Shown piece after piece: positions 1 to 64,000 of a stretch of 64,000 nt of DNA (the first letter of the stretch is position 1; each line of letters begins with the position of its first letter). A model generated the notes under the pieces. That model worked only from the letters and a program-made list of their open reading frames with translations. It searched no databases and was not told the DNA's origin. The stretch is from Candidatus Thermoflexus tengchongensis (GTDB lineage: Bacteria > Chloroflexota > Anaerolineae > Thermoflexales > Thermoflexaceae). The stretch lies in contig JAEVEX010000066.1 in NCBI GenBank assembly GCA_016842085.1, positions 1 through 64,000 on the forward strand, read 5' to 3'. The position numbers and the translations under genes were made by a program.

Positions 1-364
<364 letters not shown>

Positions 365-528
365 AGGGAGTGCTGGTCAAGGGCGATCTCCCGGCGTGAG
401 CCGGATGCCCTTGACCCACCCCAGGGTGGTCCGTCAGGGGCTTTGCCCCTGGCGTCCCAACGCCGGACGCCCGGCCCTTCCTGCCACAATTCAGTTGTTA
501 AGGTGTGTTGGGTGGAGAGCCTTCCCAT

Positions 529-650
529 TCCCCTGGTGACTTGAGCGGCGGGGAAACACCCGGTCCCATCCCGAACCCGGAAGTTAAGCCCGCCAGCGCT
601 GATGGTACTGGAGGGGCGACCCTCTGGGAGAGTAGGCCGTTGCCAGGGGA
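529..650 (+). rRNA. rrf: 5S ribosomal RNA
   Basis: The ends form 5S helix I: TTCCCCTGG at 528-536 pairs with CCAGGGGAA at 643-651. Inside are the conserved CCCATCCCGAACCCGG loop and AAGTTAAGCCC at about 566-590, and the GAGAGTAGG block near 628-636. Exact mature ends are uncertain by a few bases. It follows 16S directly, which is unusual because 5S normally follows 23S. Confidence 0.93.
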
Positions 651-660
651 ATGGTTGCGC

Positions 661-732
661 CGCGGGGTGGAGCAGCGGTAGCTCGCCAGGCTCATAACCT
701 GGAGGTCGCGGGTTCGAATCCCGCCCCCGCAA
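661..732 (+). tRNA. Initiator tRNA-fMet (CAT)
   Basis: A full cloverleaf can be drawn. The acceptor stem is 661-667/725-731, the anticodon stem CCAGG/CCTGG with loop CTCATAA, and the T-loop TTCGAAT. The first base C661 faces A731, the unpaired 1-72 position that marks bacterial initiator tRNA. The anticodon stem has A29:U41 in place of the usual first of three G:C pairs. The CCA end is not encoded. It lies about 10 bases after 5S and is probably co-transcribed with the rRNAs. Confidence 0.95.
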
Positions 733-744
733 CTGCCTGGATCA

Positions 745-770
745 GGCACGGCTTGATTTCGCGCCGTGCC
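745..770 (+). terminator. Hairpin after the rRNA-tRNA unit
   Basis: GGCACGGC (745-752) and GCCGTGCC (763-770) form a perfect 8-bp stem with a 10-base loop, 13 bases after the tRNA. No T-run follows, so it may be a processing or weak termination structure rather than a classical terminator. Confidence 0.35.
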
Positions 771-942
771 GTGATGGATGGGTTCCGCCAGATCCTCCTC
801 CTGCACCCCTGTGGGAAGGGCGGACGGTAAAGCGACCGCTCGCCCCTTTTCTCTTCTCTATATTCCACGTTCCCACTGCGCCCGTAAGGGCTTCTGGGGC
901 ATGGGATTCCCAAAGGGTCTTGGCGACCCAAAGGAGGTTGCC

Positions 943-2019
943 ATGGAGCGCCGAAACCGCCCCATCCTCCCGGACGAGGAGGAGGAGCTGGAAAACGAGG
1001 AGTTCTGGGCCGAGTCCTGGGAGGAAGATGCCGCTCTGGAGGAGCTCGACCTGGAGCCCGAGCTGGATGAGGAAACATCCCTCCCGGTCCTGGGTGAACT
1101 GGCGGAGGATCGGGATCTGATCTCCCTTTACTTTCGGGAGGTCACCGATCACCCTCTGCTCACCGCCGAGGAGGAAAAGGAGCTGGCCACGCGGATGGCC
1201 CGCGGGCGAGAGGCTGCCCGCCGCCTGGCTCGCGATGGAAATCTTCCCCCAGAGGTCCGCCAGCGTCTGGAGCGGCTGGTGGAGGAAGGCCGCCAGGCTC
1301 GTGAGAAGCTGATCACCTCGAACTTCCGGCTGGTGATCAGCGTGGCCAAGAAATATCAGGGCCTCGGGGTGCCCCTGCTGGATCTGATCCAGGAGGGGAA
1401 CCTGGGTCTGATGAAGGCTGTGGAGCGCTTCGATCCCAAGCGGGGCCGCCGCTTCTCGACTTATGCCACCTGGTGGATCCGTCAGGCGATCACCCGGGCA
1501 CTGGCGATGCAGGCCCGCACGATCCGCCTGCCGATCCACGCTCAGGAGCAGTTGCGAAAGGCCCAGCGGATCGCCCATCAGATCGAGCAGGAGGCCGGCC
1601 GGCCGGCCACGCCGGAAGAGGTCGCGGAGCGGCTGGGCACAGAGACCGATAAGGTGGAGTGGCTCTGGAATGCCGCCCGGCCGTTGCTCTCTCTGGAAGA
1701 GCCGATGGATGACGAGGGCGAGACCACGCTGGAGGGAGCGATCCGGGACGTGGAGAGCCCGGCTCCGGATGAGGTGGTGGCGGATCAGCTGTTGCGAGAG
1801 CAGATCGAGGAAATCCTGAACGAGTTGCCCAGCCGCCACGCTCGGGTTCTCCGGCTTCGCTATGGATTCGAGGATGGGCGATCCTATACCCTGGAGGAGG
1901 TCGCTCAGCGGTTCGGGCTGAGCCGGGAGCGGATCCGCCAGATCGAAGCGGAGGCCCTGCGCTATCTGCGCAAGCAACTCAAGGTGCGCCAGATGCGGGA
2001 GTTCCTGAAGGCCGCCTGA
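943..2019 (+). CDS. RNA polymerase sigma factor, sigma-70 family (group 1/2)
   Basis: The 358-residue product directs RNA polymerase to promoters. Residues 5-55 are very acidic and there is no long region 1.1. A region 1.2-like segment (DLISLYFREVTDHPLLTAEEE) sits near 57-77. Region 2 covers about 125-190 (NFRLVISVAKKY, LLDLIQEGNLGLMKAVE, FSTYATWWIRQAI), region 3 about 195-275, and region 4 about 295-350 with the helix-turn-helix EEVAQRFGLSRERIRQIE. The start is the ATG at 943 because AAAGGAGG lies just upstream; the reading frame remains open further 5'. It lies 210 bases after the rRNA/tRNA unit and ends at a strong terminator. Whether it is the housekeeping SigA or a second primary-like factor cannot be settled here. 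Confidence 0.93.
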   Translation: MERRNRPILPDEEEELENEEFWAESWEEDAALEELDLEPELDEETSLPVLGELAEDRDLISLYFREVTDHPLLTAEEEKELATRMARGREAARRLARDGNLPPEVRQRLERLVEEGRQAREKLITSNFRLVISVAKKYQGLGVPLLDLIQEGNLGLMKAVERFDPKRGRRFSTYATWWIRQAITRALAMQARTIRLPIHAQEQLRKAQRIAHQIEQEAGRPATPEEVAERLGTETDKVEWLWNAARPLLSLEEPMDDEGETTLEGAIRDVESPAPDEVVADQLLREQIEEILNELPSRHARVLRLRYGFEDGRSYTLEEVAQRFGLSRERIRQIEAEALRYLRKQLKVRQMREFLKAA

Positions 2020-2038
2020 GCATCCTCAGATAAGGGTT

Positions 2039-2080
2039 AAGAGGCCGGCATGCCGGACGCGTCGCCGGCCTCTTGTTTTT
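2039..2080 (+). terminator. Rho-independent terminator of the sigma factor gene
   Basis: AAGAGGCCGGC and GCCGGCCTCTT pair into a stem of 11 or more bases around a 13-base loop, followed by GTTTTT. It lies 20 bases after the stop codon. Confidence 0.85.
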
Positions 2081-2227
2081 ATTGGGACGTTGATCTCCTC
2101 CTCGGGCCTTCTGGGGGCAGATCGGCAGCCTTCGACAAGCTGACCCGCCCTTAGCGTATTGTTCCCCTCATCCCGGGGCCTGGTTGCCCCATACCGTTCC
2201 AGATCTTTGTCAGGAGGGAGCCTGCCC

Positions 2228-3005
2228 ATGTTACGGGTGGAACGCCAGGGGGAGCTTGCGATCTGGGTTGTGGATCGCCCGCAGCGGCGGAATGCGATGG
2301 ATTGGGCCACCATGCAGGCCTTCGCCCGGGCGGTGGAGGAGGCGGTCCGGGATCCTGCGCTGCGGGTGGTGATCCTCACCGGTGCGGAAGGAGCTTTCCT
2401 CTCCGGGGCGGATCTTTATGAGATGGCGCATTATCGCACTGAGGCGGATGGATATCGGCTGGGGCAGGTCATGGGCGATGCGTTGCGCCAGCTGGAGGAG
2501 GCCCCCTGGATCAGCATCGCAGCCATCAATGGGCCCGCGCGGGGGGGTGGCGTGGAGGTGGCGCTGGCCTGCGATCTGCGGGTGATGGCCGAAGATGCCG
2601 ATCTGGCCTTCGTGCAGGTCCTGGGCCCTCACTCCCGGGTGGGGTGGAGGGCAGCGCTTGCGCCGACGGGTGGGGCCCGGCCGGGCGCTGGAGCTTCTCC
2701 TAACTGCTCGCCGGATCCGCGCGGAGGAGGCATTCCGCCTGGGGCTGGTTGAGCGCGTGGCTCCCGCCGGTCAGGCGCTTGCCGAAGCCCTCGCTCTGGC
2801 CCGGGAGATCCTGCGCTGGGACCCTGAGGCTGTCCGGGCGATCAAGGCGGTAATCCGGGATGGGGATTGGCTTCCCTTCCACGAAGCCATGCAGCTTGAG
2901 CGCGAGCGATTCGCTCGTCTCTGGGCGGCTCCAGCTCACTGGGCCGCTCTGGAGCGTTTTCTGCAACGGAATCCGCAGGGTCTGGATCCAGGTCGGGCGG
3001 TCTGA
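2228..3005 (+). pseudogene. Enoyl-CoA hydratase/isomerase family protein, interrupted by one frameshift
   Basis: The first frame from ATG 2228 (AGGAGGGA upstream) carries the crotonase fold: the oxyanion segments SGADLYEM (about residue 59) and NGPARGGGVEVALACD (about 100-115). The homology then jumps to another frame reading LTPGWGGGQRLRRRVG, RALELLLTARRI and the C-terminal helices, ending at 3005. Removing one C from the CCC at 2626-2628 restores one 258-residue protein, the normal crotonase length. The usual PEV with a catalytic glutamate reads VQV here, so even the repaired protein may not be a standard hydratase. The cause is either a sequencing or assembly error in a homopolymer or a real frameshift mutation. 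Confidence 0.8.
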
Positions 3006-3072
3006 GGATTCCTCGAGAGGCTCCACGCCCGCTCTCTCCCAGGAGTTTGGAGGCTGGGGCGAAGCCGATGGC

Positions 3073-3582
3073 TCAGCCTATGGACTCCTCGCAGATCGCC
3101 CGGAACCCGCATGCGCGACAACGGGTGGGCGATCGATGCTGGCGATGCGCCTCTCCGCGTCCCAGATCCCGTCGCATGGAGGCCAGAACCCGGAGAAGCT
3201 CTTTCCGAAGCTCGGAGGTATATTCCACGCGGAAGGCCCGATCCCGATAGCGGATCCATCCGTATGGCGGGCGGACATCAAACGTTTCTTCCACCAGCAG
3301 ACAATAGGCGATCAGCTGCATCACATGAGAGGAATACGGATAACGAGGAGCCGGGGTGGTTTTCACTTCCACCGGAATAATCATTTTTCCCTGCCGGATC
3401 AGGTAATCCGGTCTGCCCATCAAACCGTAACGAGGGGCGAAGAGCGGAGGGGAGGCTCTGGCGCTGGACATGTCTTCCTCCAGGACCTCACCGCGCGGAA
3501 GGTTCGTCCATCTCCGGAGAAGCCATCCAAGGCTTCCGATGGCCAGCGCCAGCAGCAGCAGGAAAACACCAGTCGTCAGCAT
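3073..3582 (-). CDS. Membrane-anchored Cas4/RecB-like PD-(D/E)XK nuclease
   Basis: The 169-residue product has an N-terminal membrane helix (LLLLALAIGSLGWLL, about 8-22). The Cas4-like nuclease core follows: GRPD (about 54), IPVEVKTT with the E-x-K catalytic pair (about 66-72), and QLIAYCLLVEE (about 84-94). The C-terminus has CRACGFRAIC, three cysteines spaced as in the Cas4 iron-sulfur cluster; no matching N-terminal cysteine is evident. The start is ATG 3582; a longer upstream reading looks like noise. No cas genes or repeats are nearby, so a CRISPR role is unlikely. It is probably an orphan DNA nuclease or a domesticated relative, possibly acting at the membrane. It is convergent with the crotonase gene. 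Confidence 0.75.
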   Translation of the reverse strand: MLTTGVFLLLLALAIGSLGWLLRRWTNLPRGEVLEEDMSSARASPPLFAPRYGLMGRPDYLIRQGKMIIPVEVKTTPAPRYPYSSHVMQLIAYCLLVEETFDVRPPYGWIRYRDRAFRVEYTSELRKELLRVLASMRRDLGRGEAHRQHRSPTRCRACGFRAICEESIG

Positions 3583-3622
3583 CCTGCATTCCTGTGCCAC
3601 GCAGTATGTGAGCGCTGCAGCT

Positions 3623-3883
3623 CTATAATGCTCGCAAGGTGCCCACCTCTTGAACATCCACCGGCACACCATCGATCTCGGAGGGAATGCGATCCTCCGG
3701 CGCCAGGGCTTCCAGCGGGACCTTGCGGCGGACGGAGACCACGAGGCAGAGCTCATCCGTGGAGCGGCCGCCTCGCTGACGATAGCCAATCCCCACGGCC
3801 ACCACGTTCGCCTTGCGCAGCAGCTCGGCCTCTCGCCGTCGCTTCACTTCCTGAATCCGAGCAAGCGCCTCTGCTGAATTCAT
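3623..3883 (-). CDS. Small protein resembling the N-terminal domain of NAL1-like peptidases
   Basis: The product has 86 residues. Residues 1-25 form a charged helix (EALARIQEVKRRREAELLRK). Then NVVAVGIGYR, LCLVVSVRRKVP, and IPSEIDGVPVDVQEVG follow, the pattern of the small domain that precedes the protease domain in NAL1-like serine proteases. No protease domain follows: the frame stops and the nuclease gene starts 40 bases later on the same strand. It may be an independent single-domain protein or the remnant of a larger gene. Family assignment is from memory of the motif and only moderately secure. Confidence 0.6.
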   Translation of the reverse strand: MNSAEALARIQEVKRRREAELLRKANVVAVGIGYRQRGGRSTDELCLVVSVRRKVPLEALAPEDRIPSEIDGVPVDVQEVGTLRAL

Positions 3884-3908
3884 CGCAAAGGATTCTCCGG
3901 GAGAGGGA

Positions 3909-4319
3909 CTATTGTTCCGAAAGCCGTGCTCCCTGCTTGCGCATGATCCACATCTGCAGAAGCCACCGCCAGAGGATCAGCAGGAGCCCATTGCCGATCA
4001 GGGTGATTGCGGCGAAGGGCAGCGGAGCCGGCCGGCCCAGGGCCAGGCTCCGGAGGATCAGCCCGAGGATCCCTGCCCCCAGCCAGGCAAATCCGACTCG
4101 CAGCGTCACCTGACCCGGCGAGCGCGCGGGATCCACCCGATCCAGGCGGGCCGCCCACGCGACCATCGCCCAGGCGAGGAAAAAGGGGGCCGCTGCCCGC
4201 ACAATGCCCCAGAGCACCGGACCCTCGTTGAGCAGGCCATGGCTGGCCCGCCCGAGGGCTGCAAGGAGCAGGAAAACCAGGAGATCGCCACTCCACAGGA
4301 TCCATCGCTGCCGGCTCAT
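3909..4319 (-). CDS. DUF3054 family membrane protein
   Basis: The 136-residue product has about four membrane helices. It begins with WILWSGDLLVFLLLAALGRASHG, where the GD and GRxSHG motifs mark DUF3054, a family of unknown function. ATG 4319 is chosen because AGGAG precedes it by 7 bases; an in-frame ATG at 4358 lacks a clear ribosome site. It lies 25 bases upstream of the small NAL1-like gene, so the three minus-strand genes down to 3073 could form one transcript. Confidence 0.75.
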   Translation of the reverse strand: MSRQRWILWSGDLLVFLLLAALGRASHGLLNEGPVLWGIVRAAAPFFLAWAMVAWAARLDRVDPARSPGQVTLRVGFAWLGAGILGLILRSLALGRPAPLPFAAITLIGNGLLLILWRWLLQMWIMRKQGARLSEQ

Positions 4320-4479
4320 TACGGGCTCCTGCAGATAAAAGGGTTGCTTCGCATTCATTATACCCGGGGTTTCCAGGGACCGTTGGATTTCAGTCCAGCT
4401 TCCGAAAAACCCCTGGACTTGCTATGCCATCCGCAATGAGACAGACTGGAGTGGAGTTTCTCAGAGAAGGAGGGAGTCG

Positions 4480-4935
4480 ATGGGTTTAAAGGAACGGCTC
4501 CAGGAGGATCTGAAGGCGGCGATGCGTGCGGGGGATGAGCCCCGCAAGACGGCCATCCGGATGGCGTTGCTGGCCATCCGCATGGCGGAGGTGGAAGCTG
4601 CCCGTCCCCTCAGTGAGGATGAGATCCTGCGGGTGCTCCAGAACGAGGTCAAACGGCGTCGGGAGACCCTGGAGGAGCTGGAAAAGGCCAACCGGCCGGA
4701 TCGACTCATGGCGGAGCGGGCGGAGCTCGAGGCCCTGCTCGCTTATCTTCCCCAGCCGCTGAGCCGGGAGGAAATTGAGGCGATAGCGCGCGAGGTGATC
4801 GCCGAGATCGGCGCCACTTCCCCGGCTCAGCTGGGAGAAGTGATGAAGCGATTGATGCCGAGGGTCCGTGGTCGGGCGGATGGTCGGGAAGTGCAGGAGA
4901 TTGTGCGCCGCCTCCTGACGGAGGCATCCTCGTAG
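4480..4935 (+). CDS. yqeY: GatB/YqeY domain protein
   Basis: The 151-residue product matches YqeY throughout: LKERLQEDLKAAMRAGD at the N-terminus, IRMALLAIRMAEVE, EILRVLQNEVKRRRETLEELEKANR in the middle, and a C-terminal half homologous to the tail of GatB (LAYLPQPLSREEIEAIAREVI, LGEVMKRLMPRVRGRADGREV). In the family this tail binds tRNA, but the function of free-standing YqeY is not settled. GGAGGGA precedes the ATG. It stands alone between a minus-strand cluster and the convergent SIMPL lipoprotein gene. Confidence 0.92.
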   Translation: MGLKERLQEDLKAAMRAGDEPRKTAIRMALLAIRMAEVEAARPLSEDEILRVLQNEVKRRRETLEELEKANRPDRLMAERAELEALLAYLPQPLSREEIEAIAREVIAEIGATSPAQLGEVMKRLMPRVRGRADGREVQEIVRRLLTEASS

Positions 4936-4980
4936 GGGCGAGCGCCTTTCTGAACCCCCGCGCCCCGGAAAGGGGGTCCA

Positions 4981-5015
4981 GGCGGTGCACGCTGTCGAAG
5001 ACAGCCTGCACCGCC
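4981..5015. terminator. Hairpin between convergent genes
   Basis: GGCGGTGCA-C-GCTGTC and GACAGC-C-TGCACCGCC pair with one C-C mismatch around a GAA loop. It sits between the stops of yqeY and the SIMPL gene and could stop transcription from both sides, though neither side has a long T-run. Confidence 0.5.
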
Positions 5016-5054
5016 CGGCTCGGAGGGCCATGGGGGAAGGAGGGAATATGGATG

Positions 5055-5831
5055 CTATCGTAGCTCCCAGGTCACCTGGATCTGAACCGTGATCTCCAGT
5101 TCCCCCGCAGCCACCGGGACCGCCGCGGCCTCGGCGAAGGCGGGAGCCCGGGCCATGGGGACCGGCTGGGGGATGGCGGTTTCAGTGATGCTCACGATGC
5201 GGCCCAGCTGGGCTCCCAGGGCGCTGGCCAGGGCCTGCGCTCGCGCTTTTGCGTCCTCCGCCGCCAGCCGCCGGGCCTCCATCGCCAGGCGGTTCGGATC
5301 CCCAATCCGGAAGGCGATCGCGTCGACCCGGTTGGCTCCCGCTGCGACGGCCGCATCCACCCCCTGGCCCACCCGATCCAGATCCCGAAAGAGGATCGTA
5401 TACACGTGGGTCACATGATAAACGGGGGGACCCGTCCGTCGGCCGGTCTGGGGATCACGGGGTTCCTCAATCTGGATCTGGAAGGAGGCGGTCTGGATGT
5501 CCGCCTCTGTCACTCCCTGCGCTTTCAGCGCGGCCAGCATGGCCGATGCGCGCTGGTTGTTCTCCCCCAGGGCGGCGGCGAGTGCCTCGCCCTCGGTTTC
5601 CACCCCCAGTGTCACCACCGCCTGATCCGGCCGTGCCCGCACCGTTCCGACACCGACCACGGTGAGCCCGGTGGAACTCCCCTCCGGGATCGTAAAGGCT
5701 CCAGCGCGGGCGTCGGATGCCAGAGAGGTTCCTGCACTGGGAGGTGTGGAGGCGGAGCGACACGCGCTGATCAGCATCAAGCCAATCACCCCTCCCAGCC
5801 CGAAGAGCCAGTGCCATCGCAAGTCTTTCAT
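5055..5831 (-). CDS. SIMPL (DUF541) domain lipoprotein
   Basis: The 258-residue product starts at ATG 5831 with GGGAGG upstream. Residues 1-24 form a lipoprotein signal ending in the lipobox LISAC (Cys24). The SIMPL domain fills about 50-258: LTVVGVGTVRARPDQAVVTLGVE, then MLAALKAQGVTEADIQTASFQI and a C-terminal VTWELR strand. The family is periplasmic or surface-bound and its biochemical role is unclear (oxidative-stress and surface roles are reported for relatives). An upstream in-frame extension lacks a ribosome site. The 289 bases up to the MurJ stop hold no gene I can support. Confidence 0.88.
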   Translation of the reverse strand: MKDLRWHWLFGLGGVIGLMLISACRSASTPPSAGTSLASDARAGAFTIPEGSSTGLTVVGVGTVRARPDQAVVTLGVETEGEALAAALGENNQRASAMLAALKAQGVTEADIQTASFQIQIEEPRDPQTGRRTGPPVYHVTHVYTILFRDLDRVGQGVDAAVAAGANRVDAIAFRIGDPNRLAMEARRLAAEDAKARAQALASALGAQLGRIVSITETAIPQPVPMARAPAFAEAAAVPVAAGELEITVQIQVTWELR

Positions 5832-6120
5832 GGGTTGGCCTCCCGGAAAATGATCCTTCCCTTCAGCTCCAAAGTGGGGCCCCCAGGGTTTCCCGATGCG
5901 GCCAGGTCCTCTCGGAGGCCAGTTCCAGTAGATAAGACGTCCAGCAAGGATAAGGGGTTCCCCCCGCATGAGCCATCGGCTTCATCCACCTGGGGGATAT
6001 AGAAGGTAAAGGTAGAGGATACTTCCGACCCCTCCGTGGCTTCCAAAAGCATTTTCTCCATGAGGAGCCATCCCACCCCCGGAATGGGGGGCCGCTGCGG
6101 ATGACTGGGTGGACAAAACA

Positions 6121-7719
6121 CTACGGGCGCATCCAGGACCACTGGGAAACGGAGAGCCAGGTGAGCCCTCCCAGGGTCAGGCTGTAGATCAGTAAACCGA
6201 AACCGCCGGCCATGAACAGGCGAACCGCTTCCTCCAGATGAGTGGGTGGGGGAACAGGGGGAAACATCCGGTGCCACATGAACGCGATCCCCAGGGCCAT
6301 GACGAGCGAGGCGATCAGGACGCGCACCACCCATCGGCCCAGCCCATAGGAGCGCATAGGCCCCACCTGGCGAACCAGCAGCACGCTCATCAGCAGCGCA
6401 TGGGCCGCCCATTGCACGGAATTGGCTACCGCCAGATCCGTCACCTGGAGGGGACGGAAGAGGGTAGGAGCCAGGGCGGCTGCCAGATAGATCCCCACGT
6501 TGCAGATTAAACCCACCACGGCAGGGGTAAGGGTGTCCTGACGGGCGTAGAAGGCGAAAACCAGGGGCTGATCGATCGCGGCGAAGATGAGACCGGGGAG
6601 ATACCCGCGCAGCACCCCGGCCACCACAGCGGTGTCTGTTGCGGTGAAACGGCCATGCTGGAAGAGAAGGTCGATCACCGGGTCCGCCAGCACATACAGG
6701 CCGAAGGCGGCGGGGATGATCAGGACGGTCACCATGCGCAACCCGGCCGCCAGGGTGGCACGAAAGGGCTCCAGGCTTTCCTTCCCCTGGCGAGCCTCTA
6801 CACTCAGACGCGAGAGGCGGGGGAGGATGGCCACCGAGATGGCCGTCACGATCAGGCCCAGGGGGAACTGGATCAACGTGGTGGCATAGCGCATCCAGGC
6901 GATGCTGTTCGGGCCGGTGCGAGATGCCAGGTGATAGCTCAACAGGATGGCGATCTGGTTGACAGCCAGGCCAAAGACCACGGGGGAGTAGAGCTGAAGG
7001 ATGCGCAGCAGGGCCGGATGATACCACGACAGCTGAGGCCACAGGCCATACAGGGCGGGAAGCTGTAACAGAACCTGGAAGATGGATCCGGCCACCATAC
7101 CCAGGGCGAGGGCGGTCACGCCCAGCCGTTCCCCCAGCAGGAGCGCTACCGCGACTATGGCAGCGTTGAAGGCCGCGGCGGTGAAGGCGGGGAGGGTGAA
7201 CCGCTGGAACGTCTGAAGGAGCCCGCTGATCACCCCCGCGGTCGCGATCCACCAGACGGCCAGGATCGTCCAGCGGAGCAGGGCAGCCGTGAGACGGAGC
7301 AGCTCGGGGTCCAGGCCGCCTGCCAGCAACCAGGCCACTGGCCTGGCGGCGAGCTCCACGAGGAGCACCGCGAGGCCCATCATCAGCCAGACCCAGGTCA
7401 GGACCGCGCCAGCCAGCCGCCGGAGCTCCGGAAGCCGATCCGCATATTCCCGGAACACCGGGACCAGGGCGGAGCTCACCATCCCCCCGACCAGGAGATC
7501 GTAGAGCTGGATCGGGACCACCGCCGCGGCCTCAAAGGCGCTCAACGGTCCGGTGGATCCGAACAGCTCGCTCTTAACCGTCTCCCGAAGCAGCCCGATG
7601 AGGCGGCTGGTGATATTGCCTGCCGCGATGATCATGGCGTCGCGGGCCAGATGGAACGTTTCGAGCTCCCCGGGGGAGATCCGCTGGATCAGCCTTTGAA
7701 ATCGCTCCCGATGGTCCAT
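6121..7719 (-). CDS. murJ: Lipid II flippase MurJ (MviN family)
   Basis: The 532-residue, very hydrophobic product has 13-14 predicted membrane helices and belongs to the MOP superfamily that moves lipid-linked peptidoglycan precursor across the membrane. Family features are AAGNITSRLIGLLRE near 30-45, LLVGGMVSSALVPVF near 75-90, FQHGRF (about 370) and YARQDTLTPA (about 410). ATG 7719 is used; the only nearby purine-rich site is very close, so the in-frame ATG at 7737 is an alternative. An N-terminal tail of about 25 residues precedes the first helix. The gene is divergent from the histidine kinase-like gene, with about 290 bases of shared upstream DNA. Confidence 0.9.
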   Translation of the reverse strand: MDHRERFQRLIQRISPGELETFHLARDAMIIAAGNITSRLIGLLRETVKSELFGSTGPLSAFEAAAVVPIQLYDLLVGGMVSSALVPVFREYADRLPELRRLAGAVLTWVWLMMGLAVLLVELAARPVAWLLAGGLDPELLRLTAALLRWTILAVWWIATAGVISGLLQTFQRFTLPAFTAAAFNAAIVAVALLLGERLGVTALALGMVAGSIFQVLLQLPALYGLWPQLSWYHPALLRILQLYSPVVFGLAVNQIAILLSYHLASRTGPNSIAWMRYATTLIQFPLGLIVTAISVAILPRLSRLSVEARQGKESLEPFRATLAAGLRMVTVLIIPAAFGLYVLADPVIDLLFQHGRFTATDTAVVAGVLRGYLPGLIFAAIDQPLVFAFYARQDTLTPAVVGLICNVGIYLAAALAPTLFRPLQVTDLAVANSVQWAAHALLMSVLLVRQVGPMRSYGLGRWVVRVLIASLVMALGIAFMWHRMFPPVPPPTHLEEAVRLFMAGGFGLLIYSLTLGGLTWLSVSQWSWMRP

Positions 7720-7952
7720 CCTCCAACCCCGTCGCATGCGCCGCACAGATGGGCAACAGAGCCATTTTGACTCAAAACCCGATTTGCTGTCCATGCAGGA
7801 GCGGCGGGCCACCCTGGATAGCGCTGGAAGGTCGAGGCGAAAGCCCCTCCTCCAGGCTCCTCGCAGGGCTGTGATTCTTAAGCCGGTAGGAGCCGCTTGA
7901 GCGGCGACGAAAGGTCGGGGTGAAAGAGCTCTGATTCCTTCCGCGACTTTGG

Positions 7953-7980
7953 TTGTTTCTTTCCAAAAAGAGGTTAAAAT
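7953..7980 (+). promoter_or_regulatory. Candidate sigma-70 promoter for the histidine kinase-like gene
   Basis: TTGTTT (7953-7958), a 16-base spacer, and TAAAAT (7975-7980) lie 34 bases before the ATG at 8014. The stretch is distinctly richer in A and T than its surroundings. Confidence 0.5.
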
Positions 7981-8013
7981 AGAGGCGAGAGCTTTCCTTT
8001 GGGGGGGCGATGG

Positions 8014-8940
8014 ATGAGCCATCCTCATCTGACACCGGACGAATGGCTCTCTCGCCTGGAGCATCAGGTGCTTTCTGCGTTCCGGGAGCTTCGAGGGCTC
8101 TACGAACAGGAGCGGGCCAGACGAGAGGAGCTGGAGCATGCCTATCGGCGGTTAAGGGATCTGGACGAGCTGAAGACTTCCTTTATTGCTCGGGCGGGTG
8201 CGGAGCTTCGCCAGCCGCTGGGTCTGGTGATCGGCTTCCTGGAGGCGGCTCTGGGGCATCTGAAAGCCCGGAGCGATGCGGAGTCTGTCCGGATGATCCA
8301 GGCGGCCCTGCGGGGGGCCTATCGCCTGCTGGATTACGTGGCTCCGCTGGCCGCTTTCGCTGAGCTCCATCGCCAGCCGGTTGCCTTCGTGGAGCCTCTT
8401 CCCCTGAGCCAGCTGATCCAGGATCTCCTCCGGGCTCATGAGCCGGTGATATCCGAAAAGAACATTGAGCTTCACATTCATCTATCCCCCGAAGCCGCTC
8501 AAACCGCAGTGGATGGGCCATATGGTTCTTACATCCTGCGCACCCTGCTGGATTTCCTGCTGGCCATCCACCCGGAGGGGGGAAGGATGGAGATTCAGGG
8601 ACATGTGAAGGAGCCGGTTCTGCTGGTTGAGATCCTGGACCCCTATCTGAGCTTATCTCGAGAGATCCTGGCCTGGCTGAACGAGGGGGCTGCGGAGGGT
8701 CTTTATCCCCAGCAGGCTCGACCTCATATCGATCCTGCGGCCCTGGGTCTGGTCATCGCCAGGCGTGCGGCGCAGGCGCTGGGCGGGGATCTGTTTATTC
8801 GTAGCGAAGAGGAGCAGGGGACGACGCTCAGCGTCCTCCTTCCGACGCGTCCGCTGGGCATTGAAGATCAAATCTCCCTGCTGAGCCAGGCACTGGAGCG
8901 TCTGCCTTCCCAGCGGATGAGGGAAGAGGACATGGATTGA
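8014..8940 (+). CDS. Histidine kinase-like protein with a degenerate H-box
   Basis: The product has 308 residues. A coiled coil (ELRGLYEQERARREELEHAY, about 20-45) leads to a dimerisation helix where the usual SHELRTPL reads GAELRQPL, so the phospho-accepting histidine is alanine (about residue 66). The C-terminal half resembles an ATPase lid: ALGLVIARRAAQALGGDLFI, then EEEQGTTLSVLLP (about 243-280). The N-box asparagine and the first DxGxG are not recognisable (LDPYLSL). There is no membrane helix. It therefore looks like a pseudokinase that senses or scaffolds rather than autophosphorylates. The ATG at 8014 is preferred over an upstream TTG at 7999 because a G-rich site precedes it. Confidence 0.75.
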   Translation: MSHPHLTPDEWLSRLEHQVLSAFRELRGLYEQERARREELEHAYRRLRDLDELKTSFIARAGAELRQPLGLVIGFLEAALGHLKARSDAESVRMIQAALRGAYRLLDYVAPLAAFAELHRQPVAFVEPLPLSQLIQDLLRAHEPVISEKNIELHIHLSPEAAQTAVDGPYGSYILRTLLDFLLAIHPEGGRMEIQGHVKEPVLLVEILDPYLSLSREILAWLNEGAAEGLYPQQARPHIDPAALGLVIARRAAQALGGDLFIRSEEEQGTTLSVLLPTRPLGIEDQISLLSQALERLPSQRMREEDMD

Positions 8941-9031
8941 CGGAAGGCGCCATGAAGCTCCCGTGCGGATGAGGTCATGGGGAGGTGGGGTGGGCGGCGA
9001 AGCCACCCACCCCATGATCTCGATCTTACCC

Positions 9032-10555
9032 CTAAATCCCCAGGGGAAGCGGTGGAGAGCCCAGAGAAGCGGCCTCGGTTTCCGGGCGCATGGCCGGAAG
9101 GACCATCAGGGGCCCCAGGCCGCGCTCCAGGGTGATCTGGGCGGACTCAGCAGGCTGCAGGTAGTCCTTGAGCACCTCGATGATCACCTCCGGGTCCGCC
9201 TCCCCGCAGGTGAACACGTCCACCGCCACGTAAGCATACTCCGGCCAGGCGTGCAGAGAGATGTGGGACTCCGCCAGCAACACCAGGGCTGAGAAGCCGT
9301 CCGGGACGAAGCGATGGATCTTCATGTTCAGCAGGGTGGCGCCGGCCCGGCGCACCGCGAGCTCCAGAACCTGCTTGAGGTTCCGCAGGGGCTCCCGATT
9401 CCGGCACTTCCAGAACTCCGCGATCACGTGCCGCCCCAGGGTCAGCTGGGTGGGGAAGGGGGTTGGAGCCGCCGTCATCACCGAGGCCGTGATCGCGGTG
9501 TCCACATCCGGGCTGCGCCACACCTTATCGATCGCATCCTCATCCTCGTAAAGCTCCCGCCCCCCTTCGATCACATAATCCTCCGGCGGCTGGAATTCGG
9601 GCAGGGTTTCCACCCGGAAGAACGTCGAGCGATACCAGGGCACGGGCGAAGGACGGGCGAAGGGCGGAAGATCCGGGATGGGCTGCTCTTCGGGCTCCTC
9701 CCAGTTGGCATAGAGGCTGAAGTCTGGCAGGATGTGAGTGAACGTAATAGCGTGCCGGTTCAGGAGCTCCCGCTGCCAGATGTGCCACTTGCTGATGTTC
9801 GACTCGATACGGGTGATGCCGAAGTAGCCCGCGCGGCCCTCTCCCTTCTTCAGGCACATGAACCCCTTCTCCAGGAACAGCAGAAGGCCATGCTCCGTCT
9901 CGGTCGGATCGGTGAGAAAGGTGTCAAACTGCCCCAGGAGCTCAGGGGGAAGGCGGTCCGTCAGGCTGCGGCAGTAGACCGTGATGTTCAGGCCGGCGCG
10001 GCGAGCGGCCTGCTCGATGAAGGCGCACAGGCGCTGGTCGATCTCAATGACCACGACCGAGCGGGGTAACCCCGTCAGGGCCAGGGCCAGGCTGGCCAGG
10101 TCATCATCCCCCAGCACCACCACATCCTTGCCCTCCACATCCCCCTGGGCGACCATCAGGGCCACCCGGCGCATCACGGAATCGATCGTCTGATAACCCT
10201 GATCGTAAGCCGCCAGAGGCTCAGGGCGCCCCCTGACCAGTTCCTCATAGCGACGGGACACCTCCTGGAAAAATCCCAGGTCGATCCCGGTTCCCTGACA
10301 GGCGAGACACCGAATGTCTGGGGCCACTGCGACATTCAGATCTCGGGCCAGGCGCTGGCCATGCTCGGTCAATTGCAGACGCTTTCCATCGAAGGTCAGG
10401 GCTCCGGCATCCAGCAACTGCTTGATGCCTTCGACCACCCGTGGAAAGGGAAGCCCGGCGGTGCCAGCCGCCTGCCAGGGATCCCCCTCCCGCAGGATCG
10501 CGCGCAGGAGCCGGGCCAGCTCCGAGCGCCCCAGGGTCAGGATCTCCCCCGCCAT
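9032..10555 (-). CDS. Branched-polyamine synthase (BpsA-like) fused to S-adenosylmethionine decarboxylase (SpeD/SpeH)
   Basis: The 507-residue product has two enzymes in one chain. Residues 1-75 form a winged-helix-like domain (IKQLLDAGALTFDGKRLQLTEHG). Residues 80-320 match BpsA (DUF43), which adds aminopropyl groups to spermidine to give N4-branched polyamines: CLAC (83-86), GDDDLASLAL with the signature GDDD (149-152), VVVIEIDQRL, and FLTDPTETEHG (213-223). Residues 345-475 match AdoMet decarboxylase, which makes the aminopropyl donor: LLAESHISLHAWPEY, where cleavage at E429-S430 would form the pyruvoyl group, and VDVFTCG (445-451). AAAGGAGGTG precedes the ATG. A promoter and a structured leader lie upstream. 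Function is inferred from motifs; the fusion itself is directly visible. Confidence 0.88.
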   Translation of the reverse strand: MAGEILTLGRSELARLLRAILREGDPWQAAGTAGLPFPRVVEGIKQLLDAGALTFDGKRLQLTEHGQRLARDLNVAVAPDIRCLACQGTGIDLGFFQEVSRRYEELVRGRPEPLAAYDQGYQTIDSVMRRVALMVAQGDVEGKDVVVLGDDDLASLALALTGLPRSVVVIEIDQRLCAFIEQAARRAGLNITVYCRSLTDRLPPELLGQFDTFLTDPTETEHGLLLFLEKGFMCLKKGEGRAGYFGITRIESNISKWHIWQRELLNRHAITFTHILPDFSLYANWEEPEEQPIPDLPPFARPSPVPWYRSTFFRVETLPEFQPPEDYVIEGGRELYEDEDAIDKVWRSPDVDTAITASVMTAAPTPFPTQLTLGRHVIAEFWKCRNREPLRNLKQVLELAVRRAGATLLNMKIHRFVPDGFSALVLLAESHISLHAWPEYAYVAVDVFTCGEADPEVIIEVLKDYLQPAESAQITLERGLGPLMVLPAMRPETEAASLGSPPLPLGI

Positions 10556-10634
10556 CGTTCACCTCCTTTCCCCGGAATGTGATCGGCGCCCTCCGGCGCC
10601 GGAAGGGAAACGGCTCCGCACGCACCGTTCCCTA

Positions 10635-10725
10635 CAAAGCAAATAGGCAGCACGGGTTCCGCACCCGGCATCATCGGAAGCACCCGACGTATGCCAAAAG
10701 CCGGAACGGCTGCCTATTTGGTTTG
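10635..10725 (-). ncRNA. Structured leader RNA candidate upstream of the polyamine fusion gene
   Basis: Read on the minus strand, CAAA-c-CAAATAGGCAGC pairs with GCTGCCTATTTG-c-TTTG (12 plus 4 bp with one C-C mismatch). Inside, GTTCCG pairs with CGGAAC. Across an internal loop (GCTTTT against GGGTG), GGCAT-a-CGTCGG pairs with CCGATG-ATGCC around a GTGCTT loop. The element lies within the roughly 250-base leader between the candidate promoter and the ATG. Two further hairpins (about 10570-10632) sit closer to the ribosome site. I do not recognise the fold as a known riboswitch; a mobile palindrome or terminator-like element is possible. Confidence 0.5.
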
Positions 10726-10816
10726 CGAGCCCGGCGGCCCGAAGATGGCCGCCTCTACGCAGAGAAGGGCAGTGAATTGCTTCTGGAGCTTACGAAGATC
10801 CCAACCGCAGATGCCT

Positions 10817-10845
10817 ATTTTATCAAAGAAATTCTTAATCCACAA
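10817..10845 (-). promoter_or_regulatory. Candidate sigma-70 promoter of the polyamine fusion gene
   Basis: On the minus strand TTGTGG (10845-10840), a 17-base spacer and TAAAAT (10822-10817) make a good match to the vegetative consensus, in the only AT-rich part of the gap between rlmB and the fusion gene. Transcription would start near 10810 and give a leader of about 250 bases. The rest of the 357-base gap (10556-10912) holds the leader structures and no gene I can support. Confidence 0.6.
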
Positions 10846-10912
10846 GTGTGGAGGAAAAGCAAGAAGGCGGAGCCCGGGGGGAACACCAGTGGGGGGATGG
10901 GCTGGGACCAGG

Positions 10913-11680
10913 TTACTGGAAATCCCTTCGTCGGGCGATTTCGTAGAGGGCGACGGCACCGGCGGTGGCGGCATTCAGCGAGGCAACCCGGCCGCGCATC
11001 GGGAGATAGATCAGGAAATCACAGACGCGCCGAATCAGTGGACGGATGCCGGACTCCTCATTGCCGACCACCAGGGCGATCGGGCCGCCGAGATCGGCCT
11101 GGTCGTAACGGATGGCCCGGGGATCCTGCTGGAGACCCACGATCCAGATCCCCCGTTCTTTTAATCGCTCCAGCGCCCGCGCCAGGTTGGCGACCTGAAC
11201 CACGCACAGGTGTTCCACGGCGCCGGCGGAGGCGTTCACCACCGCCGGGGTCACCCGGGCGCTGCGATGCTCGGGAAACAAAACGGCATGCACCCCGACC
11301 GCTTCGGCAGTCCGTAGCAATGTGCCGAAATTCTGGGGATCCTGGAGGCAATCCAGGGCCAGCCAGAAGGGTGGATCGGACCGGCGGGCGCTTTCGGCCC
11401 ATGCTTGCTCCAGGTCCGTGTAGGGATACGGATCGGCCTCGGCCACGACCCCCTGATGGCTGTCGGTGATGGCGTCGAGGCGGGCCCGGGGCACATACAG
11501 AATCGGGATCCCACGATCCGCCGCCATGGCGCGGATCTCCTCCAGGATGGGTCGGGGCTGAAGCCCTTCAGCGATTAACAGCCGGTAGATGCGCCGTCGC
11601 CCCGCTCGCAGAGCCTCATGCACGGCGTGGCGCCCGTAGAGAAATTCACGCTGTATTTCTCCTATCCTTTTCATTTTCAT
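10913..11680 (-). CDS. rlmB: 23S rRNA 2'-O-ribose methyltransferase, RlmB/TrmH family
   Basis: The 255-residue product has an N-terminal substrate-binding domain (FLYGRHAVHEALRAG near 12-26, typical of RlmB) and a C-terminal SPOUT knot. The knot shows ALDCLQDPQNFGTLLRTAEA (motif 1), IALVVGNEESGIRPL (motif 2) and LPMRGRVASLNAATAGAVALYE (motif 3). It would methylate G2251 of 23S rRNA. ATG 11680 is chosen because GAGGG lies 8 bases upstream; it starts one base after the stop of the acetyltransferase gene, implying translational coupling. An upstream ATG at 11692 is possible. Confidence 0.88.
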   Translation of the reverse strand: MKMKRIGEIQREFLYGRHAVHEALRAGRRRIYRLLIAEGLQPRPILEEIRAMAADRGIPILYVPRARLDAITDSHQGVVAEADPYPYTDLEQAWAESARRSDPPFWLALDCLQDPQNFGTLLRTAEAVGVHAVLFPEHRSARVTPAVVNASAGAVEHLCVVQVANLARALERLKERGIWIVGLQQDPRAIRYDQADLGGPIALVVGNEESGIRPLIRRVCDFLIYLPMRGRVASLNAATAGAVALYEIARRRDFQ

Positions 11681-11681
11681 C

Positions 11682-12146
11682 TCATCCCTCATCTGGTGGA
11701 TCCATCCCTGCCCTGGCTGGTTCCCATCGCATGACCACCCATGATCGTCCGAACCATCGGGCCAGCCGGTCGATCCATCGAAAGAAGGGAGGCATCTCCG
11801 GGCGTGAAATCCTCTGGAAGCCGAACCGCTGATAGAAACCTTCCAGCTCCGCCCGACATATGAGATAGAGGGGTCCGGGCTCATGAGCCAGCAGGGCCTG
11901 CACCATCATGCTCCCAAGGCCCCGGCCTCGCCACGCGGGGTCTACCACCAGGGAGGCCAGCTCTCGACTGCCATCCCTGTGGGGCCGGATCTGGACCGCT
12001 CCCACAACCTGCCCGGCGACCTCCACGACCAGGAAGCGGGACCAGTGCAGACCCAGGGGGTTCAGCCGGGCCTGATGCACCATGCGGCGGATGGCCGTCT
12101 GATCCTCCGGTCGTGCAGGGCGCAGACGGACCGCTTCGGTTTTCAT
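11682..12146 (-). CDS. GNAT family N-acetyltransferase
   Basis: The 154-residue product has the GNAT fold. VRLRPARPEDQTAIRRMV lies at the start, followed by LVVDPAWRGRGLGSMMVQALL with the acetyl-CoA loop RGRGLG (about 82-102), and AELEGFYQRFGFQR near 115-128. The arrangement resembles ArgA/ElaA-type or putative amino-acid acetyltransferases; the substrate cannot be read. ATG 12146 is chosen because GAGGTGG precedes it. It is immediately upstream of rlmB. The 300 bases upstream (12147-12454) hold a GC-rich inverted repeat (about 12186-12236) but no supported gene. Confidence 0.82.
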   Translation of the reverse strand: MKTEAVRLRPARPEDQTAIRRMVHQARLNPLGLHWSRFLVVEVAGQVVGAVQIRPHRDGSRELASLVVDPAWRGRGLGSMMVQALLAHEPGPLYLICRAELEGFYQRFGFQRISRPEMPPFFRWIDRLARWFGRSWVVMRWEPARAGMDPPDEG

Positions 12147-12454
12147 CTTCCACCTCATCGGGCCGTTTGAGGGGGATGCGGTTTCGGGCGAAGCTTGCGC
12201 GGGGGGGCGGGCTGCTTTCGTGGCTGCCCCCCGCGAAAATATATTTCCCCTTCCTGACCGCATTTTAGCCTGATCCCCAGACCCCGGAGGAGGGAGATCA
12301 TGGGAGCTTCCGAAGTCAGTCCCGCCGAATTCCATAACCCTTCCTCGGTAGCCTGATCCGGTTGGGCTCGAATGGGGGAAGCGGATGCCCCTTCCGGTGG
12401 TCCGAAGGACCATGGAACCACCGGGAGCCAGGCGGGGTTCCCAAGGGGCCCTGC

Positions 12455-12483
12455 TTGACACCGGGTTGAGAATCCGATACGCT
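12455..12483 (+). promoter_or_regulatory. Promoter of the SRP RNA gene
   Basis: A perfect TTGACA at 12455-12460, a 17-base spacer and TACGCT at 12478-12483 lie 6-7 bases before the 5' end of the RNA predicted from its terminal helix. Confidence 0.75.
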
Positions 12484-12489
12484 AAAATT

Positions 12490-12768
12490 GGCGGCCGTGC
12501 TCAGGCGGGGAGGTGGCGGTTCCCTGAACCCGAAATCCGCCAGACGCGGGGCTGACACCCCCTTCGAGGGTTAGCGCGGCCCCACCAGAGGATCCCTCCC
12601 GGTGATGAAGGTCCGGTCCTGCGCGGCGGACCCCGGTGAACCCCGCCAGGCCCGGAAGGGAGCAACGGTAAGCCGTCCCGGTTCGCGCGCCGCAGGGGTG
12701 CCGGGCCGGAGCCGTCCGAGGGATCGCCGGTGGGGAGAGGCGGGCTCGACAAGGGGCGCACGGCCGCT
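12490..12768 (+). ncRNA. ffs: Signal recognition particle RNA, large bacterial form
   Basis: The ends pair over 10 bases (GCGGCCGTGC 12491-12500 with GCACGGCCGC 12758-12767). The 5' Alu-type domain reads GCTCAGGCGGGGAGGTGGCGGT, as in the Bacillus-type scRNA. The Ffh-binding helix 8 appears at about 12644-12680 with CAGGCCCGGAAGGGAGCA and its GGAA loop. The length of about 279 bases fits the large form with an Alu domain, rather than the 4.5S form. TTTTTCGTTTTT follows and acts as a terminator. It guides the membrane-targeting pathway with Ffh. Confidence 0.93.
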
Positions 12769-12807
12769 TTTTCGTTTTTGAGGTCTCCAGGTTCCGCGCT
12801 CGCTGCA

Positions 12808-14247
12808 ATGAACCGATGGACGTTTCTCAAATGGATCGCCTGGCTGGGGCTGGGCACTTTCTGCCTCTGGGGTTACTGGCGCTCTCAACAGACCGTAACC
12901 ATCCTCCTCGATGATCGCCCCTTCTCCATTAGAACCCATCAACGAACGGTGGGAGATGTGCTTCGGGAGGCGGGCCTGACGCTGCGTCCGGAGGATATGG
13001 TTTCCCCGCCCCTCACGCACACCATCCGGCCCCCGGCGACGATCTGGATCCGACGGGCCAGACCGGTTCAAATCCTGATCGAAGGGCGTGGGGTCGAGCC
13101 TTCCCGTCAGATCCAGCTTTACACCCTTCAGTCTGATCCCCGGGCCATCCTGGCGGAGGCCGGGATCACCCTGAGGGCAGGGGATGGGTTGTGGGTCGAT
13201 GGCCAGCGAAGGGAGGCGGGGTCTCTCGCGCTCGACGGCGGGCAGCCTCCCCGGGAGATCCGGGTCGTGCGGTCCGCCCCGCTGGTGGTGCGTCTGGAAA
13301 ACGGAATGCGGCGGGTGATCTGGTCGACCGCGCCAACGGTGGGAGCGGCACTGCGCGAGGCGGGCATGCCCCTGGACCCGGGGGATCGGCTGCTGCCCGG
13401 GCCGGAAACGCCCCTCGATGGAGGTATGCAGGTCTCTCTGTTCCGTGCCCGACCTATCACTGTGGAAGCCGATGGACGTATCCAGGTGGTCTCCACCACG
13501 GCGCGCACGGTCCGGGAGCTGTTGTGGGAGCTGGGGATCTCATTGCATGGCCAGGACCGGGTGATCCCGGAAGAGGGAAGCCGCCTCCAGGGCGGGGAGA
13601 CGGTCCGGGTGATCCGGGTGGCGGAAGGATTCGAGATCGAGGAAACTCCGGTTCCTTTTCAGACCGTATGGGAGCCCGATCCCAACCTGGAGCTGGATAC
13701 CTGGGTTCAGAAATCCCCCGGCCGGAACGGCGTGCTTCAGCGGCGGATCCGGGTGCGTTATGAGAACGGGCAGGAGGTGGCGCGGGAAGTCGTCGATGAA
13801 ACGATGATCCGGCCTCCGGAGCCCCGGGTCTGGGTCTACGGGACGAAGATCGTGGTGCGCACGCTGGAGACGCCGGATGGGCCGATCGAATACTGGCGGC
13901 GGATTCGCATGCTGGCCACCTCCTACAGTCGCTCCACGGCAGGGGTTCACCCATCTGCGGCGTATTTCGGTCGCACCCGGACCGGGCTGCCCATGCAGCG
14001 AGGGATTGTGGCGGTGGATCCGCGGGTGATCCGGCTGGGATGGAAAGTGTATGTGCCGGGTTACGGGGTGGGTCTGGCCGCTGATACCGGCGGCGGGATC
14101 ATCGGCCGCCGCATTGATCTGGGGTATGACGATGAGGATCTGGTGCTCTGGTATCGCTGGGTGGACGTCTACCTTCTGACTCCGGTTCCTCCTCCGGATT
14201 CGATCCCCTATATTCTGCCCGACTGGCCGACCCCACCCTCGCCTTAA
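12808..14247 (+). CDS. YabE-like cell-wall protein: DUF348 repeats, G5 and 3D domains
   Basis: The 479-residue product has an N-terminal membrane anchor or signal (about 5-22). Ubiquitin-like DUF348 units follow, each with a T-VGDVLREAGLTL-type core (about residues 45, 110, 175 and 235). A G5-type segment covers about 275-345 (IEETPVPFQTVWEPDPNLE, GQEVAREVVDETMI). A 3D domain closes the protein: ATSYSRSTAG, GIVAVDPRVIRLG, LAADTGGGIIGRRIDL with conserved aspartates. Relatives act on peptidoglycan. ATG 12808 is used. It follows the SRP RNA terminator by about 30 bases. Confidence 0.88.
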   Translation: MNRWTFLKWIAWLGLGTFCLWGYWRSQQTVTILLDDRPFSIRTHQRTVGDVLREAGLTLRPEDMVSPPLTHTIRPPATIWIRRARPVQILIEGRGVEPSRQIQLYTLQSDPRAILAEAGITLRAGDGLWVDGQRREAGSLALDGGQPPREIRVVRSAPLVVRLENGMRRVIWSTAPTVGAALREAGMPLDPGDRLLPGPETPLDGGMQVSLFRARPITVEADGRIQVVSTTARTVRELLWELGISLHGQDRVIPEEGSRLQGGETVRVIRVAEGFEIEETPVPFQTVWEPDPNLELDTWVQKSPGRNGVLQRRIRVRYENGQEVAREVVDETMIRPPEPRVWVYGTKIVVRTLETPDGPIEYWRRIRMLATSYSRSTAGVHPSAAYFGRTRTGLPMQRGIVAVDPRVIRLGWKVYVPGYGVGLAADTGGGIIGRRIDLGYDDEDLVLWYRWVDVYLLTPVPPPDSIPYILPDWPTPPSP

Positions 14248-14318
14248 AGGGGGAATCCGGATAGGATATGCTCCGGAGAGGCGGGTGGGGTCGTCGATTC
14301 CCTTCTGGAGGGGCCTGG

Positions 14319-15476
14319 ATGTCTCGCACCGCTGATCGTGTCCGGCACTTCACGGAATCCGTCATCCGGGAGATGACCCGGTGGGCGCAGCACTACGGGG
14401 CCATCAACCTGGCCCAGGGGTTCCCGGATTTCCCAGCCCCCGAGGCCCTGAAAGAGGCGGCCGCCCGGGCGATCCGGGAAGACTATAACCAGTATGCCAT
14501 CACATGGGGGAGCCCCCGGCTACGGGCGGCGATCGCTGAAAAATACCGTCGTTTTTATGGGCTGGAGATCGATCCGGAACGCCATATCACGGTGTGCTGC
14601 GGGGCCACCGAATGCATGATCGCCACCCTGCTCGCCTTGCTGAACCCCGGGGACGAGGTCATCATCTTCGAGCCCTTCTATGAGAACTACGGTCCCGACA
14701 CCTGGATCAGCGCGGCGAAGCCGGTCTATGTCCCCCTGCGCCCGCCATCATGGACCTTCGACCCGGACGAATTGCGTCGCGTCTTTTCTCCCCGAACCCG
14801 GGCGATCATCCTCAATACACCTCACAACCCGACCGGCCATGTGTTCTCTGAGGAGGAGCTCCGCTGGATCGCGGAGCTGTGCCAGCGCTACGATGCTTAT
14901 GTCATCACGGATGAGATCTACGAGCATATTGTTTACGATGGGCATCGCCACATCCCGATCGCCACGCTGCCCGGGATGTGGGAACGAACCGTCACCATCA
15001 GCGGGATGTCAAAGTCTTATGCGGTGACCGGGTGGCGCATCGGGTGGTGCATTGCCCCTGAGGATCTCACCGACGCGATCCGCAAGGTCCATGATTTCCT
15101 CACGGTTGGCGCTCCCGCCCCGCTCCAGGAAGCCAGCGTGGTGGCCCTCCAGTTCCCGATGGATTACTATGAGCAGCTGCGGGCGGATTACGACCGGCGC
15201 CGGCATCTGCTGGTGGAGGCACTGGAGGAGCTGGGATTTGAGGTGTGGTGGCCCCAGGGCGCGTATTATGTGATGACCGACTTCCGGGCTCTCGCGATGG
15301 AGGATGACACCGCCTTCGCCATGCGCCTGGTCCGGGAGATCGGGGTGGCGGTGGTGCCCGGCTCCAGCTTCTACGCCCATCCGGACCGCGGGCGCACGCA
15401 GGTTCGGTTCGCTTTCTGCAAGCGGGAGGAGACCCTTCGCGAGGCGGTGGCCCGCCTCCGGCGGTTGAGGGCATAG
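14319..15476 (+). CDS. PLP-dependent aminotransferase, class I (kynurenine/methionine aminotransferase-like)
   Basis: The 385-residue product is a fold-type I aminotransferase: INLAQGFPDFPAP (about 30-42), YAITWGSPRLRAAIA, NTPHNPTGHVFS (about 167-178), and ISGMSKSYAVTGWRIGW with the PLP lysine (about 233). The QGFPDF motif is typical of kynurenine/glutamine transaminase K-like enzymes and of bacterial YbdL; the actual amino donor is unknown. CTGGAGGGG precedes the ATG at 14319. It follows the YabE-like gene by 70 bases and is convergent with the editing-domain gene. Confidence 0.88.
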   Translation: MSRTADRVRHFTESVIREMTRWAQHYGAINLAQGFPDFPAPEALKEAAARAIREDYNQYAITWGSPRLRAAIAEKYRRFYGLEIDPERHITVCCGATECMIATLLALLNPGDEVIIFEPFYENYGPDTWISAAKPVYVPLRPPSWTFDPDELRRVFSPRTRAIILNTPHNPTGHVFSEEELRWIAELCQRYDAYVITDEIYEHIVYDGHRHIPIATLPGMWERTVTISGMSKSYAVTGWRIGWCIAPEDLTDAIRKVHDFLTVGAPAPLQEASVVALQFPMDYYEQLRADYDRRRHLLVEALEELGFEVWWPQGAYYVMTDFRALAMEDDTAFAMRLVREIGVAVVPGSSFYAHPDRGRTQVRFAFCKREETLREAVARLRRLRA

Positions 15477-15530
15477 CGGGGTTCCTCCGGGGTTTGGGGG
15501 CCGACAAGGCCCCCAAACCCCGAGAAACCA

Positions 15531-16727
15531 TCAGTCGCTTTCAAGGGCTTCCCTCAGCGCCTGATGGAGGGCTGGCAGGTTCGCCCGGGGAAGGGGAGCC
15601 TGGGCGTAATCCGGGCGACCGCCCCCTCCTTCCCGGCCCAGCTGGCGGAGGATGCGCCGCAGAACTTCCCGGGCATCCACGGGAACTCCCGGGCCGCAGG
15701 CGACGATCAGAAGTCCGTCCGCGCCCCCGGAGGCCAGGATGACCAGGCGGGGACGTCCTTCGCTCAGCCGTCGGGCCAGCCGGGGGAGGAGACCTGAGGG
15801 CAGCTGGGGCCACAGATGCACAAGGATCTCCCCGAAGGGAGCCGGCTGAACCCTCTGCTCAAGGCTGGGGAGGGCGAGATCCAGATAGAGCTCTTGAAGC
15901 GTTCCCAGCGCCTTGCGGGTTTCTTTCAGCTCCGCCTGCAGCGTTCGAATGGCCTCCGGCAGCATGGCCTCGCCCACGCTGAGGGAGCCCGCAGATTCCA
16001 GAAGGAGGCGATGCTTCCTCCGGTAATCTCGCAGCGCCCGCCAGCCGCAGAGAAAGCTCACCCGGGTTTCATCTCCCCGCCGTTCCAGCTTCACGATTTT
16101 GATGGGCCCCACCTCCCCTGTGCGCCGCACATGGGTTCCCCCGCATGCGCTTCGATCGAAATCCGCCACTTCGACGATCCGGATCCGGCCTTCCCTTTTC
16201 GAGGGGCGACGCAAGCCCAGCCCCTCCGCTTCCTCCGCTTCCACAAACCGGGTCCGCACCTCCCGGTTCTCCATGACCACCCGGTTGGCCAGCTCTTCCA
16301 CGGCTTCCATCGCCTCGGGGGGGAATCCGACATGATCCAGATCAATGGTGACCAGCTCCTCCCCCAGGTGGAAGGATACCGTTTGTGCCCCGGTGATCTG
16401 CAGGAACGCCTGGGAGAGGATGTGCTGGCCGGTGTGCTGCTGCATATGGTCGAAACGCCGTTCCCAGTCGATGCGACCCTCCACCTCCCGTGCCTCCAGT
16501 GGGCGAGCCAGGACGTGAAGGATGGCCCCATCGGCTTCCCGCTCGACCACCTCCAGCACCGGGATCCCATTCAGGGTCCCCCGATCACAGGGCTGCCCTC
16601 CGCCGGTCGGGTAAAATGCCGTCCGATCCAGGATGACGGCCGGCTGACCGTTATGCGCTGTGAATGCAATCACGGTGGCGGTGAATTGTTGCATGTGGGG
16701 GTCCAGCCAGTAGAGCCGTTCGGTCAT
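15531..16727 (-). CDS. Alanyl-tRNA editing protein (AlaX-L type) with DHHA1 domain
   Basis: The 398-residue product is the editing half of alanyl-tRNA synthetase without the synthetase core. It has ILDRTAFYPTGGGQPCD (about 35-50), the zinc motif HTGQH (about 100-104) and SACGGTHVRRTGEVG (about 195-210). A DHHA1-like C-terminus of about 130 residues follows (LVILASGGADGLLIVACGPG, GREGGGGRPDYAQA). It would hydrolyse Ser- or Gly-tRNA(Ala). ATG 16727 has GGAGG upstream; a longer frame to 17060 runs into the next gene and is not supported. Confidence 0.88.
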   Translation of the reverse strand: MTERLYWLDPHMQQFTATVIAFTAHNGQPAVILDRTAFYPTGGGQPCDRGTLNGIPVLEVVEREADGAILHVLARPLEAREVEGRIDWERRFDHMQQHTGQHILSQAFLQITGAQTVSFHLGEELVTIDLDHVGFPPEAMEAVEELANRVVMENREVRTRFVEAEEAEGLGLRRPSKREGRIRIVEVADFDRSACGGTHVRRTGEVGPIKIVKLERRGDETRVSFLCGWRALRDYRRKHRLLLESAGSLSVGEAMLPEAIRTLQAELKETRKALGTLQELYLDLALPSLEQRVQPAPFGEILVHLWPQLPSGLLPRLARRLSEGRPRLVILASGGADGLLIVACGPGVPVDAREVLRRILRQLGREGGGGRPDYAQAPLPRANLPALHQALREALESD

Positions 16728-16874
16728 TGGAGGAGCCTCCGCCTTCCAGCTTAACCTGTCTTGAGGATGGCTTTTCGGGGGCCTTACGCCGCCCGGCTTC
16801 CGTTCGTCGAAAGCGCAACCCGCGTTTGCATTATACTGAATCCAGCAGGATGATCCCTCAAGCCTGAGGCATCC

Positions 16875-17231
16875 ATGTCCCATCATCCTCTGGAGGACGC
16901 GGAGGTGATCGACCTGATCACCCGGGGTCGACGAACCGGGCGGCCCCATCGGGTGGAGTTGTGGTTTGTTTATCGGGATGGAGCGGTTTACCTGATGGCC
17001 CACGCTCGAGCCCATGGGCGGGGGACGGACTGGTATCAGAACTTGCGGGCGGACCCCCATGTGGTGATCGAGGCGGAGGGAGGACGCTGGGAAGGGATCG
17101 CGGAACTGTTACCGCCGGAATGGCTTCCCGCAGTAACCGACTGGTTCCGTGAGAAATACGGGGCGGCTACGGTTCGCCACTGGTATGAGGGCACCCCTCG
17201 CCTGCCGGTGCGGGTGCGGCTGCAGCCGTGA
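16875..17231 (+). CDS. Nitroreductase/deazaflavin-dependent oxidoreductase-like (split beta-barrel) protein
   Basis: The 118-residue product has the compact flavin/F420-binding barrel pattern: VIDLITRGRRTGRPHRVELWFV (about 11-32), AHGRGTDWYQNLRADPHVVIEA (about 46-67). Tight length and the TGRPxRVELW motif fit the DUF385/PNPOx-like group. The cofactor could be F420 or FMN, and the substrate is unknown. It is divergent from the AlaX-like gene; the shared 147-base gap contains a TATACT at about 16834-16839. Confidence 0.72.
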   Translation: MSHHPLEDAEVIDLITRGRRTGRPHRVELWFVYRDGAVYLMAHARAHGRGTDWYQNLRADPHVVIEAEGGRWEGIAELLPPEWLPAVTDWFREKYGAATVRHWYEGTPRLPVRVRLQP

Positions 17232-17317
17232 AGGGCTCGCATGGCCCGCTCCTCCCGGGCAGGCCGAGGGGTTTCTCTGGGGGCTTTTGGGGCCGGCCTG
17301 ACTCCGGAGGACATCTT

Positions 17318-17344
17318 TTCCCATGGCCCTTCGGGCCATGGGAA
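17318..17344 (+). terminator. Perfect hairpin downstream of the oxidoreductase-like gene
   Basis: TTCCCATGGCCC and GGGCCATGGGAA form a perfect 12-bp stem around TTC. No T-run follows, so termination is only likely, not certain. It lies about 90 bases after the stop and about 95 bases before recG. Confidence 0.5.
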
Positions 17345-17438
17345 GGGGATATACCGCCTTCCCAATCTGAGCCCGGCTGCGCAAGCTCCGTCGTAAAGTT
17401 GAGAGCCAGTTCCACTCTATGTGGGAAGAGGGAGTGCG

Positions 17439-19991
17439 ATGGCTTCGCCCTTCACACAGCTTCAGAAGATCCTAAAGCATGAGATCCAGGACGGCTACCG
17501 GAACCGGATTGTGATCGGAGGGATCGGCCGGTTCGCGGATCACTGGTATCGCCAGGCCCGTGCTTCCCTAAGGGAACATGATCCGGATCTCCTCCTCCTC
17601 CTGGAGGCGATCTATGCGGATCTCCGGCGATATGAGGCGGCGGGTATCGAGGAACGCCGGCTGTTAATCGAAGGGATCGAGGCCCGGATTCAGGAGGCTT
17701 TGCGGCGCGAACGGGAGCTTCGAGCCTCCCCACCGGGGCTGGCCGCGAAAGGCGAACCGGCCGCGCCTCCGTCTTCAGAACCCCTGCCGGCTTCCCCTGT
17801 GGAGAAACCCCAGGAGGCACCGGCGAGGCCTGCACCGCCTTCCCGGCCGGAGCGAACCGCGCCCGCCCGCCCGCGTTCGCGAGGAGCCCCTCCGGTTCCC
17901 CCCAGGCTGGCGGCGAAGGTGGAGGCCCTGGGGCTGGACGCGCCGGTTCACCTGATCCATGGGGTGGGCCGTGAGCGGGCGCAGCGCCTGGCGCGCCTGG
18001 GGGTGCAGACCATCCGGGATCTGCTGTATCTGCTTCCCCGCCGGTATGTGGATTTCCGGGCCCTGAAGCCCATCCATCGCCTCCGGATTGGGGAAGAGGT
18101 GACCGTGATCGGCGAGGTGATGGATATCGGGAGCAAGCAGACCGGGAATGGACTCACGGTCATCAAGGCGCTGCTCACCGATGGCTCCGGCGTCATCGAG
18201 TGCACATGGTTCAACCAGCCCTATCTGCTGGATCGCATCAAGCCCGGCCAGTTCATCGTGGTGAGCGGGCGGGTCGATGAATTCCTCGGCCGTCCGGTGT
18301 TTCGTTCCCCGGAGTGGGAGCCCGCCGACCGGGAGCTGTTGCATACCGCTCGCATCGTTCCCATTTATCCGCTCACGGAAGGCCTGACCCAGCGCCTGAT
18401 GCGGTCGATCCTGAAGCGGGTGGTGGACTACTGGGCGGATCGGGTGGAGGATCCGATACCTGCCTGGATCCGCGAGGCTTATGGTTTCCCGGATCTTCCC
18501 ACCGCCTTGAAGCAGGTTCATTTCCCGGAGGACTGGGAGCCGCTGGAGAAGGCGCGCCGGCGGCTGGCCTTCGATGAGGTGTTCTATCTGCAAATCGGCC
18601 TGCTGGAAGTCCGCCGGCGATGGCGCAGCGTCCCGGGGCGGGCGCTGGTCTTCAACGAGGCGGCCCTCGAACGGGCGGTGGAGGCGCTTCCCTTCACCCT
18701 CACCGGGGCCCAGCGTCGGGCCCTGGATCAGATCCTGACCGACATCCGGTCTGGAGTGCCGATGAACCGTCTGCTTCAGGGCGAGGTGGGTTCCGGGAAG
18801 ACGGTGGTGGCCGCTCTGGCCGCCTACGCGGTGTTCCTGGCGGGTGCCCAGAGCGCGATCATGGCTCCCACGGAGATCCTGGCGGAACAGCATTACCGGA
18901 CGCTGATCGCCCTGGCGGAGCGCTGGGCAGGCGCCGGGCTCCCCACCCCCACCATCCGTCTGCTCACCTCGGGGGTGAGCGGAGCGGAGCGGGCTCAGGT
19001 TTATGGAGAGCTGGCGGAAGGGATGTGCCATCTGGTGGTGGGGACCCATGCCCTGATCCAGGAGGAGGTGGCGTTCCAGGACCTGGCGTTCGTGGTCATC
19101 GATGAGCAGCAGCGCTTTGGGGTGTTGCAGCGGGCGGCCTTACGGGGCAAGGGTTACAATCCGCATGTGCTGGTGATGACCGCCACGCCGATCCCTCGCA
19201 CCCTGGCCCTCACCCTTTACGGCGACCTGGATCTCTCGGTCCTGGATGAAATGCCGCCAGGCCGACGGCCGGTGCTGACCCGCTGGTTGATGCCGGAGGA
19301 ACGGGAACGGGCTTATGCCTTTATCCGCCGGCAGGTCGAGCAGGGCCGCCAGGCGTATATCATTTGTCCCCTGGTGGAGGGCTCCGATAAAATCGAGGCG
19401 AAGGCTGCCGTGGAGGAATACGAGCGATTGCAGCGGGAAGTCTTCCCCGATCTCCGGCTGGGCCTGATCCACGGGCGGATGAAGTCCGAGGAGAAAGAGG
19501 CGATCATGAACGCCTTCGCCCGTGGGGAGATCCAGATCCTCGTGGCGACGCCGGTGGTGGAGGTGGGCGTGGATGTGCCCAATGCCACGGTGATCCTGAT
19601 CGAAGGGGCGGATCGGTTCGGGCTGGCTCAGCTCCATCAATTCCGGGGCCGGGTCGGGCGGAGCAGCTATCAATCCTATTGTCTGCTGCTGGCGGAATCT
19701 CCCTCCGAGAGCGCCATTGAACGCCTCCGGGCCATCGAAACGATTTACGATGGCTTCCAGCTGGCCCAGAAAGACCTGGAGATGCGGGGGCCTGGCGATT
19801 TCCTGGGCACGCGCCAGAGCGGGTTCCCGGAGATGCGCCTGGCTGATCTGACCGATCTGCGCCTTCTGGAGATCGCCCGCGAGGCGGCCGAGCGCCTGGC
19901 CGGGCGGGATCCTGAGCTGCAGGCTCCGGAGCACCGCCGCCTGGCGGAAGCCGTGTCGCGCTTCTGGCGGGGGCCTGTGGAGCCCAGTTAA
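17439..19991 (+). CDS. recG: ATP-dependent DNA helicase RecG
   Basis: The 850-residue product rescues stalled forks and resolves branched DNA. Residues 1-90 are an extra helical domain; 90-150 a Pro/Ala/Arg-rich linker; 155-200 a helix-hairpin-like part (HLIHGVGRERAQRLARLGV). The wedge OB domain lies at about 205-300. The helicase core has GEVGSGKT (about 448), MAPTEILAEQH, VIDEQQRFGV (about 555), MTATPIPRTLALT, and QFRGRVGRSSYQSYC. The box II motif is DEQQ where most RecG proteins have DEQH. ATG 17439 is used. The product is longer than the typical RecG of about 690 residues because of the N-terminal extension. Confidence 0.95.
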   Translation: MASPFTQLQKILKHEIQDGYRNRIVIGGIGRFADHWYRQARASLREHDPDLLLLLEAIYADLRRYEAAGIEERRLLIEGIEARIQEALRRERELRASPPGLAAKGEPAAPPSSEPLPASPVEKPQEAPARPAPPSRPERTAPARPRSRGAPPVPPRLAAKVEALGLDAPVHLIHGVGRERAQRLARLGVQTIRDLLYLLPRRYVDFRALKPIHRLRIGEEVTVIGEVMDIGSKQTGNGLTVIKALLTDGSGVIECTWFNQPYLLDRIKPGQFIVVSGRVDEFLGRPVFRSPEWEPADRELLHTARIVPIYPLTEGLTQRLMRSILKRVVDYWADRVEDPIPAWIREAYGFPDLPTALKQVHFPEDWEPLEKARRRLAFDEVFYLQIGLLEVRRRWRSVPGRALVFNEAALERAVEALPFTLTGAQRRALDQILTDIRSGVPMNRLLQGEVGSGKTVVAALAAYAVFLAGAQSAIMAPTEILAEQHYRTLIALAERWAGAGLPTPTIRLLTSGVSGAERAQVYGELAEGMCHLVVGTHALIQEEVAFQDLAFVVIDEQQRFGVLQRAALRGKGYNPHVLVMTATPIPRTLALTLYGDLDLSVLDEMPPGRRPVLTRWLMPEERERAYAFIRRQVEQGRQAYIICPLVEGSDKIEAKAAVEEYERLQREVFPDLRLGLIHGRMKSEEKEAIMNAFARGEIQILVATPVVEVGVDVPNATVILIEGADRFGLAQLHQFRGRVGRSSYQSYCLLLAESPSESAIERLRAIETIYDGFQLAQKDLEMRGPGDFLGTRQSGFPEMRLADLTDLRLLEIAREAAERLAGRDPELQAPEHRRLAEAVSRFWRGPVEPS

Positions 19992-20082
19992 CATTGCAAC
20001 TGTAGTTGCGGTTAGATCCCTGGAAAAGCTTGGGGCGGGATCTGGTTCCAAAGCATGCCAGGCCTGCCCACGGGAGCTGGAG

Positions 20083-20601
20083 ATGACCCGAGCACTGTAT
20101 CCCGCATCTTTCGACCCGATCCATTACGGGCACATCGATATCGCCACCCGGGCGGCGGCGATCTTCGATGAGCTGGTGGTGGGTGTCTACGATCGCCCCA
20201 GCAAGAGCCTGCTCTTCTCCCTGGAGGAACGTCTGGCCCTGGTGCGGGAGGCCCTGCAGCATCTCCCTAACGTCACGGTCACCTCCTACAGCGGCCTGAC
20301 GGTCGATTTCGCCCGGCGGATCGGAGCGCGGGTGATCGTGCGGGGGCTTCGGGTGATCTCGGATTTCGAGCTGGAGCTCCAGATGGCGCTGACCAACAAG
20401 CAGCTGGCCCCGGAGATCGAGGTGGTGTGTCTGATGACCAGCCGGGACTACGCCTTCATCAGCTCCAGCATCGTTCGCGAGATCGCCCTGCTGGGCGGGG
20501 ATGTTTCGGCCATGGTCCCGCCTCACGTCGCCCGCGCCCTGGCGGCGAAGGCGGCCGAACGCGCCGGGGAGATGGTGCCCATCATCTCCATCCGTGAGTG
20601 A
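20083..20601 (+). CDS. coaD: Phosphopantetheine adenylyltransferase
   Basis: The 172-residue product catalyses the fourth step of coenzyme A synthesis. It has the nucleotidyltransferase motif SFDPIHYGHIDIATRAA (about 9-25), GLTVDFARRIGARVIVRGLR (about 70-89) and the ISSSIVREIA motif (about 126-135). Length is normal. It follows recG by 91 bases. The common rsmD partner is missing, and a coiled-coil protein gene follows 274 bases later. That gap (20602-20875) shows no gene I can support. Confidence 0.95.
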   Translation: MTRALYPASFDPIHYGHIDIATRAAAIFDELVVGVYDRPSKSLLFSLEERLALVREALQHLPNVTVTSYSGLTVDFARRIGARVIVRGLRVISDFELELQMALTNKQLAPEIEVVCLMTSRDYAFISSSIVREIALLGGDVSAMVPPHVARALAAKAAERAGEMVPIISIRE

Positions 20602-20875
20602 CCAGTGTGGGCGTTGCGCGATGGACCTTCTCCGGAGGGATCCTGGAGCCGGGCCTGCCCCTGAGCATACCTGGGGGGCATCCCGTCGCTTTTCGCGCGC
20701 CCTCTAAGAGGATGACACGCCGGCCTGTGGATTCTCGCCCGGTCTACGGCAGGATGTGGGGCGTGGAGCCTGGTCTGGCAGCCCGGGGCTCCGCCCGGCG
20801 TGGCTCCGGGGAAGCCGAAAAAGAAACCCGGGATCCGTGCGGTGGATCCCCGCTGAAGTCCAGGGGAGGTCGGGC

Positions 20876-21352
20876 ATGGACATCCTGCATCTGATCGATC
20901 AACTGGAGCAGCTGGTCCTCCGCAGCCGTCCTCTTCCCTTCTTGAGATGGGTGGTGATCGAAGAGCGACGGCTTCTGGACCTGATCGATCAGATGCGGGT
21001 GACCATCCCGCAGGAGATCAAGCAGGCCCGACGGATCGCTCAGGAGCGGGAACGGATCATCGCTCAGGCGAAGGAGGAGGCCGAGCGCATCGTCGCGCTG
21101 GCTCAGGAGCAGGCCAGCGAACTCATCGCGCAGCACCAGGTTGTTCAGGCGGCCGAGCAACGGGCCGCCGTGATCATCGAGCGGGCACAGCGCGAGGCGG
21201 AACGCCTGAAGGCGGATGCGGATGACTACGCGCTGACCCGGCTTCTGGAACTGGAGGAAACCCTCTCCCGGCTGCTTCAGATCGTCCGCAACGGAATCGA
21301 GAAGCTCCAGAATGAGCGTGCGGATGAACCTCCTCAATCCCCGCAAGCCTGA
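20876..21352 (+). CDS. Coiled-coil protein resembling F0 subunit b/DivIVA-like proteins
   Basis: The 158-residue product begins with a short helical part (MDILHLIDQLEQLV). From about residue 35 to 145 it is one continuous charged heptad-type helix (EIKQARRIAQERERIIAQAK, EEAERIVALAQEQASELIAQ). No membrane segment is visible, so it is not itself a b subunit. Similar proteins are often found next to coaD in Chloroflexota and Firmicutes; their function is unknown. Its last 41 bases overlap the start of the XTP pyrophosphatase gene, suggesting coupled translation. Confidence 0.75.
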   Translation: MDILHLIDQLEQLVLRSRPLPFLRWVVIEERRLLDLIDQMRVTIPQEIKQARRIAQERERIIAQAKEEAERIVALAQEQASELIAQHQVVQAAEQRAAVIIERAQREAERLKADADDYALTRLLELEETLSRLLQIVRNGIEKLQNERADEPPQSPQA

Positions 21353-21965
21353 ACGGTTGCTCCTGATTGCCACCCACAATCCCGGGAAACGCCGGGAGCT
21401 GACCGCTCTCCTGTCCGATCTCCCGCTGAAACTGGTGGATCTCCTCGACGTCGGGATCGCTGAAGCGGCCATGGAACCCTATGAGCGCCTGGAGGACAAT
21501 GCTCGCTGGAAGGCGACGTTCTACGCGGAGCGCAGCGGGCTGTGGACCCTGGCGGACGACTCGGGGCTGGAGATCGATGCCCTGGGAGGCGCGCCGGGCG
21601 TTCACTCCGCCCGGTTCGCCGGGCCCGAGGCGGACGACCGGGCTCGCATTCAGAAGGTCCTCGAGCTCATGGCGAGCGTCCCCTGGCCCCAGCGGACGGC
21701 GCGGTTTCGCTGCGTGATCGCCCTGGCCCGGCCCGGGGAGCCGCCGGTGCTGGTGGAGGGGCGGCTGGAGGGCTACATCGCATGGGAGCCCCGGGGGACC
21801 TATGGGTTCGGTTACGATCCGATTTTCTACATCCCGGAGCTCGGGAAAACGATAGCGGAGCTTCCCCCCGCCATGAAGAACCAGATCAGCCACCGGGCTC
21901 GCGCGGCCTGGAAGGCCCGGGAGATCCTGAGGCAATGGCTGGCCGGGGAGGCGGTGGAAAAGTAG
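21312..21965 (+). CDS. rdgB: XTP/dITP diphosphatase (RdgB/HAM1 family)
   Basis: The 217-residue product removes non-canonical purine triphosphates. It contains IATHNPGKRREL (about 19-30), LADDSGLEIDALGGAPGVHSARFAG (about 77-101), GFGYDPIF (about 167-174) and KNQISHRARA (about 190-199). ATG 21312 overlaps the coiled-coil gene; an ATG at 21324 is an alternative. The next gene begins 24 bases downstream. Confidence 0.93.
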   Translation: MSVRMNLLNPRKPERLLLIATHNPGKRRELTALLSDLPLKLVDLLDVGIAEAAMEPYERLEDNARWKATFYAERSGLWTLADDSGLEIDALGGAPGVHSARFAGPEADDRARIQKVLELMASVPWPQRTARFRCVIALARPGEPPVLVEGRLEGYIAWEPRGTYGFGYDPIFYIPELGKTIAELPPAMKNQISHRARAAWKAREILRQWLAGEAVEK

Positions 21966-21989
21966 GCTTATAACGGGAGGGGAAAGCGG

Positions 21990-22811
21990 ATGCGACGGGC
22001 TCTGCTGGCGGCTTTTGGTGGGGTCACGGTTTACCATGTGATGGCGGTTTCCTGGGGATGGCCTAATCCCTTCTGGCTGATGCCGTTGAACACACTGCTC
22101 CAGTGGGGGTTCGCCCTGGCCCATGCCCTTCCCACCCTGGGGCGAGCCCGCGCGCTGCTCCTGCTCGGCCTGACTTTCGGCATCAGCCTGGGGATGGAGG
22201 CCCTGGGCGTAGCCACGGGGTGGATCTATGGCCCCTATGTTTACACCGGACGCCTGGGGCCGCTCCTGCTGGGTGTTCCGGTCCTCATCCCCTTCGCCTG
22301 GTTCATGATGGCCTACCCGGCCCTGATCCTGGCATGTCAGGTTCTGGACGAATCGCCGATCGCGCCTCGACGCCGGTGGGGCGTGGCCGTTCTCGCCGCG
22401 ATGTGGATGACCGCCTGGGATCTGGCGATGGATCCCGCGATGACCCGCCTGGGTTTCTGGATATGGAAAACCCGGGGGCCCTATTTCGGCGTCCCGCTTC
22501 AGAATTTCGTGGGCTGGATGCTCACGATGCTGCTGATCTACGGGGCTTATCTATGGATCTCCAGCCGCTGGATGGCCCCGAACCCTTCCCGGGCAGGAGC
22601 GCCGCCGGTGGAAGCCGTTCTGGCTTATGCGATGGCCGGAGCGGCCTTTGTTCTGAATCCGCTCCTGAATCCCCGGGTGGATCCCATGGCTCAGGCCCTC
22701 GGCCTGATCGCTTTCTTCACCATGGGGCCGCCGGTTCTGATCGCCCTGTTGCGCACAGGGAGAGAGGGAACCATCGGTGAGCCGCAAGCCGCCCTGGAGA
22801 GGTTTCGATGA
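21990..22811 (+). CDS. Carotenoid biosynthesis membrane protein, CruF/DUF422 family
   Basis: The 273-residue product has 7-8 membrane helices. Family motifs are FGISLGMEALGVATGWIYGPYVYT (about 54-77), GVPVLIPFAWFMMAYPA (about 85-101), AMWMTAWDLAMDPAM (about 130-144) and GPYFGVPLQNFVGWM (about 160-174). CruF relatives hydrate the 1',2' end of acyclic or monocyclic carotenoids. No other carotenoid gene is in the window. GGAGGGGAAAGCGG precedes the ATG. Confidence 0.82.
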   Translation: MRRALLAAFGGVTVYHVMAVSWGWPNPFWLMPLNTLLQWGFALAHALPTLGRARALLLLGLTFGISLGMEALGVATGWIYGPYVYTGRLGPLLLGVPVLIPFAWFMMAYPALILACQVLDESPIAPRRRWGVAVLAAMWMTAWDLAMDPAMTRLGFWIWKTRGPYFGVPLQNFVGWMLTMLLIYGAYLWISSRWMAPNPSRAGAPPVEAVLAYAMAGAAFVLNPLLNPRVDPMAQALGLIAFFTMGPPVLIALLRTGREGTIGEPQAALERFR

Positions 22812-22837
22812 CCTGGGGCATCTGCGTGGGTTATAAT
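22808..22837 (+). promoter_or_regulatory. Candidate promoter inside the end of the CruF-like gene
   Basis: A perfect TATAAT (22832-22837) lies 18 bases after ATGACC (22808-22813, four of six matches to TTGACA) and 40 bases before the next ATG at 22877. Confidence 0.4.
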
Positions 22838-22876
22838 CAGTATCAGGCGGGAACTGCGAGAGGGGGCCCTGGCCCC

Positions 22877-23188
22877 ATGGGAACATCCGAGCCGGTGGTT
22901 GAACTTCGATTCGCATGGCGATCGGTCCAGGGGTCGTATGTGACGGCGCGCTTTCAGGCAGTGGTCGAAGGGGAGGACCCGGTCATGCGCCAGTTCTTCT
23001 GCCGTCTGGTGACATTGCTGGAGGTGCAGATCCCGGAGGGCCTGGAAGATCCGTTGCTGACGGAAGAGCGTTTGCGCGCCCTGGAAGGGAAGCGGGTGAA
23101 AGTCCCCGAAGAGGCCCTGCACGGACGGACGCTTCCTTTGAAGCGTGAAACCCTGACCGGCGGCTTGCGGATCCCATATTTCAGGTGA
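22877..23188 (+). CDS. Hypothetical protein, 103 residues
   Basis: I do not recognise the family. The protein has no signal or membrane helix. It opens with VVELRFAWRSVQGSYVTARF, which could be a beta-sheet pair, then MRQFFCRLVTLLEVQIPEGL and a lysine/arginine-rich tail. ATG 22877 is used; the frame is open further upstream but a candidate promoter lies between. It sits between the CruF-like gene and P5C dehydrogenase on the same strand. Codon usage matches its neighbours. Confidence 0.6.
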   Translation: MGTSEPVVELRFAWRSVQGSYVTARFQAVVEGEDPVMRQFFCRLVTLLEVQIPEGLEDPLLTEERLRALEGKRVKVPEEALHGRTLPLKRETLTGGLRIPYFR

Positions 23189-23244
23189 TGCGGTTCATCA
23201 TCCCGTAAAAACGGCGAAGTACCAGACGCTTCGGGAGGTTCGGC

Positions 23245-24948
23245 ATGCCGGCGAAAAAGAAAACAGTGAAAAAAGCGGCGAAAAAGGCGGCCCCGAAGAA
23301 GGCGGCCCGCCCCACAACCCGTAAATCGCCTGCTCGGGCGGCCCCACGTCGGAAGGCCGCTCCGACGGTGGAAGCGCCAGCCCAACCCTTCAAGATCACC
23401 TATGCCACCCTGGCCGTCCCCAGCGAAGAGCTTCACATCCGGTATGAAGTCGCCCTCGGGAAGGTCCGGGAGAGCCTGGGCGGGACGTTCCCGATGGTGA
23501 TCGGAGGTCAGCCCCGATATGCCGAGCGCACCTTTGAGGATCGCTCCCCGATCAACACGGACTGGCTCCTCGGGGTTTTCCAGCGAGGGACACCTGAAGA
23601 TGTGAACGATGCCGTTGCGGCGGCGAAAGCGGCCTTCCCCGCGTGGAGCCGTCTTCCCTGGACGGAGCGGGTGAAGATCCTGCGCCGGGCGGCGGATCTC
23701 ATCAGCGAGCGGGCCTTCGAGATCGCCGCCCTGATGAGCCTGGAAGTGGGGAAGAACCGCCTGGAAGCCCTGGGGGATGTGGAGGAAACCGCCGATCTGA
23801 TCCGCTACTACTGTGACCAGATGGAGGCCAACGACGGTTATATCCGGCCCATGAAGCAGGAATCCCCCAAGCATCACAACCGCAGCGTGCTCAAGCCCTA
23901 CGGGGTATGGGCGGTGATTTCTCCCTTCAACTTCCCGCTGGCCCTGGCGGGCGGCCCCTCGGGGGCGGCGCTGCTGGCAGGAAACACGGTCGTCTTCAAG
24001 CCGGCTTCGGACACCCCCTATGTGGGCTATAAGCTCTACGAGATCTTCCGGGATGCCGGGGTCCCGGACGGTGCTTTCAACTACATCACGGGCGGGGGAA
24101 GCGAAGTCGGCGATCCCCTGGTCCTCCATCCCGACGTGGCGGGCATCACCTTCACCGGCAGCTATGAGGTGGGGATGTCCATCTACCGGAAGGTGGCGGC
24201 CTCCGCGAAGTATCCCAGGCCCATCATCCTGGAGATGGGCGGCAAGAACCCGGTGATCATCAGCCGCCATGCGGATCTGGATCGGGCGGCGCTGGGATGC
24301 ATGCGCTCCGCCTTCGGCCTCCAGGGCCAGAAGTGCTCGGCCGCCTCGCGGATCTATGTGGAACGCCCGGTGCGGGATGCGTTCCTGGAGAAATTCCTGG
24401 ACCTCACCAGCAAGATCCGGATCGGCGACCCGACCCAACGGGATGTCTTCCTGGGACCGGTGATCAACCGCACCGCTTATGAGAAGTTCCAGCGATATAT
24501 GGAGATCCTTCGCCGCGATGGGGTGGTGTTGTTCGGGGGCAACATCCTGACGGATGGCGAGTTCGCGAAGGGATATTTCGTGGAGCCCACGGTGGTCGAT
24601 GGCCTCCCACCGGATCATCCCCTCCTCAAAGAGGAGATGTTCCTGCCGATCACCTGCATCGTGACCGTGGATTCCCTGGAGGAGGCCATGCGCTATGCCA
24701 ACGCGGTGGATTACGGCCTGACCGCCGGCTTTTACAGCAACGATCCGGAGGAGATCCAGTGGTTCTTCGATCACATTGAGGCCGGCGTGACCTACGTGAA
24801 CCGGGCGGCAGGAGCGACCACCGGCGCATGGCCGGGCTACCAGCCCTTCGGCGGCTGGAAGGCCAGCGGCTCCACCGGCCGGGGTTCCGGCGGGCCCTAT
24901 TACCTGATTCAGTATATGCGGGAGCAGAGCCAGACGGTGATCGATTAA
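23245..24948 (+). CDS. Aldehyde dehydrogenase, 1-pyrroline-5-carboxylate dehydrogenase type, with a histone-like N-terminal tail
   Basis: The 567-residue product oxidises an aldehyde with NAD(P); best fit is glutamate semialdehyde to glutamate. Residues 1-45 are a disordered Lys/Ala/Pro/Arg tail (MPAKKKTVKKAAKKAAPKKA and on). The catalytic fold follows: WAVISPFNFPLALAGGPSGA (about 223-242), LEMGGKNP with the general base Glu (about 329), and GLQGQKCSAASRIY with the nucleophile Cys (about 363), then FGGWKASGSTGRGSGGPYYL near the end as in RocA/PutA. The tail is absent from ordinary family members. With ornithine aminotransferase at 42.8 kb it would complete ornithine catabolism. Confidence 0.9.
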   Translation: MPAKKKTVKKAAKKAAPKKAARPTTRKSPARAAPRRKAAPTVEAPAQPFKITYATLAVPSEELHIRYEVALGKVRESLGGTFPMVIGGQPRYAERTFEDRSPINTDWLLGVFQRGTPEDVNDAVAAAKAAFPAWSRLPWTERVKILRRAADLISERAFEIAALMSLEVGKNRLEALGDVEETADLIRYYCDQMEANDGYIRPMKQESPKHHNRSVLKPYGVWAVISPFNFPLALAGGPSGAALLAGNTVVFKPASDTPYVGYKLYEIFRDAGVPDGAFNYITGGGSEVGDPLVLHPDVAGITFTGSYEVGMSIYRKVAASAKYPRPIILEMGGKNPVIISRHADLDRAALGCMRSAFGLQGQKCSAASRIYVERPVRDAFLEKFLDLTSKIRIGDPTQRDVFLGPVINRTAYEKFQRYMEILRRDGVVLFGGNILTDGEFAKGYFVEPTVVDGLPPDHPLLKEEMFLPITCIVTVDSLEEAMRYANAVDYGLTAGFYSNDPEEIQWFFDHIEAGVTYVNRAAGATTGAWPGYQPFGGWKASGSTGRGSGGPYYLIQYMREQSQTVID

Positions 24949-25052
24949 CCCGGGGGCGGGATGGGGAGGGGTGGTGGAGCGGGCGGTGCCGCCGCTCGCC
25001 CCCCTCCACCCATCCGCGGATGAGGAATAGCCAGACCATAAGCGGGCTGCCC

Positions 25053-25781
25053 ATGCTGATCGGCGTGATTTTCGAAAGCGATGGCTATCGATTGCTGGGC
25101 CGTTTCTATCAGGCGGATGGGCCGGGGCCCCATCCGACCCTGGTGATGGCCCATGGGATCGCCGGCGTGGAGCTCAACCTGGACCTGGCGGATGCCCTGC
25201 GGGACGCGGGGTGGAATGTGCTGAGTTTTCACTACCGGGGCTGCTGGGGCAGTGAAGGCCCGTATCGGATGGCCACCCTGGTGGAGGATATCCGCGCCGC
25301 GATCGGGTGGGCGCTGGCGCAACCGACGGTCGATCCCCATCGTCTGGTTTTGCTGGGCTATAGCATAGGTGGATGGGCCGCTGTGCTGACCGCTGTTCAG
25401 GATCCCCGGGTCTACGCCCTGATCACGCTTTCCACCGTCAGCGACCTGCGGACCTGGGCCCCGGATGATGGGATGCTCGTCGACTGGGTTCGTTTCATGA
25501 ACGGGATGACGGTCGAGCGTCTGCGGGAGGAACTGAGGGCTCAGGCCGAAAGGCCGCAACCTGTGGATGTGGTGGATCAGATATCCCCACGGCCCCTGCT
25601 GATCATCCATGGGACAGCGGACCCGGTGGTGCATCATCGCCAGAGCCTAACGCTTCATCACCGGGCAGGGTTAAGCACCGACCTCGCCCTCATCGACGGG
25701 GGAGACCATCGCTACACCGGGCGGCGTCGGGTGATGATCCAGCGCATCCAGCGCTGGCTGGAGACCATCTGTCGATCGTAG
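25053..25781 (+). CDS. Alpha/beta hydrolase (dienelactone hydrolase/prolyl-oligopeptidase-like)
   Basis: The 242-residue product has the hydrolase triad: nucleophile Ser in LLGYSIGGWAAVL (about 102-114), Asp in HGTADPVVHH (about 185-194) and His in DGGDHRYTG (about 213-221). The oxyanion segment VMAHGIAGVELN is near 31-42. No signal peptide is seen, so it is cytoplasmic; the substrate is unknown. ATG 25053 fits the first strand of the family; an in-frame ATG at 25020 is also possible, and neither has a strong ribosome site. The next gene starts 7 bases after its stop, so the two are probably co-expressed. Confidence 0.82.
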   Translation: MLIGVIFESDGYRLLGRFYQADGPGPHPTLVMAHGIAGVELNLDLADALRDAGWNVLSFHYRGCWGSEGPYRMATLVEDIRAAIGWALAQPTVDPHRLVLLGYSIGGWAAVLTAVQDPRVYALITLSTVSDLRTWAPDDGMLVDWVRFMNGMTVERLREELRAQAERPQPVDVVDQISPRPLLIIHGTADPVVHHRQSLTLHHRAGLSTDLALIDGGDHRYTGRRRVMIQRIQRWLETICRS

Positions 25782-25788
25782 CGAGCCG

Positions 25789-27648
25789 ATGGACCCGCTG
25801 GAGCTATTGATTCAAATTAACTTCGTCATCGTCGCTGCCCTGCTGATCGCGTCGTTCTCCCTACTTGTCTATCTGCTGGCCTATTATTTCCGGAGCCGGA
25901 GCGCGCGGGGGGCGGCCTGGCTGCTGGCCTCGGTGTTCACCGTCTACCTGGGCGATCTGGTCCTCTTCTTCGCTGGAGACCCCCGTTCCGCGGAGCGATG
26001 GCTGCGGTTGCAGTGGCTGGGCATCGCCATCGCCCCGGCCGCTTACGCCCATCTCACCGATGCCCTGCTGGAGCGAACGGGTTCGTTTTCCCCCTGGCGT
26101 CGCTGGGCCGTGCGCGGCGCTTACGGCCTGGGGATCGCCTGGTTCCTGCTGGCCCTCTGGACCGACCTGCTGGTCCACGACGGGACCGCGGATGGGCGCG
26201 CCTTCCACCTGTGGGCGGGTCCGCTTTTCCCCCTGTTCCTGGTTTACTTCATCGGTGGGGTGGCGTGGGGGGTGATCAACGTCTGGCGGGCGCGCCGGCG
26301 GACGCTGATCTCGACCCACCGGCGGCGCATGACCTACCTGGCGGTGACCATGGTTGCCCCGGCCATCGGAGTCTTCCCCTATCTGCTCCTGGCGGGGCGC
26401 ACCCTGCCCGCGTTCCCAACCGTGTTCTGGGGATTGGTTGGCCTCAGCAACCTGATCATCGGGACCATGCTGTTTGGCATGGTTTATGCGGTCGCCTATC
26501 TGGATGTGCTGGTCCCGGATCGGGTGATCAAGCAGCGATGGATCGATTATCTGCTCCGGGGGCCGGTCCTGGCGACCTTCGTGGTGCTGGTCATGTTCGG
26601 GCTGAGCCGGCTGAGCCATGTCCTGGGCCTGCCGCTTGCGCTCCTGCTGCCCCTGGTCGCCGCGGGGGCTATTGTGAGCTATGAGCTCTTCAGCGACTGG
26701 ATCCGTCCCCTCTTTGAATGGCTCTTCCTGCGACGGGATGTCTCCGAGCTCGCCCGCATGCGCCGCCTGAGTGATGCGATGATCACCGCCCGGGATCTCC
26801 GGCAATTCCTGGAGGGGATCCTGGCCCTGATGTGCGAAGCCCTCCGCTCCCCCACCGGGTTCGTCGTGCGGATCACGCCGAACGGGATCGAGCCCGTGGC
26901 CGCTTTCGGACCAATTGAACAGGCCTCTATGGAGGAGACGCTCTCCGTTGTCGAGGGATCCACGGATGGCCCCATTGTGGCCGATGGCTTCTGGATCTGG
27001 CCGTTGCGGAGCCGGGGCGATCCCGTCCTCCTGGGCGCGATCGCGGTCGCTCAGCCGGCGGGGGAGGTGGCGCTGGAGCTTCTCCAGGACACCATCCGCG
27101 GATGGGTGGCTCGCGCGGCAGCGGCCCTGGAGGATCGGATCCTCCAGGAGCGGGCGTTGAGCGCGCTGGAACAGGTTACGGAGGAAGTTCGCCGCCTGCG
27201 CCAGCCGGAGCAGGTGCCTTCCACCATGCCCCTGGTGGAGCATCCGGAATTCACCCACTGGGTGAAGGAGGCGCTGGCCCATTACTGGGGCGGTCCGCGG
27301 CTGCTCCAGAGCCCCCTGTTACAGCTTCGCATTGTCCAGCAGGCGATGGAAACGCATGAGGGCAATCCGATCCGCGCGCTGCGGGCGGTGCTGATGGAGG
27401 CGATCGAGCAGTTGCGGCCGGATGGGGAGCGAAAGCTGACCGCCCCCGAATGGTTGCTCTACAATCTGCTGGAGATGCGCTTCATCCAGGGCCGCAAGGT
27501 TCGGGAGATCGCCCAGCGCCTGGCCCTCAGCGAATCCGATCTTTACCGCAAGCAGCGGGCGGCCATCGAGGCGGTCGCCATGGTCCTTGCCGAAATGGAA
27601 CGGCGGGCGGCGCGTGCTCAGGAGGAGGCCCATCCTTCTCAGAATTAG
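25789..27648 (+). CDS. Membrane-bound sensor: multi-helix N-terminus, GAF-like domain and C-terminal helix-turn-helix
   Basis: The 619-residue product has about nine membrane helices in residues 5-300, resembling the multi-TM input module of some histidine kinases. A cytoplasmic GAF-like region covers about 325-445 (SDAMITARDLRQFLEGILAL, VVRITPNGIEPVAAFG). A helical linker follows (about 445-480). The C-terminal part ends in a sigma-region-4/FIS-like helix-turn-helix (GRKVREIAQRLALSESDLYR, about 565-584). No kinase or phosphatase domain is present. It looks like a membrane-tethered one-component transcription regulator. Overlap-free coupling to the upstream hydrolase gene is likely (7-base gap). 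Confidence 0.7.
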   Translation: MDPLELLIQINFVIVAALLIASFSLLVYLLAYYFRSRSARGAAWLLASVFTVYLGDLVLFFAGDPRSAERWLRLQWLGIAIAPAAYAHLTDALLERTGSFSPWRRWAVRGAYGLGIAWFLLALWTDLLVHDGTADGRAFHLWAGPLFPLFLVYFIGGVAWGVINVWRARRRTLISTHRRRMTYLAVTMVAPAIGVFPYLLLAGRTLPAFPTVFWGLVGLSNLIIGTMLFGMVYAVAYLDVLVPDRVIKQRWIDYLLRGPVLATFVVLVMFGLSRLSHVLGLPLALLLPLVAAGAIVSYELFSDWIRPLFEWLFLRRDVSELARMRRLSDAMITARDLRQFLEGILALMCEALRSPTGFVVRITPNGIEPVAAFGPIEQASMEETLSVVEGSTDGPIVADGFWIWPLRSRGDPVLLGAIAVAQPAGEVALELLQDTIRGWVARAAAALEDRILQERALSALEQVTEEVRRLRQPEQVPSTMPLVEHPEFTHWVKEALAHYWGGPRLLQSPLLQLRIVQQAMETHEGNPIRALRAVLMEAIEQLRPDGERKLTAPEWLLYNLLEMRFIQGRKVREIAQRLALSESDLYRKQRAAIEAVAMVLAEMERRAARAQEEAHPSQN

Positions 27649-27712
27649 AAGTTATGCGGTGGGTGTCCTGAAATCCCATGGACCTCCTCGACTCAGGAGG
27701 GTAGAGCATCCG

Positions 27713-28831
27713 ATGATACGGATTGGACTGGATGCCCGGTTGCTGGCGTATCGGCGGGAGGGCATCGCCCGATACATCCTGGAGCTGGCCACTCGCCTTC
27801 CCCATGTCATCGATGATCCAGAGGTCCGCCTGGTGATCTTTCAGAGCCGGAAGGATTTCCACACCCGCATCATCGGCCCGCGGGTGCAGACCGCTTATGT
27901 CTGGACGCCCCCGCATCATCGCTGGGAACAGCGGATATGGCCGCTGGAGATCGCCCTCCGGCGGGTTTCACTGCTCCACAGCCCTGATTTTATCCCTCCT
28001 TTCGCTGGCTCTTTTCGAAGGGTGATCACCATCCACGATCTGCACTTCCTGAAATATCCGGATTTCATGACCATGGAGAGCCGGCGTTACTATGCCGGGC
28101 AGATCGAGCAGGCGGTGCGGGTGGCGGATCACATCATCACGGTCTCGCAGACGACGCGGGCGGATCTTATAGCTCACTTCGGGCTGCCTTCCGACCGCGT
28201 TTCAGTGATCTACGAAGCGGCCAGCGCGGTTTACCAGCCCCTTTCCCCGGAGGTCGTGCGGGAGGCACTGGAGCGCCTGGGTCTGAAGCCGGGATACATT
28301 CTGTTTGTAGGGACCTGGGAGCCGCGGAAGAACCTTCCGATGCTGCTGCGGGCCTACGCCCGGTTGCTGGACCGCCGCCCGGAGGCCCCGCCGCTGGTTC
28401 TGGCCGGGCGTCGGGGCTGGCTCTATCAGGAGATCCTGGAGTGGCCGTATCGCCTTCACATCGCGGATCGGTTGCGCTGGATCGAGGGGCCAGATGATCC
28501 GACGCTGGCGGCCCTCTATAATGGGGCGGCCTTCCTGGTCTTCCCCTCCCTCTATGAGGGCTTCGGCCTCCCGGCGGTGGAGGCGATGGCCTGCGGCACG
28601 CCGGTGATCGTCAGCGATCGGGGCGCCCTGCCGGAAGTGGTGGGCGATGCCGGGGTGATCCTCCCCGCCGAGGACGAATCCCGATGGACCGAGGCCATGG
28701 AGGCGCTCCTGGAGGATCCCGAGACCCGCGAACGGATGCGCCGGAAGGGCCTGGAGCGGGCCGCCGCCTTCTCCTGGGATCGCGCGGCGGTGGAAACCTG
28801 GGAGATCTACCGGCGGGTCCTGAGCCAATGA
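27713..28831 (+). CDS. Glycosyltransferase family 4 (group 1)
   Basis: The 372-residue product is a GT-B enzyme: IGLDARLLAYRREGIARYIL (about 3-22), ITIHDLHFLKYPDFM (about 104-118), and ILFVGTWEPRKNLPMLLRAY (about 196-215). The donor-site EGFGLPAVEAMACGTPVIVS (about 283-302) carries the E-x7-E signature. It probably builds surface glycans or glycolipids; donor and acceptor are unknown. ATG 27713 is used. Its stop overlaps the next glycosyltransferase start (ATGA). Confidence 0.88.
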   Translation: MIRIGLDARLLAYRREGIARYILELATRLPHVIDDPEVRLVIFQSRKDFHTRIIGPRVQTAYVWTPPHHRWEQRIWPLEIALRRVSLLHSPDFIPPFAGSFRRVITIHDLHFLKYPDFMTMESRRYYAGQIEQAVRVADHIITVSQTTRADLIAHFGLPSDRVSVIYEAASAVYQPLSPEVVREALERLGLKPGYILFVGTWEPRKNLPMLLRAYARLLDRRPEAPPLVLAGRRGWLYQEILEWPYRLHIADRLRWIEGPDDPTLAALYNGAAFLVFPSLYEGFGLPAVEAMACGTPVIVSDRGALPEVVGDAGVILPAEDESRWTEAMEALLEDPETRERMRRKGLERAAAFSWDRAAVETWEIYRRVLSQ

Positions 28832-30099
28832 AAATGCGTTCTTCTTCCGGCCCGCGGGATGCAGCGATGATCCTCTTTCTGACCCCCGAGCTTCCCGATC
28901 CCCCCAACAAGGGGGGATCCATCCGGGCTTTCCATGTGCTGCGGCGTCTGGCCCGGCTGGCGCCGGTGGGGGTGCTGGCGCTCACCGAGCGGGCCGGCGA
29001 ACCCCCGGCGATCTGGCGATCCCTGGCCCAGGAGGTGTTCCTCTTCCCGTGGCGCCCGCGATCCCTCCGGACCCGCCTTCGCCAGCTTCTCCTTTCCTCC
29101 CACCCGGACCTGGCGTTTCGTTATCGGGCCCCCGCTCTGCTGGATGCGTTGAAGGGCCTGCTTTCCCGGCGTTTGATCTGCGCGATCCATATCGAGGGCC
29201 TGGAGATGGCCTGGGCGGTGGAGGACCTGCTGGACTGCCCCCCGGGCACCCGGCCGGCTCTGGTTCTGGACGAACTGAACGCAGAATATCGCCTGCAGGA
29301 ACGGTTGTTCCAGACGGATCGAGGGGATCCCCGGCGCTGGCCCGGGGCGCTCTACTCCGGGATCCAGACTCGCCGGTTACGGAATTACGAGGCGTGGATC
29401 GTGCGCCGGGTGGATCGGGTGATCGCGGTCTCGGAACCGGACGCCCGGGATCTGGAGGCGCTGGGGACCGCCCGCCCGCCGGTGGTGGCGCCGAATGGGG
29501 TCGACACGGCGTTCTTCCATCCGGAAGCGGTCGAGCCGTTGCCCCTCGGTGAGCCAGCCTTCGTGTTCACCGGATCCATGGACTATCGCCCCAATGTCGA
29601 TGCCGCCCGCTGGCTGGCGGAGGTAATCTGGCCGGCCGTGCGATCCGCCCTTCCGGAGGCCCGGCTTTACCTGGTGGGTCGACGGCCTTCTCGGGCGGTG
29701 CGCCAGCTCCAGGTGATCCCCGGCGTTCACGTGGTGGGCGAGGTTCCCGATGTGCGCCCTTATCTGGCCGGGGCGACGGTCTATGTGGCGCCCCTGCGGG
29801 CAGGCGGCGGAACCCGCTTGAAGATCCTCGAAGCGATGGCCATGGGGAAAGCCATCGTCAGCACGCCGATGGGCTGTGATGGGCTCCCGGTGGTGGATGG
29901 GAAGCATGTGTGGCTGGCCGATGGGGAAGCGTTCGCCGCGGCCATGATCGCCCTGGCCCGGGATCCATCCCGCCGGAGGGCGCTGGGGAAGGCCGCGCGC
30001 CGCCTCGCCGTGGATCGTTATGATTGGGAACAAACCCTCGCTCCTCTGGAGACGCTTTATCGGACCGAGATCCTGGAGCGTGTCCCGCGAAGGGGATGA
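28828..30099 (+). CDS. Glycosyltransferase family 4
   Basis: The 423-residue product is GT-B type: ILFLTPELPDPPNKGGSIRA (about 15-34), VDRVIAVSEPDARDLEALG (about 193-211), VVAPNGVDTAFFHP, FVFTGSMDYRPNVDAARWLA (about 247-266), and APLRAGGGTRLKILEAMAMG with KAIVSTPMGCDGL (about 321-353). The fold resembles sugar transferases of the Stp1/HreP group. ATG 28828 overlaps the previous stop; the internal ATG at 28867 is the more family-like start. Acts with its neighbour in one operon. Confidence 0.87.
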   Translation: MKMRSSSGPRDAAMILFLTPELPDPPNKGGSIRAFHVLRRLARLAPVGVLALTERAGEPPAIWRSLAQEVFLFPWRPRSLRTRLRQLLLSSHPDLAFRYRAPALLDALKGLLSRRLICAIHIEGLEMAWAVEDLLDCPPGTRPALVLDELNAEYRLQERLFQTDRGDPRRWPGALYSGIQTRRLRNYEAWIVRRVDRVIAVSEPDARDLEALGTARPPVVAPNGVDTAFFHPEAVEPLPLGEPAFVFTGSMDYRPNVDAARWLAEVIWPAVRSALPEARLYLVGRRPSRAVRQLQVIPGVHVVGEVPDVRPYLAGATVYVAPLRAGGGTRLKILEAMAMGKAIVSTPMGCDGLPVVDGKHVWLADGEAFAAAMIALARDPSRRRALGKAARRLAVDRYDWEQTLAPLETLYRTEILERVPRRG

Positions 30100-30138
30100 C
30101 TCGCCAGGATACAGGATGGCCTCTCTGCGGCTATCATC

Positions 30139-31164
30139 ATGACAGGGGATGGAAGTTCAGCGGAGGACCGGAGCTCTGTTCGAACCCCGAAATCTTCGTC
30201 CTTCCCGGGTATCGTCGTGAAAGGCTTCGCTCACTTTATCTCGGGTATCGCGCTGGCAACGTTCTTTCCAGAAGTGGTGCGGGATGCAGCCCATGGCGCG
30301 ATCGGGCCGGCGCTGGGGGGGATCGCCGCGATGCTGCCGGATGCCCTGGATTTCCGCTTCGCCCGCTGGCTGGAGCAGCCGGATCGTGCGGTGGACCCCG
30401 ACCCGGATCCCCCCGATCCCGATGAGATCGCGCGGACGGTGAAAGAGGCGGTGGAGCAGGCCTGGGAAGAGCGGCGCCCGGTTCTCCTCATGCTACACAC
30501 CCTGCGCCTGGGGCCGGACGCCTGGCGACGTTACCGGGTGCGATTCGATCTCGAGAGGCCAGCGGTCGAAGTCACCATTGGTCCCATGGTGAGCACCGGA
30601 GGCCGCCTGATCTCCCCGGAAGGGTCCTCCGCTTCTCCCCTCCGTCTCCCGCTCCGGATCCCCATTCGTTACGATTACGATCCGGAAATCGTGGTGGATG
30701 TCTTTTCCGGCCCCTCGATAGCCTTTGTGCCGGAAGATAACGCGGTGCGGATCCTGTTCCTACCCTGGCATCGGGCATGGAGCCACTCGCTGGTCCTGGC
30801 GGCCCTCCTGGGGGTCACGGCCGGGCTTGTGGGGGGTGTGGGGATCGGATGGGTCATGGGGCTCGGTTATGCGCTGCACATCCTTGAGGACCAGCTGGGA
30901 TGGATGGGGAGCAATCTCTTCTGGCCGTTCACCCGCCGCCGCATCCCCGGCCTGAGATGGATGCGGAGCGTGGATCCATGGCCGAATTTCGCCGTGGTGT
31001 GGCTCTCGCTGGTTCTGATCCTCTGGAACCTGGATCGCTTCTCCGCATCTCCGCTTCTGCCCGCGTGGTTCCCTCTTCTGGCGCTCCCTGTGCCATGGTT
31101 CCTCTGGCTGGCCCGTCGCCATCCGGTGCTGCAGGAGGGATGGGACGAGGAGGATCCAGATTAG
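30139..31164 (+). CDS. YdjM/DUF457-type membrane-bound metal-dependent hydrolase-like protein
   Basis: The 341-residue product begins with a poorly conserved stretch (1-26), then KGFAHFISGIALATFFPEV, where the GFAHF...G pattern opens the family. A variable cytoplasmic insert of about 140 residues (about 80-205) separates it from FLPWHRAWSHSLVLA (about 210-224; HRxxSHS motif), LGYALHILEDQLGWMG (about 242-257) and C-terminal membrane helices. The histidines and aspartate may bind metal. Start is uncertain: ATG 30139 or GTG 30217, neither with a clear ribosome site. Confidence 0.72.
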   Translation: MTGDGSSAEDRSSVRTPKSSSFPGIVVKGFAHFISGIALATFFPEVVRDAAHGAIGPALGGIAAMLPDALDFRFARWLEQPDRAVDPDPDPPDPDEIARTVKEAVEQAWEERRPVLLMLHTLRLGPDAWRRYRVRFDLERPAVEVTIGPMVSTGGRLISPEGSSASPLRLPLRIPIRYDYDPEIVVDVFSGPSIAFVPEDNAVRILFLPWHRAWSHSLVLAALLGVTAGLVGGVGIGWVMGLGYALHILEDQLGWMGSNLFWPFTRRRIPGLRWMRSVDPWPNFAVVWLSLVLILWNLDRFSASPLLPAWFPLLALPVPWFLWLARRHPVLQEGWDEEDPD

Positions 31165-31318
31165 GTGGAAGGGCGCTTTTCAAGGATGGGCGCAATTGGG
31201 CTCCCATTCGGGGAGACGTATTCTTTAGGATCAGGCGGGTCCCTTTCGGCGGTCCGACCCTGATTTTTTCCCGGGCAACCGGGCCTTTCGGACCTGCCTT
31301 CGACGATGGGGGTGGACC

Positions 31319-32194
31319 ATGGGAAAACGCGCGCTGGTGCTTTCCGGAGGAGGCGGGCGGGGCGCCTATGAGGTGGGCGTGATCCGGGCGCTCTACCGGG
31401 CGGGATGGATCCCGGAGATCTTCGTGGGCACATCTATTGGCGCGGTGAACGCGGCCGCCCTCGCGGCGGGCTGGACCGCTGAGCGACTGGTGGATTTCTG
31501 GATGCACCTGCGAACCCATCACGTTCATCGGCTTCACGGGCGGATCTGGCAGAGCCTGTTCACCACCGCTCCCCTGCGGGCGACGCTCATCCGCCATCTG
31601 GACTTCGATCGCCTGAATGATCCGGACAACCCGCGGGCTTTGCTGGTGCTGGCCACGGATCTCCGTCGGGGATGTCCGGTGGTCTTCGCGAACCGGCCGG
31701 TTCCCAAGGCGAGACGCGTTCAGATCGGGCCAGAGCATCTGCTGGCCAGCTGCAGTATCCCCTATGTCTACCCGGCGACCCCGGTGGAGGGCAGCCTGTT
31801 CTGGGACGGAGCGGTGATGGCCAACACTCCCCTGAACGCGGCGATTGAGGCCGGGGCGGATGAGATCGTGGCCGTGCTGCTGGCGCCGATGCCCGGGGAG
31901 GCAGGGGGCTGGCCCCTTCCCCGCCATCCCCTTCAGGCCCTGGCTCTGGTGCTGGATCTGGCGCTTCTGGCGACGTTTGAGAACGATTATCGGCAGCTGG
32001 AGGCGATCAACCGGGCGGTGCGTCAGGGCCGTCCCCTTAAGCCGGGCCATCGGGAAATCCGCTGCCATGTCATCGCGCCCGCGGCACCCCTGCCTCTTTC
32101 GCGCATCCTCCGTTATGACCTGGCGGGAACACAGGCCCTGATCGCTCAGGGGGAAGCTGACGCCCAGCGGATCTTTGAAGCGCTGGGCTTGTGA
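31319..32194 (+). CDS. Patatin-like phospholipase
   Basis: The 291-residue product has the Ser-Asp dyad of patatin: oxyanion loop LSGGGGRGAYEVG (about 8-20), nucleophile GTSIGAVNAAALA (about 37-49) and DGAVMANTP with the Asp (about 163-171). No signal peptide is seen. It probably cleaves acyl esters of lipids in the cytoplasm or at the membrane. GGGGGTGGACC precedes the ATG. The gap of 217 bases to mutL holds no gene I can support. Confidence 0.9.
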   Translation: MGKRALVLSGGGGRGAYEVGVIRALYRAGWIPEIFVGTSIGAVNAAALAAGWTAERLVDFWMHLRTHHVHRLHGRIWQSLFTTAPLRATLIRHLDFDRLNDPDNPRALLVLATDLRRGCPVVFANRPVPKARRVQIGPEHLLASCSIPYVYPATPVEGSLFWDGAVMANTPLNAAIEAGADEIVAVLLAPMPGEAGGWPLPRHPLQALALVLDLALLATFENDYRQLEAINRAVRQGRPLKPGHREIRCHVIAPAAPLPLSRILRYDLAGTQALIAQGEADAQRIFEALGL

Positions 32195-32411
32195 GCCTCG
32201 CGTTTTCCCCGTCGTGCAGTCTGCTTGAGGGCCCGCCGGATCCCCATGGCGGCCAGAAAGAGACCCCCGAGGCGAAGCCTCCGCCGCTGCCAGAGGTTCT
32301 TTGAGTAAGCCAACGGAGGGGTGGGAGTTGTCCTTCCGTTCAAGGGGATGCAAAATAGGAAGCACACCGCTGGCCTCTTTCGCGGGTCAGGATGCTTCCG
32401 GGAGCGTGCGG

Positions 32412-34100
32412 ATGCCGATTCGGATCCTGGATCCCGGGCTGGTGGCGCAGATCGCGGCGGGAGAGGTGGTCGAGCGCCCGGCCTCGGTGGTGAAGGAGCT
32501 GGTGGAGAACGCCCTGGATGCCGGTGCCTCATGGATCGAGGTGGAAACCGAAGGCGGGGGGCACCGACGGATTCGGGTGGCCGATAATGGTTGCGGGATC
32601 CCCGCGGCGGAGGTCCCTCTGGCGTTCGCGCGGCACGCCACCAGCAAGCTCTCCTCTGCGGAGGATCTGTTCCGGGTGACCACCCTGGGTTTCCGGGGGG
32701 AGGCCCTTGCGGCGATCGCTGCCGTCGCTCGCGTGACCTGTCGAACGCGCGCTGCCGGGGAGACGCTGGGCACGGAACTCCGCATCGAAGGGGGGAAGAT
32801 CCTGGAACAGCGTCCCATCGCCCACCCGCCCGGGACGGAGATGATTGTGGAGGATCTGTTCTTCAACACCCCGGCGCGGCTGAAGTTCCTGAAAGGGGAA
32901 GGAGCGGAGCGACGGCAGATCGACCTCTGGATCACCCGCTACGCCCTGGCGTATCCCCACGTTCACTTCATCCTGCGCCACAATGGCCGGGAAATCTTCT
33001 CGCTGCCGGCCGCCCGGGAACCCCGCCATCGCCTGACGGCGCTCTACGGAGTGGAGCTGGGGGATGCCCTCCTGGCCGTAGCGGAGGAAACCGATGACGT
33101 TCGGGTGTATGGCTGGATCAGCCCGCCGGGCGTGGATCGGCCGGATCGCCAGGAGCTGGCCTTCTTTGTGAACGGACGGTGGGTGCAGGATCGCATGCTG
33201 CCGGCAGCGGTCCTGCAGGCCTACCATACCCTGCTCCCGGCCGGCCGCTATCCCTGGGCCTTCCTGTGGGTGGAGGTGCCTCCGGAGCAGGTGGATGTGA
33301 ATGTGCACCCCGCTAAGATCGAGGTCCGCTTCCGGGATCCAGATGGGGTGTTCCGTGCCGTCCAGCGGGCAGTGCATCGCACGCTGCGGGAGTCCACGCC
33401 GGTGCCTGTTTTCCAGGGGGTCGAAATCCCCAGGAGGGTCCCGGAGATCCCTGTGCGGCCTGCCCCCTGGCGTTCGGAAGACTTGGTGGGAGCGCCGATG
33501 GAGGAAAGCGCCTCCGCGGGTCTCCCCCCGCTCCGGGTCATCGGACAGATCCAGGCCAGCTACATTGTTGCTGAAGGTCCGGATGGGCTGTATCTTCTGG
33601 ATCAGCACGCCGCTCACGAACGGGTGCTCTACGAGGCCCTTCAGGCCCAGCGGCAGGAAGGACCGCTCCCGGCCCAGCCCCTGCTGGAGCCGGTGCTGAT
33701 CGAGGTGTTGCCGGAGGAGATGAGCCTCCTGGAGGAGAACCGGGGCCTTCTGGAGGGGCTGGGGTTTCATATCGAGCCCTTCGGCACGCGCAGCGTGCGC
33801 CTGCAGGCCGTTCCGGCCGTCCTCTCCGCCGAGGCGGTTCTCTCCGTCTTCCAGGATCTCCTGCTGGATCTTCAGGAATCCCGCCGTCCGCTGGAGGGGG
33901 CTCTGGAGGCCCGGCTGATCCGAAGCATTTGCAAACGCGCGGCGGTGAAAGCCGGTCAGGTCCTGAGCATGGAGCAGATGCAACATCTGGTTCGGGGGCT
34001 GGAGCGGTGCGCGATGCCGTGGACCTGCCCCCACGGGCGGCCGACGATCCTGCGATTCCCGATCGGGCAGCTGGCCCGGCAGTTCGGCCGGGAGGCGTAG
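32412..34100 (+). CDS. mutL: DNA mismatch repair protein MutL
   Basis: The 562-residue product has the GHKL ATPase: KELVENALDAGAS (about 26-38), VADNGCGIP, TSKLSSAEDLFRVTTLGFRG (about 77-96), and FFNTPARLKFLK (about 155-166). The C-terminal endonuclease domain carries the metal-binding motif DQHAAHERVLYE (about 397-408) and CPHGRPT (about 540-546), so it is a nicking MutL as in organisms without MutH. ATG 32412 is used. No mutS is in the window. Confidence 0.95.
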   Translation: MPIRILDPGLVAQIAAGEVVERPASVVKELVENALDAGASWIEVETEGGGHRRIRVADNGCGIPAAEVPLAFARHATSKLSSAEDLFRVTTLGFRGEALAAIAAVARVTCRTRAAGETLGTELRIEGGKILEQRPIAHPPGTEMIVEDLFFNTPARLKFLKGEGAERRQIDLWITRYALAYPHVHFILRHNGREIFSLPAAREPRHRLTALYGVELGDALLAVAEETDDVRVYGWISPPGVDRPDRQELAFFVNGRWVQDRMLPAAVLQAYHTLLPAGRYPWAFLWVEVPPEQVDVNVHPAKIEVRFRDPDGVFRAVQRAVHRTLRESTPVPVFQGVEIPRRVPEIPVRPAPWRSEDLVGAPMEESASAGLPPLRVIGQIQASYIVAEGPDGLYLLDQHAAHERVLYEALQAQRQEGPLPAQPLLEPVLIEVLPEEMSLLEENRGLLEGLGFHIEPFGTRSVRLQAVPAVLSAEAVLSVFQDLLLDLQESRRPLEGALEARLIRSICKRAAVKAGQVLSMEQMQHLVRGLERCAMPWTCPHGRPTILRFPIGQLARQFGREA

Positions 34101-34178
34101 CCGGATGGGGGGCGCCGGACCCTTTCCCACGTCCGATGCCCCCCACACGTTTCGCTCAGGGCAGGTGGAGGCTCGGGC

Positions 34179-34838
34179 TTACCTTCGTCCCCGGCCGATC
34201 CCGCGGGGTGGCTTGTTGTCCATCTCTTTGTTCTTCTGTTTGAGGAGGCCCGGCGGGAACCACGGGGCGCTCTGGGTGGACAGAGCGGGCGTTGGAGAAG
34301 GGGATGGTGTGGCGAAGGGCCCGCGTTTAGCCGAGCGCATGATGGCACCCAGACCCCGACCGCCTGGATGCAGGTTGTAGAGGCGATAGGCCTGGCCCCA
34401 TCCGATCTGACGGCCCAGCATCAGCGCCTGTTCCAGGGTCAGATCGTTGGTGGGATCCCGATCCGTTCGAGAGGCCAGGACCAGCTGGAGTGCCCGGGCG
34501 ATCTCGCCGTAACCGAAGCCCTGGGCCTGAAGCGCCATCAGATCGGCGGCGGAGATCGTCACCGTGATCCCCGCCTGGGGGAACGTCTGGCTGATCCATC
34601 GCGCCAGGGCCAGGGCCACCGGATGAACCCGGGTGGCCGGAAGCGTGGGCGTGAGGGTTGGAGCAGGCGTCGGTGTCGGCGTGGGTGTGGGCGTCGAAGT
34701 CGGCGTCGCGGTCGGCGTGGGGGTGGGTTCCTCCTCCAGGGGTGCGGCCCCCACTCCCCGCGCGATCGCCCACCCCAATCCCAGGGCCAGCGCGATCCCT
34801 AACGAAATGCCAACCACAGAAGCGAAAATGCGTCGCAT
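34179..34838 (-). CDS. Exported Pro/Thr-rich protein divergent from the ECF sigma operon
   Basis: The 219-residue product has a signal or anchor helix (about 4-30: VVGISLGIALALGLGWAIA). A Pro-Thr linker follows (EEEPTPTPTATPTSTPTPTP, about 37-70). A helical domain ends the protein: LARWISQTFPQAGITVTISA, then ADLMALQAQGFGYGEIARAL (about 82-130) and LGRQIGWGQAYRLYNLHPGG. Function is unknown. AGGAGGTG precedes the ATG. It is divergent from the ECF sigma gene with about 236 bases between, and may belong to its regulon. The PT linker suggests location outside the membrane. Confidence 0.75.
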   Translation of the reverse strand: MRRIFASVVGISLGIALALGLGWAIARGVGAAPLEEEPTPTPTATPTSTPTPTPTPTPAPTLTPTLPATRVHPVALALARWISQTFPQAGITVTISAADLMALQAQGFGYGEIARALQLVLASRTDRDPTNDLTLEQALMLGRQIGWGQAYRLYNLHPGGRGLGAIMRSAKRGPFATPSPSPTPALSTQSAPWFPPGLLKQKNKEMDNKPPRGIGRGRR

Positions 34839-35008
34839 CGCAAGCACCTCCTGTTTAGAGTTGGGAAGGGATCCGGTTCGGTGAAGAATGGGGATCCAAC
34901 TTGAGATTCGGAATCTCGCCGCGTAAGCCCTGCGGATATCGCCCCGGATCCCGCTCCTGTTCTCGGGGTCAGATGAATCCAACGATTGGATCCGTAAAAT
35001 AAACCGTT

Positions 35009-35035
35009 GAAACCATCGGAGAAGATACGCGTGAC
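35009..35035 (+). promoter_or_regulatory. Possible ECF-type promoter before the sigma gene
   Basis: GAAACC (35009-35014) and CGTGAC (35030-35035) are separated by 15 bases, which resembles the GGAAC/CGTC type used by ECF factors, about 40 bases before the sigma ATG. Autoregulation is an inference; the match is imperfect. Confidence 0.3.
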
Positions 35036-35074
35036 ATTTTTTACTTTCTATGCGGTTTCATAGGAGGATGAGGG

Positions 35075-35629
35075 ATGGGTCTGCTCACCCCTCATCCGGA
35101 AGAAAAACGCTGGATCGCCCGGGCGCGGAAGGGAGACCCGGAGGCCATCGCGGCGCTTTACCAGCATTACGCCGATGGGATCTACCGCTATCTTCTGTAT
35201 CGCGTCGGCGATGCGGAGCTGGCGGAGGATCTCACCGCGGACGTGTTCCTGAAGATGATGGAGGACCTGCCGCGGTATGAGGAGCGAGGCCTTCCTTTCG
35301 GCGCATGGTTGTTCCGTATCGCCCGGGCGCGCCTGATCGACCACTGGCGGCGGCAGCATCGGCGTCCGACGGTGGCCCTGGATAATACGGAAACCGGGCC
35401 GCAGCCGATCCAGGATATCCCGGAGGATGAGATCGCCACGTCGGAGATGATCGAGCGCGCCCTGCGAGTGCTCACCGAGGAGCAGCGGGAGGTAGTGGTC
35501 CTGCGGTTCCTGGTGGGGATGAGCCTGGAGGAAGTGGCGCGGGCGATGGGGAAATCCATCGGGGCGGTGAAGGCCCTGCAGCATCGCGCCCTGGCGGCGT
35601 TAGCCCGTTATCTGGAGAAGACGCGGTGA
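35075..35629 (+). CDS. ECF-type RNA polymerase sigma factor
   Basis: The 184-residue product has sigma region 2 (ALYQHYADGIYRYLLYRVGD, then AELAEDLTADVFLKMMEDLP; about 27-67) and region 4 (LTEEQREVVVLRFLVGMSLE, EEVARAMGKSIGAVKALQHR; about 133-172). Regions 1 and 3 are missing, as in ECF factors. AGGAGGATGAGGG precedes the ATG. Its stop overlaps the DUF5667 gene by one base, a common arrangement in which the membrane protein controls the sigma factor. Confidence 0.92.
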   Translation: MGLLTPHPEEKRWIARARKGDPEAIAALYQHYADGIYRYLLYRVGDAELAEDLTADVFLKMMEDLPRYEERGLPFGAWLFRIARARLIDHWRRQHRRPTVALDNTETGPQPIQDIPEDEIATSEMIERALRVLTEEQREVVVLRFLVGMSLEEVARAMGKSIGAVKALQHRALAALARYLEKTR

Positions 35630-36600
35630 TGATTCCGAGCGAGGATGCCCGTGAAGCCGAGATCCTGGAGCGCTGCCTGCGCCGGCTGGAGCAGGGGGCG
35701 GATCTGGAGGTATGCCTGCGGGAGTTCCCGGAGGCTGCTCCGTTGCTTCCCCTGTTGAAGACGGCCCTCTGGCTCCGGAAAGGTCAGGAGGTCTCTTTAC
35801 GCCCTCAGGCGCTTCAACGGATGATCCGCCAGGGGCAGCTTTATGCGTCGCGGGCGAAGGCCCGGCCGGTGGTTTCTCCCCTGACCTTCCGGTGGGCGGG
35901 CGCTCTGGTGGCCCTCCTCGGCCTGATCCTGGTTGCGCTGAGCGTGGTCAGTGCAGCAGAAGCGAGCCTGCCCGATGAACCGCTGTATCCCGTGAAGCGC
36001 GCCGTGGAGGGCCTGCTCGCAGCGGCAATGCCTCCGGAGGAACGGGCCCTCTGGCTGGCGGAGCGGCGCTGGGAGGAGTTCGAGAACGCGGCCGCGCAGG
36101 GACGGTGGCTTCCGGCCCTGGCGGAGGAAAGCCTGCATCATCTGGAGGAGGCGGCTCGCTTCGAGGGGGAGAGGCCTTCACCGCAGCAGGCCCGGCTTCG
36201 TGCCCTGTATGAGCGACAGGGGGTGATCCTGGAACAGGCGGTTCGAGCAGCTCCTCCCGAAACCCGGTCCGAACTGGCCCGGGCCCAGCGCGCATGGGCC
36301 CAGCTGGCTCGTATGTTCGGCCAGCCCGAGGAGGAGGGCCCGCCCCTTCCCGGAGAGGGTTCACCCCCATCTCCTGCGCCGACCGCGGAGATCCTGCGGG
36401 AGCGCACCCGCACCCCACCGGGCCTGGAGCGGCGGGGGACCCCTTCTCTCGAGCGGACGCCGCCCGGCCTGGAGAAGCGGGAGACGCCGCGGCCGCAACG
36501 ATCCCCTCCGGGGCAGGAACGTCGGTCCACTCCTCGCACCCCTCCTGGCCAGCAGGATGGGGGGAAGGGGCCCGCGCAAACCCCTCCAGGGCGTCGTTGA
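35629..36600 (+). CDS. DUF5667-type membrane protein, probable regulator of the ECF sigma factor
   Basis: The 323-residue product has a short cytoplasmic N-terminal domain (AEILERCLRRLEQGADLEVC, about 9-28). A single membrane helix (FRWAGALVALLGLILVALSV, about 83-102) precedes the DUF5667 stretch LPDEPLYPVKRAVEGLLAAA (about 110-130) and a helical extracytoplasmic domain. Its tail (about 250-323) is low in complexity, with repeated PPGLE/PPGQE blocks. The layout fits an anti-sigma or signal-relaying partner of the sigma factor; this is inferred from coupling by TGATG. GTG 35626 is an alternative start. Confidence 0.8.
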   Translation: MIPSEDAREAEILERCLRRLEQGADLEVCLREFPEAAPLLPLLKTALWLRKGQEVSLRPQALQRMIRQGQLYASRAKARPVVSPLTFRWAGALVALLGLILVALSVVSAAEASLPDEPLYPVKRAVEGLLAAAMPPEERALWLAERRWEEFENAAAQGRWLPALAEESLHHLEEAARFEGERPSPQQARLRALYERQGVILEQAVRAAPPETRSELARAQRAWAQLARMFGQPEEEGPPLPGEGSPPSPAPTAEILRERTRTPPGLERRGTPSLERTPPGLEKRETPRPQRSPPGQERRSTPRTPPGQQDGGKGPAQTPPGRR

Positions 36601-36626
36601 GGGATTTCAGACGTCCCTGGTTTTTT
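36600..36626 (+). terminator. First terminator after the ECF operon
   Basis: AGGGA and TCCCT pair around a 9-base loop, followed by GGTTTTTT. It directly follows the DUF5667 stop. The stem is short. Confidence 0.5.
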
Positions 36627-36638
36627 GTTAAATTCCCA

Positions 36639-36693
36639 CAAAAGGGGTTGGAGGCAGACACCGGATGAAGCGCCTTCAACCCCTTTTGTTTTT
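36639..36693 (+). terminator. Strong terminator after the ECF operon
   Basis: CAAAAGGGGTTGGAGG pairs with CCTTCAACCCCTTTTG over 16 bases (one G-T pair) around an 18-base loop, followed by TTTTTC. It lies about 40 bases after the weaker hairpin, so the two act in tandem. Confidence 0.85.
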
Positions 36694-36762
36694 CTTCCTT
36701 TCGGGAAGCTTCTGAGCAGTCCCCCAAGATGAGAAACGCCCCGGGCCGCTCCAGCGCATACG

Positions 36763-36791
36763 TTGTGAAGGGAATGCTGCTCAGATAAAAT
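36763..36791 (+). promoter_or_regulatory. Candidate sigma-70 promoter for the HIT hydrolase gene
   Basis: TTGTGA (36763-36768), a 17-base spacer and TAAAAT (36786-36791) lie 90 bases before the ATG at 36882. The TAAAAT box recurs in the other promoters proposed in this window. Confidence 0.6.
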
Positions 36792-36881
36792 GGTGAAGAA
36801 AGGAGGCGCGAGGGTCGGGAGCGCCCCTTCGGGCGGTGTTCCCCCCATCCCAGGCACTTTCGTTCTCTGGACGGAGCGACG

Positions 36882-37397
36882 ATGGAACGTCTGTGGACTC
36901 CCTGGCGGATGGCCTACCTCAAGGGCGAAGGCGGGGCACCTCAGGGGTGCATTTTCTGCCTGAAGATCAACGGCTCCGACGAGGCTGAGCATATCCTCTT
37001 CCGCGGCCGAACGGCGTATGTCACCCTCAACCGCTACCCCTACAACAACGGCCATCTGATGGTGATCCCCTATGCCCATGTGCCCAGCCTGGAGGATCTG
37101 GACGATTCCACCATGCTGGAGCTGATGCAGCTGGTCGCTCTTTCGCTTCGCGTCCTCCGTCAGGCGTATCGCCCGGAGGGCTTCAACATCGGGGCCAACA
37201 TCGGCCGGCCGGCGGGCGCGGGGGTGGTGGATCATGTGCACCTCCACGTGGTCCCTCGATGGACCGGGGATACGAACTTTATGCCGGTTATCGGGAACAC
37301 GCGGGTGCTTCCGGAATGGCTGGATGACACCTACCATCGCCTCCGGCCTCTTTTCGAGGCGTTCGCGGAGGCTTCCTCCGGGACGCCATCCGAATAG
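36882..37397 (+). CDS. HIT family hydrolase (Ap4A phosphorylase/hydrolase-like)
   Basis: The 171-residue product has the opening LWTPWRMAYL, CIFCLKI (about 23-29, CxxC-type zinc site), TLNRYPYNNGHLMVIPYAHV (about 48-67) and the histidine triad HVHLHVVPRW (about 119-128), followed by GDTNFMP. This pattern fits the bacterial HIT branch related to Ap4A phosphorylase. It would split dinucleoside polyphosphates or nucleoside phosphoramidates. It sits alone between the tandem terminators and the acyl-CoA operon. Confidence 0.9.
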   Translation: MERLWTPWRMAYLKGEGGAPQGCIFCLKINGSDEAEHILFRGRTAYVTLNRYPYNNGHLMVIPYAHVPSLEDLDDSTMLELMQLVALSLRVLRQAYRPEGFNIGANIGRPAGAGVVDHVHLHVVPRWTGDTNFMPVIGNTRVLPEWLDDTYHRLRPLFEAFAEASSGTPSE

Positions 37398-37554
37398 GAC
37401 TTCCATCGTTCATGGGTGGGGAGCTGCCGAAGCCGCCTCCACCCACGAAAATCCCTCACAGACCAATCGCTGGCCGGAGCCAGCCGCATCGCCCTGCTCG
37501 AACGAGCCCGGGAATGTGAGCACAGGGTCAGGGATCCTGGGAGGAGGAACGACC

Positions 37555-38760
37555 ATGGAAAAGAACGGACGAGATCCGGTGATCGTGGGGGCGGCGCGCA
37601 CGCCGATCGGGAAACTGCTGGGGGCGCTATCCCCACTATCCGCCCCCCAGCTGGGCGCCATCGCCGTCCGCGAGGCCGTCCGTCGGGCGGGCATCGACCC
37701 CCGCCAGATCGATGAGGTCATCATGGGGGAGGTGGTCCAGGCCGGCAGCGGCATGGCCCCGGCCCGACAGGCCGCGGTCTTCGCCGGGATCCCGGTGGAG
37801 GTCGGCGCGGTCACGGTGAACAAGGTCTGCGGCTCGGGTTTGAAGGCGGTGATGCTGGCGGCGCAGGCCATCAAGGCAGGCGATGCGGATCTTGTGGTGG
37901 CTGGCGGGATGGAGAGCATGAGCAACGCCCCCCATCTGATCCGCCTGCGCGCCGGGATGCGCTATGGCCATCTCCAGGCGGAAGATAGCCTGATTGCGGA
38001 CGGGTTGCGCTGCTCGTTCAACCAGGTGCTGATGGGGGAGCTGGCGGAGTTCATCGCCGATCAGTTCGAGATCACCCGGGAGGAAATGGATGCCTTCGCC
38101 CTGGAAAGCCACCGCAAGGCGGTTGCGGCCATCGATGCGGGCCGGTTCCGGGCGGAGATCGTGCCGGTGGAGGTGCCCGATGGCAAGGGAGGGACACGGG
38201 TGGTGGACACCGATGAGGGGCCCCGACGGGACACGTCCATGGAGGCCCTGGCCCGGCTCCGGCCGGCTTTCCGGCCCAGCGGGCGTGTAACGGCCGGCAA
38301 TTCCCCGGGTCTGAACGACGGCGCGGCCGCCGTGGTGGTCATGAGCCGGGCGAAGGCGGAGGCCCTGGGGATCCCGCCGCTGGCCCGGATTGTGGGCTAC
38401 GCGCAGGCGGCGGTGGATCCCCGGTGGCTGTTCTACGCGCCGGCGAAGGCGATCCCCCGTTTGCTGGAGCGGGTCGGCTGGCGCTGGGAGGAGGTGGATC
38501 TCATCGAAATCAACGAGGCCTTTGCGGCCCAGGTCCTGGCCGACGCCAAAGCCATGGAGCAGCAGGGATACCGGTGGGACTGGAGCCGGGTGAATGTGAA
38601 CGGCGGGGCCATCGCCCTGGGCCACCCGGTCGGGGCCAGCGGCGCCCGCATCCTGGTCACTTTGATCTACGCTCTGCGGGATCGCGGGCTGCGTCGGGGC
38701 ATCGCCACCCTGTGTCTGGGGGGCGGTGAGGCCGTGGCCATGGCGGTGGAGATCGAATAA
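37555..38760 (+). CDS. Acetyl-CoA C-acetyltransferase (thiolase)
   Basis: The 401-residue product has the thiolase active sites: VNKVCGSGLKAVMLAAQAI with nucleophile Cys (about 91), GGMESMSNAPHL (about 114-125), NVNGGAIALGHPVGASGARI with His (about 357), and TLCLGGGEAVAM with the second Cys (about 388). It condenses two acetyl-CoA or cleaves 3-ketoacyl-CoA. GAGGAGGAACGACC precedes ATG 37555. First gene of a four-gene acyl-CoA operon. Confidence 0.94.
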   Translation: MEKNGRDPVIVGAARTPIGKLLGALSPLSAPQLGAIAVREAVRRAGIDPRQIDEVIMGEVVQAGSGMAPARQAAVFAGIPVEVGAVTVNKVCGSGLKAVMLAAQAIKAGDADLVVAGGMESMSNAPHLIRLRAGMRYGHLQAEDSLIADGLRCSFNQVLMGELAEFIADQFEITREEMDAFALESHRKAVAAIDAGRFRAEIVPVEVPDGKGGTRVVDTDEGPRRDTSMEALARLRPAFRPSGRVTAGNSPGLNDGAAAVVVMSRAKAEALGIPPLARIVGYAQAAVDPRWLFYAPAKAIPRLLERVGWRWEEVDLIEINEAFAAQVLADAKAMEQQGYRWDWSRVNVNGGAIALGHPVGASGARILVTLIYALRDRGLRRGIATLCLGGGEAVAMAVEIE

Positions 38761-38793
38761 GGATTTACGCGAAACCCACCGGAGGAGGCCATC

Positions 38794-39657
38794 ATGAACA
38801 TCCAGGATGTGCGAACCATCGGGGTGGTCGGTTGTGGTTTGATGGGCTCCGGGATCGCGGAGGTGTGCGCCCGCGCCGGCTTCCAGGTGATCGTCCGCGA
38901 GGTGAACCCGGAGCTCCTCCAGAAAGGCCTCGACCGCATCCGGGCTTCCATGGCGAAAGCGGTGGAGCGGGGGAAGCTGAGCGCGTCCGATATGGAGGCG
39001 GCCTGGGGCCGCATTCGGGGCACGCTGGAGATGGCGGATTTCGCGGCCTGCGATCTGGTGATCGAAGCGGTGGTTGAGGACATGAACACCAAGAAGGGGG
39101 TCTTCGCTGAGCTCGATCGCATCTGCCCACCCCACGCGGTCCTGGCCAGCAACACCTCCTCCCTTTCGATCACAGAGCTGGGAAGCGTCACCCGGCGTCC
39201 GGAGCAGGTGATCGGCCTCCACTTCTTCAACCCGGTTCCGGTGATGCCCCTGCTGGAGATTGTGGTGGGGCTGCAAACCTCGGAGGAAACGGTGGCCCTG
39301 GGCCGGGCCCTGGCGGAGCGCCTGAACAAGACGGTGGTGATTTCCAAGGATCGCCCGGGCTTCATCGTGAACCGCCTGCTGATCCCCTACCTCCTGGATG
39401 CGATCCGGCTTCTGGAAGAGGGGGTGGCGACCATGGAGGATATCGACACGGCGATCCGGCTGGGGCTGAACCATCCGATGGGCCCCTTCACTCTGATGGA
39501 TTTCGTGGGGCTGGACACGCTGCTGTTCATCGCCGATGCGATGTTCGAGGAGTTCAAAGATCCCCGCTACGCCGCCCCACCGTTGCTCCGCCGCATGGTC
39601 GCCGCCGGATGGCTGGGCCGCAAGAGCGGGCGGGGGTTCTATACTTATCCAGCGTGA
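38794..39657 (+). CDS. 3-hydroxyacyl-CoA (3-hydroxybutyryl-CoA) dehydrogenase
   Basis: The 287-residue product begins with a Rossmann NAD site IGVVGCGLMGSGIAEVCA (about 9-26). It has SNTSSLSITEL (about 117-127), the catalytic HFFNPVPVMPLLEIV (about 141-155), and GFIVNRLLIPYLLDAI (about 189-204). Length and layout fit the short Hbd/PaaH type. ACCGGAGGAGG precedes the ATG. It is 33 bases after the thiolase and 54 before the acyl-CoA dehydrogenase gene. Confidence 0.93.
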   Translation: MNIQDVRTIGVVGCGLMGSGIAEVCARAGFQVIVREVNPELLQKGLDRIRASMAKAVERGKLSASDMEAAWGRIRGTLEMADFAACDLVIEAVVEDMNTKKGVFAELDRICPPHAVLASNTSSLSITELGSVTRRPEQVIGLHFFNPVPVMPLLEIVVGLQTSEETVALGRALAERLNKTVVISKDRPGFIVNRLLIPYLLDAIRLLEEGVATMEDIDTAIRLGLNHPMGPFTLMDFVGLDTLLFIADAMFEEFKDPRYAAPPLLRRMVAAGWLGRKSGRGFYTYPA

Positions 39658-39711
39658 GGATAGGGACTATCTGGAAAATGTGTTCTCGACACCCGTATAA
39701 GGAGGCTCGTG

Positions 39712-40908
39712 ATGGGGGTGGAGCTGCTTGCCCAGGCGGGACTGAATTTCGAGCTCTCCGAAGAGCACCGCATGTTCCAGCAGGTCGTCCGGGAGTTCGC
39801 CCAGAAGGAGATCGCCCCGGTGGCCGCGCATTATGACGAGACCGGGGAGTTCCCGTGGGAGACGGTGCGCCGGATGGCGGCTATGGGGCTGATGGGCCTC
39901 GAGGTCCCCGAGGAATACGGCGGCCAGGGGCTGGATGCCATCGCGTCGGCTCTGGCGATGATCGAGATCGCCAAAGCCGACGCCGCCCACAGCGCGATTA
40001 TGTCCGTCAACAACACCCTGTTCTGCTTTCCCATCCTCACCTTCGGCACAGAGGAGCAGAAGCGGAAATATGTCACCCCAGTGGCCAGCGGGCAGGCGAT
40101 CGGCGCTTACGCCCTTACGGAACCTCAATCCGGCTCCGATGCCGCGGGCATGCGCACCCGCGCGGTGCGCAAAGGGGATGTCTATATCCTCAACGGCCGC
40201 AAATCCTGGATCACCAACGGGCCGGTGGCGGATTACATCATCGTCTTCGCGATGACGGATCCGGAGAAAAAGCATCACGGCATCAGCGCCTTCATCATCG
40301 AAACGAACCGCCCGGGCTTCAGCCGGGGCAAGAAGGAAGAGAAGCTGGGGATCCGGGCCAGCGCCACCTGTGAGATCTATCTGGACAACTATGAATGCCC
40401 GGTCGAGAACCGTCTGGGGGAGGAAGGGGAAGGCTTCAAGATCGCGATGACCACCCTGGACGCCGGGCGGGTGGGGATCGCGGCCCAGGCGGTGGGGATC
40501 GCCGAGGCCGCCTATGAGGCGGCGCTGGCCTGGGCGAAACAGCGGGAGGCCTTCGGCCGCAAGATCGGGGAGTTCCAGGCCATCCAGTGGAAACTGGCCG
40601 ATATGCGGGTGAAGCTGGAGGCCGCCCGGCTGCTCACCCTGCAGGCGGCCTGGAAGCGGGAGCGGGCCAAGCGCACCGGGGAGCGCTACACCCTGGAGGC
40701 GGCCATGGCCAAGCTGTTCGCCAGCGAGGCCGCCCAGTGGATCACCTATGAGGCCATCCAGATCCACGGCGGCATGGGCTACAGCCGGGAGATGCCGGTG
40801 GAGCGCTACTTCCGGGATGCCCGCATCACCACAATCTATGAGGGCACCAGCGAGATCCAGCGCCTGGTGATCGCCCGCCAGATCCTGGGGTTCAAAAGCA
40901 GTGTGTGA
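39712..40908 (+). CDS. Acyl-CoA dehydrogenase (short-chain, butyryl-CoA dehydrogenase-like)
   Basis: The 398-residue FAD enzyme has GLEVPEEYGGQGLDAIASAL (about 63-82), AYALTEPQSGSDAAGM (about 132-147), KSWITNGPVADYIIVFA (about 164-180), and RDARITTIYEGTSEIQRLVI, in which YEG carries the catalytic glutamate (about 377). ATG 39712 is chosen; the GTG one codon earlier is possible and AAGGAGG precedes both. It oxidises an acyl-CoA to the 2-enoyl-CoA or runs in reverse with an electron-transfer flavoprotein, which is not in the window. Confidence 0.94.
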   Translation: MGVELLAQAGLNFELSEEHRMFQQVVREFAQKEIAPVAAHYDETGEFPWETVRRMAAMGLMGLEVPEEYGGQGLDAIASALAMIEIAKADAAHSAIMSVNNTLFCFPILTFGTEEQKRKYVTPVASGQAIGAYALTEPQSGSDAAGMRTRAVRKGDVYILNGRKSWITNGPVADYIIVFAMTDPEKKHHGISAFIIETNRPGFSRGKKEEKLGIRASATCEIYLDNYECPVENRLGEEGEGFKIAMTTLDAGRVGIAAQAVGIAEAAYEAALAWAKQREAFGRKIGEFQAIQWKLADMRVKLEAARLLTLQAAWKRERAKRTGERYTLEAAMAKLFASEAAQWITYEAIQIHGGMGYSREMPVERYFRDARITTIYEGTSEIQRLVIARQILGFKSSV

Positions 40909-40941
40909 GGCCCATATCCTCCGGGGAGTGGAAGATCCGCC

Positions 40942-41994
40942 ATGAAGGCCATCGTTTTCTACCAGCATGGAGATCCGGAGGTGCTGCAGGCGGCGGACCT
41001 GCCCACCCCGCATCCAGGGCCGGGCGAGGTGCAGGTCCGTGTCCATGCCTGTGCGATGAACCACCTGGATCTGTGGGTGCGACGGGGGATCTCCTCCCTG
41101 CGCCTGGAGATGCCACACATCCCGGGCTCGGATGTGGCCGGGGTGGTGACCGAGGTCGGCCCCGAGGTCTCCGGGATCCAGGTGGGGGATCGGGTGGTGG
41201 TGAACGCGACCCTGAGCTGCGGGCAGTGCGAGTTCTGCCTGCGGGGGGAGGACAATCGCTGCCGTCGGGGGGCCATCCTGGGCGAACATGTGCGAGGAGG
41301 CTATGCCGAATACGTGGTGGTGCCGGCCCGCAATGTTTTGAAGTTGCCGGAGGGCTTTCCCTTCGAGGAGGCGGCGGCGGCCTCCCTGGTCTTCCTCACC
41401 GCGTGGCACATGCTGATCACCCGGGGTGGCCTCCGGCCCGGAGAGGACGTGCTCATCGTGGGGGCTGGCGGGGGCGTGAACACGGCGGCCCTCCAGATCG
41501 CGAAGCTGGCGGGCGCACGGGTGGTGGTGGTGGCCTCGAACCCGGAGAAGGCGGAGCGAGCCCGCGCCCTGGGGGCCGATCACGTCATCGACCGCTCCCA
41601 GGAGCCAGACTGGTCCCGTGCGGTCTGGCAATGGACCGGGAGGCGGGGCGTGGACGTGGTGGTGGACAACGTGGGTCAGGCCACCTGGATGAAGAGCATC
41701 CGCTGCCTGCGGCCCGGTGGGCGCCTGCTGGTGGTGGGGGCGACCTCCGGCCCGAACCCGGAGGATTTCGACATCCGGTATGTGTTCTCCCGACAGATCA
41801 GCATCCTGGGCTCCACCATGGGGACCCAGCATGATTTCCGCACGGTGATGGGGTTGATCTTCGCTGGGCGGCTGCGGCCGGTGATCGACCGGGTGCTGCC
41901 GCTGACCCAGGAAGGGGCGCGGGAGGGTCACCGCCTGCTGGAAGCCGGGGCGGTCTTCGGGAAGATTGTCTTTGTGGTCGATGCGATCCGATGA
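40942..41994 (+). CDS. Zinc-binding medium-chain dehydrogenase/reductase (alcohol dehydrogenase family)
   Basis: The 350-residue product has the MDR fold. The structural zinc lobe carries four cysteines (CGQCEFCLRGEDNRC, about 93-107). The GroES-like half has IPGSDVAGVVTEVGPEVSGI (about 55-74), and the cofactor site is VLIVGAGGGVNTAALQIAKL (about 170-189). The catalytic-zinc position has an HLDLW rather than the usual GHE pattern at the first ligand, so it may be a reductase of an acyl-CoA or quinone type rather than an alcohol dehydrogenase. It is last enzyme of the acyl-CoA operon, 33 bases after the acyl-CoA dehydrogenase. Confidence 0.87.
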   Translation: MKAIVFYQHGDPEVLQAADLPTPHPGPGEVQVRVHACAMNHLDLWVRRGISSLRLEMPHIPGSDVAGVVTEVGPEVSGIQVGDRVVVNATLSCGQCEFCLRGEDNRCRRGAILGEHVRGGYAEYVVVPARNVLKLPEGFPFEEAAAASLVFLTAWHMLITRGGLRPGEDVLIVGAGGGVNTAALQIAKLAGARVVVVASNPEKAERARALGADHVIDRSQEPDWSRAVWQWTGRRGVDVVVDNVGQATWMKSIRCLRPGGRLLVVGATSGPNPEDFDIRYVFSRQISILGSTMGTQHDFRTVMGLIFAGRLRPVIDRVLPLTQEGAREGHRLLEAGAVFGKIVFVVDAIR

Positions 41995-42389
41995 CCCGAT
42001 GGCGGCGCCTCCCTGGAGCCCTGTGGCTGCTGTATTTCGCCCTGCGCAATGCGGCGCGGGCCGTCTACTATCTGGGGGCGATCCCGCCGGTATGGGTGGA
42101 GGAGGGCATCCACGGGCCCTGGACCTACCTGGGGGTGGCCGCGCTGGTCTGGGCGCTGGCCTTTGGGGCGGCCGCCGTCCTCTGGTGGCGAAGGGGATCA
42201 TCCGTAGCCAGCTGGATCGTGGGGGGGATGTTTCTCTATCAGATCCATATCTGGGCCCATCGCCTCTTTCTGATGCGAAGCCCCTTCATTGCCGGAAGCC
42301 ACGGCTTCGCCCTGCTGATCAGCCTGCTCACGTTCCTTCTCACTGTCAAAGTGCTCGGGGGAATCTCGCTGCCCCGCCGGGGGCGGTAG
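41991..42389 (+). CDS. Small membrane protein, 132 residues
   Basis: The product has about four membrane helices (PGALWLLYFALRNAARAVYY at about 8-27; YLGVAALVWALAFGAAAVLW at about 46-65; ASWIVGGMFLYQIHIW at about 72-87; FALLISLLTFLLTVKVL at about 106-122). The start ATG overlaps the MDR stop (ATGA), so it is translated with the operon. Family not recognised; function unknown. Confidence 0.7.
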   Translation: MTRWRRLPGALWLLYFALRNAARAVYYLGAIPPVWVEEGIHGPWTYLGVAALVWALAFGAAAVLWWRRGSSVASWIVGGMFLYQIHIWAHRLFLMRSPFIAGSHGFALLISLLTFLLTVKVLGGISLPRRGR

Positions 42390-42436
42390 AGCGGGATCCG
42401 GAGCCGGCCCGTAAGATCCGGGAAGATCCACGGAAG

Positions 42437-42661
42437 GTGCTCAAGGATCTGGCAAGGCCCGAGCTGCTTCAGTCGGATGGGGGGATTTATCGCATGGTGG
42501 TGGGAACGCTGGGGATGATCGGCCTGGCGGCAGTCCTGGGCGCCATTATCCTGACAGCGCTGGGCAGGGGAGGGGATCAGATCCCCGCGGTGGTGACGGC
42601 TCTGGGGTCCGCCGCGATCGGCGCTCTGGCCGGGCTGCTGGCTCCATCCCCCCGGGAGTAA
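42437..42661 (+). CDS. Possible small two-helix membrane protein, 74 residues
   Basis: A GTG at 42437 with GGAAG upstream opens a frame reading LKDLARPELLQSDGGIYRMV, then the membrane helices VGTLGMIGLAAVLGAIILTA (about 20-39) and IPAVVTALGSAAIGALAGLL (about 48-67). It ends at a strong terminator. The start could also be the ATG at 42494. The hydrophobic pattern and conserved-looking codon use support a gene, but no family is recognised. Confidence 0.5.
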   Translation: MLKDLARPELLQSDGGIYRMVVGTLGMIGLAAVLGAIILTALGRGGDQIPAVVTALGSAAIGALAGLLAPSPRE

Positions 42662-42696
42662 CCGATCGGCCGGGCCTGTTATCGGACAGGGAAAAG

Positions 42697-42726
42697 AAGG
42701 GGGCGCCCTCGCTGCGGCGCCCCCTT
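42697..42726. terminator. Bidirectional terminator between the acyl-CoA operon and the ornithine aminotransferase gene
   Basis: AAGGGGGCGCC and GGCGCCCCCTT form an 11-bp perfect stem around an 8-base loop, with TTTCT on the plus side and AAAAG-complement (CTTTTC) on the minus side. It sits between convergent transcripts. Confidence 0.75.
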
Positions 42727-42774
42727 TCTGGCCTTCGTCGACGGATCGATGGGGGAAGCTTCCACCCGGTCTCT

Positions 42775-43992
42775 TCAGCCTTCCAGCACCTCCTGGATCT
42801 GATCCAGCGCCCAGTCCAGGTCTTCGCGGGAGATCACCAGGGGCGGGGCGAAGCGGAGGATATGTTCGTGGGTGTCTTTCACCAGTATGCCCCGCTCCTT
42901 CAGGGCCTCCGCGAAACGCCGTGCCCCGCCGGCCTCGGGGTGGAACTCGATCCCAATCAACAGGCCCCGGCCGCGCACTTCTTTAATGTAAGGGCTCCGG
43001 ATCGCCCGCAGACGGTTCAGGGCGTGCTCGCCCAGAGCCGCCGCTCGCTCCGGCAGATCTTCCTCCACGATCACCCGTAATGCCTCGCGGGCTACCGCGG
43101 CGGCCAGCGGGTTGCCGCCGAAGGTGCTCCCATGGTCGCCCGGCCGGAACACGTCCAGGATCTCCCTTCGGGAAACCACCGCCGAGATCGGCAGCACACC
43201 GCCCCCGAGGGCCTTGCCCAGGATCACCATATCCGGCTGCACGTCCTCCCACCACGAGGCCAGCAGTTTGCCGGTGCGCCCCAGGCCAGTCTGGATCTCA
43301 TCGGCGATGAAGAGCACGTTGTGCCGGCGGCAGATCTCGGCGGCCCGGGCCAGATATCCGGGCGGCGGCACCCGCACGCCCCCTTCGCCCTGGATCGGTT
43401 CCACCAGGAACGCGACGGTGTTCGGGGTGATCGCCCGCTCCAGCGCTTCCACATCCCCATACGGGATGATCACGAAGCCGGGGGTGTATGGGCCGAAGTC
43501 CTCCCGATACTGGGGCACCGTCGAAAAGCTGATGATCGTGGTGGTCCGGCCGTGGAAATTCCCCTCGCACACGATGATCTCCGCCTGATCCCGCGGGACG
43601 CCCTTCACCCGGTAGCCCCATTTGCGGGCGGTTTTGATGGCCGTCTCCACCGCCTCGGCTCCCGTGTTCATCGGTAAAGCCTTCTCATACCCCAGAAGCT
43701 CACACAACTCCTTCAGGAAGGGGCCGAGCTGGTCGTTGCGGAAGGCCCGGGAGGTGAGCGTCACCCGCCCGGCCTGCTCGATCAGGGCCCGGATGATGCG
43801 GGGATGCCGGTGGCCCTGGTTCAGGGCCGAGTAGCCGCTCAGGCCGTCCAGATAGCGGCGCCCTTCCACGTCATACACCCATACGCCTTCTGCCCATGCG
43901 ATGACCACATCGATGGGCTGGTAATTGGGAGCGCTGTAGGTGTCCTCCATCTCGATGTAATCCGCGGATCGAAGCAGGGTCGGCGTCGACAT
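42775..43992 (-). CDS. rocD: Ornithine aminotransferase
   Basis: The 405-residue PLP enzyme moves the delta-amino group of ornithine to 2-oxoglutarate. Features are [20 protein letters not shown] (about 47-66), [20 protein letters not shown] (about 105-124), [14 protein letters not shown] (about 139-152), [10 protein letters not shown] (about 196-205), [15 protein letters not shown] (about 228-242), and [17 protein letters not shown] with the PLP lysine (about 261). The STFGGNPLA block follows. These match RocD. The product glutamate semialdehyde/P5C would be oxidised by the dehydrogenase at 23.2 kb. AGGAGGAC precedes the ATG. Confidence 0.93.
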
Positions 43993-44028
43993 GATGTCCT
44001 CCTGGTGAAGTGGAAGTCCAGCTGCGCG

Positions 44029-45234
44029 CTACGGCATGGTCCAGCTGTGAACCGAAGATATGGGCGATGGATCGCTCACCGGGACGCGCATGGCCTGGGC
44101 CAGCGCCTGTCGCACCAGCTCTTCCATCCTCACCCGGCTTTCGATCTCCCGAACGATCTCCAGAGAGGGACGGGTGACGACCCGGGGAGGCATCAGGAAC
44201 TGACAGCAGTCCTCCCCGGGCAGGATCGAGAGCTCGTAGGTTCCGATGGCCCGCGCCCGATCGATGATCTCCACCTTATCCAGCCCGATGAGGGGCCGCA
44301 GGATCGGCATGGATGCGGCGTCCTCGATCGCCGTCAGGCTCTCCAGGGTTTGCGAGGCCACCTGCCCCAGGGAATCCCCGGTGACCAGGGCCAGCCCGCC
44401 CTCCTGTCGGGTGAGGGCTTCCGCGGCCCGCACCATCAGCCGCCGGTAAAGGATCAGCCGATAGGGCGCGGGGGCGGCCAGGACGATGGCCCGCTGGGGC
44501 TCCCCGATGGGCACCACATACAGCCAGGACGGCATCCCGTAGGGGCGCATCTGGCGGACGATGGCTGTCGCCTTTGCTTCCGAGGCCGCCCAGTCCCCGA
44601 AGGGCCCGCTGTGGAAATGGATGGGGATCACCTCACAGCCCCGTTTCAGCATGAAGTAACCCGCCACAGGGGAGTCGATGCCGCCGGAGAGCAGCAGGCC
44701 CACCCGCCCGCTGACCCCCACCGGCAACCCCCCAGGGCCCCGATGGCGGGCGAAGTAAACGAGGGCGGTGTTCGTGGCGATTTCGATGTAGGCCACCCAG
44801 GCCGGCTCCTCGAGATCCACCCGCCAGCCCGTCTGGCGCTGGACCGCTGCTCCGATGTGCCGCTCGATCTCCTGAGAGGTCAGGGGGAACGATTTGTCCG
44901 CGCGGGAGGCTCGAATACAGAAAGAGGGGACGGGCTCAGCGGGGAGGTGACGAAGGACGATTTCCGTGATGACATGGAGGTCTTTCGAGGCGGGGATCGC
45001 CGGGGCGAAATAGACGATCCCGAACACGGTGCGCAGGCGCTCGACCCATATCGCCTCCGGGACCGGGCGCGGAAGCCGAACAAGGAGTCGTCCGGGCAGA
45101 CGCTCCACCGAAGCGGGCCCGATATCCTGCAGGCGCTCCTCGATCCGCCGGGCCAGCATCCGTTCAAAGAAGCCCCGGTTGTGACCCTTCAATCCGATCT
45201 CCGCATAATGCACCACAGCATACCGGCTGTCCAT
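44029..45234 (-). CDS. thiI: tRNA 4-thiouridine sulfurtransferase ThiI
   Basis: The 401-residue product has the N-terminal ferredoxin-like part (YAEIGLKGHNRGFFERML, about 10-27), a THUMP domain (about 60-165) and the PP-loop LLLSGGIDSPVAGYFMLKRG (about 178-197) that adenylates U8 of tRNA. EDCCQFLMPP (about 345-354) holds the C-terminal cysteines; the rhodanese domain of the E. coli protein is absent, as in many bacteria, where another sulfur donor serves. It begins next to the palindrome-rich region on its 5' side. Confidence 0.93.
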   Translation of the reverse strand: MDSRYAVVHYAEIGLKGHNRGFFERMLARRIEERLQDIGPASVERLPGRLLVRLPRPVPEAIWVERLRTVFGIVYFAPAIPASKDLHVITEIVLRHLPAEPVPSFCIRASRADKSFPLTSQEIERHIGAAVQRQTGWRVDLEEPAWVAYIEIATNTALVYFARHRGPGGLPVGVSGRVGLLLSGGIDSPVAGYFMLKRGCEVIPIHFHSGPFGDWAASEAKATAIVRQMRPYGMPSWLYVVPIGEPQRAIVLAAPAPYRLILYRRLMVRAAEALTRQEGGLALVTGDSLGQVASQTLESLTAIEDAASMPILRPLIGLDKVEIIDRARAIGTYELSILPGEDCCQFLMPPRVVTRPSLEIVREIESRVRMEELVRQALAQAMRVPVSDPSPISSVHSWTMP

Positions 45235-45359
45235 CGCGCCTTCCTCGTTATTCTGAGTCGTTCTGGATCTTTGGGTGCTCCATCTGGCCTATCCATGTAA
45301 GCCGGCGGATGTGCGTGCCGATGGAGATCGCTCTTCCTGGGCGTTGAGCGCTCCGCGCT

Positions 45360-45970
45360 GGCCTATTGCGCCGATTGGAAATCGGCTTCGCGAGGCGCTG
45401 CGCGCCGGGTGCCGGCCTGTGCCAGCACGAGAACGACTTTCGGCCGGCGGGGGCCGGCCATTGGGTTGAATTCATTCGACACCCCAGGGCCGGCCGCTGG
45501 CCTCTCACGCCGATTGGAAATCGGCCTCCATAGGCGCTCCGCGCCTCGCGTCGGCCTTCGCCGACGCGGAAGGCCTTTCTGGCCGGCGCAGGCCGGCCAT
45601 TGGCCGAAGGCCTTTGAGGTCGAATTCATTCGACACCCACGCCGGCCGCTGGCCGAAGGCCTTTGAGGTCGAATTCATTCGACACGCCTTGTGCACCGTG
45701 CGTCGGCCTTTCACGCCGATTGAAATCGGCCTTAAGAGGCGCTTCGCGCCTTATGTCGGCCTTCGCCGACGGGAAAGCCTTTCGGCCGGCGCAGGCCGGC
45801 CGCTGGCCTCTCACGCCGATTGGAAATCGGCCTTTCCGGGCGCTTCGCGCCGGGCGTCGGCCTATGCCGACGTAATGGCCGGCGCAGGCCGGCCGCTGGC
45901 CGAAGGCCTCTGCGGTCGAATTCATTCGACACCCGCGCCGGCCATTGGCCGGAGGCCCACTTCACCCCTC
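45360..45970. repeat. Mosaic of short palindromic repeats
   Basis: This roughly 610-base stretch, within an 801-base gap without a supported gene (45235-46035), is built from recurring palindromes. GCCGATTGGAAATCGGC occurs three times, plus one copy missing a G. GTCGAATTCATTCGAC occurs three times, plus one altered GTTGAATTCATTCGAC. GTCGGCC-TTCGCCGAC occurs twice with two variants. GGCGCTTCGCGCC-type hairpins occur four times, and GGCCGGCGCAGGCCGGCC three times plus one variant. They follow each other in a repeating order with partial units. Reading frames through it are periodic artefacts. Confidence 0.85.
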
Positions 45971-46035
45971 GCCGGCCGCCCTCCCGGGCATCTCCGTAAA
46001 AGAAGGGGCGCGCCATCCGCGCCCCTTCTCCGGCA

Positions 46036-46108
46036 TGGGCGAGGCAGGACTCGAACCTGCGACCCTCCGCTTGTAAGGCGGATGCTCTCACCCCTGAGCT
46101 ACTCGCCC
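46036..46108 (-). tRNA. tRNA-Val (TAC)
   Basis: On the minus strand GGGCGAG pairs with CTCGCCC as the acceptor stem. The anticodon stem TCCGC/GCGGA encloses CTTACAA (anticodon TAC, valine GTA/GTG codons), and the T arm is GCAGG-TTCGAGT-CCTGC. The discriminator base is A; CCA is not encoded. Its first 10 bases are also the end of the pth reading frame, and the pth stop TAG lies in the tRNA 5' end. Confidence 0.95.
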
Positions 46109-46806
46109 GTCTTCCCCGCCGGCCGCATGGACGGCTGGGCGTTGAAGCGGTTCATCGCCGCCTCCAGCCCCTCCTCGATAAACGTGCGGATGGCCTGCGC
46201 GGCCCGATGGAGCACCCCTTCCAGGATCTCCTCCTCATCCGGCCGGAAATCCTGGAGCACGTAATCGGCCGGGTTCATATGGCCGGGGGGGCGCCCGATG
46301 CCGATGCGCAGGCGGGGGAATTCCATGGTCCCCAGCGCCTGGATGATGGATTTCATCCCGTTGTGGCCGCCCGGGCTGCCCCGGGGCCGCAGCCGGATCG
46401 CCCCGAGAGGGAGATCCATGTCATCATACACGACCAGCAGCCGATTCAGGGGGACCCGGTAATACGAAACCAGGGGGCGCACGGAGCGCCCGCTCAGGTT
46501 CATGAACGTCTGAGGCTTGGCCAGGATCACCCGCTGGCCGGCCAAGCGCCCCTCAGCGATCAGGGCCTGATGCAGGATCCGCCGGAAGGCCATCTGATGG
46601 GCCTGGGCGAATACATCCACAACCCGGAAGCCCACGTTATGGCGGTTGCGGGCATACTCAGGGCCCGGGTTCCCCAGCCCGACGATCAGCACCGGGAATC
46701 CTTCCAGAGCCTCTTCTCCGCCATCTTCCCGGGACGCTGGCTCCGGCCGAAGCGCCTTCAGAATGCGATCCAGGCGCTCCAGCGTGTCTTCATAGTGCAG
46801 GATCAC
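46099..46806 (-). CDS. pth: Peptidyl-tRNA hydrolase
   Basis: The 235-residue product frees tRNA from stalled peptides. VLIVGLGNPGPEYARNRHNV (about 39-58) contains the catalytic His and Asn positions. KPQTFMNLSGRSV (about 97-109), VYDDMDLPLGAIRLRPRGSP (about 125-144) with the catalytic Asp, and GHNGMKSI follow. An N-terminal extension of about 38 residues precedes the usual start. The GTG at 46806 has GGAGAGG upstream. The 3' end overlaps the tRNA-Val gene by 10 bases. Confidence 0.93.
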   Translation of the reverse strand: MILHYEDTLERLDRILKALRPEPASREDGGEEALEGFPVLIVGLGNPGPEYARNRHNVGFRVVDVFAQAHQMAFRRILHQALIAEGRLAGQRVILAKPQTFMNLSGRSVRPLVSYYRVPLNRLLVVYDDMDLPLGAIRLRPRGSPGGHNGMKSIIQALGTMEFPRLRIGIGRPPGHMNPADYVLQDFRPDEEEILEGVLHRAAQAIRTFIEEGLEAAMNRFNAQPSMRPAGKTGE

Positions 46807-46833
46807 CGATCCTCTCCTCCACCCCAGATTCCC

Positions 46834-47214
46834 TTACTGAGCCCGCACCAGGATAGGGGCCCCGCGCCACAGGGACTCCAGGTCGTAGTAGCGGCGCTGG
46901 GGCGGCGCGAAAATATGAACGATGATGTCCCCATAATCCATCAACACCCAGCCCGAGGCCGGGTCCCCCTCGATCCGGGCTGGATCCACCCGGTAGCCCT
47001 GCGCGGTGGCCTCCGCGATCCCCTCCACGATCGCCTTCAGCTGTCGCTCCGAGGTTCCCGTGCAGATGATGAAGTAGTCGGCGAACGTGGCACGGGCCCG
47101 GATATCCATCAACACCACGTCCATCCCCTTTTTATCGAGGATGGCGTCCACAATCCGATGCGCCAGATCCAGGGTGTTCAGGGATCCACCTCCTGAATAG
47201 GGATTCGCCAGCAT
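46834..47214 (-). CDS. rsfS: Ribosomal silencing factor RsfS
   Basis: The product binds uL14 of the 50S subunit and blocks subunit joining under starvation. It reads LNTLDLAHRIVDAILDKKGM, then FADYFIICTGTSERQLKAIV, GWVLMDYGDIIVHIFAPPQR and YYDLESLW, all typical. Coordinates use the first ATG at 47214, but no ribosome site precedes it. A strong AGGAGGTGG lies inside this frame (about 47194-47186), 7 bases before a CTG at 47181 that matches the usual N-terminus (LNTLDLA). The real start may be that CTG (115 residues). It is 27 bases upstream of pth. Confidence 0.92.
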   Translation of the reverse strand: MLANPYSGGGSLNTLDLAHRIVDAILDKKGMDVVLMDIRARATFADYFIICTGTSERQLKAIVEGIAEATAQGYRVDPARIEGDPASGWVLMDYGDIIVHIFAPPQRRYYDLESLWRGAPILVRAQ

Positions 47215-47296
47215 GGCGCCGGTTGGCTGGATCCGTCTGCTTCACTATCATTCTATCACGTAACCGGATCGCCTACCGCTTTGCCAGGAGGCTGCC

Positions 47297-48652
47297 ATGG
47301 TCGAAACCGTCTCCCAGATGAGCGCCGAGGAGATCGTCGCCCTCTGCCGGCGATACACGATCTACGAATGGTCGGCCCAGGATGCGATCGATCCCATCCC
47401 GGTGGTGCAGGCGAAGGGGGTCTATTTCTGGGACGCCCGGGGCCGCCGCTATCTGGACTTCAACTCCCAGCTGATGAACGTCAACATCGGCCACGGCGAT
47501 GAGCGGGTGATCCGGGCGATCCAGGAACAGGCCGCCCGCCTGCCTTACGTCAACCCGTTTATGGCCACCGAGCCCCGCGCCCGTCTGGGCCAGATGCTGG
47601 CGGAGATCGCCCCGGGGGATCTGAACAAAGTCTTCTTCACGCTGGGCGGGGCGGACGCCAATGAGAACGCGATCAAGATCGCCCGCCTCTACACCGGCCG
47701 TCACAAGATCATCGCCCGCTACCGGTCCTACCACGGCGCCACGGCGGGTGCCATCACCCTCACCGGGGATCCCCGGCGCTGGCCGGCGGAGCCGGGCATC
47801 CCAGGGGTCATCCACGTGTTCGACCCCTATCGCTACCGCTGCCGCTGGTGCATGCGGGAAGAGCGATGCACCTTAGACTGCCTGAACCACATTGAGGATG
47901 TCATCCAGTTTGAAGGCCCCCATACGGTCGCGGCGATGTTCATCGAGACCGTCACCGGGACCAATGGGATCATCGTCCCGCCGGAGGGATATCTGCAGGG
48001 CCTGCGGGAGATCTGCGATCGCTACGGCATCCTGCTGATCTGCGACGAGGTGATGAGCGGCTTCGGCCGCACCGGGGAATGGTTTGCGGTGAACCACTGG
48101 AACGTGGTCCCCGATCTGATGACCGTGGCGAAGGGGCTGACCTCGGGTTATCTCCCCCTGGGCGCGGTCCTGATCTCGGATCGGATCGCGGAGTTCTTCC
48201 GCGATCGCCCCTTCCCGGGGGGCCTGACCTATAACTCCCATCCCCTCTGCCTGGCCGCGGCCATCGCCACCCTCCAGGTCTATCAGGAAGATCGCCTGGT
48301 CGAAAACGCGCGGCGGATGGGGGAGCTCCTGGCGCGGGAGCTGGCCCGCCTGAAGGAACGACATCCCAGTGTGGGGGATGTGCGGAGCATCGGCCTCTTC
48401 GGGGTGGTCGAGCTGGTCCGGAACCGTGAGACCCGCGAGCCCCTCGTCCCCTTTAACGCCCGGCCTTCGGAGATGGGGATCATGAACCGCCTGCGGGAGT
48501 TCTTCCTGCAGAACGGGCTTTACACGTTCATCCGCTGGAACACGTTTTTCACCAATCCTCCTCTGTGTATTACGGAGGCGGAGCTTATGGAGGGCCTCGA
48601 GATCATCGACCGGGGGCTGGAGATCACGGATGATGCGGTGGTGGGCGGATGA
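47297..48652 (+). CDS. Class III aminotransferase (omega-amino acid/taurine-pyruvate type)
   Basis: The 451-residue PLP enzyme has YLDFNSQLMNVNIGHGDERV (about 53-72), FFTLGGADANENAIKIARLY (about 114-133), YRSYHGATAGAITLTGDPRR, then LLICDEVMSGFGRTGEWFAV (about 246-265) and TVAKGLTSGYLPLGAVL with the PLP lysine (about 278). Four cysteines cluster as C-x2-C-x5-C-x3-C near 180-195. Substrate cannot be read; relatives act on taurine, beta-alanine or other omega-amino acids. It is divergent from rsfS. Confidence 0.88.
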   Translation: MVETVSQMSAEEIVALCRRYTIYEWSAQDAIDPIPVVQAKGVYFWDARGRRYLDFNSQLMNVNIGHGDERVIRAIQEQAARLPYVNPFMATEPRARLGQMLAEIAPGDLNKVFFTLGGADANENAIKIARLYTGRHKIIARYRSYHGATAGAITLTGDPRRWPAEPGIPGVIHVFDPYRYRCRWCMREERCTLDCLNHIEDVIQFEGPHTVAAMFIETVTGTNGIIVPPEGYLQGLREICDRYGILLICDEVMSGFGRTGEWFAVNHWNVVPDLMTVAKGLTSGYLPLGAVLISDRIAEFFRDRPFPGGLTYNSHPLCLAAAIATLQVYQEDRLVENARRMGELLARELARLKERHPSVGDVRSIGLFGVVELVRNRETREPLVPFNARPSEMGIMNRLREFFLQNGLYTFIRWNTFFTNPPLCITEAELMEGLEIIDRGLEITDDAVVGG

Positions 48653-48748
48653 GGGGAGCCGAACGGGCGGCGCTGAGCCTGGATAGGGGGACTCGTCGGC
48701 GAAGGGGTGGAGCCTGCCGCAGCACGACCATCTATGGAGGTCGAAACC

Positions 48749-49687
48749 ATGCGCGTGACGGTGTTCGGAAGCGGAGGTCTGGGAGGCTATTTCGGGGCGC
48801 TGCTGGCCCGGGCGGGCCACGAGGTCATCTTCATCGCCCGGGGCCCTCACCTGGAGGCCATGCGCACCCGGGGGCTCCAGGTGAACAGCGTCCACGGGGA
48901 TTTCCATCTTTATCCGGTGCAGGCCACCGACCGGCCCGAAGAAGCCCCGCCCGCGGATCTGGTCCTGTATGCGGTGAAGACCTACCATATTCCAGAGACC
49001 GTGGGGGTGCTGCCCCGCCTGCTGGGTCCGGGCGGGGTGGTGCTGACGACCCAGAACGGCGTGGAGGCGCCGGATCAGGTCGCCGCCGTCGTGGGGGCGG
49101 AACGGACACTGGCCGGGGCTGTCTGGGTAGTCTCCCGGATCGAGGCTCCGGGCGTGATCCGGCAGGAGAGCGCTTTCCGTCGGGTGGTGGTCGGGGAGCT
49201 CAACGGCCAGCTCACCCCACGGGCCCAGGCCATCGCCCGGGCCTTCGCGGAGGCCGGTGCGGAGGCGGAGGCGACGGCGGAGATCCGAAAGGTGCTGTGG
49301 ACCAAGTTCCTGTTCATCGCCTCCATCGGGGGGGTGGGAAGTGTCGTGCGCCTTCCGGTCGGGGCCTGGCGGGAGGTCCCGGAAACCCGGGCGTTGCTGG
49401 AGCAGGCGATGCGGGAGATCGAGGCGGTGGCCCGGGCGGAGGGCGTGACCCTGGACCCGGATGAGGTGCCCCGGACGATGGCCTTCATCGACAGCCTGGC
49501 GCCGACGGCGACAGCCTCGATGCAGCGGGATGTGGAGGCCGGCCGCCCGCTGGAGATCGAGGCGATGAGCGGGGCGATCGTTCGCCTCGGCCAGCGCCAC
49601 GGCATCCCCACACCGGCTCACGCCTTCATCTACGCCGCGCTGAAGCCCGTCCACCTGCAGGCGCTGCGGAGGGCCGGGGTCGCGTAG
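48749..49687 (+). CDS. 2-dehydropantoate 2-reductase (ketopantoate reductase family)
   Basis: The 312-residue product has a Rossmann site VTVFGSGGLGGYFGALLARA (about 3-22), LYAVKTYHI (about 71-79), TTQNGVEAPDQV (about 101-112), and KVLWTKFLFIASIGGVGSVV with the active-site lysine (about 185-204). EVPRTMAFIDSL and DVEAGRPLEIEAMSGAIVR close the family pattern. It would make pantoate for CoA synthesis; some family members reduce other 2-keto acids. GGAGGTCG precedes ATG 48749. Confidence 0.87.
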   Translation: MRVTVFGSGGLGGYFGALLARAGHEVIFIARGPHLEAMRTRGLQVNSVHGDFHLYPVQATDRPEEAPPADLVLYAVKTYHIPETVGVLPRLLGPGGVVLTTQNGVEAPDQVAAVVGAERTLAGAVWVVSRIEAPGVIRQESAFRRVVVGELNGQLTPRAQAIARAFAEAGAEAEATAEIRKVLWTKFLFIASIGGVGSVVRLPVGAWREVPETRALLEQAMREIEAVARAEGVTLDPDEVPRTMAFIDSLAPTATASMQRDVEAGRPLEIEAMSGAIVRLGQRHGIPTPAHAFIYAALKPVHLQALRRAGVA

Positions 49688-49718
49688 CTACCCCCTGGCT
49701 CATTGATAGGGTTTCGAG

Positions 49719-49746
49719 CCGGAGGTCGGCCCTCGCCGACCTCCGG
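49719..49746 (+). terminator. Perfect hairpin after the ketopantoate reductase gene
   Basis: CCGGAGGTCGGC and GCCGACCTCCGG form a perfect 12-bp stem around CCTC, 31 bases after the stop. No T-run follows. It resembles the hairpin units of the 45-kb mosaic. A second hairpin (AAGGGGG/CCCCCTT) lies near 49829-49853. The rest of the 403-base gap (49688-50090) turns strongly AT-rich from about 49945 and shows no gene. Confidence 0.5.
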
Positions 49747-49998
49747 GGAGAAGGCTCTGGATAAACGCCTTGCGCCGGCGTCGGAGGCGGCGGGCCGCCC
49801 CTTCCCACCTCTTCAACAAACGCCTGTGGAAAGGGGGCTGTGAAGCTCCCCCTTATGCCGCTTACCACCTCCCTGTCGCTCGCCGGGCAGAAAGCGGAAA
49901 AGGTCCGCCCGGGTCTATGACCAAAGTCCTATGCCCCAGCGCGCTTTTTCCATCAATTCTACCCCGGTTTTCCCCATTTTATAACAAAGGTAAGAATT

Positions 49999-50026
49999 TT
50001 TATACACAACTTATGGAAAATAATAT
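49999..50026 (+). promoter_or_regulatory. Candidate promoter in the AT-rich DNA before the surface protein gene
   Basis: TTTATA (49999-50004), 16 bases, and TAATAT (50021-50026) form the best pair in a stretch of about 100 AT-rich bases, which is exceptional in this GC-rich window. The ATG of the surface protein is 65 bases downstream. Confidence 0.4.
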
Positions 50027-50090
50027 ACGGTTTTATGGGTAGAAATGAGATACTCGAGGTTTGGGGATAGATCCTCGGAGGAGGTGGGTG

Positions 50091-53000
50091 ATGGGCGGAA
50101 GAACGATTCGAATGCTGATCCTGCTGGGGGCCAGCGGGCTGGGCCTCCTGGGACTGGGGCAGGCGCTGGCTGCGGTGTGGACGGACAAGCTGGACTACAG
50201 CCCGGGGGAAGCGGTGACCATCTCCGGCGATAACAGCAACGGTGCGGGTTACCTTCCCGGGGAGCCGGTTCGGGTGGAGGTGTGGGGCCCGAACGGCTAT
50301 TACGCCACGTGTGAAGCCACAGCGGACGAGAACGGTGCCTGGTCGTGCGCGGTCACCCTGTGGCCGGACGAGCGGGCGATCGGGGAATACACTTACACCG
50401 CTCGCGGGCTGACCTCGGGGGTCCAGGAAAGCGGGACCTTCTGGGACATTGGGAATCTGGACTACGCGCCCGCCAGCCTCACGTTCAACGTGAGCTCCCC
50501 TGCGACCCTCACGTTCACACAGGTGGTGACGGCGCCCGCCGGGAACGATGCATTCACGGCGACGCTGAAGGTCACCGGCCTTCCATCCGGATGGAGTGCG
50601 TCAGCCTCCCCATCGGTTCTCAGCTTTCCCGCCTCGAGCAGCCCGACGGCTCGATCCTGGACCATCACCATCCAGGTGCCCGCGGGCGCAACCCCAGGCT
50701 CCTATTCTTTCAATGTGAAAGCAGACCCGCAAAAGGTCTCCGGTCAGCAGAAGACTCCGGGCGAAGGCAATGGCACCCAGGTGACGGTGAATGTGAGCGC
50801 GCCCACGCCGACGTCCACCCCGACGCCCACGTCCATGCCGACCCCGACACCAACGGAGACGCCTACACCCACGCCGACCCCGACCGTGACACCCACGCCA
50901 ACTCCGATTCCTAACCGGCCGCCGGTCGCCAATCCGGACAGCTATGTTACCAACGAGGATATGCCACTCCATATCTCTGCGCCTGGGGTACTGGGCAACG
51001 ACAGCGATCCCGATGGGAACCCGCTCACCGCGGTCCTCGTCAGCGGTCCCAGCCATGGCGCTCTGAACCTGAACCCGGATGGCTCCTTCACCTACACGCC
51101 GACCCTTAACTTCAACGGGACGGACACTTTCACCTATCGAGCTAGCGACGGCCAGGCGTTCTCGAACGAGGCCACCGTCACCATTACCGTGCAACCGGTC
51201 AACGATCCGCCTGCGGCGGACGCCGGTGGACCATATACAGTCCCGGAGGGCGGATCGGTGACCCTCTCCGGCTCCGGCAGCGATGTGGACGGGGATCCCC
51301 TGACGTTCGCCTGGGATCTGGATAACAATGGAAGTTTCGAGACTTCAGGGGCAAGTGTGACGTTCTCGGCCGTCGGACGGGATGGCCCCTCGGCTCAGAC
51401 GGTAGGCTTCCGGGCCTGCGATCCCTACACGTGCACCGTGGTCACGACCACCGTGAATATCCTCAACGTCCCTCCGACGCCGTCCATCCAGGGAGCTCCG
51501 TCCTCCAGCCCTGAGGGTTCTTCCATCTCTCTTACTGGCTCAGCCACCGATCCCAGCCCGGCGGATGTTGGCGCAGGCTTTGTCTTCACCTGGACCGTGC
51601 AAAAGAACGGAGCGCCCTTCGCTGCGGGGAGCGGATCCTCCTTCAGCTTCACCCCGGATGATAATGGGACCTATGCGATTTTCCTCGAGGCGATGGATAA
51701 AGATGGGGGCGTAGGATCCACATCCACAACTATCCATGTTTTCAACGTGCCGCCCATGGCTGTCTTCTCCGCTGGCAGCCCGATCGATGAGGGCAGCAGC
51801 AGCGCGCTCTCTTTCACGGGTGCTTTCGACCCCAGTGCGGCGGACACGGTGGCGGGCTTCCGCTATGCTTTCGCCTGCGATGGGAATGTTGGCGCTCTTC
51901 CAACCACCTACAGTGCAGCGGGGAGCTCGGCCGCTGCCTCCTGCTTCTTCCCGGACAACGGGGTCTTTGTTGTGGCCGGGCGCATCTTCGACAAGGACGA
52001 TGGCTACACCACTTACACGGCCACGGTGCAGGTGAACAATGTGCCGCCTGTTGTCGTCGCCCCGGGCGGCCAGGGTGCGGATGAGGGCCAGCTGAAGGCC
52101 TTCGACCTGGGCTCCTTCTCCGACCCCGGTGCGGATGCTCCGTGGACCGTTCTGGTGGATTGGGGCGATGGGACCCAGGCGGTGACCTTCACGATGTCCG
52201 TTTCCGGATCCCTGGGTATGCTGAACCATATCTACGCTGACAACGGCACCTACACGGTGACTGTGACGGTTACGGACAAGGATGGGGCCCCCGGCTCGGC
52301 TTCGTTCCGGGTCACGGTGAACAACGTGCCGCCGGCTGTCGGGCCGCTGACGGGCGCGCCGGCGGATCCGATCCCGGTGAACACCCGGATCACGGTCACG
52401 GCGGTCTTCACGGATCCCGGGATCCTGGACACCCATACGGTGACGGTCTACTGGGATTGGGACACCTATAACCCGAATTCGACGACCAGCCCCTCGAGCA
52501 CGCTCACCCTGACCACGGGAGCGCGATCTTTCATCGCCTCGTATGTCTACAATCAGGCGGGCGTCTACACGATCCGCGCCGTCGTGGCAGATGACGACGG
52601 GGGGACGGGCGAGGTCATTTATCAATACATGGTGGTCTATGATCCCAGCGCCGGGTTCGTGACCGGTGGGGGCTGGTTCTGGTCGCCTGAGGGAGCCTGT
52701 CGACTGTCCTGGTGCACGTATCAAACAACGGGCCGGGCTAACTTCGGGTTCGTCTCGAAGTATCAGAAGGGCGCCAAGGTGCCCACCGGCCAGACGGAGT
52801 TCCAGTTCCAGGCCGGCAATCTGAACTTCCACAGCGATGCGTATCAATGGCTGGTGATCAGCGGCCCCAAGGCCCAGTATAAGGGCACCGGCACGCTCAA
52901 TGGGGTGCCCGGCTACGGGTTCCTCCTCACCGCCTGGGATGGTCAGGCCAGCGGCGGGGGCGGTCAGGATAAGTTCCGCATCAAGATCTGGGATTCCTCC

Positions 53001-53096
53001 GGCACTGTGGTCTATGACAACCAGATGGGGGCCAGCGATACTGACGATCCCACCACCGTCATCCAGGGCGGGAGCATCGTGATCCACAGCAAGTGA
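50091..53096 (+). CDS. Large secreted or surface protein with Ig/PKD-like repeats and a post-COAP-1-type C-terminal domain
   Basis: The 1001-residue product has a signal peptide (about 8-28: LILLGASGLGLLGLGQALA). A first beta domain covers 30-115, then an Ig-like domain (about 125-240). A Pro-Thr linker follows at about 243-282. A cadherin-like domain reads VLGNDSDPDGNPLT and SFTYTPTLNFNGTDTFTYRA (about 303-362). Four to five PKD-like repeats, each ending in NVPP, run to about 850. The C-terminal domain (about 853-1001) has GFVTGGGWFWSPEGA, GRANFGFVSKYQKGAKVPTG and DKFRIKIWD, the post-COAP-1 pattern. Likely cell-surface adhesion or matrix. GGAGGAGGTGGGTG precedes the ATG. Confidence 0.85.
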   Translation: MGGRTIRMLILLGASGLGLLGLGQALAAVWTDKLDYSPGEAVTISGDNSNGAGYLPGEPVRVEVWGPNGYYATCEATADENGAWSCAVTLWPDERAIGEYTYTARGLTSGVQESGTFWDIGNLDYAPASLTFNVSSPATLTFTQVVTAPAGNDAFTATLKVTGLPSGWSASASPSVLSFPASSSPTARSWTITIQVPAGATPGSYSFNVKADPQKVSGQQKTPGEGNGTQVTVNVSAPTPTSTPTPTSMPTPTPTETPTPTPTPTVTPTPTPIPNRPPVANPDSYVTNEDMPLHISAPGVLGNDSDPDGNPLTAVLVSGPSHGALNLNPDGSFTYTPTLNFNGTDTFTYRASDGQAFSNEATVTITVQPVNDPPAADAGGPYTVPEGGSVTLSGSGSDVDGDPLTFAWDLDNNGSFETSGASVTFSAVGRDGPSAQTVGFRACDPYTCTVVTTTVNILNVPPTPSIQGAPSSSPEGSSISLTGSATDPSPADVGAGFVFTWTVQKNGAPFAAGSGSSFSFTPDDNGTYAIFLEAMDKDGGVGSTSTTIHVFNVPPMAVFSAGSPIDEGSSSALSFTGAFDPSAADTVAGFRYAFACDGNVGALPTTYSAAGSSAAASCFFPDNGVFVVAGRIFDKDDGYTTYTATVQVNNVPPVVVAPGGQGADEGQLKAFDLGSFSDPGADAPWTVLVDWGDGTQAVTFTMSVSGSLGMLNHIYADNGTYTVTVTVTDKDGAPGSASFRVTVNNVPPAVGPLTGAPADPIPVNTRITVTAVFTDPGILDTHTVTVYWDWDTYNPNSTTSPSSTLTLTTGARSFIASYVYNQAGVYTIRAVVADDDGGTGEVIYQYMVVYDPSAGFVTGGGWFWSPEGACRLSWCTYQTTGRANFGFVSKYQKGAKVPTGQTEFQFQAGNLNFHSDAYQWLVISGPKAQYKGTGTLNGVPGYGFLLTAWDGQASGGGGQDKFRIKIWDSSGTVVYDNQMGASDTDDPTTVIQGGSIVIHSK

Positions 53097-53302
53097 GCCC
53101 CTCCTGCGGAGGTCGGCTCCCCGGGCGCGGCTCGAGGAATCGGGCCGCGCCCGGTTGTTTAGAAGGCCATGGGACATGGCTTTTCCATCAGCTCGCGAAG
53201 TCCCGCGGGATTCACCCAACCGCCTCCGCTATGGGAGAGGCCGCAGCGCCGCGCCCTTATGCCTGGATTAAAATAAAGGGAAATCCTGGAGGTGGAAAGG
53301 AG

Positions 53303-54478
53303 ATGCCCCCGGCTCCTTCAGAGCGCATGCGACGTCTGAAGCCTTACCCCTTCGCCGCCCTGGAGCGGCGGATCGCGGAGCTGCAGGCCCAGGGCCACGA
53401 TATCATCCGCCTGGATATCGGCAGCCCCGATATGGCGCCTCCCGCCTTCATCCTCGAAGCCATGGAAAGAAGCGCGCGGGACCCCCGGGCTCACGGCTAC
53501 GCCGGCTACCGGGGGATCCCCTCGCTGCGCCAGGCGGTGGCCCGCTTCTACGCCCGCCGCTTCGGGGTCGAGCTCGACCCCGACCGGGAGGTCCTGATCC
53601 TCATCGGCTCCAAAGAGGGGATCTTCAACCTCAGCCTGGCCTACCTGGGTCCAGGGGATGTCGCCCTGGTTCCCTCCCCGGGATATCCCACTTACACGGA
53701 TGGCGCCCTGGCGGCTGGGGCCGATGTCTTCTACATGCCGTTGCGGCGGGAGCGGGGCTGGTTCCCGGATTTCTCGGAGATCCCCCCGGAGGCCCTGGCC
53801 CGGGCGAAGGTCCTCTGGCTGAACTACCCCAACAACCCCACGGCGGCCTGCCCCACCCCCGAGTTCCTGGCGGAGGCGGTGGCCTTCGCCCGCCGGCACA
53901 ACCTGCTCCTGGCCTACGACAACCCTTACGCCGACGTCGCCTTCGACGGCTACCGGGCCCCCAGCGTCCTCAGCATCCCTGGCGCGAAGGATGTGGCGGT
54001 GGAGTTCTATTCCCTCTCGAAATCCCACAACATGGCCGGCTGGCGCGTGGGGATGCTGGTGGGGAACGCGGAGGTGGTGGGCACGGTCGCCCAGCTCAAA
54101 AGCAACATCGACTCGGGCCACTTCCGCCCCATCCAGGAGGCGGCCGCCATCGCCCTCACCCACGACGACGAATGGATGGCGGAGCGCAACGCCGAATACG
54201 CCCGGCGGCGGGATGTGGTGGTGGACGGTCTGAACGCCGCCGGCTTGACGGCGGAGCGACCCCGTGCGACGATTTATGTATGGGCGCGCCTTCCCTCAGG
54301 ATGGCGCAGCGCGGATTACGCCGCCCGCCTCCTGGAGGAGACCGGGGTCTCGGTGGCCCCCGGGGCGATGTTCGGTGAGGCCGGCGAAGGCTATATCCGG
54401 ATCTCCCTCGTCCAGCCGATCCCCCGCCTCGAGGAGGCGGTGCGCCGCATCCAGGCCTTCCACGCTTCCCTGGGGTGA
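53303..54478 (+). CDS. Aminotransferase class I, LL-diaminopimelate aminotransferase-like
   Basis: The 391-residue product has IIRLDIGSPDMAPPAFIL (about 34-51), YAGYRGIPSLRQAVARFYAR (about 68-87), GSKEGIFNLSLAYLGPGDVA (about 104-123), WLNYPNNPTAACP (about 172-184), and YSLSKSHNMAGWRVGM with the PLP lysine (about 239). The GSKEG motif fits the DapL/aspartate-type subgroup used for lysine and cell-wall diaminopimelate, but related enzymes act on alanine or glutamate. AAAGGAG precedes the ATG. Confidence 0.87.
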   Translation: MPPAPSERMRRLKPYPFAALERRIAELQAQGHDIIRLDIGSPDMAPPAFILEAMERSARDPRAHGYAGYRGIPSLRQAVARFYARRFGVELDPDREVLILIGSKEGIFNLSLAYLGPGDVALVPSPGYPTYTDGALAAGADVFYMPLRRERGWFPDFSEIPPEALARAKVLWLNYPNNPTAACPTPEFLAEAVAFARRHNLLLAYDNPYADVAFDGYRAPSVLSIPGAKDVAVEFYSLSKSHNMAGWRVGMLVGNAEVVGTVAQLKSNIDSGHFRPIQEAAAIALTHDDEWMAERNAEYARRRDVVVDGLNAAGLTAERPRATIYVWARLPSGWRSADYAARLLEETGVSVAPGAMFGEAGEGYIRISLVQPIPRLEEAVRRIQAFHASLG

Positions 54479-54484
54479 GGAGCG

Positions 54485-54583
54485 ATGAACCACGTGCCCT
54501 ATCTGATCGCCGCCGCGATCTTCGAGGCCCTGGTCTTCGGCTGGGCGATCTGGACGGCCTATCGGGAAAGCCGCTCGCGATAA
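54485..54583 (+). CDS. Tiny membrane peptide, 32 residues
   Basis: MNHVPYLIAAAIFEALVFGW and a short tail ending in RESRSR form one membrane helix (about 5-24) with a basic cytoplasmic end. GAGGAG sits two to three bases before the ATG, just 6 bases after the stop of the aminotransferase. It resembles the small single-helix proteins often seen in this phylum between larger genes. Function unknown. Confidence 0.55.
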   Translation: MNHVPYLIAAAIFEALVFGWAIWTAYRESRSR

Positions 54584-54697
54584 GGGAAGAGGCGGTCGGT
54601 GGGCGCTTCGCCGCCTGCCGATCGCCCATTCTCTCATGACCGCTTCCAGGAAACCGCGGGACGGAGGTGTGCGATCGGGCGCGGAACGCAGGAAACG

Positions 54698-56032
54698 GTG
54701 ACCCCGGTGGATCGGGCGGTGCTGGTGGGCACCGAGATCTACGGAAAGCCGGGGCTGTTGCCGGTGGAGGATTCCCTGGATGAGCTCGCGCAGCTGGCCC
54801 GCACCGCGGGGGTGGAGGTGGTCGGCCGCGCGGTGCAGCGGCTCCGCCGCATCCATCCGGCCACCTACATCGGGCCCGGGAAGGTCGAGGAGATCAAAGC
54901 CCTGGTCCGGGCCATGCACGCCAATATGGTCATCTTCGACGACGAGCTCTCCCCTTCCCAGCAGCGCAACCTCGAGAACGCCTTCGGCGACGAGGTCCGC
55001 GTGCTGGACCGCACGGCGCTGATCCTCGACATCTTCGCCCAGCACGCCCACACCCGCGAGGGAGCGCTTCAGGTGGAGCTGGCCCAGTACGAATATCGCC
55101 TCCCCCGGCTGACCCGCCGCTGGCAGAACCTCGCCCAGCAGGCGGGCGGATCCTTCGGCCGGGGTGGGATCAGCGGGGTGGGCCTGCGGGGTCCGGGCGA
55201 GAAGCAGCTGGAGATCGACCGCCGGCGGATCAAGGATCGCATCGCCCATCTCAAGAAGGAACTGGAGGAGGTGCGGGCCCATCGCCAGCGTTACCGGGAG
55301 CGCCGGCGCCGGGCCCAGCTCCCCGTGGTCGCCCTGGTGGGCTACACCAACGCCGGCAAATCCACCCTGCTCAACGCCGTGTCCGGCGCCGATGTCCTGG
55401 TGGCCGATCAGCTGTTCGCCACCCTGGATCCCACCACCCGCCGGGTGAAGCTCCCGGAGGGCGGGGTCGCCCTCTTCACCGACACGGTGGGGTTTATCCA
55501 GAAGCTCCCCCACCCGCTGGTGGCGGCCTTCCGGGCGACCCTGGAGGAGATCAACGAAGCCGATCTCATCCTCCACGTCCTGGACATCACCCATCCCAAC
55601 GCCCTCCAGCAAGCCCGGGTGGTGATCCAGACCCTGCGGGAGATCGGCGTGCGGGACATCCCCATGATCACCGCGCTCAACAAGATCGATCGGCTCCCGG
55701 ATCCGGAGGCGGCGCGGACCCTGGCGGCGGAGCATCCGGATTTCGTGGCCATCTCGGCTGCTTACGGTATCGGCCTGGAGGACCTGTTGCGGAAGGTGGA
55801 GGCGATCCTCTACCGGAGCCTCACGCCGGTGCGGGTGCGGTTGCCCCTGAGCCGTGGGGATCTCATCGCTCTGTTCTATGAGCAGGGCGTGGTGGAATGG
55901 GAAGCCCATACGGACAGCGAGGTCACCCTCTTCGGGCGCCTGCCCGGCCGGCTGCTGGCCGCCTTCCGGCCTTACCTGGAGCACGGAGAGGTGGAGGCAA
56001 CACCCCGCTATTCGATGGCGTCGAATATATAG
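54698..56032 (+). CDS. hflX: GTPase HflX
   Basis: The 444-residue product splits stalled or hibernating ribosomes. The N-terminal domain has TYIGPGKVEEI (about 56-66) and VIFDDELSPSQQRNLENAF (about 79-97). A linker holds GPGEKQLEIDRRRIKDRIAH (about 166-185). The G domain has VGYTNAGKSTLLNAV (about 212-226), DTVGFIQKLPHPLVAAFRAT (about 261-280) and NKIDRL (about 327-332). GTG 54698 with AGGAAACG upstream is preferred over an upstream GTG at 54599. The start of a conserved tail follows the G domain. Confidence 0.93.
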   Translation: MTPVDRAVLVGTEIYGKPGLLPVEDSLDELAQLARTAGVEVVGRAVQRLRRIHPATYIGPGKVEEIKALVRAMHANMVIFDDELSPSQQRNLENAFGDEVRVLDRTALILDIFAQHAHTREGALQVELAQYEYRLPRLTRRWQNLAQQAGGSFGRGGISGVGLRGPGEKQLEIDRRRIKDRIAHLKKELEEVRAHRQRYRERRRRAQLPVVALVGYTNAGKSTLLNAVSGADVLVADQLFATLDPTTRRVKLPEGGVALFTDTVGFIQKLPHPLVAAFRATLEEINEADLILHVLDITHPNALQQARVVIQTLREIGVRDIPMITALNKIDRLPDPEAARTLAAEHPDFVAISAAYGIGLEDLLRKVEAILYRSLTPVRVRLPLSRGDLIALFYEQGVVEWEAHTDSEVTLFGRLPGRLLAAFRPYLEHGEVEATPRYSMASNI

Positions 56033-56100
56033 GGGTGGGTCTCAGGGGCTTTCCCATCATCTTGCGGGTCGCAGAAGGGTTACGCAGCGGGCTTCCCCAC

Positions 56101-56331
56101 ATGTCCACGTTGAACCGCTGGATCGACCGCACGGCGGAATTCCTGGCCCATTATAAGGGCCTGCCCATTGTGATCGGGGTGGGCCTGATCCTTCTGGACT
56201 TCCTCCTGCTCCTCCTCCATCGGCTCGTCCCAGGTCTCCCGGTCCTCGAGGTCCTGGCGACCTTCCATTGTTTCCTCTATCTGGGCCTGGTCACCGCCCT
56301 CCTGGGCGGGCTCATCGCGGAAGTCCTCTGA
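56101..56331 (+). CDS. Small two-helix membrane protein, 76 residues
   Basis: The product has a soluble N-terminus (MSTLNRWIDRTAEFLAHYKG), then helices LPIVIGVGLILLDFLLLLLH (about 21-40) and LEVLATFHCFLYLGLVTALL (about 48-67). It lies between hflX and miaA (12 bases before miaA) on the same strand, so it is probably translated with miaA. Family not recognised. Confidence 0.65.
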   Translation: MSTLNRWIDRTAEFLAHYKGLPIVIGVGLILLDFLLLLLHRLVPGLPVLEVLATFHCFLYLGLVTALLGGLIAEVL

Positions 56332-56343
56332 GCGGCGGGCCGG

Positions 56344-57273
56344 ATGGCGGAACGTCCTTCCCCGGATCGTCCCCTGGTGGCCATTGTGGGGCCGACGGCC
56401 GTCGGCAAGAGCGAGGTCGCCCTGGAGCTGGCGGAACGCTTCCAGGGGGAAATCGTCTCGGCGGACTCCCGTCAGATCTACCGGGGGATGGACATCGGCA
56501 CCGCAAAGCCGACGCCGGAGGAGCGCGCCCGTGTCCCCCATCACCTCATCGATGTCACGGATCCGGATCGTCCCCTGACCCTGGCCGAGTATCAGCGCAT
56601 GGCTTACGAGGCCATCGAGGGGATCCACCGCCGGGGGCGGTTGCCCTTCCTGGTTGGGGGAACCGGCCTTTACGTGTGGGCGGTGGTGGAAGGGTGGCAG
56701 ATCCCGCCAGCCCCGCCGGACCCCGAGCTGCGCCGCGCCCTGGAGGAGCGGGCGCGGCGAGAAGGGCCGGAGGCCCTTTACGAGGAGCTGCGGCGCCTGG
56801 ACCCCGAGGCCGCTTCCTTCATCGATCCGCGCAACCTCCGTCGGGTGATCCGCGCCCTGGAGGTCTGCTATCAGACGGGGAAGCCCTTTTCCGCCCAGCG
56901 GCGGAAGAGCCCACCCCCCTATCGGACGCTTCTCATCGGCCTGACCCGCCCCCGGATGGAGCTCTATCGGCGGATCGATGAACGCGTGGACCGGATGATC
57001 GCACAGGGGCTGGTGGAAGAGGTCCGCCGGCTGGCGGAGCGCTATCCGTGGGATCTCCCGGCGATGACCGGGTTGGGGTACCGGCAGATCGGCGCTTATC
57101 TGCGCGGCGAGATCTCTCTGGAGGAAGCGATCCGACAAATCAAATCCGCCACCCGGGATTTCGTGCATCACCAGTATAACTGGTTCCGCCTGAACGACCC
57201 GCGTATCCGCTGGTTTGATCTGAGCCGGGAGGATGTGGAAGCCATCGCCGCGTGGCTCGAGGAACAGCTTTGA
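56344..57273 (+). CDS. miaA: tRNA dimethylallyltransferase MiaA
   Basis: The 309-residue product adds the dimethylallyl group to A37 of tRNAs reading UNN codons. It has VAIVGPTAVGKSEVALELAE (about 12-31, P-loop), SADSRQIYRGMDIGTAKPTP (about 39-58), PFLVGGTGLYVWAVVEGWQI (about 101-120), and DPRNLRRVIRALEVCYQTGK (about 160-179). GLGYRQIGAYL is near 243-253. Length is normal. It is convergent with the ABC ATPase gene. Confidence 0.95.
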   Translation: MAERPSPDRPLVAIVGPTAVGKSEVALELAERFQGEIVSADSRQIYRGMDIGTAKPTPEERARVPHHLIDVTDPDRPLTLAEYQRMAYEAIEGIHRRGRLPFLVGGTGLYVWAVVEGWQIPPAPPDPELRRALEERARREGPEALYEELRRLDPEAASFIDPRNLRRVIRALEVCYQTGKPFSAQRRKSPPPYRTLLIGLTRPRMELYRRIDERVDRMIAQGLVEEVRRLAERYPWDLPAMTGLGYRQIGAYLRGEISLEEAIRQIKSATRDFVHHQYNWFRLNDPRIRWFDLSREDVEAIAAWLEEQL

Positions 57274-57308
57274 TCGAACTGGCTTATGCCGCCGCATCCC
57301 TCTCGGAC

Positions 57309-58220
57309 TTACCCCATCTCCATCCCCACGACCTGGAGGAACATCTCCTCCAGCGAGAGGCGCTGGGGGATCATCGCCTCCAGGTCCAGCCCCTGGCCCA
57401 CGATCCAGCGGGCGAGGTCCGCCGGGCGGCGGCCGGGGGCCAGCCGCAGGGTCAGGCGGTTATCGGCCCGGGCCAGCACATCCCCCCAGGCTTGCAGCTC
57501 CGCCTCCAGGTCCGGGGGGATCCGGCCCAGCTGAAGGACCAGCGTGGCGGCCTCGCCCGCCCGCAGATCCATCGTTTCCACCACGATCCCGGCCTTAATG
57601 AAAGCGACGCGATCGCAGACCCGTTCCACTTCGCTCAGCAGATGGGAGTTCAGGAAGATCGTGACCCCCCGGGCTTTCTGCTCCCGGAGGAAATCCCGCA
57701 CCAGGATCCGCCCGGCGGGATCCAGGCCCGAGGTGGGCTCATCCAGGAAGACCAGGCGGGGCTCGTGGAGGAAGGCCTGCGCCAGCCCCAGGCGCTGCCG
57801 CATGCCTTTGGAGAACGTGCGGAAGGGGCGCCGCGCTTCCGCGGCCAGACCGACGCGCTCCAGCAGCTCCGGGATCCGACGCCGCAGGCGATGAGGATCC
57901 ACGCCGGCGAGGCGGCCGTGGAACCACAGGATCTCCTCCGCCGTGAGCCAGTCGGGGAAGGCGAAGCCCTCCGGCAGGAAGCCGATGGCCCGACGGGCGT
58001 GGCGATCGCCCAGGGGCCGCCCCAGCACCCATCCGGTCCCGGCTGTGGGGCGGATCAGGCCGAGGAGCATCTTGAGGGCGGTGGTCTTGCCGGCCCCATT
58101 GGGGCCGAGGAAGCCGAAGGCTTCCCCTTCCGCAACCTGCAGCGTGAGGTCCGCCACCGCCACCCGATCCCCGAACACCTTCCGCAGGCCTTCGGTTTCG
58201 ATGATCCAGGTGCCCCTCAT
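57309..58220 (-). CDS. ABC transporter ATP-binding protein (CcmA/DrrA-like)
   Basis: The 303-residue product has Walker A GPNGAGKTTALKMLLGLIRP (about 42-61), the signature FSKGMRQRLGLAQA (about 134-147), Walker B LVFLDEPTSGLDPAGR (about 154-169) and the switch LNSHLLSEVERVCDR (about 188-202), plus a C-terminal DUF4162-like part. Such subunits pair with a separate permease for export of lipids or drugs; none is next to it in the window. ATG 58220 is chosen because AGGAG lies 6-7 bases upstream; ATG 58226 and 58241 are in frame. Confidence 0.88.
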   Translation of the reverse strand: MRGTWIIETEGLRKVFGDRVAVADLTLQVAEGEAFGFLGPNGAGKTTALKMLLGLIRPTAGTGWVLGRPLGDRHARRAIGFLPEGFAFPDWLTAEEILWFHGRLAGVDPHRLRRRIPELLERVGLAAEARRPFRTFSKGMRQRLGLAQAFLHEPRLVFLDEPTSGLDPAGRILVRDFLREQKARGVTIFLNSHLLSEVERVCDRVAFIKAGIVVETMDLRAGEAATLVLQLGRIPPDLEAELQAWGDVLARADNRLTLRLAPGRRPADLARWIVGQGLDLEAMIPQRLSLEEMFLQVVGMEMG

Positions 58221-58298
58221 CCCCATCTCCTGGCGGGACAACGGCTCGCCGCGGTCCTATTCCTTCCCCGGGGGAGGGGAATCCGCGGCCGTGGTCTT

Positions 58299-59159
58299 TC
58301 AGCGGATCGATCGGGCCCAGGCGATCAGCCGGCCGGCCTCCGCTCCCGGTCCGCCGACCAGGTAAAGGAATGCCTCATCGTGCCAGAGCAGGAAGCGGAC
58401 CGGCAGGGTCTCCCCGCCGGGCGTGTGGGCGGCCTGGGGGAAGGTGAAGAGCGTCGCCTCCCGACCCTCCATGACGACGGATTCCACCTCCACGGTCATC
58501 CCGGGGGCCATGGGAATGGGGAGCAGAAGCGTTGTCTGCCAGTCCACGGTCCGGGCCAGGCGCCGCGCCTCCTCCGCGGGCATCCCCATCAGCCGCAGGG
58601 CGGCCTCCGCCAGCGGACGGATGTCCCCTTCCGGCTCCATCGTGTAGGCGGGCAGCGGAGCCTGGGCCCAGCCATAGGGGATGCCCTCCGCCTCAAAGGT
58701 GGCCAGCAGGATCGGCCCCACCGTCATCGTCAGGACCGTCCCGTGGAGCGCCTCGGGGACGGTCACGTCGTCCGCCCCGGCCGCATGCAGCGCTTCCCGC
58801 AGGTGGTTCACATCGACGGTCCAGCGGGCGGAAGCCGCTGGCATCACCTGCAGGGTGAGGAACTCCGGGATGCCCGCGGGCGAGCGGACGGGGAAGCCCA
58901 GGAGCGCTTCCGCTTCGGCGAGGCTCTGGACCGTCTGGGGCTCCACGGGTTCGAAGGCCAGGTCGCCGGCGAGGATGCCTGAGAGGGTTTCCCCGGTCGC
59001 GGCGGGCATGGAGAACGTATACGGGACGACGAGGAGGCGGCGGAAGCGGAAGCCCTGGAGGAAATCGTGGGCTGCCGCCCGCAGGGCGGGGGAGAAAGCG
59101 AACGCCAGGGCCGCCACGCCGAGCAGCAGCAGCCCCGCTGTCTTCATACGCCGATGCAT
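58299..59159 (-). CDS. Exported or membrane-anchored protein with a DUF4367-like C-terminal half
   Basis: The 286-residue product has an N-terminal helix (GLLLLGVAALAFAFSPALRA, about 8-27) and an extracytoplasmic domain. Features are LAEAEALLGFPVRSPAGIPE (about 80-99), then a beta-rich part ending VRFLLWHDEAFLYLVGGPG (about 258-276). The pattern of a fold that measures membrane or envelope state recalls DUF4367/anti-sigma extracellular domains, but this is weak. AAAGGAGG precedes ATG 59159. It lies 78 bases upstream of the ABC ATPase and may be co-transcribed. Confidence 0.68.
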   Translation of the reverse strand: MHRRMKTAGLLLLGVAALAFAFSPALRAAAHDFLQGFRFRRLLVVPYTFSMPAATGETLSGILAGDLAFEPVEPQTVQSLAEAEALLGFPVRSPAGIPEFLTLQVMPAASARWTVDVNHLREALHAAGADDVTVPEALHGTVLTMTVGPILLATFEAEGIPYGWAQAPLPAYTMEPEGDIRPLAEAALRLMGMPAEEARRLARTVDWQTTLLLPIPMAPGMTVEVESVVMEGREATLFTFPQAAHTPGGETLPVRFLLWHDEAFLYLVGGPGAEAGRLIAWARSIR

Positions 59160-59206
59160 GGAATCCTCCTTTCCCTGGCGATCGGCGATCACGCCAGTTC
59201 GGGTAT

Positions 59207-59212
59207 ATTATA
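59207..59212 (-). promoter_or_regulatory. Candidate -10 element of the exported protein/ABC ATPase unit
   Basis: A perfect TATAAT on the minus strand lies about 50 bases upstream of ATG 59159 in an AT-rich island. The matching -35 (TGATCA at 18 bases) is weak, so the call rests on the -10 box. Confidence 0.4.
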
Positions 59213-59433
59213 GCCTGTGCACCTGGATTCTGATCAGGCCGATGGAAAGTTTTTTCTCCTGCCCTTCATGGGGCTCTGTCGTCTGGAGAGCGGGAAGGGT
59301 GGGCGATTTCCTGCCGACCGGACCATCCTCACGGTTTCTCCGGGGAACTGTGGGGCCGGCCCTGAGAGCCTCCGGGGGATTCAAAGCGCTGGGGAATCGT
59401 AGCCCGTGCCTACCCTGATGTGGAGGGAAATCC

Positions 59434-59787
59434 ATGCGACACTTCCTGGTGCGCTGGGTCCTGAACACGATTGCCCTGTGGGTGGTCTCCCAGATCTACC
59501 CGGGGGTTTCCTTCCGGGCCGGCGCCGGGCTGGCGGATTTCCTGCTGGCCGGCCTGGTGCTCGGGCTGGCCAATGCCCTGATCCGCCCCATCCTTCTGTT
59601 CATCACGCTGCCCCTCAACCTGCTCACCCTGGGGCTTTTCACCTTCGTGGTGAATGCCCTCATCCTGTATCTGGTGGCGGCCCTCACACCCCTGGATGTT
59701 CACGGGCCTTTCGCCGCGCTGATCGGCGCGGTGCTGCTTTCGATCGTCAGCTTCGGGTTAAGCCTGCTGGTTCGGGAGAAAGGATAA
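59434..59787 (+). CDS. PhageHol_4/YvlD-type membrane protein
   Basis: The 117-residue product has four membrane helices: VRWVLNTIALWVVSQIYPGV (about 6-25), FLLAGLVLGLANALIRPILL (about 36-55), TLPLNLLTLGLFTFVVNALI (about 58-77), and LIGAVLLSIVSFGLSLLV (about 95-112). The ANALIRPIL and LPLNLLTLGLF motifs mark the family. It is named after a phage holin but is a common chromosomal envelope protein; nothing phage-like is nearby. Confidence 0.85.
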   Translation: MRHFLVRWVLNTIALWVVSQIYPGVSFRAGAGLADFLLAGLVLGLANALIRPILLFITLPLNLLTLGLFTFVVNALILYLVAALTPLDVHGPFAALIGAVLLSIVSFGLSLLVREKG

Positions 59788-59908
59788 GGGCGCGGCCATC
59801 CCCCTGCGCATCTCTGAGGGCTTCCTGGAGCTGCGCGGGACACCAGAGGCATCCCTCACAGCACCACAAAGTTCTCTGAAGGAGGCGAGGCTGCCTCCCT
59901 TTCAAACG

Positions 59909-61171
59909 TCAAATGGGGGCGATGGCCCCGATGGTGGTGCCGCTGGGGATGTGGAGATCGGGGAAATCCTCGGGGACCACGTCGCTGGCGATGATGCAGT
60001 TGCGGCCCACGCGGGCGTTCGGGGGGATGATGGCGTTCTTCCCCACCAGCGTCAGCCCGGACGAGAGATCCCCCAGCCGGTTGGGGCTGTAGTCCATCCC
60101 ATATCCCAGATGCGCCTCCGCCCCCACGACCACGTTTTTGTCCACGATGCAGCGATCCACCACCGCTCCCGGTTCGATGACCGAATCCGTCATCACCACC
60201 GAGTAGCGGACCACCGCGCCGCGCTTCACCCGGACGCCCGGCGAGAGCACGCTGTATTCCACGGTTCCTTCGATGATGCAGCCGTCGGAGATCAGGCTGT
60301 GGGCGACGTGAGCGCCGGTGCGGATGTTGACCGGCGGCCGCTCCTCGCTGCGGGTGTGGATGATCCATTCCCGATCGTGGAGATCCAGCGGCGGGTTGTC
60401 CGCCAGCAGATCCATATGGGCTTCCCAGTAAGCCTGAACCGTCCCCACATCGACCCAGTAGCCGCTGAACCGGTAAGCGTAAACCCGGTAGGCCTCGATC
60501 ATGCGGGGGATCACATCTTTTCCGAAGTCGTGGCTGCTGTTGGGATCCCGCGCGTCTTCCATGAGGACCTCGCGCAATACCTCAGGGCGGAACACATAGA
60601 TCCCCATGGAGGCCAGGGTCCCGCGGGGGCGGATCGGCTTCTCCTCGAAGCGGACCACCCGGCCTTCCTCATCGGTCTCCAGAATGCCGAACCGCGAGGC
60701 CTCTTCGGGGGTCACGGGGAGGGCCGCGATGGTGAGGTCGGCGTTCTTCTCGGTGTGCAGGCGGATCATGGGGTTGTAGTTCATTTTGTAAACATGGTCG
60801 CCGGCCAGGATCAGCACGTGGGTGGGCCGATGGTGATCAATGAAGTCCAGGTTCTGATAGATTGCGTCCGCCGTCCCATGATACCAGTCGGAATCCGCCC
60901 GACCCAGGTAGGGGGTGAGGATCCAGACTCCCCGATGGAACCCGTTGAGATCCCATGGGGCACCGCTGCCGATGTGCTCGTGGAGAGAGCGGGGCCGGAA
61001 CTGGGTGCACACGCCGATCAGGTAGATCCCGGAGTTGACGCAGTTGGAGAGGGTGAAATCGATGATCCGGTATTTACCCGCGAAGGGAACCGCGGGCTTG
61101 GCCCGCTTCTGCGTCAGGATGCTCAGGCGGGTGCCCTTGCCCCCCGCCAGGATCATCGCGACCGTGCGCAT
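59909..61171 (-). CDS. glgC: Glucose-1-phosphate adenylyltransferase
   Basis: The 420-residue product makes ADP-glucose for glycogen. It has [20 protein letters not shown] (about 6-25), [20 protein letters not shown] (about 26-45), [15 protein letters not shown] (about 97-111) and DHVYKMNY, with [10 protein letters not shown] and a left-handed beta-helix C-terminal domain (about 280-420). The fructose-1,6-bisphosphate/AMP site cannot be judged. AAAAGGG precedes the ATG. It is 120 bases downstream of glgA on the same strand, so the two probably form one glycogen operon. Confidence 0.95.
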
Positions 61172-61291
61172 AAAAGCCCTTTTCCACCTGTTCGTAGTTC
61201 TATCCGGGGGAAGTCGTGGAACAGGCGACGAAGCTGCCCGTCCCCACGACTTCCCGGTCCGTGAATCCAGCCGGTTCCATAGGGAGGTCCA

Positions 61292-62728
61292 CTATGGATT
61301 ATGCCATGCGAGCGCCCGCCGGTAAAGATCCTCATAAGCCCGGGCGGAGGCCGTCCACGAGAAATCCTGGGCCATGGCCCGGCGCTGGACCGCCCGCCAG
61401 GCGGCGGGATCCCGGTAGAGGGCCAGGGCGCGGTCGACGGCGGCCAGGAAGGCTTCCGCTGTGAAGGGGGCGAACACGAAGCCGGTGCCGTCCTCCTGGC
61501 CCACATCCCGCACGGTATCCGCCAGCCCGCCGACCGCGTGGACCAGGGGGAGGGCGCCGTAGCGCATGGCGATCATCTGGCCCAGGCCGCATGGCTCGAA
61601 TTTCGAGGGCATGAGGAACACATCCGCCCCGCCGTAAAGCAGGCGGGAGAGGTTTTCATCGAAAGCGATCCGCACCCCGGCCTGGCCCGGGAAGCGGGAG
61701 GGCCATTCGGCGAAGGCCGCCTCATACTCCGGCATCCCGTTCCCCAGGAGGGCGAGCTGGATGCCCCGGGCGAACAGGGCATCGGCCGTCTTCAGCAACA
61801 GGTCCACCCCTTTCTGCTCGATCAGCCGCCCGATGAAGGCGAACAGCGGGGCCTCCTCCTGGAGGGGCAGGCCGAAGGCCTGCTGGGCGGCCCGCTTGTT
61901 CTCCGCCCGCCGTTCCAGGCTCCCGGCGTCAAAGCGAGCGGCCAGGGCGGGATCGGAACGGGGATCCCAGGCTTCGGGGTCGAGGCCGTTGAGGATGCCG
62001 AAGAGCCGATCGGCCCGGCGCTGGAGCAGCGGCTCGAGGCCGAAGCCGAACTCCGGGGTCAGGATCTCCCGGGCGTAGCGGGGGCTCACGGTGTTCACCG
62101 CGTCGGCGTGGGCGATCCCACGGGCGAGCCAGTTGACATGGCCGGGCGGCTCCACCTCCAGCCGGTCCACATGTTCGTGGATCCCCCCGAAGGCCAGGAG
62201 GGCATCGCCCGTGATCCCCTGGTAGGCCATGTTGTGGATCGTGAAGACCGTGGCGATCGGCCGGTAGAAGCGGTCCCGCCGGCCGGCGGTGGCCAGCCAG
62301 AGGAAGAGGAACCCGGTATGCCAGTCGTTGCCGTGGAGGATCTCGGGCCGCCAGTTCATGTGGCGCATGAAGGCCAGGACCGCCCGACAGAAGAAGATAA
62401 AACGCTGGGGATCATCGGGGTAGCCATACACCTCGTCCCGGCCGAAGTAATGTTCCTCCCAGATGAAGTAAGTGGGGACGCCGGTGACTTCGCTGACCTC
62501 GATTTCCACAAAGCGGGTTTCACCGGTTAAGCCCACGGGGACCGGAAGGGGAGGGCGGAGGGGGCGCAGGTCGTAAGCGGAGCCGCTGATCGTTCGATAG
62601 CGGGGGAGGATCACCCGCACATCGTGGCCCAGGGCCCGCAACGCCCGGGGGAGCCCATAGGCCACATCCGCCAGCCCACCCACTTTCACAAACGGTGCCG
62701 CCTCCGCCACCGCAAAAAGGATCTCCAT
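61292..62728 (-). CDS. glgA: Glycogen synthase (ADP-glucose type)
   Basis: The 478-residue GT5 enzyme has [20 protein letters not shown] (about 8-27, the KxGGL motif), [18 protein letters not shown] (about 133-150), [12 protein letters not shown] (about 162-173) and [20 protein letters not shown] (about 300-319). [20 protein letters not shown] with the catalytic glutamate (about 373-392) and the final VGGLADTV-type block close it. ATG 62728 has GCGGAGG upstream. The 389-base gap upstream (62729-63117) contains a minus-strand terminator and a large hairpin, with no supported gene. Confidence 0.95.
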
Positions 62729-62935
62729 CGGAAGACCTCCGCGAAGGCTTCGTTTGGTTTCAGGGGGGTGCGGGTTGGCCTCTGGCGGCCTGTAACCCGT
62801 GAACACTCTGCGCTCATCTCACCACCCCGGGAAGCCAGCTGCGCACTTCATATCTTAACCCAATTCGGAACGCCTGAAACAGGGGATTCCGCCGTGATCC
62901 GCAGCGCGGGGATGTGATCCGGGCATCCCGGCCAT

Positions 62936-62985
62936 GAAAAATCAGGAGCCCGGAGGTGGACAGTGAAGCCACCCCCGGGCTCCTG
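62936..62985 (-). terminator. Rho-independent terminator of the receiver-like gene cluster
   Basis: On the minus strand CAGGAGCCCGGGGGTGG pairs with CCACCTCCGGGCTCCTG over 17 bases (one G-T pair) around a 9-base loop, followed by ATTTTTC. It would end transcripts coming from 63.1-64 kb and isolate them from glgA. Confidence 0.85.
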
Positions 62986-63060
62986 ACCCAAAGAACCGTG
63001 CGCACGAGCGCCTCACGCGCCCGTGCTCCTTCTCGGTTGTTCATACGCCCTCACCTGGCG

Positions 63061-63114
63061 ATCGCTCCGGCCTGGAGGAGCCGGCCGGAGCCTGCCCCTC
63101 CGGGCCGGAGCGAT
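63061..63114 (-). repeat. Long hairpin directly after the receiver-like gene
   Basis: ATCGCTCCGGCCTGGAGG (63061-63078) and CCTCCGGGCCGGAGCGAT (63097-63114) form an 18-bp stem with a single T-G pair around an 18-base loop, 3 bases after the stop codon. No T-run follows on the minus strand. It may be a processing or stabilising structure ahead of the real terminator 80 bases further on. Confidence 0.55.
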
Positions 63115-63117
63115 TCC

Positions 63118-63537
63118 TTAACTCTCCGGCGGGGGCTCGTGGGAGCCGTTGTTCTCGCCCGATGAGGGGGCCTGCCGGCGCTGTCGCAGCTCCTCCATCC
63201 GCTTGGGGATCTCCCGGGGTGGGACCGGGGCGAGCCAGCAGGCGTCGGCTTCCACCTCCCGGCTCAACCGGCGGATCGCGCCGTCCATATAGTAAACGGC
63301 GATGGCCACGACGATGTCCCGCGTCTCGGGATCCGATTTGATCCGCCGGCAGAGCTCGAAGGGATCGCCATCCGGGAGGGTGTCGCCGATCAGCACCGCG
63401 TCGGGACGACCCTCCCGGATCTGCTCCAGCGCCTCGGCCATCGTCGCGGCCTCCAGGAGCTCCACATCAAGCTTCCGCAGGCCGATCCGGTAGAGCAATC
63501 GCATATCGTCGTTTTCTTCTACGATCAGGAGTCTCAT
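63118..63537 (-). CDS. Receiver-like protein without the phospho-accepting aspartate
   Basis: The 139-residue product folds like a response-regulator receiver: LLIVEENDDMRLLYRIGL (about 3-20, with an acidic pair), ALEQIREGRPDAVLIGDTLP (about 36-55). At the phosphorylation site the usual aspartate is Gly51 followed by Asp52. The conserved lysine near the end is replaced (DACWLAPVPPREI). No output domain is present; a short Gly/Ser/Glu tail ends the protein. It may be an atypical, phosphorylation-independent receiver. It starts 7 bases after the small peptide gene at 63545, in the same operon. Confidence 0.75.
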   Translation of the reverse strand: MRLLIVEENDDMRLLYRIGLRKLDVELLEAATMAEALEQIREGRPDAVLIGDTLPDGDPFELCRRIKSDPETRDIVVAIAVYYMDGAIRRLSREVEADACWLAPVPPREIPKRMEELRQRRQAPSSGENNGSHEPPPES

Positions 63538-63544
63538 CGCTCAC

Positions 63545-63790
63545 CTACGCGAACAGGAAATCGGGGTAAGGGGTGATCTCTCGCGCGGACCGGTGTTCGA
63601 TCCAGCGGGCGGCCGCCGCCGCGAAGTCGGTGAGGTCCTTCGCCCGCACCTGGAGGAGCCACTGCCGCTCCTCCTCGGTGAGGTCATACCGGGCCAGCAC
63701 CTCCGCCCGGCGGGCACCCAGCAGATCCTGCCGGATCCGCTCATCGATCAGGGCCCAGCCCACCAGCTCATCGATCGCCGCCGCCGACAT
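63545..63790 (-). CDS. Small Os1348-like (NHLP clan) peptide, 81 residues
   Basis: The product reads AAAIDELVGWALIDERIRQD, LLGARRAEVLARYDLTEEER and QWLLQVRAKDLTDFAAAAAR, then a short tail. The pattern of an LVGxAL-x-DExxRxxLL helix followed by YDLTxEER recalls the Os1348 family of the nitrile-hydratase-leader-peptide clan, which includes RiPP precursors and stand-alone proteins. No cysteine/serine-rich core or GG cleavage site follows, so it may not be a precursor. ATG 63790 is used; GTG 63799 is in frame. Confidence 0.6.
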   Translation of the reverse strand: MSAAAIDELVGWALIDERIRQDLLGARRAEVLARYDLTEEERQWLLQVRAKDLTDFAAAAARWIEHRSAREITPYPDFLFA

Positions 63791-63834
63791 GGTCGTCACT
63801 CCCTGAATCCAAGGGTTTGAATCTCAAACAGGAA

Positions 63835-63975
63835 CTAAGTGGGATTGCCGCCGTCCGCTGGCGGGTTGGCCAGCCGGAAGACCGCGCCGACCAGCCAGAC
63901 GGCGAGCAGGGCCAGGCGGAGCACATGGGGATGGGTCATCAGCCAGGTTGCCAGCGCGAGCCCACGGGTCTTCAT
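63835..63975 (-). CDS. Small membrane peptide, 46 residues
   Basis: MKTRGLALATWLMTHPHVLR, then LALLAVWLVGAVFRLANPPA and a short tail. It has one membrane helix (about 19-36) and a Pro/Gly-rich end. GGAGGAGGAAG precedes the ATG by about 6 bases, a strong ribosome site. It is 44 bases upstream of the Os1348-like gene, so the three minus-strand genes probably share one transcript that begins beyond the window edge. Function unknown. Confidence 0.6.
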   Translation of the reverse strand: MKTRGLALATWLMTHPHVLRLALLAVWLVGAVFRLANPPADGGNPT

Positions 63976-64000
63976 GGCGCTTCCTCCTCCAGGGTTCTGG

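Follow-up and report, generated by a model that had tools for sequence, protein, structure and literature searches.

A gene on the minus strand of the window (the whole 64,000-nucleotide stretch of Candidatus Thermoflexus tengchongensis DNA analyzed here) joins two polyamine enzymes in a single chain, a branched-polyamine synthase (BpsA) and, behind it, an AdoMet decarboxylase (AdoMetDC, SpeD). Both domains are complete and their catalytic residues are intact. Judged from its sequence, the protein is very probably bifunctional and carries out the final stage in the synthesis of branched polyamines. Each of the joined enzymes is well known; the unusual point is that the carrier arm of BpsA leads straight into a hinge to the decarboxylase.

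Domain architecture and catalytic residues

The open reading frame runs from an ATG at 10555 to 9032 on the minus strand and comprises 507 codons and a stop (9032..10555; assigned from the reading of the ORF, Pfam and NCBIfam matches and homologues), and the plus strand of the same interval is interrupted by stops. The initial annotation, which left the strand unstated, had given the coordinates and length exactly, and the single open frame that it described through both domains is also intact in independent genomes. A strong Shine-Dalgarno sequence read directly from the DNA, AAAGGAGGTG (10560..10569, minus strand), lies four bases 5' of the ATG. The gene stands alone. The ORF 3' of it is convergent and histidine-kinase-like, and the one upstream, which shares its strand, resembles a TrmH-type methyltransferase; both are named from a reading of their translations. 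Between the gene and the convergent ORF is a 13-bp hairpin (8986..9014; fold z -3.2), a possible terminator shared by the two, which has no T run and is missing from the list of the terminator scan. No riboswitch or known RNA was found at the gene at curated thresholds, and the matches below threshold look like chance hits on the G+C-rich hairpin.

The BpsA half, whose coordinates like those of all the features of the protein given below are on the minus strand, consists of a winged-helix-like N-terminal part with a C83-x-x-C86 pair, delimited by alignment and model (residues 1-97; 10265..10555), and the BpsA_C catalytic domain (residues 98-341; 9533..10264), which is matched by Pfam with an E-value of 4e-67 and by structure. 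Its nearest solved protein by sequence is Thermococcus kodakarensis BpsA (Tk-BpsA; E 2e-73, residues 13-341). In Tk-BpsA the GDDD motif binds the aminopropyl part of decarboxylated AdoMet (dcAdoMet), and BpsA (branched-chain polyamine synthase, EC 2.5.1.128), whose products are N4-branched polyamines, works in two steps, in which the aminopropyl group of dcAdoMet passes to acidic residues of a flexible C-terminal arm and from there to spermidine (PMC12979288). Alignment with Tk-BpsA places GDDD at residues 149-152 (10100..10111) and DPTE at residues 216-219 (9899..9910), and the acceptor-site residues Asp225, Glu259, Tyr290 and Tyr316 of Tk-BpsA correspond to D216, E251, Y282 and Y308. The arm is represented by ELYEDED (residues 334-340; 9536..9556), in which all five carrier positions are acidic when paired with those of Tk-BpsA through the pattern E-x-x-D-D-E-E, the numbering in the published review being two below a constant offset.

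The SpeD domain (residues 372-482; 9110..9442) is identified by Pfam AdoMet_dc (E 1e-30, residues 376-479), by the NCBIfam adenosylmethionine decarboxylase equivalog TIGR03330 (110 bits against a cut-off of 75.65) and by structure match, and its nearest solved protein by sequence is Thermotoga maritima SpeD (E 2e-24). Alignment equates S430, H435 and C450 (the last at 9206..9208) with T. maritima S63, H68 and C83, the pyruvoyl serine, processing histidine and proton-donor cysteine, the first two lying within ESHISLHAWPE (residues 429-439; 9239..9271). The central-region prolines P418 and P438 are both present, and one of them should be a marker of AdoMetDC. In the class 1b SpeD family the chain cleaves itself before the serine that forms the pyruvoyl group. 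Because this chemistry cuts before S430, with cleavage expected between E429 and S430, the mature protein should consist of two chains, residues 1-429 (BpsA and SpeD beta, ~48.2 kDa) and 430-507 (pyruvoyl alpha, ~8.4 kDa).

Modeling of the protein, a check that the initial annotation had proposed, recovered both predicted folds, BpsA over residues 1-344 and SpeD over 370-484. The model was built on 49 sequences and has a mean pLDDT of 86; an earlier one on 11 close sequences (pLDDT 45) was discarded. Residues 1-344 superpose on Tk-BpsA 5xnc with a Z-score of 42 and an r.m.s.d. of 2.2 over 340 aligned residues, and on Thermus thermophilus BpsA (Tt-BpsA) 6j27 with a Z-score of 39, and residues from about 370 to 484 superpose on T. 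maritima SpeD 1vr7 with a Z-score of about 19 and an r.m.s.d. of 1.7 over 114. Low-confidence stretches are residues 1-4, 360-371 and 481-507. The linker, delimited by the model and the dN/dS segments (residues 346-371; 9443..9520), thus holds a helix (351-359) and a low-confidence hinge (360-371) that is probably flexible in the modeled protein. The model contains one chain, and the relative facing of the two domains in it is not reliable. The initial annotation had read the protein as a BpsA with an intact signature and a complete SpeD with its pyruvoyl cleavage site; Pfam, the fold match and the conserved catalytic residues argue for the first, Pfam, NCBIfam and the Thermotoga fold match argue for the second, and GDDD, DPTE and ESHISLHAWPE all occupy the positions that it gave.

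Occurrence, selection and origin of the fusion

The same domain order was sought in Chloroflexota genomes and was found in 14 others. The full fusion is present in all nine Thermoflexus genomes searched (86-100% identity), in a genome of another family in the same class (G030, 75%) and in five further Chloroflexota MAGs at 45-47%, namely DTUCFX8 (G077, 47%), Bin_34, SJ719, SRR6670122_bin.22 and all_maxbin.084, referred to here as the second fusion group. A contig scan, whose patterns were derived from this fusion group and could miss distant fusions in other phyla, identified these five MAGs by name together with Thermoflexus MAGs, Ca. T. japonica and Ca. T. sinensis among them. When 400 Chloroflexota genomes were sampled evenly, BpsA_C exceeded the cut-off in just 10, three of these being Thermoflexus, and no further fusion was seen; none was found on plasmids. 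The reading in the initial annotation would have been contradicted by an interruption of the frame between the two domains (a stop or a frame change) or by loss of catalytic residues in close relatives; both were looked for and neither was found, the 14 other fused proteins being intact. The identical frame in these genomes rules out a frameshift or assembly artifact, and an apparent internal stop in the G077 copy turned out to be the terminal stop of a 499-residue ORF.

Conservation extends to the individual catalytic residues. GDDD and the four acceptor-site residues do not vary among the 15 fused proteins, of which this is one, or the 11 aligned stand-alone homologues, and the cleavage and catalytic residues of SpeD are intact in every fused protein aligned. 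The carrier arm varies more: all nine Thermoflexus proteins have ELYEDED, in which each of the five carrier positions is acidic; G030 has ELYKDEE, acidic at four of them, and the second fusion group has ELYQDAE or ELYSDAE, acidic at three. Median dN/dS values among Thermoflexus genomes are 0.12 (BpsA), 0.064 (SpeD), 0.06 (linker, over just 26 codons) and 0.22 (tail); those of BpsA and SpeD are low, and both enzymes are therefore being kept under purifying selection.

Each of the five MAGs in the second fusion group (loci L050, L051, L052, L053 and L054) has, directly downstream of its fusion, either one further stand-alone BpsA gene or two. These paralogues retain GDDD and have an altered carrier arm, for example VFYFDAE, which suggests, at the level of sequence, a division of labor or different acceptors.

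In a tree with 27 other SpeD proteins the fused SpeD domains group as a single clade (support 100/97), and the fused BpsA domains form one clade together with the tandem copies (100/100). A single origin of the fused BpsA domains apart from the tandem copies was neither accepted nor rejected (AU p 0.066). An unfused relative, G093, carries bpsA, pdaD, speD, speE and speB in a row, in G248 a bpsA-like gene lies 10 bp from speD, and in G244 (L186, 1535-2682) a bpsA-like gene shares four bases with a SpeD-like gene whose cleavage region is altered (ETSHMCAHSWP). The simplest source of the fusion would be an in-frame joining inside an operon of this bpsA/speD type. In G248 (L184, 2886-4043) and G386 (L185, 2094-3332) GDDD-containing BpsA-like proteins adjoining speD have a Cys-rich, zinc-ribbon-looking C-terminus and no acidic arm. 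If these proteins are aminopropyltransferases, their carrier must differ.

Polyamine metabolism of the host and proposed function

In its own genome the fused SpeD is the sole SpeD found, which supports the proposal of the initial annotation that the second half would be the source of dcAdoMet. The genome also has three arginase-family genes and a separate transferase of the SpeE type, to which 1uir, a polyamine aminopropyltransferase, is the closest relative of solved structure. An agmatinase-scoring gene of the arginase family lies beside potA and two polyamine-type permeases (C73; L192, 3147-7754); its closest solved structures are guanidino-acid hydrolases, and it may process an imported guanidino compound. 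Searches of G000, G004 and G030 turned up neither an arginine or ornithine decarboxylase (PF02784, PF01276, PF01862) nor a carboxyspermidine decarboxylase. With no diamine- or agmatine-forming enzyme of the families searched found in Thermoflexus, the genus may depend on imported polyamine precursors. MAG incompleteness is a caveat on such absences, but G004, a Thermoflexus genome in one contig at 98% completeness, gives the same picture as the genome studied here. The published annotation of T. hugenholtzii lists spermidine/putrescine transporters (PMC8129789). Neither a close SpeE nor an arginase-family match was found in G030, where, with the same caveat of MAG incompleteness, the fusion is the only clear polyamine-making enzyme on the genes identified. 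A search of the open-licence literature found no branched-polyamine measurements for Thermoflexus.

In the scheme that we infer, which covers both activities, the self-cleavage, the product and the benefit of fusion, the C-terminal SpeD would cut its own chain between Glu429 and Ser430, Ser430 becoming the pyruvoyl group, and would then decarboxylate AdoMet to dcAdoMet. BpsA would load the aminopropyl group of dcAdoMet onto the acidic arm (334-340), from which it would be transferred to an acceptor such as spermidine, at the inner nitrogen. The only AdoMetDC of the genome would thereby be tied to BpsA at a fixed one-to-one ratio, and the hinge to the decarboxylase comes right after the carrier arm. 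Because the separate SpeE of Thermoflexus also needs dcAdoMet, we favor a role in which fusion would raise the local supply of the donor and fix the stoichiometry, rather than seal the donor off. Points that weigh against the scheme are the failure to find a diamine- or agmatine-forming enzyme in Thermoflexus, the lack of a close SpeE in G030 and the arm of the second fusion group with its three acidic positions out of five.

The BpsA domain might instead act mainly on another acceptor, such as norspermidine, thermospermine or an imported polyamine, so that the product would not be N4-bis(aminopropyl)spermidine. This reading, which we consider unlikely, differs from the bifunctional enzyme proposed above in the product only and is otherwise compatible with it. 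Tt-BpsA is a generalist, and the arm determines product choice (PMC12979288); G030 is without a close SpeE or an arginase-family gene, and the second fusion group has its extra paralogues with altered arms; against this, all four acceptor-site residues of Tk-BpsA are conserved in the fusion.

Direct channeling, in which dcAdoMet made by SpeD would reach the active site of BpsA with little release, or the arm would swing between the two sites, appears distinctly unlikely. The carrier arm does lead straight to a short hinge ahead of SpeD, the linker is strongly conserved within the genus by the 26-codon dN/dS given above, and in G030 there is no close SpeE to compete for dcAdoMet. The separate SpeE of Thermoflexus and G077, however, must obtain dcAdoMet that has left the sole, fused AdoMetDC, and exclusive channeling in these organisms is therefore unlikely, a partial local advantage being possible. 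The linker is, moreover, not conserved between Thermoflexus and G030 (pN 0.27 against 0.16 for BpsA), its length differs in G077, and the domain arrangement is not modeled with confidence. We regard as a long shot the further idea that arm and linker together would form a swinging arm, loading near the pyruvoyl site and delivering to the branching site, in a self-contained machine leading from AdoMet to branched polyamine that in cells of the G030 type would run on scavenged polyamines alone.

By analogy with Anaerolinea thermophila SpeD2, a SpeD homologue with ornithine decarboxylase activity from a related lineage within the Anaerolineae (PMC10407285), the SpeD domain could be a neofunctionalized ornithine or arginine decarboxylase feeding precursor amines. 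Such a role would fit the failure to find a known diamine- or agmatine-forming decarboxylase in Thermoflexus or G030, but it would leave BpsA and SpeE without any AdoMetDC, and the equivalog score speaks for AdoMet as substrate, as may the two retained central prolines, one of which should be the AdoMetDC marker; we consider it highly unlikely. That the domain could serve only as a structural or dimerization module, like the inactive but needed AdoMetDC-derived domain of human spermine synthase (PMC12803844), is barely credible given its intact cleavage and catalytic residues, its standing as the only SpeD in the genome and the strong purifying selection on it.

Relation to known systems and to thermophily

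The fusion shares with Tk-BpsA and Tt-BpsA the fold of residues 1-344, GDDD, the acceptor-site residues and the acidic arm, but those enzymes stand alone and their arm is a free C-terminus, whereas here the arm continues through the hinge into a second enzyme. With the class 1b AdoMetDC of T. maritima (1tlu, 1vr7) it shares the fold of residues 370-484 and the cleavage serine, histidine and cysteine; that protein is likewise stand-alone, whereas in the fusion SpeD lies at the C-terminus of BpsA and the cleaved beta chain would bear BpsA. Fusions of AdoMetDC with an aminopropyltransferase are known from Pelagibacter, other bacteria and diatoms, and animal spermine synthase carries an inactive decarboxylase (PMC11107197, PMC12803844, PMC10968388). 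In these, too, a class 1b AdoMetDC is joined to an aminopropyltransferase using its product, but the decarboxylase is N-terminal and the transferase belongs to the SpeE family, whereas in the present fusion BpsA is the transferase and precedes the decarboxylase. The double-pyruvoyl SpeD-SpeDC fusions (PMC10407285) similarly hold a self-cleaving SpeD within a larger polyamine enzyme, the partner there being a second decarboxylase rather than a transferase. Among open-licence papers, including the 2026 BpsA review and the SpeD papers, we found no BpsA-SpeD fusion, which thus seems to be undescribed, although both domains may already have been labeled by automatic annotation. There are at least two ways in which AdoMetDC has become joined to an aminopropyltransferase, ahead of a SpeE-type enzyme and behind the unrelated BpsA with its covalent carrier arm, and this hints that coupling the supply of the donor to its transfer brings a real advantage. 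The natural hinge of the fusion makes channeling directly testable.

The initial annotation also took the fusion to mark a thermophile, which is doubtful: hot springs are the habitat of Thermoflexus (PMC8129789), but the protein composition of G077 is mesophile-like. In a GC-frame-filtered comparison that is a rough temperature proxy (~60,000 residues and six tRNAs), G077 gave an IVYWREL fraction of 0.402 and a charged-minus-polar value of 0.036, against 0.401 and 0.027 for Bradyrhizobium mesophile controls and 0.440 and 0.091 for the Thermoflexus genome G004, and its tRNA G+C was 0.614 against 0.704 in G004. An estimate of growth temperature from the longest ORFs was dropped after giving 38 C for hot-spring Thermoflexus. 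No 16S rRNA was found in G077 or G030, and no habitat of the second fusion group was found in the literature. The BpsA review describes bpsA as restricted to thermophiles (PMC12979288), and the second fusion group, if it proves mesophilic, would be an exception.

Two RNA features of the window were seen in addition. Positions 1-732 hold the 3' end of a 16S rRNA followed by a 5S rRNA and a tRNA with no 23S between them, and since the same 16S-5S-tRNA order occurs in G004 (L214, 612-2542), the 23S gene is unlinked in Thermoflexus. A plus-strand large bacterial SRP RNA occupies 12495-12763. Its 3' end reaches into the ORF listed as 12730-14247, the true start of which probably lies further downstream.
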